From: a virus
DNA length: 29,881 nt
IMG/VR virus record: IMGVR_UViG_3300030103_004019
Coordinates: 1-29,881 of that record
Direction: 5' to 3' (one strand)
Below are positions 1-29,881 of this stretch, one piece after another. The number at the start of each line of letters is the position of its first letter. The first letter of the stretch is position 1. The notes beneath the pieces were generated by a model. The model was not told the DNA's origin. It did not search any database and saw nothing but the letters and a program-made list of their open reading frames with translations. Made by a program: the position numbers and the translations under genes.

Positions 1-108
1 ATGCCACCGCCCCTTTTTTTAGAAATTGATAATTTTTTTAGCCAAAAACTGGAGGTTCTATGGCTACCAGAGGCCCGAGAGGGAAGATCGAACAGGCCAA
101 GCCGCTAA
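1..108 (+). CDS. Possible 3' remainder of a gene entering from the left edge
   Basis: Frame 1 is open from base 1 to a TAA at 106-108 and overlaps the start of the small terminase gene at 60. If the molecule is circular, this frame continues exactly in phase from the zinc-ribbon gene that runs off the right edge (29744-29881), which would give a protein of about 81 residues. Bases 1-59 otherwise hold only T-rich sequence and the ribosome binding site GGAGG (51-55) of the next gene. The joining is inference; within the window alone this is just a short open stretch. Confidence 0.3.
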   Translation: MPPPLFLEIDNFFSQKLEVLWLPEAREGRSNRPSR

Positions 109-713
109 TAATAGCAGCGATTAAGAAAGGGCTGACATACAAGCTCGCAGCAGAAATGGCATCAGTAGCTGAGACCACTCTGCATCGATGGCTCAGGCAG
201 GGAAAGAAAGCCAACCACGGCAAGTATAGAGATTTCTATCTGGAGGTCCAGCAAGCTAGAGCCCAGCAAGCTGAGCTGATGCTGATTCGGATTGAGAAGC
301 ACACCCAGAAAGATTGGAAAGCATGTGCCTGGATGCTGGAGCGGGTCCACGGTTATCATCGAGATGGAATCCGAGATCTGAGAGAGCAGCAACAGCAGGA
401 GACACAGCAGCAGAGCACCACAGACATCAGATCTCTATTGGTGCAGCAGAGCACAGAGCTGAAGACAGCAGCAAGCAAGGCAGCCCAATCAGAGAGCTGG
501 CAAGCCTATGCAGCTCTCCAGAGGCAGTTATTGTCAGTGCTGCAGCAGCTGATGGCCTTGGATGCCAATGAGGTGGGTGAGCAAACAATGACTGATGAGC
601 AGCTATTGAATGAGATCCAGGGAGCTGTCTTGGCTCTGCCTCCGGTGTTGCGCCAAAGACTCCAAGGAGCTATTTCTAACTTTGACAACATTGTGAGCAT
701 TTCCCGAGGCTAA
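60..713 (+). CDS. terS: Terminase small subunit-like DNA-binding protein
   Basis: This 217-residue protein begins with a basic segment followed by a helix-turn-helix at about residues 25-50 (LTYKLAAEMASVAETTLHRW), the layout of phage terminase small subunits that recognise the packaging site and hand DNA to the large subunit. The middle and C-terminal part is helical and very rich in Gln, Ala and Leu (about 120-185), as expected for an oligomerising coiled region. The ATG at 60 is preceded by GGAGG. The large terminase lies 3 kb downstream, separated by two methyltransferase genes rather than adjacent as is common. The call rests on the HTH, the position before the packaging genes and the length; a general HTH regulator is the alternative. 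Confidence 0.72.
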   Translation: MATRGPRGKIEQAKPLIIAAIKKGLTYKLAAEMASVAETTLHRWLRQGKKANHGKYRDFYLEVQQARAQQAELMLIRIEKHTQKDWKACAWMLERVHGYHRDGIRDLREQQQQETQQQSTTDIRSLLVQQSTELKTAASKAAQSESWQAYAALQRQLLSVLQQLMALDANEVGEQTMTDEQLLNEIQGAVLALPPVLRQRLQGAISNFDNIVSISRG

Positions 714-714
714 T

Positions 715-1653
715 ATGATAACCATTGGCAGCTGTTTCTCCGGAATAGGTGGCTTTGAGCTTGGACTTGAGCGAGCTATCCCTAACAGCACAACCATCTG
801 GCAGATTGAGCAGGACCCATTCTGCCAATCAGTGCTGGCACGCCACTGGCCATCAGCAGTGATTCATCAGGACATCAGGCAGGTATCCTCCAAGGTGCTT
901 CCATATGTTGACATTATGTGCGGGGGATTCCCCTGCCAAGACATCAGCATTGCAGGAAAACAGGAGGGAATCAATGGGAAAAAATCGGGTCTTTGGTGGG
1001 AGATGCACAGACTTATTGGTGAGATACGACCCAGAGTCATCGTGTTGGAGAACGTGGCTGCCATTATTCAAAATGGTCTCAGCACCGTATCAGAATCGCT
1101 GGCCCAACTCGGGTATGACCTTGAATGGCAGATTATATCAGCTAGACAATTTGGAGCCCCTCACATTAGAAAACGTTGGTTTGGCGTTGCCTACCCCAAC
1201 CACCAGAAACAATATGCTAAGCCCATCAATGCAAAAGTGGAGAGGGCACCAGAATCTGATGCAGCTTCTGCCTACCCCAACAGCCACAGAATATGGCTCA
1301 AACAACACAACCAGACCAAACAGCAGGAGAAAGAGACACAGCCTGCAGGCTTTGGGCAGATTGAATCTGCTGGATTCAATGGTGCTGCCCACTCCAACAG
1401 TGAGCACATCACGAAACAATCCAACATGCCCAGCAGTATGGCGCAGAGCACGGAATCTGAATGCAGCAGCAGCCAAGCTGGATGGATACACCCAGAAAAC
1501 TATTGGCACCAAAACCCGCCTAAACCCACGCTTTGTGACTTGGATGATGGGATTCCCAATCGGGTGGCTAGACTGAAAGCCCTTGGAAATGCTATTGTTC
1601 CACAATGCTCTCAATATATTGGCTCACAGATACTAAAGGCGGGAATAATATGA
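715..1653 (+). CDS. C5-cytosine DNA methyltransferase (Dcm family)
   Basis: It transfers a methyl group from S-adenosylmethionine to carbon 5 of cytosine in a target site, probably to shield phage DNA from host restriction. All main family motifs are visible: motif I SCFSGIGGFELGLE (6-19), the catalytic Cys74 in GFPCQDIS, ENV at 112-114, QFGAPHIRKRWF (145-156), and the C-terminal RLKALGNAIVPQ (about 286-297). At 312 residues it is a compact member. The target-recognition part (about 160-280) is odd: rich in Gln, Ser, Asn and Pro, with recurring AYPN/AHSN blocks, and it coincides with a second long frame (905-1576). It starts 1 base after the small terminase stop and ends in an ATGA overlap with the next gene. 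The enzyme family is certain; target site and role are inferred. Confidence 0.95.
   Translation: MITIGSCFSGIGGFELGLERAIPNSTTIWQIEQDPFCQSVLARHWPSAVIHQDIRQVSSKVLPYVDIMCGGFPCQDISIAGKQEGINGKKSGLWWEMHRLIGEIRPRVIVLENVAAIIQNGLSTVSESLAQLGYDLEWQIISARQFGAPHIRKRWFGVAYPNHQKQYAKPINAKVERAPESDAASAYPNSHRIWLKQHNQTKQQEKETQPAGFGQIESAGFNGAAHSNSEHITKQSNMPSSMAQSTESECSSSQAGWIHPENYWHQNPPKPTLCDLDDGIPNRVARLKALGNAIVPQCSQYIGSQILKAGII
905..1576 (+). CDS. Overprinted frame inside the cytosine methyltransferase (PTPT-repeat protein)
   Basis: A 223-codon frame lies wholly inside the methyltransferase gene, shifted +1. It starts at ATG 905 with AAGGTG seven bases upstream (892-897). The predicted product has its own pattern: GDSPAKTS near the N-terminus (the same DNA encodes the catalytic PCQDIS block of the enzyme), WPNSGMTLNGRLYQL near residues 70-85, three LPTPT blocks, and an end reading NPRFVTWMMGFPIGW, read from the DNA of the final methyltransferase motifs. 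From memory, database proteins with the same ordered motifs are found in many phages and bacteria next to or overlapping cytosine methyltransferases. Two readings remain: a real second protein, or a frame held open by the constraints on the enzyme. No function is assigned. Confidence 0.4.
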   Translation: MLTLCAGDSPAKTSALQENRRESMGKNRVFGGRCTDLLVRYDPESSCWRTWLPLFKMVSAPYQNRWPNSGMTLNGRLYQLDNLEPLTLENVGLALPTPTTRNNMLSPSMQKWRGHQNLMQLLPTPTATEYGSNNTTRPNSRRKRHSLQALGRLNLLDSMVLPTPTVSTSRNNPTCPAVWRRARNLNAAAAKLDGYTQKTIGTKTRLNPRFVTWMMGFPIGWLD

Positions 1654-2078
1654 CCCCAACAGCTCTATTTTTGATTGGCCTGCTCACTGGTGGGCTGACC
1701 ACTACAGGCACTCTGTGGGCTATCTCAGCAGCCGGCAAAGACAACACAGCAGAGGTCATCAAGGGCCAAGCTGACATCATTGCTGAAGTGGGCAAAGTGT
1801 CAGATAAAGTGGCTCAAGGACAGCTTGACATCCAGCGCAATCTCACAGCCCCTGATTTGATTGAATATGCTTGCAGCAAAGAGGGCCTCGAGGCTGATTC
1901 TTTGGTGTGCCGGGAGATGTTCTGCAGGATGCAACAAAGAGGGCTGGACTCCAAAACAGGTGATGAATGTGAAGAGATCACCAATGTTATCAACAGTCTA
2001 GTAATACTAAAGGCCTGTCACGGTCGCAAAGATGGAGAATACAATGCTTGTATCCGTATATTTGAAAAACGAAAATGA
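1650..2078 (+). CDS. Small membrane-anchored protein with six cysteines
   Basis: The product has 142 residues. Residues 4-24 (ALFLIGLLTGGLTTTGTLWAI) form one hydrophobic segment, probably an N-terminal anchor. The rest is hydrophilic and contains six Cys (75, 87, 92, 107, 123, 134), an even number that could form disulfides if the domain faces the periplasm. The ATG at 1650 overlaps the methyltransferase stop as ATGA, so translational coupling is likely; an in-frame ATG at 1605 exists but lies inside the methyltransferase and lacks this coupling. I do not recognise the family. A surface or superinfection-exclusion role would be only a guess. Confidence 0.75.
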   Translation: MTPTALFLIGLLTGGLTTTGTLWAISAAGKDNTAEVIKGQADIIAEVGKVSDKVAQGQLDIQRNLTAPDLIEYACSKEGLEADSLVCREMFCRMQQRGLDSKTGDECEEITNVINSLVILKACHGRKDGEYNACIRIFEKRK

Positions 2079-2163
2079 ATGCCCTGTGTGTGGGTGTACA
2101 CCTTGTGACTGTGATGGGGTAGATAATGAACATCGGAGAATGGATCAGGCAGGAATGCACTAA
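2044..2163 (+). CDS. Cysteine-rich micro-protein (39 residues)
   Basis: A short frame starts at ATG 2044 with GGAGA (2034-2038) five bases upstream, a good ribosome binding site, and stops at TAA 2161-2163. It contains the dense cluster ECPVCGCTPCDCDG, six Cys in about 12 residues, suggestive of a zinc-binding knuckle. It overlaps the end of the membrane protein gene and the start of the HTH gene, as other small genes here do. Real coding is plausible because of the binding site and Cys spacing, but the frame is too short to be sure. Confidence 0.4.
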   Translation: MLVSVYLKNENECPVCGCTPCDCDGVDNEHRRMDQAGMH

Positions 2164-2371
2164 GCACGGCATCACAGTCAGTGAGCTGGCCAGGAACATT
2201 GGATGCTCTCAAGCTTTGATAATTCATTGGAGAAAACGCAACAGCACCCCCAAAACATATTATTTCTTATTGGTATGCCAGGAAATAGCCCAGCTCAGAG
2301 GTGAGTCAGTCTACACAGTAATCACAGAGGGAGCATCTATTCTTGGCATACATCTATCAGATGACACATAA
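2126..2371 (+). CDS. HTH (XRE/Cro-like) DNA-binding protein
   Basis: An 81-residue protein with a helix-turn-helix at about residues 12-36: ITVSELARNIGCSQALIIHW has the pattern of Cro/CI-type domains, with the recognition helix in SQALIIHWRK. A GGGG-rich ribosome binding site (about 2114-2117) precedes the ATG. It sits between the two methyltransferases, where a small regulator could control modification genes in the manner of restriction-modification controller proteins, but that link is inference. No dimerisation domain beyond the HTH is obvious. Confidence 0.75.
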   Translation: MNIGEWIRQECTKHGITVSELARNIGCSQALIIHWRKRNSTPKTYYFLLVCQEIAQLRGESVYTVITEGASILGIHLSDDT

Positions 2372-2397
2372 CCCTCAGCACTGTCAGGGAGGCCACT

Positions 2398-3675
2398 TTG
2401 ACAACCAGAGAACACTTTTACGATCTACCGATTCCCCGGTTCCAATTACTCAAGGGTAACTGCCTTGAAACACTGAAGCAGATCCCTGACAACAGCATTG
2501 ACTCTGTGGTCTGTGATCCACCATATCACCTGCAGAGCATAGTCAAACGATTTAGCTCACCAACAGCAGCCGAGTCACAATTTGGCACTGATGGAGCCTA
2601 CCGTAGAATGAGCAAGGGGTTTATGGGCCAGAGCTGGGATGGTGGCCAAATAGCTTTTGAGACAGCAGTGTGGCTGGAATGCTATCGAGTGCTAAAGCCA
2701 GGAGGCCATCTGATAGCCTTTGGTGGAACCAGAACAATCCACCGGATCACCTGTGCCATTGAAGACTCAGGGTTTGACATCAGAGATCAGATCTGCTGGA
2801 TGCAGTTCCAAGGGTTCCCAAAGAGCTTGAACATTTCAATATCAATGGATAAACAGGCTGGCTTGATGGGGCCACGTGGGATTGGAGTCAAGCACATGAG
2901 TGGGCAGGAGCATTTAGTAAAGCCCCTCAGTCAACGTGATGGACAGCCAAGCCACAAGCCACTATCGCCAGAGGCCCAGAAATGGCAGGGCTGGGGCACA
3001 GCACTCAAGCCCAGCTATGAGCCAGCCATCTTGGCCAGAAAGCCCATCAGTGAGGCAAACATAGCTCAGAATGTGCTCAAGTGGGGCACAGGTGGAATCA
3101 ATGTGGATGCCTGTAGATTTGCTTATGGTGATCCGTGCTGGTTAGGGGATACTAGCAAAAAAGAACCAACCGAAAAAAAGGAATACATACCAAACAATAA
3201 AAATGCAGTTTATGGTGTGGGTATGGGTGGGGGAGAGCATACAGTCCATCAGTTAGGGCGATGGCCCGCCAACATCTATCAATGCCCCAAGCCACCCAGG
3301 AGTCAGAAAGAGGCAGGGCTGGAGCATCTAGAGAGCACCCCAGGCCACCAGGCTGTGGGGCGTGAGCCAGACACAGCTGGACTCAATAACCCCAGAGCTG
3401 GAGCAGGCAGAACAGCTGATGAGATAAAGAACATTCACCCCACAGTCAAGCCCATCAAGCTAATGAGATGGCTGGTCAGATTGGTGACACCACCAGGGGG
3501 CACAGTGCTGGACCCATTCCTGGGCTCTGGCACCACAGCAGCAGCAGCAATCCAGGAGGGTTTTGATGTCGTGGGCTGTGAACTAACTGAGAAGTATTGG
3601 CCCATCATTGAGGGCAGAACTGAGCACGCAATCAAGCAGTGGAAACAAGCCCACAGCCAAGTGACTTTGTTTTGA
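2398..3675 (+). CDS. DNA adenine-N6 / cytosine-N4 methyltransferase, beta class
   Basis: This 425-residue enzyme methylates an exocyclic amino group. The catalytic motif DPPY is at 40-43 and the S-adenosylmethionine motif DPFLGSGTT near the C-terminus at 372-380; catalytic motif first and cofactor motif last is the beta-class order. HPTVKP (347-352) and the FQGFPKSLNISISMDK segment in the middle are typical of phage members. The start is TTG at 2398, supported by AGGGAGG (2386-2392) five bases upstream; no upstream ATG is as well placed. The 3' end overlaps the large terminase gene by 37 bases. DPPY favours adenine-N6, but N4-cytosine cannot be excluded. Confidence 0.93.
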   Translation: MTTREHFYDLPIPRFQLLKGNCLETLKQIPDNSIDSVVCDPPYHLQSIVKRFSSPTAAESQFGTDGAYRRMSKGFMGQSWDGGQIAFETAVWLECYRVLKPGGHLIAFGGTRTIHRITCAIEDSGFDIRDQICWMQFQGFPKSLNISISMDKQAGLMGPRGIGVKHMSGQEHLVKPLSQRDGQPSHKPLSPEAQKWQGWGTALKPSYEPAILARKPISEANIAQNVLKWGTGGINVDACRFAYGDPCWLGDTSKKEPTEKKEYIPNNKNAVYGVGMGGGEHTVHQLGRWPANIYQCPKPPRSQKEAGLEHLESTPGHQAVGREPDTAGLNNPRAGAGRTADEIKNIHPTVKPIKLMRWLVRLVTPPGGTVLDPFLGSGTTAAAAIQEGFDVVGCELTEKYWPIIEGRTEHAIKQWKQAHSQVTLF

Positions 3676-5093
3676 AGTTCTCTACACTTGCCAACTCAAT
3701 CAGGACACTAAAGGACAGAGTCCACGAGAATCCACTGGCCTATTTTAGACCAACACCACCCCAAGAACAGTGGCTGAGAGATGGGAGCTCAATAAAGTTA
3801 CTACTAGGTGGCAACCAGGTTGGTAAAACTATGTGCCAAGTGTCTGAGCTGCTGTGGAGGTGTCTGGGCACACACCCCTATTTGAAAACTGACCAGCCAC
3901 CAATCAACACATTTTTGATCACCCACTCACATCAGCAGAGCATCACAATCCAGGAGAAGCTGTGGTCAATGTGCCCAAAGGAGGAGGTCCACCAATCTGT
4001 TGAATTTGTACCCGGGAAAGGATTCAGAGGTCTGCATCCGGTTGTCAGATTCAAGAATGGATCAGTAATCGCTATCAAGACAGCCAACCAAGGGCTGGGG
4101 CTGGCATCAGCCACTGTCAGCTATGTGGCTATTGATGAGCCAGTTGATCGTTATGTGTGGGGAGAGCTGGCAGCCCGTGTCCTAAGGGGGGGAGCAGGTG
4201 GCACCACTGGAGTGATTGGAATCACCATGACACCAGTGGGGCAGGATGTGTCCTATCTCAGGGAGCTGGTGGAGGCTGGGCGCATATCCTGTACAATGGC
4301 ACCTTTGACAGTTGAGCAGACCACACCCCAAGGCTGCCAGCCCATCATAACCCAGGACCAGATTGATCGAATCACTGCCACTTATCTGCCAATCGACAGA
4401 GAGGCCCGCATCAATGGTTCCTGGGATGTTGGTGTCATCGAGGGCAGGGTTTTTGATTGCTTTGAGGAGTCAATGATAACCACTCTGCCTTGCCCAGCAG
4501 GAGGTAATTATGAGTTCTGCCTGGGCATTGATCACGGAACCCAGCCAAACACCCAGGTGGCTATCCTGGCAGCCGTAGAGGTATCAGATCCAGTCTATCC
4601 AAAGGTTTATGTGCTGGATGAATACCTGAGTGGATCAGCGCCACCAGAGCACCACATCAGAGCAATTATTGAAATGATACACAGAAACAACCTCAGGCCA
4701 GAGATAATCAGATGGACCGGAGATGGACAGCATGTAGGCTCAGGGAAAACTAATAGGATGTCAAATGCTATGCTTCGCAGAGCTGCTGAGAAAGTGCTCA
4801 ACTATCCACCAGGCAATCTGCCATTTGCAATCAGAACAGCCAGCAAACCAGCTCACTCTGTGTATTATGGATCAGCTCAGATCCACAGCATTATGGCCCG
4901 GCGCAATTTCTATATTCAACAGCGCTGCAGCAACACCATCAGATCAATCCAAAACTGGACTATGAAAAAGAAACAATACCAGAGATCTCGTGATGAATTT
5001 GGTCACTGTATAGATGCTCTCAGATATGCTATATTAGGGATAATAGATTATAATATAGCAATCCCCAGATCTTCCAAGCTCAGGATTTATTGA
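3639..5093 (+). CDS. terL: Terminase large subunit (packaging ATPase/nuclease)
   Basis: This motor drives DNA into the prohead and cuts it. The ATPase domain has Walker A GGNQVGKT (57-64), Walker B SYVAIDEP with D166-E167, and a TMTP coupling-type motif (196-199). The nuclease domain shows acidic positions of the RNase H-like fold: GIDHG (D298), WTGDGQ (D362) and GHCIDALRYA (D459). The length of 484 residues is normal. The start is GTG 3639, inside the methyltransferase gene; a TTG at 3672 forming TTGA with the methyltransferase stop is an alternative that would keep all motifs. The portal follows with a TGATG overlap, a standard packaging order. Confidence 0.95.
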   Translation: METSPQPSDFVLKFSTLANSIRTLKDRVHENPLAYFRPTPPQEQWLRDGSSIKLLLGGNQVGKTMCQVSELLWRCLGTHPYLKTDQPPINTFLITHSHQQSITIQEKLWSMCPKEEVHQSVEFVPGKGFRGLHPVVRFKNGSVIAIKTANQGLGLASATVSYVAIDEPVDRYVWGELAARVLRGGAGGTTGVIGITMTPVGQDVSYLRELVEAGRISCTMAPLTVEQTTPQGCQPIITQDQIDRITATYLPIDREARINGSWDVGVIEGRVFDCFEESMITTLPCPAGGNYEFCLGIDHGTQPNTQVAILAAVEVSDPVYPKVYVLDEYLSGSAPPEHHIRAIIEMIHRNNLRPEIIRWTGDGQHVGSGKTNRMSNAMLRRAAEKVLNYPPGNLPFAIRTASKPAHSVYYGSAQIHSIMARRNFYIQQRCSNTIRSIQNWTMKKKQYQRSRDEFGHCIDALRYAILGIIDYNIAIPRSSKLRIY

Positions 5094-6562
5094 TGCTTAA
5101 AGCAAACCTACCAGTAAAGCCATTTGCTCCAACCACAACAGCCCAGACCAGGTGGGATCATTCAGCCCTCAGGAGGCGCATGATCATTGGTGCCTGGGCT
5201 GAAGATCTGGAAGGAGAATTACAAAGACACCTGCCACCAGACAGGAGAGAAGCTTGGGGCCCAAGTGACCTAAGTTCAAACCCATTTGAGCAAATCACCA
5301 GGCAACTAAGTGTGTTGTACTCAGAGATCCCAAGTGTCACCAACAGCCAGGGCAACATTGAGGGACTAATCAGCCGGGATGGAATGGCCACAATGGCTGG
5401 CCTATTTCCACTGATGCAGCGGGTACAGCAGATGGTGATTGGTCTCAGGGAGTCATTTGTTAGAATCGATGTGACACCCCACACACAAGGCGGGAAGCCG
5501 CCCAGAGCACCAGGCATCAGATACCGGCTGGTAACGCCTGACTTTGTGTATTGTGAATCTGATGCAGATGAGCCAGATAAGCCAATCTATTATCAAGAAC
5601 TAAGGCTGAGACAGAATCCAACCAATCAGGCATTTGAGTGGGTTTATGATGTGCTGGATATTAGAGATCTCAATAATCCCAGATTCGGAATGTTCTTGGC
5701 AAATAAAGATGGATCATTAGGTGGTGATGTCTCACAAACATACATGGGGCATGATGTCCATGAGGGGGATGATTATCCCTATTATGATTCAGCAGGCAAC
5801 CCATTTTTGCCGGTGGTTTTATATCACGCCGAAAAGACTGGGCATTTGTTCGATCCTTTCTTTGGATCACAGATGGTTTATGGTAGTCTCACCAGCTCTG
5901 TGTTGTTCACTATGTGGGTGCACTTGGTCCGGGATGCCTGCTGGGCTCAAAAGTATGTGGCAGGTTTATCAGTGGCTGGGCTCAGCCAGCTGGACCAGGA
6001 TGGATTCACCAGGCGCAGCAGCATCGCAACAGACCCAGCCAGCATTCTGGTTTTTACTCAAGATCCAGAAGCACAGGGCCAGCCATTGGTTGGCACCTTT
6101 GGCACGCCCACAGACCCCCACAGCTTGCTTGAGAGCATCGCGAAATATGAATACAGGGTGGCAGCAGCCGCAGGGATCTCACCGGCTGATTTGACACGTA
6201 CCAGCGGCGATCCACGTTCGGGCTATTCACTGAGCATCAGCAAGGCAGGCCAAAGGGAAGCACAGAAAAAATATGCACCCACTTTCAGGATGGGTGATGA
6301 GGAGCTGCTTAGCAAATCAGCAATCCTGAGCAATCGATTCCTGGGCACCAATTTGCCTGAGAGTGGATACCGAGTCAGCTACCACAGCACACCCCTGAGC
6401 CCAGAGGAAATGAAAGCTCAGCGTGAGGACATCATAGCCAAAATGAATGCAGGACTGATGAGCCCTGTTCAAGCAGTTATGCTGATGTTTGATGATATGG
6501 ATGAGCGCGAAGCTATTGCATACTTACAGAAAATCAGAACAGAACGAGCGCAATTTTTATAG
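5093..6562 (+). CDS. Portal protein
   Basis: A 489-residue protein directly after the large terminase, in the usual place for the dodecameric portal that forms the DNA entry vertex. Size and composition fit: an N-terminal helical region with a conserved-looking NPFEQITRQLSVLYSE (64-79), a beta-rich middle, and a long C-terminal helical part (EEMKAQREDIIAKMNAGLMSPVQAVM) resembling the portal stem/clip end. No catalytic motif is present, as expected. The ATG at 5093 overlaps the terminase stop (TGATG); a TTG at 5090 is possible but less likely. The assignment comes from position, size and general pattern rather than a diagnostic motif. Confidence 0.85.
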   Translation: MLKANLPVKPFAPTTTAQTRWDHSALRRRMIIGAWAEDLEGELQRHLPPDRREAWGPSDLSSNPFEQITRQLSVLYSEIPSVTNSQGNIEGLISRDGMATMAGLFPLMQRVQQMVIGLRESFVRIDVTPHTQGGKPPRAPGIRYRLVTPDFVYCESDADEPDKPIYYQELRLRQNPTNQAFEWVYDVLDIRDLNNPRFGMFLANKDGSLGGDVSQTYMGHDVHEGDDYPYYDSAGNPFLPVVLYHAEKTGHLFDPFFGSQMVYGSLTSSVLFTMWVHLVRDACWAQKYVAGLSVAGLSQLDQDGFTRRSSIATDPASILVFTQDPEAQGQPLVGTFGTPTDPHSLLESIAKYEYRVAAAAGISPADLTRTSGDPRSGYSLSISKAGQREAQKKYAPTFRMGDEELLSKSAILSNRFLGTNLPESGYRVSYHSTPLSPEEMKAQREDIIAKMNAGLMSPVQAVMLMFDDMDEREAIAYLQKIRTERAQFL

Positions 6563-6579
6563 TCACATAGGAGGCACAC

Positions 6580-7218
6580 ATGAAGACTATTCAGCACGAG
6601 GGTGAAGAATATGTCCTGAGGAGCGACATTGAATCATCATTTAAGGACCGCATCAGCAAGCTGAGCACCAGAGCAACAGCAGCAGAACAGCAGGCCACCC
6701 AGCTCCAGTCTGAGCTTGATAATCAGTCAGGCAGGCTGGCAGCTATTGACACCTTACAGGCTCAGATTGAAGACTATAAAGGCCAGCTCGAGCAAGCTAA
6801 TCAAAGGTATGACCGCCACTCAGCTATGGCTCAATATGGATGGAATGAACCAGATCTGAGAGATGCTGTTGAGTGGTCATACACCAGAGCCCAGCAAGGC
6901 CTTGCCAAAAAAGATCAGGTTCCACTCAGTGAGTGGCTGGAAAGCATCAAGCAAGATCCAAACTCAGCACCAAGCATCCTAAGACCACACTTGCAAGCAC
7001 CAGAGCCCACAGAAACTGAATCTGATTCAGTTTTTCAAAATGACTCTTTATTGCTGCCACCCAAAGCCCCAGCCCCCAGAGCCCCAGACATCAACAGGGG
7101 AGCACAGCCAGCGCCGGCAACACATCAGGACATCCTAACCAGAGCCACCCAGGACATTGATTTCTATCGTGAGAATCGAGATGCAATCAAGAAAGCCTGG
7201 TCATCCAGAAACAGATAA
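6580..7218 (+). CDS. Scaffold-like / head assembly protein
   Basis: The 212-residue product is acidic and helical. Residues 22-78 form a coiled coil (Ala/Gln/Glu/Leu rich), followed by a conserved-looking globular stretch (HSAMAQYGWNEPDLRDAVEWSY) and a Pro/Ala-rich tail. Phage scaffolding proteins are typically coiled-coil proteins of this size encoded between portal and major capsid protein. A strong ribosome binding site AGGAGG precedes ATG 6580. Here the capsid gene is 2.7 kb further on, after two small genes, a fibre-like gene and a minus-strand gene, so the usual adjacency is broken. No protease domain was seen in it or nearby. Confidence 0.65.
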   Translation: MKTIQHEGEEYVLRSDIESSFKDRISKLSTRATAAEQQATQLQSELDNQSGRLAAIDTLQAQIEDYKGQLEQANQRYDRHSAMAQYGWNEPDLRDAVEWSYTRAQQGLAKKDQVPLSEWLESIKQDPNSAPSILRPHLQAPEPTETESDSVFQNDSLLLPPKAPAPRAPDINRGAQPAPATHQDILTRATQDIDFYRENRDAIKKAWSSRNR

Positions 7219-7232
7219 CACCGGGAGCAGCT

Positions 7233-7541
7233 ATGGCAGAAACGATCCCGCGCCCGGACTTCTTCCCATACTTCCACAACTTCACGGCAAACACCACAGC
7301 AACAGAGGTGAACCTGCCAACAAAGACCAGGACCATTACCATTGGCTCATCAAGTGCAGCGTTATTCATTGCGCTAAATGGTGCCAGTGATGGTGGTTCA
7401 ATGCCCAGCAACCGCGCCTTTGTGCCCTCAGGTAACTATATCAGCCTAAAGCTAGGTAGGAACAAAGAGAAGCCGCGCAGCATATTCATAGCAGGCCAAT
7501 CAGGTTCTGCAGCTGTCAGCATAATACTTGAGGAGGAGTGA
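7233..7541 (+). CDS. Small beta-rich structural protein, function unknown
   Basis: A 102-residue protein made almost entirely of predicted beta strands separated by Gly/Ser/Asn turns (TRTITIGSSSAALFIALNG; SGNYISLKLGRNKEKPRSIFIAG; GSAAVSIILEEE). This pattern recalls small phage decoration or fibre-associated sandwich proteins, but no family is recognised. It sits between the scaffold-like gene and the fibre-like gene and ends in a TGATG overlap with the next gene, whose ribosome binding site AGGAGG (7531-7536) lies inside its last codons. The two are very likely co-translated. Confidence 0.7.
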   Translation: MAETIPRPDFFPYFHNFTANTTATEVNLPTKTRTITIGSSSAALFIALNGASDGGSMPSNRAFVPSGNYISLKLGRNKEKPRSIFIAGQSGSAAVSIILEEE

Positions 7542-7753
7542 TGGCTGGTTTTGCATTTGGATCGAGTCAGCCACTCCGCTATGAGTTCACCAATGAGACA
7601 GAGGTGATCATCACTCATGGCCTGGGATATGATCCAATTGTGTATGTCAAATCTGATGGCAAATTGGCCTGGGCTCAAATTGAATATCCAACTTCGACAA
7701 CTGTGCGGGTGCTGTTCCAAAATTCAACCAGCGGTTTCATTTTGATTCGATAA
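7541..7753 (+). CDS. Small beta protein resembling the C-terminal domain of the fibre protein
   Basis: The 70-residue product is a single beta domain: an N-terminal leader (about 1-20), then ITHGLGYDPIVYVKSDGKLA and a strand pair ending in SGFILIR. The ~55-residue domain matches in pattern the last 62 residues of the next protein (LNHGLGQKLVHVSAMDASG ... LDIAVSI): the same HGLG turn, then a strand, a D-x-G turn and a closing strand. It could therefore be a stand-alone copy of a fibre tip domain or a capping protein. The ATG at 7541 is preferred over GTG 7538 because it sits four bases after AGGAGG. Confidence 0.7.
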   Translation: MAGFAFGSSQPLRYEFTNETEVIITHGLGYDPIVYVKSDGKLAWAQIEYPTSTTVRVLFQNSTSGFILIR

Positions 7754-7792
7754 TTTACAAGTGAACCCCTAGTAACTCCCGGAGCAAATACG

Positions 7793-9211
7793 ATGAGATT
7801 TTTTAACCCCTCGGTCAATTTTGATGGTGTCTTGACGATGGATGGCACACCCTCAGCAGCTAATCACTTGATCACCAAATCATTTGCTGAGGCCAACCTG
7901 GTCGCAGGCATTCACGCAGACTCAAGCAATTATGCAGAGCTGGTATCTGTTGGTGGTGTCAAGCAGCTCAAGCTCAAGCCGCTGACAATCACTGATGTTT
8001 CTGTGGACACATCTGCCACCAGTTTGAACAACTGGATCAGCGCTAACTATAGCAATGGAAATGAGAAACAAGAGGGTGACATCATTATCCTCACGGAGAC
8101 CGGAACCACCCGCCCAGAGTCATTTATTCATAACGGTGGAACAGCTGGCACAGCTGCAGACTGGACAGCCATCCAGGGCTCAGATGTTCAGGCTTCAGAG
8201 GTACGTGGATTCCTCAGCGGTGGATCTGGCATCACTTACAACTCAGGCAATGGCCAAATCAGTGCTGACCAAGCTGCCATACGTGGATTTTTCTCAGCTG
8301 ATGCTGGTGGGCTACTGGCTTATGATAGTTCAAACGGTGTATTCAATTTGACAGCTACCACAGTGCAGAATCAGATCACAGTCTCTGGCGGATTGCTTGC
8401 CAAATCAGGTGGAGAACTGAGCTTGACCTCTGGTAATGTTCGTGGGCTGTTTTCAGCTGGTGCCAACCTTGCATATGATTCCTCGACTGGATCTTATAGC
8501 ATTGCAGACTCTGTCATCCGTGGAAAGATTAGCGCCAAATCTGGTGCTTTGATTTCATATGACAATAGCAATGGAGAGATTGATCTCCAAGCATCAACTA
8601 TCCAAAGCCAGATCACAGTGGCTGGTGGATTGCTCAGCAAGTCAGCTGGCCAAATCACTTTGGCATCTGCAGCTGTTCTCGGTGAGTTCTCTGGAACTGG
8701 CTTGATCACCTATGATGATTCAAATGGTGAGATTGGACTAACGGCAGCATCAGTCAGAAACCAGCTCAGTGTCAATGGCTCTGGATTGCTTCAGTATAAT
8801 AACAGCACTGGTCAATTTGATCTCACTGCCACCACAGTACAAAATCAAATCACTGTTGCTGGTGGCCTCCTTGCCAAGTCTGGTGGAGAGATTGCACTCA
8901 GCTCTAGTTCTGTTCGTGGTCAGATCTCAGCATCAAGCCCAGGCGCTGATACTAACCTGTTGGCATACAATGCTGGTGTAGGTGAGCTGTCTGTTTTGCT
9001 GTCTAGCTTCAGAAAGCAATTTGCATCTCAAGCGTTGACTGCTAACACCTTTGCAACCTTGAACCACGGACTCGGTCAGAAGCTGGTCCACGTTTCTGCA
9101 ATGGATGCCAGTGGTAATCTGGTGCAGCTTGAGGTCCAGTATCAAGACACAAATAACGTGAAAGTTAAGTCCGCTGTTGGTGTCACTTTGGACATAGCGG
9201 TCTCAATATAA
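7793..9211 (+). CDS. Repeat-built fibre-like structural protein
   Basis: The 472-residue protein has three parts. Residues 1-130 include GTPSAANHLITKSF, similar to the trimerising entry motif of many phage tail fibres, and a module with EGDIIILTETG and FIHNGG. Residues 137-405 are about ten tandem units of ~26 residues (consensus V-R-G-x-x-S-A-x-x-G-L-L-x-Y-D-S-S-N-G-x-x-x-L-T-A). Residues 411-472 form a small beta domain related to the previous small protein. Similar units occur in structural proteins of aquatic phages, from memory. It probably forms a trimeric fibre or head/tail spike. Its position between scaffold and capsid genes, not with the tail genes, is unusual. It is followed by a strong terminator. 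Confidence 0.8.
   Translation: MRFFNPSVNFDGVLTMDGTPSAANHLITKSFAEANLVAGIHADSSNYAELVSVGGVKQLKLKPLTITDVSVDTSATSLNNWISANYSNGNEKQEGDIIILTETGTTRPESFIHNGGTAGTAADWTAIQGSDVQASEVRGFLSGGSGITYNSGNGQISADQAAIRGFFSADAGGLLAYDSSNGVFNLTATTVQNQITVSGGLLAKSGGELSLTSGNVRGLFSAGANLAYDSSTGSYSIADSVIRGKISAKSGALISYDNSNGEIDLQASTIQSQITVAGGLLSKSAGQITLASAAVLGEFSGTGLITYDDSNGEIGLTAASVRNQLSVNGSGLLQYNNSTGQFDLTATTVQNQITVAGGLLAKSGGEIALSSSSVRGQISASSPGADTNLLAYNAGVGELSVLLSSFRKQFASQALTANTFATLNHGLGQKLVHVSAMDASGNLVQLEVQYQDTNNVKVKSAVGVTLDIAVSI
8201..9007 (+). repeat. Tandem ~26-residue coding repeats in the fibre-like gene
   Basis: About ten consecutive units of roughly 75-85 bp encode alternating YDSSNG-type and LLAKSGGE-type modules. 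At protein level three units (VQNQITVSGGLLAKSGGE, IQSQITVAGGLLSKSAGQ, VQNQITVAGGLLAKSGGE) are near identical, while their DNA has diverged at third positions. This suggests old duplication under protein-level selection rather than recent slippage. Confidence 0.85.
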
Positions 9212-9221
9212 TTTTGAGCTC

Positions 9222-9262
9222 CCTAGTAAACTAGGCCCCTTGGATCTCCAGGGGGCCTTTTT
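9222..9262 (+). terminator. Rho-independent terminator after the fibre-like gene
   Basis: AGGCCCC (9233-9239) pairs with GGGGCCT (9252-9258), with T at 9258-9262. It lies 21 bases after the fibre-like gene stop and would end + strand transcription before the minus-strand gene. A perfect short palindrome CCTAGTAAACTAGG (9222-9235) overlaps its left arm by three bases and could form a competing structure. Confidence 0.8.
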
Positions 9263-9719
9263 ACATGCTCTTTTTTGCTTCTTGATACAGGCTGTGATCT
9301 GGCATCCCGCGCCTGGTGCTTTTGCCACCAGTAATGAAACCATAAACGCGAGCCCGAGCCCATTGGCTTTGAGTGGCCCCAGGTCGATGGCCAACAGCCC
9401 AGGCAGCTTCCCCACGTTCATAGACCTTTTTGATTATGGCTCTGGGTGCTCCAGTCACGCTGGCAGTGGCACTGATAAACCTGGATTTGGTTGATCCACT
9501 CAGTTTCCCAGCTTCTTCGATGATACGATCACGCACACCAGATCGGGTGGCTTTGATTGTGCCAGCGCCTCTGCGCCTGGTCTTTTTTGAGTCACCAGGC
9601 AGCGGCTTGAATCTGTCAGCCTTTTTGCCTTTGATGCGTTTACGTATCTCTGCTTTACGTTTGGCAGCTGTGGACTCACTGAGCCCAGAGGTGTATTTTT
9701 TTGGAACCTTGGCAGCCAT
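9261..9719 (-). CDS. DUF5824-like basic phage protein
   Basis: A strongly basic protein of 152 residues from ATG 9719; an in-frame TTG at 9800 would add a low-complexity KAKEAKAK leader. The N-terminal part reads VPKKYTSGLSES followed by a Lys/Arg-rich region. The C-terminal part has KVYERGEAAWAVGHRPGATQ, SQWARARVYGFITGGKS. This layout (Y-x-x-GLS start; G-x-RP-x-x-T-x-x-x-WA-x-AR near the end) matches my memory of DUF5824 proteins of tailed phages and large algal viruses; function unknown. It stands alone on the minus strand between the fibre-like and capsid genes. The high charge suggests nucleic-acid contact, but this is inference. Confidence 0.75.
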   Translation of the reverse strand: MAAKVPKKYTSGLSESTAAKRKAEIRKRIKGKKADRFKPLPGDSKKTRRRGAGTIKATRSGVRDRIIEEAGKLSGSTKSRFISATASVTGAPRAIIKKVYERGEAAWAVGHRPGATQSQWARARVYGFITGGKSTRRGMPDHSLYQEAKKSM

Positions 9720-9793
9720 TATCTTTTGCCTTTGGTCTTTGGCTTTGGCTTCTTTGGCTTTGGTTGCTTCTTTTTGCTGGTGTAATATTTCAT
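9719..9793 (-). CDS. Possible Lys/Pro-rich leader peptide gene (24 residues)
   Basis: On the minus strand an ATG at 9793 opens a 24-codon frame (MKYYTSKKKQPKPKKPKP, then KTKGKR) whose TAA overlaps the ATG of the DUF5824-like gene as TAATG. The overlap is the same coupling style seen across this genome. The peptide is extremely basic. Against it: no clear ribosome binding site and a low-complexity DNA origin. The same DNA read from TTG 9800 gives a Lys/Ala-rich N-terminal extension of the main gene instead. Confidence 0.3.
   Translation of the reverse strand: MKYYTSKKKQPKPKKPKPKTKGKR
9730..9763. repeat. Hexamer repeat CTTTGG, five copies
   Basis: CTTTGG occurs at 9730, 9737, 9743, 9752 and 9758 (CCAAAG on the coding minus strand). 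It lies just upstream of ATG 9719 and creates the Lys-rich low-complexity peptides in two frames. Such a tract could change length by slippage. Confidence 0.7.
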
Positions 9794-9795
9794 AA

Positions 9796-9825
9796 TTCAA
9801 TCCATTTATGTGTTAAGCTTATACT
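9796..9825 (+). promoter_or_regulatory. Candidate promoter for the capsid operon
   Basis: The ~110 bp between the start of the minus-strand gene and the capsid ATG (9913) must contain divergent promoters if these units are transcribed separately. TATACT (9820-9825) is a good -10 match; the best -35 18 bases upstream, TTCAAT (9796-9801), is poor. The terminator at 9233-9262 upstream implies a need for a new promoter here. Placement is tentative. Confidence 0.3.
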
Positions 9826-9912
9826 GAATCATATCACATAAAATGGTACGGTCGCGCCGGTAATAGCAGAGAGCCATTTATCAATCACACATCAAATCAT
9901 TAGGATTTCAAA

Positions 9913-10845
9913 ATGGCTATTATTACCTCACACAATCTACAAAATGACCTACGCATGGCGCATATGATCTCCCAGGAGATTCGACTATTACTCAACGACA
10001 CTGTGAACCTCCGTAACTCTCCATATATTGACTACGTTGGATCTATCAATGGCATGGGCTCAGACACTATCCGAGTCAGACAGGCAGCTTATGGGCGTGA
10101 CCTGTTTGCTGAGTTCGATGGTGGAACCGAAGCGGATGCAGTGACTCCAACTGCGTTGACTGATGCATCTGTGGATGTTGCTGTCAAGCGCTTGGCTCTG
10201 GCTTACTCAATCACTGACCTGGCATCAATGACTGGACTCGGTGGTGCAAACGAGGTAGACCCATTCCGCTTGGCTCAGGCAATCGCCACTAGCTATGAAG
10301 CAAATTTTGCCAGCTTGACAGCTAGCACAATGGCCAGCTTTAGCAATGCCATCGCAGGTGGAACCACATTGGCAGTTGACGATTTTATGAATGCTTATCA
10401 GCAGCTGCAGAGCGCCAGCTCAAATCGTGGCGTTGATGGTCCATTTGTGGCTCTCCTGCATCCTAAGCAGTTCAATGAACTACAGGACTCAATCCAGTCT
10501 TTGACTGGTGGTGCTTTGGTATTCCAGCCAGCTCTGGGTGCTGACATCATGGGCGCAAAAGGTAAAGGATTCAAAGGCTCATTCTTGGGTGTTGACATTT
10601 ACACCAGCTCATTCATCACTGATGACTCAACCAATTTCAAAGCAGCTATGTGGGGCCCTGGTGCTCTGGGTTATGCAGATGGCTCTCCAGCCATTTCTGG
10701 TGCTGAGACTATGGCAATGGGACCAGTGACTGTTGAGATGGACCGCCAAGCTGACAAAGCAGTCACTCAGGTGATTGGACACGCCTATCTTGGTATGTCT
10801 ATCCTTGAGAATGATCGCGGTGTCCGCATCGAGTCAAACATCTAA
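9913..10845 (+). CDS. Major capsid protein (HK97-fold type)
   Basis: The 310-residue product has the features of a HK97-like coat subunit: a mixed alpha/beta core, a long helix-containing middle (VDPFRLAQAIATSYEANFASLTA), an ALLHPKQFNELQ segment, then GSFLGVDIYTSSFI and the C-terminal AAMWGPGALGYADG and VTVEMDRQADKAVTQVIGHAYLG typical of phage capsid proteins. Codons are biased toward GCT/GGT/CTC types compared with neighbours, fitting very high expression. The ribosome binding site is AGGA about eight bases upstream. A long hairpin follows the gene (10858-10907). Separate protease and decoration proteins were not identified. Confidence 0.88.
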   Translation: MAIITSHNLQNDLRMAHMISQEIRLLLNDTVNLRNSPYIDYVGSINGMGSDTIRVRQAAYGRDLFAEFDGGTEADAVTPTALTDASVDVAVKRLALAYSITDLASMTGLGGANEVDPFRLAQAIATSYEANFASLTASTMASFSNAIAGGTTLAVDDFMNAYQQLQSASSNRGVDGPFVALLHPKQFNELQDSIQSLTGGALVFQPALGADIMGAKGKGFKGSFLGVDIYTSSFITDDSTNFKAAMWGPGALGYADGSPAISGAETMAMGPVTVEMDRQADKAVTQVIGHAYLGMSILENDRGVRIESNI

Positions 10846-10857
10846 TTATGTTCGGTT

Positions 10858-10907
10858 GGTGCCTGGTGGGGCCAGATGGCCTCCCTGGGCCCATCAGTGC
10901 ACCTTTT
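10858..10907 (+). terminator. Large hairpin after the capsid gene, probable (partial) terminator
   Basis: GGTGC (10858-10862) pairs with GCACC (10899-10903). Inside, TGGTGGG pairs with CCCATCA using G-U pairs, and an inner GCC-AGAT-GGC hairpin is possible. TTTT (10904-10907) follows. A leaky terminator here would give more capsid mRNA than downstream connector mRNA, a common phage arrangement. The weak T run makes strength uncertain. Confidence 0.5.
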
Positions 10908-10942
10908 GATAATTGTAATTATAATCTATATAGGAGGCTTTT

Positions 10943-11611
10943 ATGGATTATTCAAACCTCGCCCAGCCCTGGGCACAATCAGAGATCAACACAAACACCC
11001 GGTTGCCAATCACCCGCAACTTTCTATTCTATTACATAGTCCATCAGGGTCATCTGGAGTTCTTTGAGACCGAGATCAAAGTGGGCAAGAAGAAGAAACT
11101 GATTAGCCTATTTATCCCTAGATTCGACTCTGAGCAAATCAGAGCTGGAGTCAACGGTGTCAAGCAGGTCCGTGGAGAGATAGGGGATGCAGGTCCAAGG
11201 CTGGGCCAGCTGCAGCAGGATGGTTATGTGATTCTTGATTTCAATAGGCACGATTATCTCCGGACATATCCAGCAGAGGGGGGGACATTCTACGCTCCCA
11301 AGTGGGCAAAGTTTGAGACAATAGCAGGGAGAGTCATCCGAAGCTTTGATGAAATTGGGTTCCTAAAGTGGAAACTTGAATTGATGCTGTCAGGCCAAGC
11401 CCCAACACCTCACAAAGTGTTCATTGATCTGATGATTAGAGACTTCGAGAAAGTGCCAAAGCGCTGGGCCAACAGAACACATGAGCCGGTGGCCAAAGCA
11501 CAATATGAAAAGCAATCAGCAAAGCTGGAGAGAATGAAAGCCATATTTGCTGAGCTTGAAAACAAAACCATTGAAGAGCAATACCAGGAAATATTAGATG
11601 TCCTCAAGTGA
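10943..11611 (+). CDS. Hypothetical head-module protein
   Basis: A 222-residue protein starting at ATG 10943 with an excellent AGGAGG (10932-10937). The N-terminal half is beta-rich (RNFLFYYIVHQGHLEFFETEI; KKLISLFIPRFD) and the last 60 residues are helical and charged (KAQYEKQSAKLERMKAIFAELENKTIEEQYQEIL), resembling a coiled coil. I do not recognise it. Its place right after the capsid gene and before connector genes suggests a head or head-tail joining role. It overlaps the next gene by 14 bases. Confidence 0.75.
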   Translation: MDYSNLAQPWAQSEINTNTRLPITRNFLFYYIVHQGHLEFFETEIKVGKKKKLISLFIPRFDSEQIRAGVNGVKQVRGEIGDAGPRLGQLQQDGYVILDFNRHDYLRTYPAEGGTFYAPKWAKFETIAGRVIRSFDEIGFLKWKLELMLSGQAPTPHKVFIDLMIRDFEKVPKRWANRTHEPVAKAQYEKQSAKLERMKAIFAELENKTIEEQYQEILDVLK

Positions 11612-12362
11612 TCTGCCATACGCCCCACAAATCAAGATAGTCCAACTGCTGGAGAGAGGCCGGTCACAAGTAGTTGACCTGCCAATATATCGAGATGGGT
11701 CATTGGTAGAACCGGCATCATTTACCTATACACTAAAGAAACCAAACGGTGATGCCATTGTGGATGCTCAGGCGGGCACAGTAGTGGGCTCAATAGCTCA
11801 ATACACAATTAGCGCAGGGCAGTTGGTCTCCACTCTGGAGTTGGGTGAGGGCTACCTGGAGGAATGGGCGGTCACAATCTCAGGGGCTGTATTCCACTTC
11901 AGGAGGATGGCCAGTGTGGTCCTCAGGCGCCTTTATCCAGTGGTCTCTGATGGTGACCTAACTGCCACATATAGCCAGCTGGCTGACCTCAGGCCCAGCT
12001 CACTAAGCAGCTATCAAACCTATATTGATGAGGCCTGGTTCACTATCCTGCAGAGATTGCGCAGAGAGGGAGGGGGCCTTGAGTATCTGGTGATGTCTCC
12101 AGAGGCATTCAGATCAGCACATCAGAACCTCAGCTTGTACTATATTTTTAGAGACTTCCACAGCTCTCTGGGCCAATCTAATGGGCGTTATCTGGATTTA
12201 GCTAATGAGCATTTCAAGCAGTATGGGCACGAGTGGAAAACCATCAACTTTGTGTATGATATTGGGCACGATGGCAAGGCAGAAGACCCAGACAACAGAG
12301 TGAGCAAGCAGCCTATTATTTATCTGTGCAACACTCACCGCTCATCTCATAGGCGATACTGA
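11598..12362 (+). CDS. Putative head-tail connector / adaptor protein
   Basis: A 254-residue protein. Residues 10-115 look like an immunoglobulin-type beta domain (VVDLPIYRDGSLVEPASFTYTL style strands through EEWAVTISGAVFHFRRM). Residues 125-254 are mostly helical (YQTYIDEAWFTILQRLRR) and resemble the helical core of phage head-tail adaptors. Context supports this: it lies between the capsid module and the probable tail terminator, and ends with a TGATG overlap with the next gene. The assignment is by position and pattern only. Confidence 0.55.
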   Translation: MSSSDLPYAPQIKIVQLLERGRSQVVDLPIYRDGSLVEPASFTYTLKKPNGDAIVDAQAGTVVGSIAQYTISAGQLVSTLELGEGYLEEWAVTISGAVFHFRRMASVVLRRLYPVVSDGDLTATYSQLADLRPSSLSSYQTYIDEAWFTILQRLRREGGGLEYLVMSPEAFRSAHQNLSLYYIFRDFHSSLGQSNGRYLDLANEHFKQYGHEWKTINFVYDIGHDGKAEDPDNRVSKQPIIYLCNTHRSSHRRY

Positions 12363-12787
12363 TGCCGATACTCAGCACAATTAGATCACAGGTAGCCACA
12401 AAGGTGCTCACTGTATCCGGGTTCAAGCTCAGCAAGCAAACCCCGGCCTATTTCGGGCGCACACAGGACACCATTGCTCACAAAGGGTTCACTATAGGTA
12501 TAGACAGCACCTCAGCAATGAATGAACGCCAGAGGCGCTCTGTGGGCGTGTATTGCAATAGCACACTGAGAATCATATTTGCTCACCGCTTGAGGCCCTT
12601 GGATGCCTATCCTGTAGACTATGACAACAGCTTGAACACAGAAGAAGAGGTGATAATGGCTGTGCTACAAGACTACAGTGCTCAGCCCTTTCAGATACGT
12701 TATGAGACTACATCCAGAGCTGTCACAGACTCTCAAGAATATGTTATAATAACTTTAGAATTTACAGTCCTACACACAATCAATTAA
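12362..12787 (+). CDS. Putative tail terminator / completion protein
   Basis: A 141-residue protein starting in a TGATG overlap. It has an N-terminal helix (TIRSQVATKVLTVSGF), a central beta region and a C-terminal strand pair (YVIITLEFTVLHTIN) whose shape resembles tail-terminator proteins that cap the tail tube. It sits directly before the major tail protein gene, the normal position. No specific motif confirms it; a minor head-tail joining protein is the main alternative. Confidence 0.55.
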   Translation: MPILSTIRSQVATKVLTVSGFKLSKQTPAYFGRTQDTIAHKGFTIGIDSTSAMNERQRRSVGVYCNSTLRIIFAHRLRPLDAYPVDYDNSLNTEEEVIMAVLQDYSAQPFQIRYETTSRAVTDSQEYVIITLEFTVLHTIN

Positions 12788-12804
12788 TCAAATAGGAGTC
12801 AGCA

Positions 12805-13302
12805 ATGGCCTATTCAGTAGTCCCCAAGGTACGCAGAGATGGCGTGATCGTTCTCAAAGATGGCACCGGCACACCGGTCACTCTCAATGTTGAGTTTGAA
12901 GAGGGCAATATGTCCTTTTCAGAGCCCCTGGCAGCTCAGACAGTAATCAGAGATCGTGGCACGATTCGCACAGTCCGAAAGGGCGATGATGAGCCAATCA
13001 CCGGATCTTTTGCATTCCATTTCCGACAGTTCACCGATGCTTCAAATGCAGGCTCAGTACGTGACTTCATCAGCGGTGTTGGATTCTATGCAGCTAACAT
13101 CAGCACAGGGACAGTTGGATCACCATTTGTTGAGCATTATTGCGTAGACATCCGGTATGAAGCTGAGGGGACTGACTTTGGTGATGACTCTGATCACCAG
13201 GTGACTATGGCCAAATGTGTTTGCTCACTGGATTTCTCTGAGGGAGACCCTAGCCAGTTCACATTGAACTTCACTTGCTATGGCGGAATCACTGCCAGCT
13301 AA
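12805..13302 (+). CDS. Major tail (tube) protein
   Basis: A 165-residue beta-rich protein before the frameshifting chaperone gene and the tape measure, the diagnostic position of the tail tube subunit. Residues 1-60 contain paired strands with a GDDEPITGSFAFHFRQ segment like that seen in tube proteins (the modified property, then a long strand), and the C-terminus ends DPSQFTLNFTCYGGITAS. The ribosome binding site TAGGAG lies eight bases before ATG 12805. Codon choice is similar to the capsid gene, consistent with abundant product. Confidence 0.8.
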   Translation: MAYSVVPKVRRDGVIVLKDGTGTPVTLNVEFEEGNMSFSEPLAAQTVIRDRGTIRTVRKGDDEPITGSFAFHFRQFTDASNAGSVRDFISGVGFYAANISTGTVGSPFVEHYCVDIRYEAEGTDFGDDSDHQVTMAKCVCSLDFSEGDPSQFTLNFTCYGGITAS

Positions 13303-13327
13303 ACCATGAATAGATTAGGGAGGCCCC

Positions 13328-13705
13328 ATGAATCTAGTAGGGATCAATAATGATCAAATTCGCACACCCAATAACCTTGCTATTTGTCTTGATTTTGTGT
13401 CTTGCTGGGGTGCTGAGCCGAACCGGGCTCAACTTGGTAGGTTATGTGCTGGCTCTATTGGTGTATGCTTTGATCATCTGGCTGTTTTGCCTAAGTACAA
13501 ATCAAAAGATGGTAACCCTTTGGAGTACGGTGGCAAAGTTCTGGAGAGGCTACTTGGTAACGGCTTTACACCTGGTAAGATCTATGAGCTTGGCGCCACT
13601 TGTCTGTTTGAAATGGCCAAGGCAATTCCTACAGAGGCAGAGGTTGAAAGTACTGCTGATTTTTTGTCCACACCACCCCAGGGAAGATCAGAAGACTCGG
13701 TCTGA
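13328..13705 (+). CDS. Tail assembly chaperone, short form (gpG-like)
   Basis: A 125-residue protein between tail tube and tape measure genes, the place of lambda gpG-type chaperones that coat the tape measure during tail assembly. The ribosome binding site GGGAGG is well placed before ATG 13328. Near its end the codons GAT TTT TTG contain the heptamer T TTT TTG (13660-13666), and the -1 frame is open from exactly that point to 13905. Most ribosomes should stop at TGA 13703-13705 and make this form; a minority should make a 192-residue fusion. Confidence 0.85.
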   Translation: MNLVGINNDQIRTPNNLAICLDFVSCWGAEPNRAQLGRLCAGSIGVCFDHLAVLPKYKSKDGNPLEYGGKVLERLLGNGFTPGKIYELGATCLFEMAKAIPTEAEVESTADFLSTPPQGRSEDSV

Positions 13706-13722
13706 TAATCAGCCTGAGGTGG
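13660..13722 (+). promoter_or_regulatory. Programmed -1 ribosomal frameshift signal
   Basis: The slippery heptamer T TTT TTG (13660-13666) is followed after six bases by a stem: CCACCCCAGG (13673-13682) with CCTGAGGTGG (13713-13722), nine of ten pairs matched. Within its loop ATCAGA (13687-13692) can pair with TCTGAT (13701-13706). Heptamer, spacer length and downstream stem fit the classical -1 frameshift layout. Confidence 0.85.
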
Positions 13723-13905
13723 AATAAAGATCCCTGGTGGTTTGAGACATTGACCACAGAGCAAAAGGTGGAGTTGATAGCAGAGCATAGGCTGGCAATG
13801 GAATCAACAGAGCAATCAGAGCAGCGCAAAGAGCGGATAAAAAATGCTAAAATCAATGCAATGATTGCAGAGTGGAAAAATGATAGTCAAAGCCGGCAAA
13901 AGTAG
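13660..13905 (+). CDS. Tail assembly chaperone, -1 frameshift extension (gpGT-like)
   Basis: The -1 frame relative to the short chaperone opens at 13660, right after a TGA at 13657-13659, and runs to TAG 13903-13905. If ribosomes slip at TTTTTTG, 113 residues of the short form are joined to 79 new residues (192 in all). The extension holds KDPWWFETLTTEQKVELIAE and a very charged helical tail, the same W-x-x-DP-x-W-F ... EHRLA pattern seen in the T domains of siphovirus chaperones. It lacks a well-placed start of its own, so it is best explained as a frameshift product that recruits tube subunits. Confidence 0.85.
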   Translation, partial: FFVHTTPGKIRRLGLIISLRWNKDPWWFETLTTEQKVELIAEHRLAMESTEQSEQRKERIKNAKINAMIAEWKNDSQSRQK

Positions 13906-14476
13906 TGTGGAATTTGACTCAGATCCAACTGAGTTTTTCACCTCATTTCTGCAGCGAATAGCACCAGAAACAGCCAAGGTACTAGAAGAGACTACCAGAG
14001 AGATTGAAATGGAGGCTAAAAAGAATTGGCCAGTCAATCAATCAACCAAGAATGAGGACAGGGTGCTGGCTCTCAGAGAGCAGAGAGACAGACTCAGGGC
14101 TCAGGGCTACAGTGATAACCGGGCCCGGGTGGCGGCCAGAGATATGCTCGAGCGGGGAACATTGGACATGAGCCTGGCACAGACTGAGCGCAGAGAGCAG
14201 CCAGAATCCAAACGGCCTCATAGTGCTGATATGTTTCGCAGGACACTAGTTATCCAGCGCAATGGAACAGTTGTGGCCAGTGTGGTCAATGATGCTCCCT
14301 ATGCCTGGGCTATCAAGATGGGTATGGACTCACGTACCGCATCAGGGAGCCCGATCATTCTGCCTCTGGGTGTTCGCATCTCAAATGAACTAATATGGAA
14401 ACCAGCAAAGAAAAAAACCAAACCAGTGGCCAATGTGATTGCTGATGAAATAACAAAACTGATTGATAAGGGTTGA
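13880..14476 (+). CDS. HK97 gp10-like minor tail/neck protein
   Basis: A 198-residue protein from ATG 13880 (TTG 13865 would add five residues), overlapping the chaperone extension by 26 bases. Helical N-terminal half (ETAKVLEETTREIEMEAKKN) with WPV, a charged middle, then MFRRTLVIQRNGTVVASVVNDAPYAWAIKMG, a strand-turn-strand pattern that resembles the core of HK97 gp10-type tail completion proteins (N-D-A-P-Y-A being the recognisable part). Such genes usually precede the major tail protein; here it lies between chaperones and tape measure, which lowers certainty. Confidence 0.55.
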   Translation: MIVKAGKSSVEFDSDPTEFFTSFLQRIAPETAKVLEETTREIEMEAKKNWPVNQSTKNEDRVLALREQRDRLRAQGYSDNRARVAARDMLERGTLDMSLAQTERREQPESKRPHSADMFRRTLVIQRNGTVVASVVNDAPYAWAIKMGMDSRTASGSPIILPLGVRISNELIWKPAKKKTKPVANVIADEITKLIDKG

Positions 14477-14479
14477 AAA

Positions 14480-16708
14480 ATGGCAGACGTAAATAAGTCG
14501 GTTGAGATTTCCTATAGAGCAGACCTAAAGCAGCTCATCAACCAGCTGCAGAAGATGCCTGGCATCACCGAGCAGGAAGCCAAAAAGATGGTCGGCCAGC
14601 TTGATAGACAGTTCAAGAAAGCTGAGCGGTCAGCCAAGAAAGCAGCAGCAGCACAATCCAGAGCAATGAGGAGAGTGCAGGAAAGTGCCAAAGATGCAGC
14701 AGACAAAGTCCAGGATCTAGGTGATCAGGCTGGAGATCTTGATAGAGCATTCATGGGCGCCGGGACAGCTGCCAATCTATTCTCACCAGCTCTGGGTGAG
14801 GTGGTGATGCTGGGCTCTGATGCTGCAGCCATATTTGAGGCGGTGACTCTGGGGCTGAATGCTTTGAACCCAATGTTTATCAAGCTGGCAGCTGGACTCG
14901 GGCTGGCTGTTGGTGCCTTTGGTATTCTAAATATGGCCCAGGAGAAACGGCTTGACATTCTGGACAGATTGGCTGAGGCAGAAGAAGAGAACCGCAACAG
15001 GCTAAGCGAGATCGCGCAGATAGTCACCAATGTGTCCAACCGTTATGATGATGCCAACAGTGCTCTGGCAGTCTTCACAGGGCAGCTCAGCCAACTGGAT
15101 GCAGATAAAGCCAAAGCACAAAGGGACATAGTGGCAGCCACTCAAGCTGATGTGGATGCAGTCAGTGAGCGCATTAGACAATCTGAGAGAGTGCTGAAGA
15201 TTCTAATGAGAATCAAGCAGGGCAATTTCAGTGTGACCAAATCCGAAAAGGAGTTAGTCAAAGCAGCCCAGGCAAGATTTGACACGGTTAGCAACACAGA
15301 GAATTTGATAACCATGTTTAGCCTAACCAATGCCAAAGCCAGAACAGCATTGGCCACAGCTCTGCAGATTGAGATCAGCAAAGAGGAAAAGATTAGACAG
15401 GGCATCAAAGTCACAGGTGAGGAGACTGTCAGGGCTGAGCTGGAACGGCTCGAGCTACAGAATGAATACAATCAAGCACAATCTGAAGAGGACATCAGGA
15501 CCACCAGAATCCTAGAGAACAAAGAGAAAATCAATGAGCTTGACAGTTTGATAGCAGCAGCTTTGGAGAGCGGACTGGATGCTGTTGAGGCTGCAGAGCT
15601 ACCTTACACCAAACAGATAGAGGCCCTAAGAGAGCAGGAACATCTCATCAAAGGGAACGCGGCCAAGCAGATTGAATTTAATAAATCAATCAAAATACTA
15701 GAGAACAAAAGAGCAGAGGCAGCCGCTAAAGCTATGCTCACTGAAAGCCTAGAGGCAGAGACCAATCACAATGCAGAGATGGCCCGCCTTGAGAAAGAGC
15801 AGAAATTTGACCAGGCTTTTAACTCGATTGTGCTCCAGGGAGTGGATGCACAGATCCACAAACTAGAATCCAAGCACAACAGAGAGCTGGATAACTTGAC
15901 AAAGCTGGCCCAGGAAACAGGAAACTATCACGATCTATTGATAGCCCAGCAGGTCATCAGAGATGAGATTGAGCAGAAGAGTCACGACCTGAGAATCAAG
16001 CACATAATGGATGAGACTAAGATTGGGATAAATGCTGCCATCAAGCTAAATAATGCAATCAGTCAGCTATTGGGCCAACGTGCTAGCAATCTGGAGCAAC
16101 AGACTGCAGATGAGATAGCACAAGCCCAGGAGAGCACTGAGCAGCAGATAGCTGAGCTGGACAGATTGGTGCAGGCCAAAGAGATCAGTGAGCTAGAGGC
16201 AGCAGCCAGGAAAGAGCAGATCAAAGCCAATGAGGCTGCAGCGATAACCAGGATTGAAAATTCAACCAGCGATGAGATTGAAAAGCTTAGGCAGCAGGAA
16301 TTTGTAATGAATCAGCTAAGCAGTATCGCAAATATTGGATTTAGCACTGCTGAGGCCATTATGAAAGCACTAGCAACATTTCCAGGGCCTCCTGGTATTA
16401 TTCTGGCCAGTGCAGCCGGAGCAGCTGGAGCGGTGCAGCTCGGGACAGTGCTATCACAGAAGCCACCGACCAGCCACATGGGTGGATTCCTGCAGCCAGA
16501 TGAGCAGCTAAGGACAGTCTTATCAGGTGAGGCAGTTCTGGACAGAGCCACTGTAAATCGTATCGGAGGAGAACAGGGAGTCAGGGAACTAATGAGTGGG
16601 AGCTCAACACAAAATGAGGTGGTGATAATCCAACCATTTAGGCACATAGATCGTTATAATAAGTCAGCACGGAAGCAAAAGGGTCGGAAACCGATCCGCA
16701 GATACTAG
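14480..16708 (+). CDS. Tail tape measure protein
   Basis: The 742-residue product is overwhelmingly helical, with long charged coiled coils (about 15-75 and 230-620) and two hydrophobic stretches (about 110-155, FIKLAAGLGLAVGAFGIL, and about 625-660, PPGIILASAAGAAGAVQL). The C-terminal MGGFLQPDEQLRTVLSGEAVL with 'RIGGEQGVREL' is typical of tape measure ends. It follows the frameshifting chaperones, as expected. Using the usual ~0.15 nm per residue, the tail would be about 110 nm, an inference. No lytic transglycosylase or peptidase domain is obvious. Confidence 0.92.
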   Translation: MADVNKSVEISYRADLKQLINQLQKMPGITEQEAKKMVGQLDRQFKKAERSAKKAAAAQSRAMRRVQESAKDAADKVQDLGDQAGDLDRAFMGAGTAANLFSPALGEVVMLGSDAAAIFEAVTLGLNALNPMFIKLAAGLGLAVGAFGILNMAQEKRLDILDRLAEAEEENRNRLSEIAQIVTNVSNRYDDANSALAVFTGQLSQLDADKAKAQRDIVAATQADVDAVSERIRQSERVLKILMRIKQGNFSVTKSEKELVKAAQARFDTVSNTENLITMFSLTNAKARTALATALQIEISKEEKIRQGIKVTGEETVRAELERLELQNEYNQAQSEEDIRTTRILENKEKINELDSLIAAALESGLDAVEAAELPYTKQIEALREQEHLIKGNAAKQIEFNKSIKILENKRAEAAAKAMLTESLEAETNHNAEMARLEKEQKFDQAFNSIVLQGVDAQIHKLESKHNRELDNLTKLAQETGNYHDLLIAQQVIRDEIEQKSHDLRIKHIMDETKIGINAAIKLNNAISQLLGQRASNLEQQTADEIAQAQESTEQQIAELDRLVQAKEISELEAAARKEQIKANEAAAITRIENSTSDEIEKLRQQEFVMNQLSSIANIGFSTAEAIMKALATFPGPPGIILASAAGAAGAVQLGTVLSQKPPTSHMGGFLQPDEQLRTVLSGEAVLDRATVNRIGGEQGVRELMSGSSTQNEVVIIQPFRHIDRYNKSARKQKGRKPIRRY

Positions 16709-16717
16709 GGAGCTGAG

Positions 16718-19700
16718 ATGGCAGACACATCACCAGACAACTTGAGAGGATTCATCATACCGCTGGAGATGGATGCAGATAATCAATGGGCTGACCAAAG
16801 CATATTCACCCAGGGAACACGCAGAGCAGGCCTGAGCAGTCCTGACCAGGACTCAGGGCTGGTGGTTCAAACCAGTGGCCTGCAAGGCACAGACATTATA
16901 ACGATTAGAACCGCTGAAGCTGGACACATACAAGACAAACCTAAATTTGAATGGAAAGAATCCACAGAGTCTGACTATTATGGATCAGATGCAGCCAATA
17001 TGCTGAGCCATTGGCGCACGATTGTCAGCAACAGTGGAACAGCCACAACCACATTGATCCCCAGGGATGCCATCAAGCTGAGTGAGACCAGTGAGATCAT
17101 CGCTGTTGTGGAGAAGCAAACAGCATCACAGAACAGCATTCAGATAGTAAGAATCAGCACCACAGGAACAGCAACCACCACGAACATTGAGACAGTGGCC
17201 ACAGGGACATTGGTCAGCCAATCAAGGCACGGAGCACTATGTGAGATGCCAGATGGTTCAATACTGTTGGCATATTGGCAAGTAAACAGCATCGACAACA
17301 CAGCAAATCTGTTGGTGTATAGGTCGATTGATAATGGGATCAACTGGTCACTAAAGAGCAAGAGAGCACTGCCTAGTAATATCTCTGTAGCTGGCTCACC
17401 TGGTGCCGGGGCTAGTGGGTTCGACTTGGCACGAATCAGAATGGCAGCAAGCAGCTCACAGGTGATTCTACTGGCTGAGCTGCAGAGCCACAACACCAGC
17501 TTGAGCAATCGGAATCTGTGTGCCCAGTATGCCAGCACATCAGAGGGGATGAAGTTCACCGAGGTGATAACCACATCAGGGGCTCAGGCATTCCATCAGA
17601 TGGATGTTGAGACAGTTGGTGAGGCCTTTGTCATCAGCTGGCTTGAGGTAGATGGCATCAAAGTCACCAGGCTGACCAATGCCCATGAGAGCATAGCCAA
17701 AGCGCTGACTGTGTTGGCCTCTGACTCATTTGCATTCCCATCAGCAACAGCAGCAGCCACATCTAATTTGCTGGCTGGTCAAAAGTCAATGTGGTTGGAT
17801 GATGACCAGAGGCTTTATGTGGTCGCTGAGTCTGTGGCATCTGATAAAGGTTCAATCTTTGTGGCCTTTAGTGATCTATTGGGCATCAGCTTTAGAGACC
17901 TGGGGAAAACCTGGATTCAGCTTGGAGCAGGTGGAGCAAGTGTGAATCCAAATTGCTATACACCTCGAGACACTGATGACAATCTAAATAACATCATTGG
18001 GGTCAGTGGAACATTTGGAGATCAAATGCTGCTGGTCAATATGGAACCCGGAGACACAGGAAACAATCACTCAGGGTCACTGTATGGTTATCATCTCGGT
18101 GGTTATGGCACTGTCAACTATCCCAGGCTGCTGGAGTATCCACAGGAGCAGAACCGAGGCAGAAACTATCTGGATTGGTTGCCAATCAGGCTGCCAGCTG
18201 TAACCGGGTGGACAGGATCAGGAACAGGTACCGAAGTGCTTCAAGGTGATCATTTTCAACTCGATGTGACAGCAGGTAACACCAGAGCATTTAGCCAGAC
18301 ATTTAGCGATAAAACCGGGGGCTTTATTGCAAAGTTCAAGGTCAAGGTAGTCTCAGGGGCCTCAACAGCCAAGGGCACTGGATTTGATGTTCAAATTGAG
18401 GAGATAGCAGGTACTGATGTGTTTACTATCAGATTGGTGATTGGATTGACTCATCTATATTTGTTCGATGCAAATGCCAGCACGACTGTACCAATTGCAT
18501 TTGTGGGCTCACTATCAGCTCCTGATGGCTTTGACATCATTCTGCAGCTGGATAACGCCACAGGAGTGGCATCAGTCTATTACCGAGCAAGCACAGCAGC
18601 AGCGCGCCGATATAGCCTTCTACAGGGAACAGCAGCAGCGGCCACAGGATCAGGCAACCAGGTCAAGTTCGGAGTCACCTCTGGGCACGTTGCCAATATT
18701 GAGTGTCATTGGTTCAATGTGTCCTATAGCATTGGCGCAGCGCTCACAGGGAAGCTGATAGACACCACCAAGAACAATGCCAAGCCATATCCACCACATG
18801 GATTCATGACACACATCGCCAACGGTCTAAAGATTAGCACCAAAGATGGCCCAGCCAGAGAGGGTGAAACATTCCAGATTTCCCCCAGGTTTGACACACC
18901 TGCCACCAATATGCTGTATTCAATCCAACCATCAGCCAGAGTGGGCTGGAGAGGGGATGCAATAGCAAACCCGGACACCAATAACACCCCACAGGAGAGA
19001 GTGGCCTGGCAGATCGACACAGCACTGACAGCCAACCACAGGACACTTGGAGGAACCTTTGGAATCAGCTTGAAAAACATCAACTTCAAAGATGTGACCA
19101 TTGAGCGCTATGATGCCGGGTCAACCAGCTGGGTTAGCGTTGCCACTTTTGCCAATGGGATTCCATTCAACTTTACACGAGCAGGCAACACCATCAGCAG
19201 CACATCAAGCTCAGGAGAGTTCTTCCATTATGGTGAGTGTATTGGGTGGCGAGTGATGCTGACATCTGGTGACACATCAGTGGTTCGGAAGATTAACTAT
19301 AATGCAGAGGGTGTCCTGAGCAATCAGACAACCAAGCAATGCATTATCCAGCTCGAGGATGCTCTAACAGGTGACCCCACAAGCGGCTCAGCATTCCTGA
19401 TCCCCAATGATCTCACAGTGTTACTCAGCTCCCTGAATGATACCGCAGGGTATCGAATCAACATCACAGCCCAGAGAACCCGCGAGGGCTATTTTGAGAT
19501 CGGCAAGATGGTCATGGGCCCTGTGGTGTTCCCTGCTCACCAATATGGCCGAGGTAGGACTATTCAATATGTGGCTGATGTGGAATCCAGCACTCAGAGC
19601 AATGGCATCCTGAGAACCAATGCCACAGGAGATGGTGGCAGGACATTCAGAATCGCCTGGGCTGAGGGTGTGGATATCTCTGAGCTATTTGATAATCCAG

Positions 19701-20008
19701 CCAATCCCAATCACTACACATCAAGCACAGCAGGAGCAGCAATCCCAACAGCGGCAGAGGGCTCAGCACCAACCACGATGCTGGGGCTAGTCAAGCACCT
19801 GGTGGGCTCATCAAATGCTGTTGTGTATTTGCCGATTGTGCGCAGATCAGCAGCCACAGAGAGATCACTGAATAGGTATCACGAGCACGCTATGGTTACT
19901 ATCAGCGATGATCTACAGATTGAGAATGTGTTGGGTGATGAATCATTAGGCCAGGGCTCAGGTGAGCTGATGCGCGTGGGCACTGTGTCACTCAGGGAGA
20001 TCAGATGA
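16718..20008 (+). CDS. Large tail protein with Asp-box propeller-like and lectin-like regions
   Basis: The 1096-residue protein is the largest here. Residues about 120-460 have recurring blades with Asp-box-like motifs (SIDNGINW at 203-210; SFRDLGKTW at 391-399), as in sialidase-type beta propellers. Residues about 505-660 resemble a concanavalin/LamG-like sandwich (GGFIAKFKVKV; FDIILQLDNATGVASVYY). The rest is beta-rich, with SALTGD-type linkers. It lies after the tape measure and before the hub-like protein, so it is probably a distal tail component that contacts host glycans. No catalytic residues of a sialidase are evident. It ends in an ATGA overlap with the next gene. Confidence 0.65.
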   Translation: MADTSPDNLRGFIIPLEMDADNQWADQSIFTQGTRRAGLSSPDQDSGLVVQTSGLQGTDIITIRTAEAGHIQDKPKFEWKESTESDYYGSDAANMLSHWRTIVSNSGTATTTLIPRDAIKLSETSEIIAVVEKQTASQNSIQIVRISTTGTATTTNIETVATGTLVSQSRHGALCEMPDGSILLAYWQVNSIDNTANLLVYRSIDNGINWSLKSKRALPSNISVAGSPGAGASGFDLARIRMAASSSQVILLAELQSHNTSLSNRNLCAQYASTSEGMKFTEVITTSGAQAFHQMDVETVGEAFVISWLEVDGIKVTRLTNAHESIAKALTVLASDSFAFPSATAAATSNLLAGQKSMWLDDDQRLYVVAESVASDKGSIFVAFSDLLGISFRDLGKTWIQLGAGGASVNPNCYTPRDTDDNLNNIIGVSGTFGDQMLLVNMEPGDTGNNHSGSLYGYHLGGYGTVNYPRLLEYPQEQNRGRNYLDWLPIRLPAVTGWTGSGTGTEVLQGDHFQLDVTAGNTRAFSQTFSDKTGGFIAKFKVKVVSGASTAKGTGFDVQIEEIAGTDVFTIRLVIGLTHLYLFDANASTTVPIAFVGSLSAPDGFDIILQLDNATGVASVYYRASTAAARRYSLLQGTAAAATGSGNQVKFGVTSGHVANIECHWFNVSYSIGAALTGKLIDTTKNNAKPYPPHGFMTHIANGLKISTKDGPAREGETFQISPRFDTPATNMLYSIQPSARVGWRGDAIANPDTNNTPQERVAWQIDTALTANHRTLGGTFGISLKNINFKDVTIERYDAGSTSWVSVATFANGIPFNFTRAGNTISSTSSSGEFFHYGECIGWRVMLTSGDTSVVRKINYNAEGVLSNQTTKQCIIQLEDALTGDPTSGSAFLIPNDLTVLLSSLNDTAGYRINITAQRTREGYFEIGKMVMGPVVFPAHQYGRGRTIQYVADVESSTQSNGILRTNATGDGGRTFRIAWAEGVDISELFDNPANPNHYTSSTAGAAIPTAAEGSAPTTMLGLVKHLVGSSNAVVYLPIVRRSAATERSLNRYHEHAMVTISDDLQIENVLGDESLGQGSGELMRVGTVSLREIR

Positions 20009-21666
20009 GCTTGAAAGAGCGCCTAGGAAAACAGCCAATATTTTTGCTGGAGATCGATTGGAATGGCCAGCTCTATCGAGTGGCCTCTGATGCTGTTGAT
20101 GTGCCATCTGACTCTGGACTGATTCCATTTACTGGATCACTGCTGGAGTTTGATTATCAGGAATCGATGAGCATAGGCAGCACGCAACTGGATACCAATG
20201 TGCTTGGCTGCAGCATTATCCTGGATGGTGTTGACATTCTGCTGGAGTTTGCTCTAGGCAATGGCATCCAAGGCAGCTCTGCTGTCTTTAGCTATGTGAT
20301 GTTTGATGATCGGTCTGTCAGCGCCTATGAGGAGAGAATCATATTGACCAAGGGCATCATCCAGGAGCCCCAATATGGTGACCCGCTGGAGCCTGAGGAT
20401 TTTCTGGCCATCAGCATATCCGCTGAGCCCTTTGATGAGTCCAGATTGCTAATAGATCCAGAGCTGAGAATCGATGAGCGCTGGGCCGATAGAGACATTG
20501 AAACAGCAGATGGCAAAGCCTATCCAATTGTCTTTGGAGAACCAGGCCAGATCAATCAGGCAGATGGAACCACCACCCAGGTATTTAGTGTGCCAGCTTA
20601 TTGTATATCTGATGACCACTCAAGCCTAAATGGTATCCGGGCTTTGATCGGTGCAGGCAGACTGATCCAGGGCCCAAGTGTTCTGGGCTCTGGGTTGGAT
20701 GTGACCATAAAAGATCAAATTGGTAACACCCTACTCAAGCCAATCAGAACTTCGGTGGATGCTCGAGGTAACTACTATAGCTATATCCAGATCTTGAATA
20801 CTGATGTTCTGGCCTTTCCTGGGTGTAATGCTTTTGCCGGGGAGAATGCCAGTGAGTATTATGTGAGCTGCATTGGTGGCATCCAGAGTCCATATCGAGA
20901 CAGTGTCCTGCAGGGGGGTGGAGATATATGCAGGTGGGCCCTTGAGAAAACTGGCCAGCTAGTGGATCACGCTGCCTGGGCTAATATGTCAGCCATACTG
21001 AATCGCTATAGCTTTGCAGGGTATGTCAACGATCCAACCATTGGGGCCTGGGATTGGTTGAGCGGCAACATCCTGCCATATCTGCCCATCAGCATAGTGG
21101 GCGGCCCCAATGGGATCAAACCAGTGTTGATTCAGCTCTGGGCCCTTGAGTTGATTCACCCGGTTGGGATTGTGTCCATTGGTGTCGCTGAAGACTGGCT
21201 GCAGATCTCAGCAGTTGAGACCATCAGGTCCACAGGTGATTTGATCAACAGATCTGTGGTCAAGTATGCCCCCAAGGGATTTGATGATGATGAATCTCAG
21301 CAGGTGGTATGCACAGCAGTTCCCTTGAATGATGGTGAGATAGGCAGTGACTATGCTGTCATCTCTCAGCAGCGTTATGGCATCCAGGAGCAAGGCGTGA
21401 CAACTGAGTATGTCTACAGCCGAGCCACAGCTGACAGAATAGCTATGGACATCGTTAGAGCATATGCACTGCCTATCAAACAATTTACGGTCGTAGCAGG
21501 CTTTGAGTGGGGCTGGCTTGAGCTGGGTGATTGTGTTGAGGTGACCAACTCGAGGCTGCATTTATTCAGCCACAAAATGCTGGTGGTTTCCAAGCGCTGG
21601 AATGGGCAGGCCTTTGAGTTTACACTGATGTTTGAAGACAATCACATCCAAAATCCTAGACAATAA
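20005..21666 (+). CDS. Tail hub / baseplate-like protein
   Basis: A 553-residue beta-rich protein at the end of the tail module, starting in an ATGA overlap. The first 150 residues read like repeated OB/hub strands (PIFLLEIDWNGQLYRVASDAV; GCSIILDGVDILLEFALG), a later block TADGKAYPIVFGEPGQIN resembles phage tail proteins of similar position, and the end contains KQFTVVAGFEWGWLELGDCVEVTNSRL, like the domain-closing part of hub proteins. The context (tape measure, large tail protein, then this, then lysis) suggests the tail tip hub. No peptidoglycan hydrolase motif was recognised. Confidence 0.6.
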   Translation: MSLKERLGKQPIFLLEIDWNGQLYRVASDAVDVPSDSGLIPFTGSLLEFDYQESMSIGSTQLDTNVLGCSIILDGVDILLEFALGNGIQGSSAVFSYVMFDDRSVSAYEERIILTKGIIQEPQYGDPLEPEDFLAISISAEPFDESRLLIDPELRIDERWADRDIETADGKAYPIVFGEPGQINQADGTTTQVFSVPAYCISDDHSSLNGIRALIGAGRLIQGPSVLGSGLDVTIKDQIGNTLLKPIRTSVDARGNYYSYIQILNTDVLAFPGCNAFAGENASEYYVSCIGGIQSPYRDSVLQGGGDICRWALEKTGQLVDHAAWANMSAILNRYSFAGYVNDPTIGAWDWLSGNILPYLPISIVGGPNGIKPVLIQLWALELIHPVGIVSIGVAEDWLQISAVETIRSTGDLINRSVVKYAPKGFDDDESQQVVCTAVPLNDGEIGSDYAVISQQRYGIQEQGVTTEYVYSRATADRIAMDIVRAYALPIKQFTVVAGFEWGWLELGDCVEVTNSRLHLFSHKMLVVSKRWNGQAFEFTLMFEDNHIQNPRQ

Positions 21667-21678
21667 ACTGGAGCTAAA

Positions 21679-22257
21679 GTGATCGTATTCATTGACCGAC
21701 AGCACGCAGGGAAGCCTAACAACACCAGAGATCTGGGAGCAAGCAGAGATCTGGATGGAGATGGCCAGATCACAGCAGCTGAAGCAGAGGCAATCTGGAC
21801 AGCACGAATCGGCATAGAGCTGGAGATCTTGCTTAGAGATCACGGCATCGAGGTGATGCCAATCTCTGATGGTACTTACTCAGCACGGCACGCCAGAGTC
21901 AACTCCTATATGGAAAGCCACCCAGGGCCAGCAGTTTATCTGGCAATGCATTTGAATGCTGGTGGAGGTAATTATGGAGCGATGTTCTATGACCACAGAT
22001 CCACCCAGGGGCCTAGCCTAGCAGCTGCCATCTGTGCTGAGCTTGGGACAGCTCTGGACATTCAGACCAAATCAATTGCAGCGAGCCCAGACGACTGGAC
22101 CAGCAACGCATTCTACACGATACGCAATGTCAAGCGGCCTGTGGCCATCTGCTGTGAGCCAATTTTCATAGACACACATAGCCAATTCCTTAGTATAAAA
22201 GGGATAAGCAGAATCGCTCGAGCCATAGCCCAGGGGATAATAGGATGGAACACATGA
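21679..22257 (+). CDS. Endolysin: N-acetylmuramoyl-L-alanine amidase (Amidase_3-like) with an EF-hand loop
   Basis: This enzyme should cut the bond between muramic acid and the peptide stem of peptidoglycan. H9 (FIDRQHAGK) and H91 (YLAMHLNAGGG) are candidate zinc ligands, and E160 (CCEPIFID) the catalytic Glu, in the family order; the second, Glu ligand should lie in the helix at about 34-52. Residues 24-35 (DLDGDGQITAAE) form a perfect canonical EF-hand loop with D at 1, 3 and 5, G at 6, I at 8, E at 12. The GTG start at 21679 follows TGGAG. At 192 residues, with no signal peptide, it needs a holin, and the next gene is a candidate. Confidence 0.9.
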   Translation: MIVFIDRQHAGKPNNTRDLGASRDLDGDGQITAAEAEAIWTARIGIELEILLRDHGIEVMPISDGTYSARHARVNSYMESHPGPAVYLAMHLNAGGGNYGAMFYDHRSTQGPSLAAAICAELGTALDIQTKSIAASPDDWTSNAFYTIRNVKRPVAICCEPIFIDTHSQFLSIKGISRIARAIAQGIIGWNT

Positions 22258-22514
22258 GCCCAGAACTAATCAGCGCATTGACAGGTCCATTCAGCGCTTT
22301 GATGTTAGCTGTTGGGCTGCTGTATGCCCTTGGAAAGCTGTTGGCCAAGTGGGTGCCGGTAGTCGTAGAGGCCCACATGAGCCGGATGGATAAAATGATA
22401 GATTCTCACGATGAAGATCGGAAGCTATACCAAAGCAGCATCCAGAAGATAGTTCACCAGCAGGAACAGATGAGCCACGACATCAAAGTGATCCGTGATG
22501 CGGTGACTAAATAG
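22254..22514 (+). CDS. Holin candidate / small membrane protein
   Basis: From the ATG at 22254, which overlaps the endolysin stop as ATGA, the product has 86 residues (an ATG at 22245 would add three). It has one hydrophobic segment (about 7-33, FSALMLAVGLLYALGKLLA) followed by a charged helical tail (MDKMIDSHDEDRKLYQSSIQKIVHQQEQ). Position directly after the endolysin and the single membrane span suggest a holin or endolysin-release protein. A tail with coiled-coil character also fits a spanin-like protein, but no signal or lipobox is present. Confidence 0.65.
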   Translation: MSPELISALTGPFSALMLAVGLLYALGKLLAKWVPVVVEAHMSRMDKMIDSHDEDRKLYQSSIQKIVHQQEQMSHDIKVIRDAVTK

Positions 22515-23010
22515 TCCCCTGGTAGCAATCAACCTCACCGATCATTGAGTGGGGAATCCTGATGAATTTAGTTGAGCGGTTATTTCTGGTTAGATTGAAT
22601 GTCTCAAGCTCAGAAAACCGATACAAAGCACAATGCCAGACAGCTCTGAATGGAGCAACATAGCAGGTGACCTGGTTGTTATGGATAAAGGCCTCACAGC
22701 TCATATCTGGAGTGGGCTTGCCCAGCAGTATCTGATTGAATCTCTGGCCCGCTTCCAGTTCCACAGCCGGCATATCATAGTGGTATAGCCTGCCTGTAAA
22801 GTGTGGCTTTGGTCTGCTCATCCAGATTCTGACACACCAATCCAGCTTGGAATCTGAGTGGGTTTGGTACCAATCCACACCCAGCTCACGGTCCAAACAG
22901 GTACCCTCCACGCACATCCAATGGCCTCCCAAATGCTGCCTTAATAGTGGTATGCACCACTTTCGGAATCGGTTTTGGCCTCTGCGTAAGTTATTTTTGA
23001 TCTCTGACAT
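22507..23010 (-). CDS. Minus-strand orphan, function unknown
   Basis: A 167-residue protein encoded opposite to all neighbours, convergent with the holin candidate (8-base overlap of the ends) and divergent from the early genes. It is rich in Cys and Trp (WCIPLLRQHLGGHWMCVEGT; VDWYQTHSDSKLDWCVRIW; FRAVWHCALYRF). The stretch D-x-x-L-G-V-D-W ... LDWCVRIW has the spacing of some PD-(D/E)XK nuclease cores, but key residues cannot be assigned, so this stays a guess. The frame is intact across 504 bases, codon use looks like the rest of the phage, and its start abuts a TATCCC inverted repeat (23010-23030). Confidence 0.7.
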   Translation of the reverse strand: MSEIKNNLRRGQNRFRKWCIPLLRQHLGGHWMCVEGTCLDRELGVDWYQTHSDSKLDWCVRIWMSRPKPHFTGRLYHYDMPAVELEAGQRFNQILLGKPTPDMSCEAFIHNNQVTCYVAPFRAVWHCALYRFSELETFNLTRNNRSTKFIRIPHSMIGEVDCYQGTI

Positions 23011-23030
23011 ATCCCGATCCCTTGGGGATA
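23010..23030. promoter_or_regulatory. Inverted repeat in the divergent early region (possible operator)
   Basis: TATCCC (23010-23015) and GGGATA (23025-23030) form a perfect dyad with a nine-base spacer; inside it ATCCC-TTG-GGGAT (23017-23029) can also fold as a hairpin. The repeat sits at the start codon of the minus-strand gene and about 50-70 bases upstream of the candidate early promoter, where a repressor could act on both units. Several HTH proteins are encoded nearby. Confidence 0.35.
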
Positions 23031-23076
23031 GTTTAGAGTTATGGCAAAAAAAATGCAGTTTATTTGTGTATTAGTG

Positions 23077-23106
23077 TTGCCAACCCTGTTCGGAAAAGGA
23101 TACAGT
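23077..23106 (+). promoter_or_regulatory. Candidate early promoter
   Basis: TTGCCA (23077-23082) matches the -35 consensus in five of six bases, and TACAGT (23101-23106) matches the -10 in four of six, with an 18-base spacer. It lies in the only gene-free stretch (23011-23152) before the early genes, whose first ATG is at 23153. A phage or host sigma70-type promoter is plausible here. Confidence 0.35.
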
Positions 23107-23152
23107 GATTGTGGTAGCGAGAGAAAAGACAACAACACAACAGGAGAACGAC

Positions 23153-23347
23153 ATGACAATCAAACATAGACTAGAAGCAATCCAAACACTTACAGAGGCT
23201 ATAGCAGCATTATCCAAAGACAAATTCGGAAGATATGAAATGGCTAAAGTAATTTCACAACTACAAAATACTTTAGACGTTATTGGGATTGAAGAATTAA
23301 ATATTGATGAAAACGCTTATAGGATTCTTGAAAACCACAATAAGTAA
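23153..23347 (+). CDS. Small early protein, function unknown (64 residues)
   Basis: It starts at ATG 23153, nine bases after AGGAGA in a CAA-rich leader (23129-23155) nearly identical to the leaders of the next two genes; upstream GTG codons in frame are less likely. The product MTIKHRLEAIQTLTEAIAAL... is a helical, mildly charged protein with no motif I can name. It is AT-richer than the structural genes. First gene of the early transcript, so perhaps a host takeover protein, as inference only. Confidence 0.6.
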   Translation: MTIKHRLEAIQTLTEAIAALSKDKFGRYEMAKVISQLQNTLDVIGIEELNIDENAYRILENHNK

Positions 23348-23363
23348 GACCACGAATGGCCCG

Positions 23364-23414
23364 CCGGAGCCTATCCGGAACACCTCAAACAACAACAACA
23401 GGAGAACGACAATG
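23364..23414 (+). promoter_or_regulatory. Leader of the second early gene: hairpin plus repeated CAA/AGGAGAA motif
   Basis: A perfect hairpin CCGGA-GCCTA-TCCGG (23364-23378) is followed by AACAACAACAACAGGAGAAC (23387 onward) and the ATG at 23412. The same CAA-rich ribosome binding segment occurs before 23153 and 23999 and, in a weaker form, before 28243. Confidence 0.6.
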
Positions 23415-23924
23415 ACCGCACGAATGACAATCGATCAACTAGTAGAACACACATCAAAGATGAGAGATGATAACGCTGAGTATCAGTTATTGCTTGAGCA
23501 TTACACATCACTGTATTGGGAAGCGGTAGACACAATGAGAACAACATTCACTGACTTTGAATTTGATATAGATGGTTACCTGATTATCGTTGAACACCCA
23601 GAGCAACATGCTGCATATTTCGAATTGCAAAAAAGAATGCATTCTATCTGCTCTGATCTCAAAGATGTGGAGACTCTGATGGACTATCAGAGATACACAT
23701 TTACCCCAGCAGTCCCCTGCTCTGGTGGAGGCCTAGTCAGATTCCGCAGACTATTCTATCCAGATGGAACATTTAAAGCATTCCAGCAGCAGAGAAAAGA
23801 TGCTGTTGGTGGATACCAAGAGGAAAAGCTAGGGATCCAGACATTTTGGATGGATGAGCCCGGTGTGGGTGGCCAGTATCTGGCAGCCTGCCTGAATAAG
23901 CTGATTGAAGACTGTATTGACTAA
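23412..23924 (+). CDS. Early protein, function unknown (170 residues)
   Basis: It starts at ATG 23412 after a strong AGGAGA in the repeated leader; upstream in-frame starts at 23304 fall in the previous gene. The protein is helical in its first half (HTSKMRDDNAEYQLLLEHYTSLYWEA) with an acidic segment (TFTDFEFDIDGYLIIVEHPEQ), followed by a mixed half with PAVPCSGGGLVRFRR and a Gly-rich PGVGGQYLAACLNKL end. I do not recognise a family. Conservation of the leader with its neighbours suggests common expression soon after infection. Confidence 0.7.
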   Translation: MTARMTIDQLVEHTSKMRDDNAEYQLLLEHYTSLYWEAVDTMRTTFTDFEFDIDGYLIIVEHPEQHAAYFELQKRMHSICSDLKDVETLMDYQRYTFTPAVPCSGGGLVRFRRLFYPDGTFKAFQQQRKDAVGGYQEEKLGIQTFWMDEPGVGGQYLAACLNKLIEDCID

Positions 23925-23938
23925 ACAAATTCAGTGTG

Positions 23939-24001
23939 GCCCCGAGCTGAAAACCGATGATTGTAATCGGGGCATCTAATAACAACAGGAGAAACACAAT
24001 G
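23939..24001 (+). promoter_or_regulatory. Leader of the third early gene: nested hairpins plus repeated ribosome binding motif
   Basis: GCCCCGA (23939-23945) pairs perfectly with TCGGGGC (23967-23973), and alternatively CCGAT (23954-23958) pairs with ATCGG (23966-23970). Then AATAACAACAGGAGAAACACA leads to ATG 23999. There is no T run, so these are more likely mRNA-stability or processing structures than terminators. Confidence 0.5.
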
Positions 24002-24307
24002 ACACTCAGGGAACAACTCAGGGCAGCAATCAGGGCCCACAAATTCATGGGATATATGCTACCCAGGCAAAGCGATCGGGATGCCCACACACAAAGCCAT
24101 ATGGCCATCCAGGAAATGATGAATCAGACAGCTTGCCCATTCACTTGGAAAGAGCTTGAGGCATATCGATATGGCACACTGTATCCGGCTGATATGCCAA
24201 TGGCTGAGCGCAAGAAAAACCCACACATCACAGTGGCCTATGGCCAGCTCATTGATGAATGGTTTGATGGTTATGATATACAAGACAGACTCTGGGAGAT
24301 GAGATGA
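23999..24307 (+). CDS. Early protein, function unknown (102 residues)
   Basis: ATG 23999 follows AGGAGA in the shared leader (an in-frame ATG at 23957 lies within the hairpin and lacks a binding site). The product is basic at the N-terminus (MTLREQLRAAIRAHKFMGYML) and then carries TWKELEAYRYGTLYPADMPMAERKKNPHITVAYGQLIDEWFDGYD. It has aromatic and acidic residues at the end. No known domain is recognised. It ends in an ATGA overlap with a 43-residue membrane peptide. Confidence 0.7.
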   Translation: MTLREQLRAAIRAHKFMGYMLPRQSDRDAHTQSHMAIQEMMNQTACPFTWKELEAYRYGTLYPADMPMAERKKNPHITVAYGQLIDEWFDGYDIQDRLWEMR

Positions 24308-24435
24308 AATACAAGCAAGCAATGAAAGATCTGAAAGTCCTAAGTATCACTGCATTTGTGTTGGCCTTTGGTTATCCGGTTGTCTTTATGTTCCTGATTG
24401 AACTGGCCAAGTTGGTTGATTGGATGGCCCAATGA
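24304..24435 (+). CDS. Small membrane peptide (43 residues)
   Basis: Starting in an ATGA overlap, the frame encodes a Lys-rich N-terminus (MKYKQAMKDLKVLSI) and one hydrophobic span TAFVLAFGYPVVFMFLIELA, ending LVDWMAQ. It stops in another ATGA overlap with the next gene, so it sits in a chain of coupled small genes and is probably genuine. A toxic or host-targeting inner membrane peptide is conceivable, but no function can be given. Confidence 0.6.
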   Translation: MKYKQAMKDLKVLSITAFVLAFGYPVVFMFLIELAKLVDWMAQ

Positions 24436-24629
24436 TGATGATCCCAGGTAATGATCTCAGTGAGCTGTCTGGAAAGCAGATAGTCCAGCAAATGAGACTG
24501 TGGAAAGACCACGCCAGAGCCCAGCAGAATGTTGATGCCAAAAACCGAGCTTTGATGGTATATCACCATTACTCAGAAGCCCTGCAGCGCCGGATCTGGG
24601 ATTATGGCAGACCTAGGGGGCTAAAATGA
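24432..24629 (+). CDS. Small helical protein, function unknown (65 residues)
   Basis: The ATG at 24432 overlaps the stop of the previous gene; three ATG codons in a row (24432, 24435, 24438) make the exact start uncertain. The product is helical and charged (LSELSGKQIVQQMRLWKDHARAQQ; NRALMVYHHYSEALQRRIWDYG) and looks like a small DNA-binding or dimeric adaptor protein; no family is recognised. It is followed by another ATGA overlap. Confidence 0.6.
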   Translation: MMMIPGNDLSELSGKQIVQQMRLWKDHARAQQNVDAKNRALMVYHHYSEALQRRIWDYGRPRGLK

Positions 24630-24769
24630 GCCCACACATCCTCAGGTTCAATGCAGATGGCTCAACATACTACCGGGCACAATACACGCTAAATAGGCGC
24701 ATTTATAGCCGCATATTCCTGAGCCACGAACAGGCAAAGCAATGGCTGTACACCCAGGGGGCTCTATGA
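24626..24769 (+). CDS. Very small basic protein (47 residues)
   Basis: The frame opens at ATG 24626 (ATGA overlap) and ends in TGA 24767-24769, again overlapping the next ATG. It encodes FNADGSTYYRAQYTLNRRIY and SHEQAKQWLYTQGAL, with a strand-turn-strand then helix pattern rich in Tyr and Arg. This could be a tiny nucleic-acid-binding fold, but that is inference. Its place in a perfect chain of coupled starts is the main reason to annotate it. Confidence 0.55.
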   Translation: MSPHILRFNADGSTYYRAQYTLNRRIYSRIFLSHEQAKQWLYTQGAL

Positions 24770-25044
24770 CCTTTCAAGATTGGTTCAAGAATCAGCTGGA
24801 GATCCACAAGCTGACCCGGAGATCAGCAGCTGAGCTGGCCAGGGTAGCAGCTAGCACCTGCCAGCAATGGGTTGATGGTGAAACAGTGCCTAAGATCCAA
24901 AACTTATGGCGATTCTGTTTCGGGCTGTATACTTGTCCACAAGCAGAGAATCACTTTCTGCAGGCAGCCAAGCTGATAGCCCAGGAGACCCAATGTGGTC
25001 ACACCTACACACCCAAACAATCCCAGGCAAACCAGTCCAGCTGA
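24766..25044 (+). CDS. HTH DNA-binding protein
   Basis: From ATG 24766 (ATGA overlap, AGGGGG seven bases upstream) the product has 92 residues. A helix-turn-helix is visible at about residues 16-40 (LTRRSAAELARVAASTCQQW), the XRE-like pattern, followed by WVDGETVPKIQNLWRFCFGLY, the usual closing helices of this domain. The C-terminal tail (GHTYTPKQSQANQSS) is probably disordered. It lies upstream of the RusA-like gene, whose start and ribosome binding site are inside it. Likely a regulator of early genes. Confidence 0.7.
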   Translation: MTFQDWFKNQLEIHKLTRRSAAELARVAASTCQQWVDGETVPKIQNLWRFCFGLYTCPQAENHFLQAAKLIAQETQCGHTYTPKQSQANQSS

Positions 25045-25430
25045 ATCGACCAAGGTTTAGCAAATATGGAGTGTTTCGAGACAAAGCAAATCGAGAGCAT
25101 CAAGATCACCTGGTGGCTGTGATCAACTCTGAGATCTCTGACATTGAGCCCCCAACCAAAGACACCCCAATCAGCTTGGTCGTTGAGTTTGTATTTCCAA
25201 GACCTAAACGACTAAACAGAAAGAAAGACTTCACAGGGCGCATTGCCCGAGTCAAGCGCCCAGACACAGACAACCTAATCAAAATGATCCTAGATGCCCT
25301 GCAGCGGACTCACCTGATGCACGATGATGGCCAGGTGGTGATGATATGTGCATCAGATTGGATACAGGCAACCAATGAACAACCACACACCAAAATTAGG
25401 CTTTACACAGCAGCACCCTATAGGGTTTGA
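24993..25430 (+). CDS. rusA: RusA-like Holliday junction resolvase
   Basis: RusA cuts four-way junctions to resolve branched replication and recombination DNA before packaging. From ATG 24993, with AGGAG (24983-24987) five bases upstream, the product has 145 residues, a normal size. The catalytic pattern is complete: VKRPDTDNLIKMILDAL supplies D91 and D93, and HDDGQV supplies D111/D112, followed by strands ending TKIRLYTA. An earlier in-frame ATG (24906) would add residues that are shadow coding of the HTH gene. It overlaps the HTH gene by 52 bases and the primase gene by 56. Confidence 0.92.
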   Translation: MWSHLHTQTIPGKPVQLNRPRFSKYGVFRDKANREHQDHLVAVINSEISDIEPPTKDTPISLVVEFVFPRPKRLNRKKDFTGRIARVKRPDTDNLIKMILDALQRTHLMHDDGQVVMICASDWIQATNEQPHTKIRLYTAAPYRV

Positions 25431-26262
25431 GTTCTCAGTATTTAAACACACAAAAGACCCAACTGTCCACCAAGCCAAGGCCGGGCTTAATAGATTGATT
25501 GAGTATCTATTAGAGCCCATCAAAGGATGTGATGAAAAAGGAAAGCTGCCACTCTGGAGCCCCACAACATTCAAAGCAAACAGCCGCAGATCCAGAACAA
25601 CAGCAAAGAGCATCAATATGCTGGTATACGACTGTGATGACTGTGTCTGGCCTTTCGATGTTTGGAGGTTATTCGCTGCTCAAGGTGTCACCACACTGGC
25701 CCACACCAGCTGGAGCCACACCCCGAAAAAACACAAATACAGGATAATCCTGCCACTCAAATATCCAATACCAGCAGGCGATTGGAATAGAGCCCACAGA
25801 GCTGCCTATCAGTATTATCAGGCCACATTGGGACCAGAGAGTGAGCCAGATATCAAAGCGCTAAAGGACACAGCTAGGGTTTATTATCGCTATGCTATCC
25901 CCAGAAACACCCCTGAGATATTTCTGAGCTCCCACTCAACAGGGCACCACATTGGGGATTTGTTAGAGCTGGACTATCAACACATTAAGATTCCCAAGCG
26001 GATAAACACCAGGCCAAAAAGCTATGGTGATGGCTCTGTAAATCTTAGAGACAGCATTGAAGATCTAGCAGTCAGAGAACAAATAACCAGCCATCTGGGT
26101 GCTCACGTAATAGGTAACGAGGCCAGGCGAATCACCTGCCCAAACTGTGGCCGGGCATCAGTCCATTTTTCACTTGATTTATCAATGCCAAACACCACCA
26201 AGTGGCCTGTGTGCAACCATAGGAACAGCTGTGGGTGGTATGGCAATTTCACCGATCTATAA
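25375..26262 (+). CDS. Archaeo-eukaryotic-type primase (Prim-Pol-like) with C-terminal zinc ribbon
   Basis: The 295-residue protein (from ATG 25375; GTG 25348 would add nine) probably synthesises primers. NMLVYDCDD gives D86 and D88 of the usual D-h-D motif. AHTSWSHTPKKHKYRIILPLKYPI (S114-H115, R123) matches the S-H ... K-x-R nucleotide-binding block, and EPDIKALKDTARVYYRYAIPRN follows with D165 as third acidic site. The C-terminal C255-x2-C258 ... C280-x5-C286 is a zinc ribbon. Neighbours (RusA, ATPase, helicase) agree. It lacks a fused helicase; the helicase is a separate downstream gene. Confidence 0.8.
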   Translation: MNNHTPKLGFTQQHPIGFEFSVFKHTKDPTVHQAKAGLNRLIEYLLEPIKGCDEKGKLPLWSPTTFKANSRRSRTTAKSINMLVYDCDDCVWPFDVWRLFAAQGVTTLAHTSWSHTPKKHKYRIILPLKYPIPAGDWNRAHRAAYQYYQATLGPESEPDIKALKDTARVYYRYAIPRNTPEIFLSSHSTGHHIGDLLELDYQHIKIPKRINTRPKSYGDGSVNLRDSIEDLAVREQITSHLGAHVIGNEARRITCPNCGRASVHFSLDLSMPNTTKWPVCNHRNSCGWYGNFTDL

Positions 26263-26285
26263 ACCGCTCAGACTTGGAGGTCACT

Positions 26286-26984
26286 ATGAGCAAATTCAAC
26301 ATCATCAACGCTGGTCAAGCAAGATCCAGCACAACCATCAAGGGCCTGATTTATGGCGATAGCGGGAGCGGCAAATCATTCCTGGCAGCAACAGCCCCAA
26401 GGCCATTGGTACTGCTGACTGAGAAGAATGGCCAGGCGAGCATCAGCCACAGCAATCCAGAGGCTGACATCATCCACATTGAGAATGCCAATATGCTGGC
26501 AGCTGTGCTCCGTGAGATCGATGAGTCACCTGAGGATTTTGCCCAGTATGATACCATTGTGATTGACTCTCTGACAGAGGCTCAGCGATTGCTCAAGGAC
26601 AGGATTATGGCACGCAAGAAAGATGGCCAGGGATTCCAGATTCAGGACTGGGGAAAGATGGCAGAGAATATGAGAGCATTGATCCGCAGGATTCGGAACC
26701 TAAAGAAGAATGTTATCTGCATCTGCCTGATAGAATCTGAGACCGAGGAATCAACCGGCGTAAGGCACTCCAGACCAGCATTTGAGGGCAGGAAAACAGG
26801 CAGTGAGATCGCTCAATATTTCAACTTCGTGGGCTGCCTGTATACTGTAGTCGAGGGCACAACAGTCACCAGATCTCTGATGCTCGAGGGCCCCAGCCGC
26901 ATAATGTGTAAGCCTTGCTATCCCCTGCAGGGTGTTATCAGTGAGCCAAACATCTCAGCCATATTCCAGGAGATCCAGCAATGA
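26286..26984 (+). CDS. RecA-like ATPase (Sak4-type recombination protein)
   Basis: From ATG 26286, after TGGAGG, the product has 232 residues. It has a clear Walker A GDSGSGKS (24-31) and Walker B YDTIVIDSL (88-96). The rest fits a RecA-like core without extra domains, the Sak4 layout: single-strand annealing/strand-exchange proteins of phages (AAA_24-type). GKMAENMRALIRRIRNLKKNVI and the later FVGCLYTVVEG are typical. It lies between primase and helicase, ends in an ATGA overlap with the helicase, and no separate SSB was recognised. A DNA-packaging or replication-loader role is the alternative. Confidence 0.8.
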   Translation: MSKFNIINAGQARSSTTIKGLIYGDSGSGKSFLAATAPRPLVLLTEKNGQASISHSNPEADIIHIENANMLAAVLREIDESPEDFAQYDTIVIDSLTEAQRLLKDRIMARKKDGQGFQIQDWGKMAENMRALIRRIRNLKKNVICICLIESETEESTGVRHSRPAFEGRKTGSEIAQYFNFVGCLYTVVEGTTVTRSLMLEGPSRIMCKPCYPLQGVISEPNISAIFQEIQQ

Positions 26985-28255
26985 AAACAAGCGAGCTGAT
27001 CAACATTGTGCAGCGCGCCACAGGCAACAGAGCCACCATCAGTGATGCCCCTAACGGGGCTGATCTGGATGTGTGGGAGAGCTTGAGCAAGAGCAAACCT
27101 AAACGCGATGAAGATGGAAACATAACCAAGCCATCTAAGCCCATTCCCAACAGAGAAAACCTGAGCATCATTCTGGAGCACGATCCAACTTTTGAGTCCC
27201 TCAAGTATATGATCAACAGTGACAAGATGCTGTATCAAGACCAGATGATAGAGGACCACACCCAGGAGGACATAGCCCTGGACCTTGAGATTAGATACCG
27301 CTACACAACCAGCGACCAGAAGCTAAGGGCAGGCATCCAGAGAGTATGCAGGCAGCGCGAGGTGGATCCCATTCGTGATTACTTGATGAGCTTGACCTAT
27401 GACCCATCCAGGGCTGGACTAGTGGAGAATCTATTTGTAGATCACTTCCAATGCCAACAGGGCAGCAATGCACCACTGCTAAAGGAGATAGCAAAGCGAT
27501 GGGCCATCAGCTGTGTCGCTAGGGCTCTGGAGCCTGGATGCAAGATGGACACGTGCCTGGTGTTAGTTGGGCCCAAAGGGATTGGAAAATCAACAGCCTT
27601 GGCCACTCTGTGTGGGCATCAGTGGTTTAGTGATTCTGATCTCAGCATTGACCACAAAGATGGAAAGGAGCTGATACACCAGAGTGGAGTCTGGATCTGG
27701 GAGCTGAGCGAAATGCACTCATTGCACGGCAAGTCAGCAGATAATGCCAAACAGTTTCTGGCTAGCCAGGTCGACAGATACCGGCCATCTTATGGCAAGT
27801 ATCCAGTGGAGAGACAGCGCCGCATAATCTTCACAGCCACCACCAATGAATGGCAGTTTCTCAGCGATGGTCCAGAGCGCAGATTCTGGCCCATAGTATG
27901 CAATCAGGAGATTGATCTCAATAGACTTGGAGCTGATAGAGATGCCATCTGGGCTGAGGCTGTATGGCTGTATCAGCAAGGCGAGCGCTGGTGGCTAGAC
28001 ACCACACCAGAGCACGACTATCCACAGCAGCTTGAGGAATACCAACAGATCCACAGGATTGATGACCCCTGGGTCCAGGTCATCCAGGACTTTATGCTGA
28101 CCAGCCAGGGGCCAACCACCAGGGACATAATGCAGAAACTTGAGCTACAGGCAGCTCAGCAACACACAGGGAACTCACGGCGAATCGCCAAGCTAATGAG
28201 AGACCTTGGATACAAACAACGACGACAGGAGAACAAAAGAATATGGACAATTTAG
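26981..28255 (+). CDS. VirE-like / SF3-type helicase (replicative)
   Basis: A 424-residue protein with an uncharacterised N-terminal 130 residues and a VirE-family P-loop domain: Walker A GPKGIGKS (197-204), Walker B-like VWIWELSE (237-244), sensor-1-like FTATTNEW (284-291) and the arginine-finger motif GPERRFWP (297-304). Members of this family serve as replicative helicases in phages and satellite elements together with a primase, which is encoded two genes upstream. The C-terminal 80 residues (DDPWVQVIQDFM ... ARKLMRDLGYKQRR-like) look like a winged-helix DNA-binding domain. Starts in an ATGA overlap and ends overlapping the next gene. Confidence 0.88.
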   Translation: MKTSELINIVQRATGNRATISDAPNGADLDVWESLSKSKPKRDEDGNITKPSKPIPNRENLSIILEHDPTFESLKYMINSDKMLYQDQMIEDHTQEDIALDLEIRYRYTTSDQKLRAGIQRVCRQREVDPIRDYLMSLTYDPSRAGLVENLFVDHFQCQQGSNAPLLKEIAKRWAISCVARALEPGCKMDTCLVLVGPKGIGKSTALATLCGHQWFSDSDLSIDHKDGKELIHQSGVWIWELSEMHSLHGKSADNAKQFLASQVDRYRPSYGKYPVERQRRIIFTATTNEWQFLSDGPERRFWPIVCNQEIDLNRLGADRDAIWAEAVWLYQQGERWWLDTTPEHDYPQQLEEYQQIHRIDDPWVQVIQDFMLTSQGPTTRDIMQKLELQAAQQHTGNSRRIAKLMRDLGYKQRRQENKRIWTI

Positions 28256-28752
28256 ATCATCCGATAGACCACACAGGTGAATCATTCAAACCAATGCCAA
28301 CCTGGACAGACTTTATTATCTATCATAAGCGCCAGCTCAGGCTGAGCACCAGAGCATTTGCTGACCACATTGGCGTGGTCCGTGAGACAGTCTATTACTG
28401 GATCAGAAATCCCACAGTGATGCCCCAGGACCACATCAGAAAGCAGGTGGAATCCAGGCTAATGATGAGGTGGGTGGACTATGATGGGCCAACCAGATGG
28501 GACTCCAGAGTCTGGGGTGATTGCTTCCCGGTCATCCTCAGAGGTTTGATTGAGGACTCAGGGCTTGAGATTGTTGTGCTGGCTCGCAGAGCTGGAATCA
28601 ACCATAACAATATATACAATTGGATGAATGGACTCAGCTTCCCCACATTGGTATCCCTCAGCTTATTAGTCGAGGTTCTGGGAGATCATCTGCCAATTAC
28701 CAAAGGACAAATTTATCTCAAGCTTCACAAATCAGTCCTCAAGACATTGTGA
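28243..28752 (+). CDS. Double HTH DNA-binding protein
   Basis: The 169-residue protein has two helix-turn-helix segments of the XRE type: about residues 30-58 (RLSTRAFADHIGVVRETVYYW) and about 112-140 (LEIVVLARRAGINHNNIYNW). Each is followed by a helix. It is the last gene before the terminator and the TGCCAGAT repeat cluster. A two-headed binder would suit direct or inverted sites, so it may be the initiator or repressor that binds them; this is inference. The start at ATG 28243 has AGGAGA about 10 bases upstream; the 3' end of the helicase gene overlaps it. Confidence 0.78.
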   Translation: MDNLDHPIDHTGESFKPMPTWTDFIIYHKRQLRLSTRAFADHIGVVRETVYYWIRNPTVMPQDHIRKQVESRLMMRWVDYDGPTRWDSRVWGDCFPVILRGLIEDSGLEIVVLARRAGINHNNIYNWMNGLSFPTLVSLSLLVEVLGDHLPITKGQIYLKLHKSVLKTL

Positions 28753-28809
28753 AACGTGTTACTAAGTATGTGTCAGGTAGGGAATGACTTGACAGTTTTC
28801 TTGTTGTCT

Positions 28810-28846
28810 GGAGCCCTGGGATGGTTGTCCCCAGGGCTCCTTTTTT
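28810..28846 (+). terminator. Strong rho-independent terminator closing the replication operon
   Basis: GGAGCCCTGGG (28810-28820) pairs perfectly with CCCAGGGCTCC (28830-28840) around a nine-base loop, followed by TTTTTT (28841-28846). It lies 58 bases after the stop of the double-HTH gene. On the minus strand no T run follows, so it works in one direction. Confidence 0.95.
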
Positions 28847-28854
28847 GCCTAAAT

Positions 28855-29078
28855 ATCCAGGATGCTGCCAGATACATGCCAGATGATCTGGCAGATGATA
28901 ACTCAGATACACCCTGGACTATCGGGGGATTTTAGTGCTCTGCCAGATAAATACACTATTTAACTAAATGGAATTTATTTTTATAATTATACTTAAAGAG
29001 CCAAATCATCTGGCATTTGGTGATTCGCTAGCAATAACACAGAGATAGGCCAAAAACCTATCTGGCAGCATCCTGGAT
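28855..29078. repeat. TGCCAGAT repeat cluster, 20-bp inverted repeat and AT-rich core (origin/operator candidate)
   Basis: The 8-mer TGCCAGAT occurs six times: + strand at 28866, 28877 and 28941; - strand at 28886-28893, 29008-29015 and 29060-29067. Two copies form the perfect palindrome TGCCAGATGATCTGGCA (28877-28893). The outer arms 28855-28874 and 29059-29078 are a perfect 20-bp inverted repeat. About 28949-28998 is roughly 85% A+T and includes TATAAT (28982-28987). No gene lies at 28753-29057. Repeated binding sites plus AT-rich DNA next to replication genes suggest an origin; a repressor operator array is the main alternative. Confidence 0.7.
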
Positions 29079-29408
29079 CTTGCGCTGCATTTGCTTGGCC
29101 CAGGTTCTGCCTGGACTACCACCCCACAGAGCCCAGGCAATTGCTGCCTTGCTGTTGGACCTTTTGCGGGCTTCAGTCTCTGACTCTGACTCACCGTGCC
29201 TTGCAAACCAGGCAACCATCAGATTGATTTGAGCAGCATCCACAGAGCCACTGATCAATCTACGAGCGGTCAGCATTCCAGTGCCTGGGACTCTGCCATC
29301 ACTAGAGTCTTTGTATGCAGCTCGCTGGCTGATTGGTCTGCTGAGATTGAGGTCACGAGCACGCTGGGCAATGACTTGGATTTCCTTGGGGACTTTGAAT
29401 TTTGGCAT
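29058..29408 (-). CDS. Small basic protein with AWALWGG motif, function unknown
   Basis: A 116-residue protein on the minus strand. It reads KFKVPKEIQVIAQRARDLN near the start, then LTARRLISGSVDAAQINLMVAWFARHGESESE, then SKAAIAWALWGGSPGRTWAKQMQRKI at the end. From memory, proteins or domains with this order (helix, '-AR-', 'FARHE', 'AW-LWGG--GR-WA') are common in aquatic phages, sometimes fused to head proteins; role unknown. Its 3' end carries one arm of the 20-bp inverted repeat. The start CAT (29406-29408) is 33 bases from the divergent next gene. Single-gene minus-strand unit like the one at 9261-9719. Confidence 0.75.
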   Translation of the reverse strand: MPKFKVPKEIQVIAQRARDLNLSRPISQRAAYKDSSDGRVPGTGMLTARRLISGSVDAAQINLMVAWFARHGESESETEARKRSNSKAAIAWALWGGSPGRTWAKQMQRKIQDAAR

Positions 29409-29441
29409 AGTATTCTCACAGCTATAGGGTTATGATTCACT

Positions 29442-29744
29442 ATGACTATAGTACATCCAGCACTCCAGGCGCTACTTGACAAGGGGATACACTATGAGGG
29501 TGAGATACTTGACCCATCTGTTTGCGCTAGTGTATTCCAGCTTGAAATGGAATCACTCAGTTCAGCCTGGTCAGTTGAAACCAATATCAACAGCTCAACA
29601 GTTAGCCATATTGGAGTGCAGATTATTGAGGTGATATGGCTTGACACTCACCTAAAGTTCAATGTCCACAGGCACCACCCAAAAATGCTGGACATAATAG
29701 GGAGTACGCTGAGAGTCATCAATGAACTGAGCCCGGAGGTTTGA
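29442..29744 (+). CDS. Hypothetical protein (100 residues)
   Basis: A frame from ATG 29442 to TGA 29742-29744 encodes MTIVHPALQALLDKGIHYEGEI, then a helical VFQLEMESLSSAW and a beta pair (TVSHIGVQIIEVIWLDTHLKF), ending with MLDIIGSTLRVINELSPEV. No family is recognised. The ribosome binding site is poor. It is divergent from 29058-29408 across a 33-base gap with CTATAG hexamers at 29422 and 29446, and its stop overlaps the next ATG as TGATG, a coupling pattern typical here, which supports it as a gene. Confidence 0.6.
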   Translation: MTIVHPALQALLDKGIHYEGEILDPSVCASVFQLEMESLSSAWSVETNINSSTVSHIGVQIIEVIWLDTHLKFNVHRHHPKMLDIIGSTLRVINELSPEV

Positions 29745-29881
29745 TGCTGTACAGATGCGCTGACTGTGGATGCACAGAGATAAAAGGATTAGGGATCATC
29801 CACATCAACAGTGGAGACCTGATTGAGTACCAGGATCACCTGGGATTTTGGTGTGAGATCTGTGGTGACATTGAGCACCTT
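29744..29881 (+). CDS. Zinc-ribbon protein, truncated by the window edge
   Basis: The ATG at 29744 overlaps the previous stop (TGATG), with GGAGG (29734-29738) upstream. The visible 46 residues hold RCADCGC near the start and WCEICGD near the end, C-x2-C pairs about 30 residues apart, the layout of a small zinc ribbon. The frame runs open to the last base. In a circular molecule it would continue into 1-108. It would then end about 50 bases inside the small terminase gene, consistent with the genome's overlapping style. Confidence 0.6.
   Translation, partial: MLYRCADCGCTEIKGLGIIHINSGDLIEYQDHLGFWCEICGDIEHL

Follow-up and report, generated by a model that had tools for sequence, protein, structure and literature searches.

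The locus studied here raises the question of whether a second open reading frame (ORF), overprinted on a viral cytosine methyltransferase (MTase) gene, encodes a protein and, if so, what this protein contributes. The stretch of DNA analysed (hereafter the window, 29,881 nucleotides, positions 1 to 29,881 of virus record IMGVR_UViG_3300030103_004019) carries the MTase gene between the small and large terminase genes, and the list of its ORFs contains, inside the MTase ORF (715-1653), a +1 ORF of 223 codons (905-1576). Three LPTPT blocks described in the original prediction were located at 1187, 1268, and 1385, as was an ordered motif end (NPRFVTWMMGFPIGW, 1523-1567), and the AYPN/AHSN of the recognition region are the LPTPT codons read in the enzyme frame. 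Two further features of the window are an antisense open frame of 158 codons (minus strand, 1138-1614) opposite the overlap region, and a second DNA MTase of the N4/N6 type (2398-3675) immediately before the large terminase gene. Based on the evidence below, we consider that the locus very probably specifies, through nested genes, a heterodimeric C5-cytosine DNA MTase, the subunits of which are termed alpha (enzyme frame) and beta (+1 frame) (Table 1).

Table 1 Features of the nested MTase locus and the evidence for each (window coordinates)
Feature	Position	Strand	Evidence
Alpha subunit gene, C5-cytosine MTase, motifs I-VIII and X, 312 aa	715..1653	+	Pfam, AlphaFold, Foldseek
Alpha motif I, FSGIGG	736..753	+	
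Upstream open part of the +1 ORF, probably outside translated beta	905..973	+	+1 stops in the matching stretch of relatives
Alpha motif IV, PCQDIS (catalytic Cys), bases common to +1 GDSPAKTS	931..948	+	
Shine-Dalgarno AGGAGG of the +1 gene	962..967	+	-10.8 kcal/mol
Predicted beta subunit gene, +1 frame, 200 aa, putative recognition region and motif IX	974..1576	+	PHROG 1008, stop tests, in-frame actinophage homologues
Alpha motif VI, ENV	1048..1056	+	
Alpha motif VIII region, GAPHIRKRWF	1153..1182	+	
Putative beta recognition cassette 1, LPTPTTRNNMLSPSMQKW...	1187..1267	+	ANQLAPSMxKxPGC type, found in 11 loci
Alpha linker between motifs VIII and X, predicted disordered, little conserved	1189..1540	+	pLDDT, aa differences
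Putative beta recognition cassette 2, LPTPTATEYGSN...	1268..1384	+	YGSN-type class by eye
Putative beta recognition cassette 3, LPTPTVSTSRNN...	1385..1519	+	
Beta motif IX, LNPRFVTWMMGFPIGWLD	1520..1573	+	Invariant residues, beta-profile alignment to single-chain MTases
Alpha motif X, ALGNAIVPQ	1579..1605	+	High-confidence helix in AlphaFold model

The +1 frame might be no more than a shadow of the enzyme, kept open by its amino acid conservation and codon bias with no protein being made; some of the +1 pattern is indeed dictated by motif-rich segments of the enzyme (GYDAEW, GAPH), and chance ORFs are longer at high GC. We find this scarcely credible, as stops in +1 are far fewer than when the enzyme gene is redrawn with synonymous codons. 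In the window, redraws following the gene's own codon usage kept the +1 frame stop-free over 905-1573 in 3 of 20,000 cases and over 974-1573 in 24 of 20,000, and within-gene codon permutation did so in 10 of 20,000. A tblastn search with the +1 product retrieved 89 phage records, and the LMGFPxGW motif lies in +1 relative to PCQDIS in 146 loci, which agrees with the supposition of the original prediction that the locus is widespread. These loci were mostly found through the +1 protein, and a scan of that kind is biased towards open +1 frames. A second selection test therefore took in loci (54 clusters) identified solely from the N-terminal 77 aa of the enzyme, which precede the overlap. With the MTase protein held fixed and codons redrawn by the gene's own usage, 3 stops were observed in the +1 frame across motifs IV-VIII vs 134 expected (all three in one locus) and 18 vs 104 in the recognition region (17 of them in another locus), i.e., 21 vs ~240 in total, with 20 of the 21 in two odd loci. 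The same clusters served as controls and behaved as expected, with 114 +1 stops vs 138 expected upstream of the overlap, and 133 vs 142 and 323 vs 321 in the third frame.

Substitution rates also turn over at the overlap. For enzyme codon positions 1/2/3 they are.203/.143/.491 upstream,.453/.308/.361 in the recognition region and.250/.123/.159 in the motif IX zone (84 disjoint pairs, their phylogenetic independence not being full), so that the fastest position is the third upstream and the first (the wobble position of the +1 frame) in the recognition region and motif IX. Third codon positions are slow only in the overlap, which again speaks against a mere shadow, and within the recognition region the pairs are less divergent in their +1 peptides (.466) than in the peptides of the enzyme frame (.556). 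Thus, the +1 frame is a real coding sequence and selection acts in both frames, as the original prediction had proposed; synonymous changes in the enzyme frame do not freely destroy the +1 frame across relatives. It could also be imagined that the MTase gene is dying, its recognition region displaced from the frame by a pair of ancient frameshifts, and a few loci do look broken (L199/L047 and L200 in frame 0, L214 in +1), possibly as inactive copies or through sequencing errors. However, both frames are open together in distant lineages and, when redraws preserve the +1 peptide, 84 and 121 stops are expected in frame 0 and none is observed (3 of the 146 loci, with frame-0 stops, were set aside), and we attach almost no credence to such a decay.

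The enzyme frame on its own appears to be an incomplete MTase. Alpha matches the Pfam DNA_methylase profile (PF00145, E=8.9e-49) but over profile positions 2-216 of 324 only, and in its AlphaFold model residues ~1-160 and ~280-310 are predicted at a pLDDT of about 90-98, and the ~100 residues that separate motif VIII from motif X are disordered, mostly at a pLDDT of about 40. The top Foldseek matches are structures of M.HhaI (rmsd 1.6-2.0 over ~165 residues), and both profile match and fold place alpha with the PF00145 large domain. Motifs I-VIII and X are found in this large polypeptide without motif IX. It therefore differs from a monomeric C5 MTase, in which motifs I-X stand in one frame (here motif IX is only in +1), and, with motif X in alpha, from AquI-type enzymes, where it is on the small polypeptide. 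Nor does the locus resemble an enzyme with an overprinted regulator, where the enzyme frame would be complete alone, as alpha has neither motif IX nor a folded small domain.

The missing part appears to lie in beta. Among 73 readable relatives, 68 carry motif IX solely in +1 and 3 solely in frame 0, and none has it in both frames. The end of the +1 product (LNPRFVTWMMGFPIGW) lines up with LTPxExxRLQGFPxxW of ordinary enzymes, and in beta motif IX the residues V, M, G, F, P, and W are invariant in 67 sequences. Three loci (L197, L208, and L249) have a classical motif IX in frame 0 and the +1 recognition region is absent from them, a pattern not expected of a shadow, while in L206 a textbook VRRLTPAECERLQGFPDGW stands in +1 and motif X in frame 0. 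PHROG 1008 matches the window's +1 product (E=4.7e-27), and it covers most of the length of beta (E=4e-24). No match to the +1 protein alone was found in Pfam (DNA_methylase included) or NCBIfam, a PDB sequence search with a C-terminal piece gave nothing useful, and the AlphaFold model of beta alone was poor (pLDDT 61), with no match in a fold search. Splicing beta into alpha in silico extended the Pfam match of the window protein to 2-323 of 324 (2-158 with shuffled beta), with a gain of only 2 bits, and it did not extend the match at two other loci, so little weight is given to it. Judging from sequence and position, we assign the target-recognition region and motif IX of a C5-cytosine MTase to beta.

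The most telling evidence is that of actinophages, whose MTases are of a different build. JoeyJr gp71 and GD43-6 gp22 (from a Mycobacterium abscessus prophage) are single-chain actinophage MTases that carry a recognition region of the form LPTPxAS...EWMMGWPxGW in frame, between motifs VIII and X. They are found by the beta profile (E=6e-9 and 8e-12, respectively) and, over the same interval, by PHROG 1008 (E=6e-65 and 7e-56), and the same reading being used in frame by actinophages is further evidence against a shadow. In RemusLoopin, AvatarAhPeg, and Embleya, the recognition region occupies a C-terminal ORF of its own, together with motif X. Single-chain and two-ORF relatives together score E=8e-7 to 8e-12 with the beta profile, which aligns beta motif IX to motif IX of the single-chain MTases, whereas no score is obtained for shuffled versions or for five alpha proteins. 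Beta might instead be an independent overprinted inhibitor, regulator or chaperone of the MTase that merely resembles a recognition part, and its N-terminal part over motifs IV-VIII, which is constrained and matches no known domain, would suit such a protein. We regard this as very improbable, as motif IX is absent from alpha exactly where it is present in beta, and beta-like sequence is integral to single-chain MTases. Among the roles that the original prediction offered, inhibitor or regulator are thus disfavoured and partner is right, because the +1 product would supply the enzyme's own missing part. Close relatives also differ by single frameshifts (L017 and L258/L259, phages Polka14, Inventum, and JoeyJr), so that annotations give this MTase as one gene in some cases and as two in others. 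Another locus (L242) has motif IX in +1, followed by a long AT-rich frame-0 extension with many +1 stops before motif X.

Where beta begins bears on how it would be made. The original prediction had it start at ATG 905 behind AAGGTG (892-897), a weak Shine-Dalgarno sequence (-3.9 kcal/mol), and this is probably wrong; ATG 974, behind the far stronger AGGAGG, is the likely start. Among the window's relatives, a start at codon +14/15 after PCQ is conserved, and in several of them a +1 stop separates the positions matching ATG 905 and ATG 974. GDSPAKTS and PCQDIS do share the same bases, as was claimed, but with the ATG 974 start conserved and the relatives' +1 stops upstream of it, GDSPAKTS probably lies outside beta, which would then be of ~200 aa. 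Elsewhere the +1 start is at -16 with AAGGAGG (a Firmicutes group) or at -25/-26 with GGAGG (some Alphaproteobacteria). Across 91 entries, some loci being counted in both sets, the mean Shine-Dalgarno energy of the best +1 start is -7.0 vs -3.9 kcal/mol in synonymous redraws (Wilcoxon 1e-14); for the window alone, its strength is not significant against redraws (p 0.17). A programmed frameshift after motif VIII into +1 could alternatively give a fused protein of motifs I-VIII, recognition region and motif IX, and the actinophage forms show an uninterrupted I-VIII/recognition/IX/X chain to be workable in other lineages. Yet the +1 frame is open and constrained across motifs IV-VIII, upstream of any shift (the 3 vs 134 stops above), internal starts with Shine-Dalgarno sequences are enriched (e.g., the AAGGAGG of the Firmicutes group), and the shifted product would stop short of motif X, all of which make a frameshift unlikely.

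We thus favour two nested genes. The enzyme frame (715-1653) would give alpha, i.e., motifs I-VIII, a long disordered linker and motif X, and a second ribosome site (AGGAGG 962-967, ATG 974) would start translation of beta in +1 (974-1576), bringing in the target-recognition region (with three LPTPT cassettes here) and motif IX. The two most likely assemble into one MTase, for the activity of which both would be needed, and this enzyme would presumably be the phage's own modification, protecting phage DNA from host restriction.

The recognition region of beta is built of segments opened by LPTP, 0-6 per locus and with a median of 36 residues (178 loci). Thirty-five pairs of these cassettes are >=60% identical though their alpha proteins are <45% identical, and similar cassettes often occur at different positions and beside different neighbours, a pattern that fits exchangeable recognition units. 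Such units are known from multispecific phage MTases. It is conceivable, although we would put it at somewhat below even chances, that beta is an array of swappable ~36-residue LPTP cassettes, each reading its own DNA sequence, and that the other frame only stays open as a disordered linker.

A second type of +1 ORF was also seen (PHROG 16143, CSLSDTLETGDLPQRFFLSATACAGILRRAEKRGKVLP, about 150-180 aa), overlapping MTase motifs IV-VIII in L266-L345 (e.g., L270:2335-2805) and in L197, L208, and L249. Motifs IV, IX, and X are all in frame 0 in 62 of 80 loci hosting it, and substitution rates for enzyme positions 1/2/3 turn over under this ORF (.221/.111/.178), going back to normal past it (.330/.270/.602). 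The EcoHK31I-type split (see below) does not explain it. In L206 (= L329) and L316, a SLSDILE-type +1 ORF extends through a motif IX of the classical sort, likewise in +1 (motif X of L206 is in frame 0), and these may possibly be intermediates between the two kinds of +1 ORF.

The closest known counterpart is M.EcoHK31I (YGGCCR), which PMC3404938 describes as an active enzyme with motifs I-VIII and X on a large polypeptide, to which the recognition domain is assigned, and motif IX on a small one; the title of Lee, Kam and Shaw 1995, a reference given there, states that both are required in vitro, and PMC3439449 calls the enzyme 'naturally split'. PMC3404938 also describes M.AquI (CYCGRG) as two polypeptides split I-VIII/IX-X. 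Alpha and beta of the window divide their motifs as M.EcoHK31I does, a likeness drawn from its published description, and the separate small ORF with a predicted motif IX, under selection and nested in another frame, is of the same kind. We place the locus with this known kind because M.EcoHK31I divides its motifs likewise and its small polypeptide is reportedly encoded in another frame inside the large one. The two differ in that the evidence here puts the recognition region in beta, and in that ours are mostly phage loci with 1-6 cassettes, with no restriction enzyme noticed in an unsystematic scan of the window. M.AquI is likewise a C5 MTase made of two polypeptides dividing the motifs, but motif X of the window is in alpha, the AquI form being seen in RemusLoopin gp34/gp35 and Embleya. 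M.HhaI shares the large-domain fold of alpha, and GD43-6 gp22 the cassettes and motif IX of beta, yet each is one chain in one frame. PHROG 1008 is labelled 'DNA methyltransferase', which hides a +1 product without motifs I-VIII. We found no description of the phage version in the open-access literature. The motif division itself is already known from M.EcoHK31I; the apparently new elements are how widely it occurs, the placing of the recognition region in beta, the cassettes, and the connections with two-ORF and one-chain forms.

The nested split is most likely the prevailing arrangement in a large clade of phages and prophages. To our knowledge, few overlapping genes have been proven to be under selection in both frames; this dual-frame locus, unlike most of them, is common, with >400 candidate loci among the viral matches listed and 173 in genomes. 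Its +1 gene is usually missed or misnamed in databases, and many 'hypothetical' and 'DNA methyltransferase' annotations are explained as one missing subunit; cloning the annotated gene alone would therefore probably yield a protein without activity. Set side by side, the nested, two-ORF, and one-chain arrangements show the path by which an enzyme comes apart and is joined again. If the cassettes are indeed swappable, the nested split would let phages re-target methylation cheaply, i.e., by multispecific enzymes with targets changed by cassette swaps.

Follow-up and report, generated by a model that had tools for sequence, protein, structure and literature searches.

A putative SaPI/PICI-type replication origin downstream of a VapE-type helicase gene in an uncultured tailed phage

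Results

Genes around the repeat cluster

The window analysed here is a whole virus record of 29,881 bases (IMGVR_UViG_3300030103_004019), in which no end repeats were detected. It has matches to terminase, portal, major head protein, tape measure and endolysin. Near its right end, an operon encoding a RusA resolvase, a probable primase, a Sak4-like ATPase, a VapE-type helicase and a protein with two helix-turn-helix (HTH) segments is followed by an interval, 28753-29057, that holds no convincing gene and sits between two convergent genes (Table 1). The repeat cluster described below begins 600 bp after the VapE stop, with one gene between; the corresponding distance in relatives is 132-1680 bp.

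The convergent gene encodes a small protein that is similar to portions of the annotated major capsid proteins of Synechococcus phage S-CBS3 and of Roseobacter phages CRP-406 and CRP-811. It may be a relative, encoded by a gene of its own, of a domain that occurs within capsid genes or next to them. Two further genes differ in position between the window and a related record, G004. A DUF5824 gene lies on the opposite strand inside the structural region of the window (9261-9800, minus strand), and its G004 relative (61% identity) adjoins the convergent gene. A C5 cytosine methyltransferase gene is near the left end of the window (715-1653), and is found beside the putative origin slot in G004 (L016:14312-15358) and apparently in L030 too.

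Table 1. Features of the putative origin and its surroundings (window coordinates)
Feature	Position	Strand	Remarks
Probable primase partner gene	25348-26262	+	Weak PHROG DNA-primase matches; homologues in many VapE relatives
Sak4-like ATPase gene, same operon as VapE	26235-26984	+	PF13479 AAA_24, phrog_124
VapE-type helicase gene, presumed initiator	26981-28255	+	Pfam PF05272, E 7.7e-63; structure model; PriRep1 7pds match; covariation
Double-HTH protein gene, probably not a general iteron binder	28243-28752	+	Weak YdaS/HTH_31/HTH_3 matches; not conserved among relatives
Intrinsic terminator between operon and putative origin	28810-28846	+	11-bp perfect stem 28810-28820/28830-28840, then T run
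Left arm of putative origin	28855-28908	+	Iterons 28855 (degenerate ATCCAGGATGC), 28866, 28877, 28889 (TGGCAGAT), 28901 (degenerate, CAGAT core 28904); 11-12 bp apart; contains palindrome 28877-28893
Inner left iteron TGCCAGAT	28941-28948	+	52 bp inside 28889
AT-rich core, presumed DNA-unwinding element	28949-28999		86% A+T
Inner right iteron	29008-29015	-	52 bp inside 29060
Right arm of putative origin	29059-29081	-	Iteron 29060-29067 and adjoining degenerate copy; mirrors left outer arm
Convergent gene beyond putative origin	29058-29408	-	3' end overlaps right arm; orthologues in relatives; served as anchor

An 8-mer is clustered in two facing arms

Six exact copies of TGCCAGAT lie in 28866-29067, at 28866 (+), 28877 (+), 28886 (-), 28941 (+), 29008 (-) and 29060 (-), where 0.014 would be expected per 202 bp. 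The sequence-only reading of this DNA, which put the expectation at about 0.006 in 200 bp, had pointed to the excess of copies, and simulation bears this out: among 200 Markov-1 genomes of the size of the window, the maximum count of any 8-mer per 202-bp window was two in 40 genomes, three in 158 and four in 2. Its description of copies on both strands in AT-rich, gene-free DNA, with a 17-bp palindrome (TGCCAGATGATCTGGCA, 28877-28893), also stands. The palindrome probably arises only because iterons adjoin one another there, and is unlikely to be the functional unit. As a candidate exact word shared with other phages it was rejected, a viral contig scan having returned seven chance matches and no cluster.

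A chance or compositional artefact would fit the enrichment of the word over the whole window (12 copies against about 3.2 expected; simulated maximum 8), but six copies per 202 bp occurred in 0 of 200 simulated genomes and the layout is conserved in relatives, so that this explanation is already refuted at the level of the pattern and has a negligible probability. Since the six copies beyond the cluster are scattered singly over the window, little weight can be given to any single copy.

Read on one strand, the left block has CAGAT cores at 28869, 28880, 28892 and 28904, spaced 11-12 bp and preceded by a degenerate copy at 28855. The outer arms are linked by a 20-bp perfect inverted repeat (28855-28874/29059-29078; 23 nt at 96% in the repeat search). 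The window has two iteron sets around an AT-rich region, the right one being weak, with one exact and one degenerate copy.

An Rfam scan of 28200-29500 gave no match, and no DnaA box (TTATCCACA) was found in the window within the 760 bp searched from the end of the convergent gene. GC skew, a check proposed with the sequence-only reading, does not clearly point to an origin in a record as short as this one. The convergent gene has a terminator-like hairpin (29043-29063, minus strand) that overlaps the right-arm iteron, so that termination and putative origin sites share bases.

The layout recurs 3' of VapE in relatives

Scans with VapE alone or with the double-HTH protein alone found no relatives, and the family was reached through searches with the terminase and the convergent gene. 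A search with a VapE alignment then gave 80 loci, which together with the window make 42 distinct sequences at 95%; 40 of them, window included, had enough 3' sequence for clusters to be counted. A strong repeat cluster was present 3' of VapE in 34 of these 40 loci, and in 31 of the 34 it formed facing arms with iterons mostly 10-11 bp apart. By the same procedure, the 5' side of VapE gave 2 clusters in 40 loci (none facing), the inside of VapE 1 in 42, and Markov-simulated 3' sequence 0 in 120. Within arms, 114 of 157 steps measure 10 or 11 bp, and much of the remainder is near two turns. The 50-bp cores of relatives are 78-96% A+T, and their outer span has a median of 264 bp, compared with a shorter 202 bp in the window (exact sites only). 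Single inner sites also occur in several relatives, mostly 47-75 bp inward of an arm.

The repeat word differs from lineage to lineage. Thus, conservation of the sites in relatives, which the sequence-only reading had put forward as a check, holds for layout and position but not for the exact word. Words found in the same kind of layout, behind the anchor gene or VapE, include TGGACAT with DnaA boxes in L018, AACAGATA in L030, AAGCAGATA in L033, AATAACA in L034, TGGTATT and CTTGCCAC in L041, and ATGACAGA, repeated ten times adjoining VapE, in L023.

DnaA boxes cluster on the 3' side in VapE loci (23 in 74 kb versus 3 in 207 kb) and are present in L018, L019, L066, L087 and L097. In L066, L087, L097 and L018 they lie 3' of VapE, beside the putative VapE-type origin, and in L066 and L018 they also adjoin lineage-specific iterons. 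This suggests that host DnaA could assist some VapE-type origins.

In three loci the VapE frame ends at about 343-364 residues (L021:6199-7248, L028:3082-4176, L036:2566-3597), without the C-terminal winged helix, yet clusters occur further 3'. These short frames may reflect a frameshift, a split gene or an assembly error. A scan of a genome collection with the VapE alignment gave one distant match and identified no host or integrated relatives.

The same genomic slot carries DnaA boxes in a relative with no detectable VapE

The terminase relatives share 59-66% identity and include G004 (L016), a record of 29,908 bp that keeps the convergent gene (66%). No VapE was detectable in G004, which has an O-like/DnaD-like protein in its place (weak matches). 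At the 3' end of its convergent gene, the orthologous slot (L016:15426-15582, contig IMGVR_UViG_3300044723_007383) contains ten perfect DnaA boxes with alternating spacings of 12 and 20 bp. Since these boxes stand in a genome with no detectable VapE, the slot looks like an origin even with a different initiator, as though initiator and origin type had been exchanged together while the place in the genome stayed the same. A survey anchored on the convergent gene gave 25 loci; some of their contigs recur in the VapE survey (L059/L033, L062/L034, L095/L030), which means that neither survey is independent of the other.

The iteron word covaries with the C-terminus of VapE

The predicted model of VapE from the window (pLDDT 89.3) has a C-terminal winged helix at about residues 363-424, in which R400 is located in the third helix (391-408), the presumed recognition helix. 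The nearest solved structure is PriRep1 with double-stranded DNA (PDB: 7pds; Z 31.9, rmsd 3.8, 374 residues), which is also matched by sequence (E 2e-58). This places VapE of the window among the VapE/Rep-type self-loading helicases, and self-loading is predicted for it as well. The C-terminal part also matched a methyltransferase in the PDB sequence search (E 0.02), which was taken as chance.

Given the helicase core, iteron similarity tracks the VapE C-terminus (partial Mantel r 0.26; 0 of 2000 permutations as high), and the reverse does not hold. For two classes of word, CAGAT and ACAC, which were defined after the words had been seen and with the Arg loci L052, L062 and L116 omitted as fitting neither, residue 400 is the most informative of 408 helicase columns (normalised information 0.81; runner-up 0.34). 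It is Lys in 13 and Arg in 1 of the ACAC loci and Arg in all 14 CAGAT loci; L088 is the exception to this rule. When the C-terminus is left out of the tree, Lys/ACAC loci fall into three separate groups, one of which encloses L050 (Arg/CAGAT); this amounts to about four coupled changes of residue and word. As the classes were drawn after seeing the words and three Arg loci were left out, we regard this covariation as a strong lead, not proof.

Discussion

The repeated 8-mer very probably marks the replication start of the phage, in agreement with the sequence-only reading, which had proposed an origin from the iterons, the AT-rich segment and the adjacent replication genes. The proposal is strongly supported by comparison, because the same architecture is found 3' of VapE in dozens of relatives and because the orthologous slot of G004 holds ten DnaA boxes.

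The same reading had named the double-HTH product as the natural binder, and on this point the comparison does not support it. Such a protein could act as an iteron-binding initiator that recruits VapE: its gene directly precedes the sites and belongs to the VapE operon, and two HTH-like segments are recognisable in the protein. However, no full-length homologue of it was found in the fetched relatives, which keep the layout and in which no more than partial similarity to one HTH was seen; about ten relatives have their first iteron no further than about 300 bp from the VapE stop, and in several relatives the iterons come directly after VapE; and it is the VapE C-terminal winged helix with which the iteron word covaries. 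We consider the double-HTH protein an unlikely initiator, and most likely the iterons are read by the phage's own ring helicase, VapE.

A role of the sites as operators for a repressor or other regulator of the phage, unconnected with replication, is very unlikely. The palindrome is operator-like, the phage encodes HTH proteins, and a promoter-like match (28960-28987) overlaps the AT-rich core, though such matches are about as numerous as expected by chance. Against this, the region is enclosed by convergent genes and a terminator and offers no gene start to regulate, none of the remaining exact copies is close to the operon starts or to the divergent start at 29408-29442, and facing arms with an AT-rich core are kept 3' of VapE in different lineages even as the word varies. 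Centromere-like partition sites and att sites can likewise contain repeat arrays and inverted repeats, but no integrase or ParA/ParB match was found among the proteins scanned, a set that covered part of the small ORFs, and the linkage in relatives is to VapE and not to integrase or partition genes, so that a partition or recombination site is less likely still.

Our preferred reading, to which we give a probability of roughly 0.8, is that the cluster is an origin of the SaPI/PICI type, used by a self-loading helicase in a tailed-phage lineage. We infer that the C-terminal winged helix of VapE would bind the TGCCAGAT iterons in both facing arms and that one hexamer would be seeded per arm. The two hexamers, loaded head to head and with no separate loader, would melt the AT-rich core, and the neighbouring primase together with a polymerase could then launch bidirectional forks. 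The polymerase is presumably that of the host, since none was recognised among the proteins examined.

A cluster 3' of VapE was likewise found in the cultured phages Marinobacter PS3, Pseudomonas U5, Bacteroides F2, Enterococcus phiFL4A, Staphylococcus 47, Corynebacterium SamW, Paenibacillus Bob and Acutalibacter Fontainebleau, and a weaker one in Rhodobacter RcMcDreamy; in PS3, phiFL4A, 47, Bob and Fontainebleau, sites of both orientations are intermingled and do not form two clean facing arms. In ctHz2215, Bacteroides BF1-2, Burkholderia Mica and Leuconostoc LNTR3 no clear downstream cluster was found, and the evenly spaced repeat of Lactococcus 1358 is doubtful, being further off and probably coding. 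Hence, not every VapE phage has a recognisable array. The Streptococcus satellite Javan292 shows the site geometry of the window's family: next to its VapE, three sites at 11-bp intervals are followed by an inverted site about 194 bp away.

These results locate a likely origin for an uncultured phage lineage, and suggest that the paired-arm origin of pathogenicity-island satellites is widespread in tailed phages; related clusters occur in cultured phages too. The covariation offers a simple, testable rule for origin recognition by VapE-type helicases, which bears on phage-satellite compatibility in one cell and on the divergence of replication modules. It is conceivable, at a little under even odds, that the choice of Arg or Lys at residue 400 of the recognition helix determines, for the most part, one base of the origin word, that SaPI/PICI-type origins are a widespread tailed-phage class and not peculiar to satellites, and that specificity shifts by coupled changes of residue and iterons.

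Comparison with known replicons

DnaA-dependent origins are recognised by a cluster of DnaA boxes, which the searched stretch of the window lacks. In origins of iteron plasmids and of the lambda type, iterons stand beside AT-rich DNA near replication genes, as they do in the window. In those systems, however, a non-helicase initiator on a direct-repeat array recruits the host helicase, whereas the window has facing arms and its presumed binder is the helicase itself.

The alpha helicase of satellite phage P4 recognises iterons through its C-terminus, as we predict for VapE. P4 (alpha, ori, crr) differs in having two separate cis regions and a fused primase-helicase, and the likeness noted here is one of description. 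P4 and PICIs are themselves compared in PMC6092414. For Cch2 of SCCmec, PMC7581432 describes an isolated C-terminal domain that binds direct repeats downstream of its gene. The helicase of the self-loading type and the downstream repeats are shared with the window; Cch2 differs in belonging to the D5/SaPI5 Rep branch and in having only three 5-nt iterons, and paired arms are not described for it.

The closest parallel is the SaPI/PICI replicon. Two iteron sets flank an AT-rich region in PICI origins (PMC6092414), and the C-terminal domain of the SaPI Rep helicase recognises the downstream iterons (PMC7581432). The window resembles these in its VapE-like helicase fold (7pds PriRep1, Z 31.9), in a putative origin downstream of the helicase gene, in two iteron sets around an AT-rich region, in element-specific words and, as predicted here, in a C-terminal domain as the reader (PMC6092414, PMC7581432). 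In SaPI/PICI, the ori is directly 3' of rep, whereas a separate gene lies between helicase and putative origin in the window; some relatives of the window also add DnaA boxes. The carriers differ as well: SaPIs and PICIs are satellites, whereas the carrier here is a tailed phage that encodes terminase, portal, capsid and tail proteins itself. Given the matches to terminase, portal, head, tape measure and endolysin in the window, the element as a whole does not qualify as a PICI; only its replicon resembles that of one.

A 2018 paper states that the SaPI/PICI origin layout is found in no other known bacterial replicon (PMC6092414), and in the open-licence literature, covered mostly at the level of abstracts, no paper describing the paired-arm layout in tailed phages was found. 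The paired-arm replicon is thus known from satellites; what appears to be new is a different carrier, with the layout present in dozens of tailed-phage contigs.
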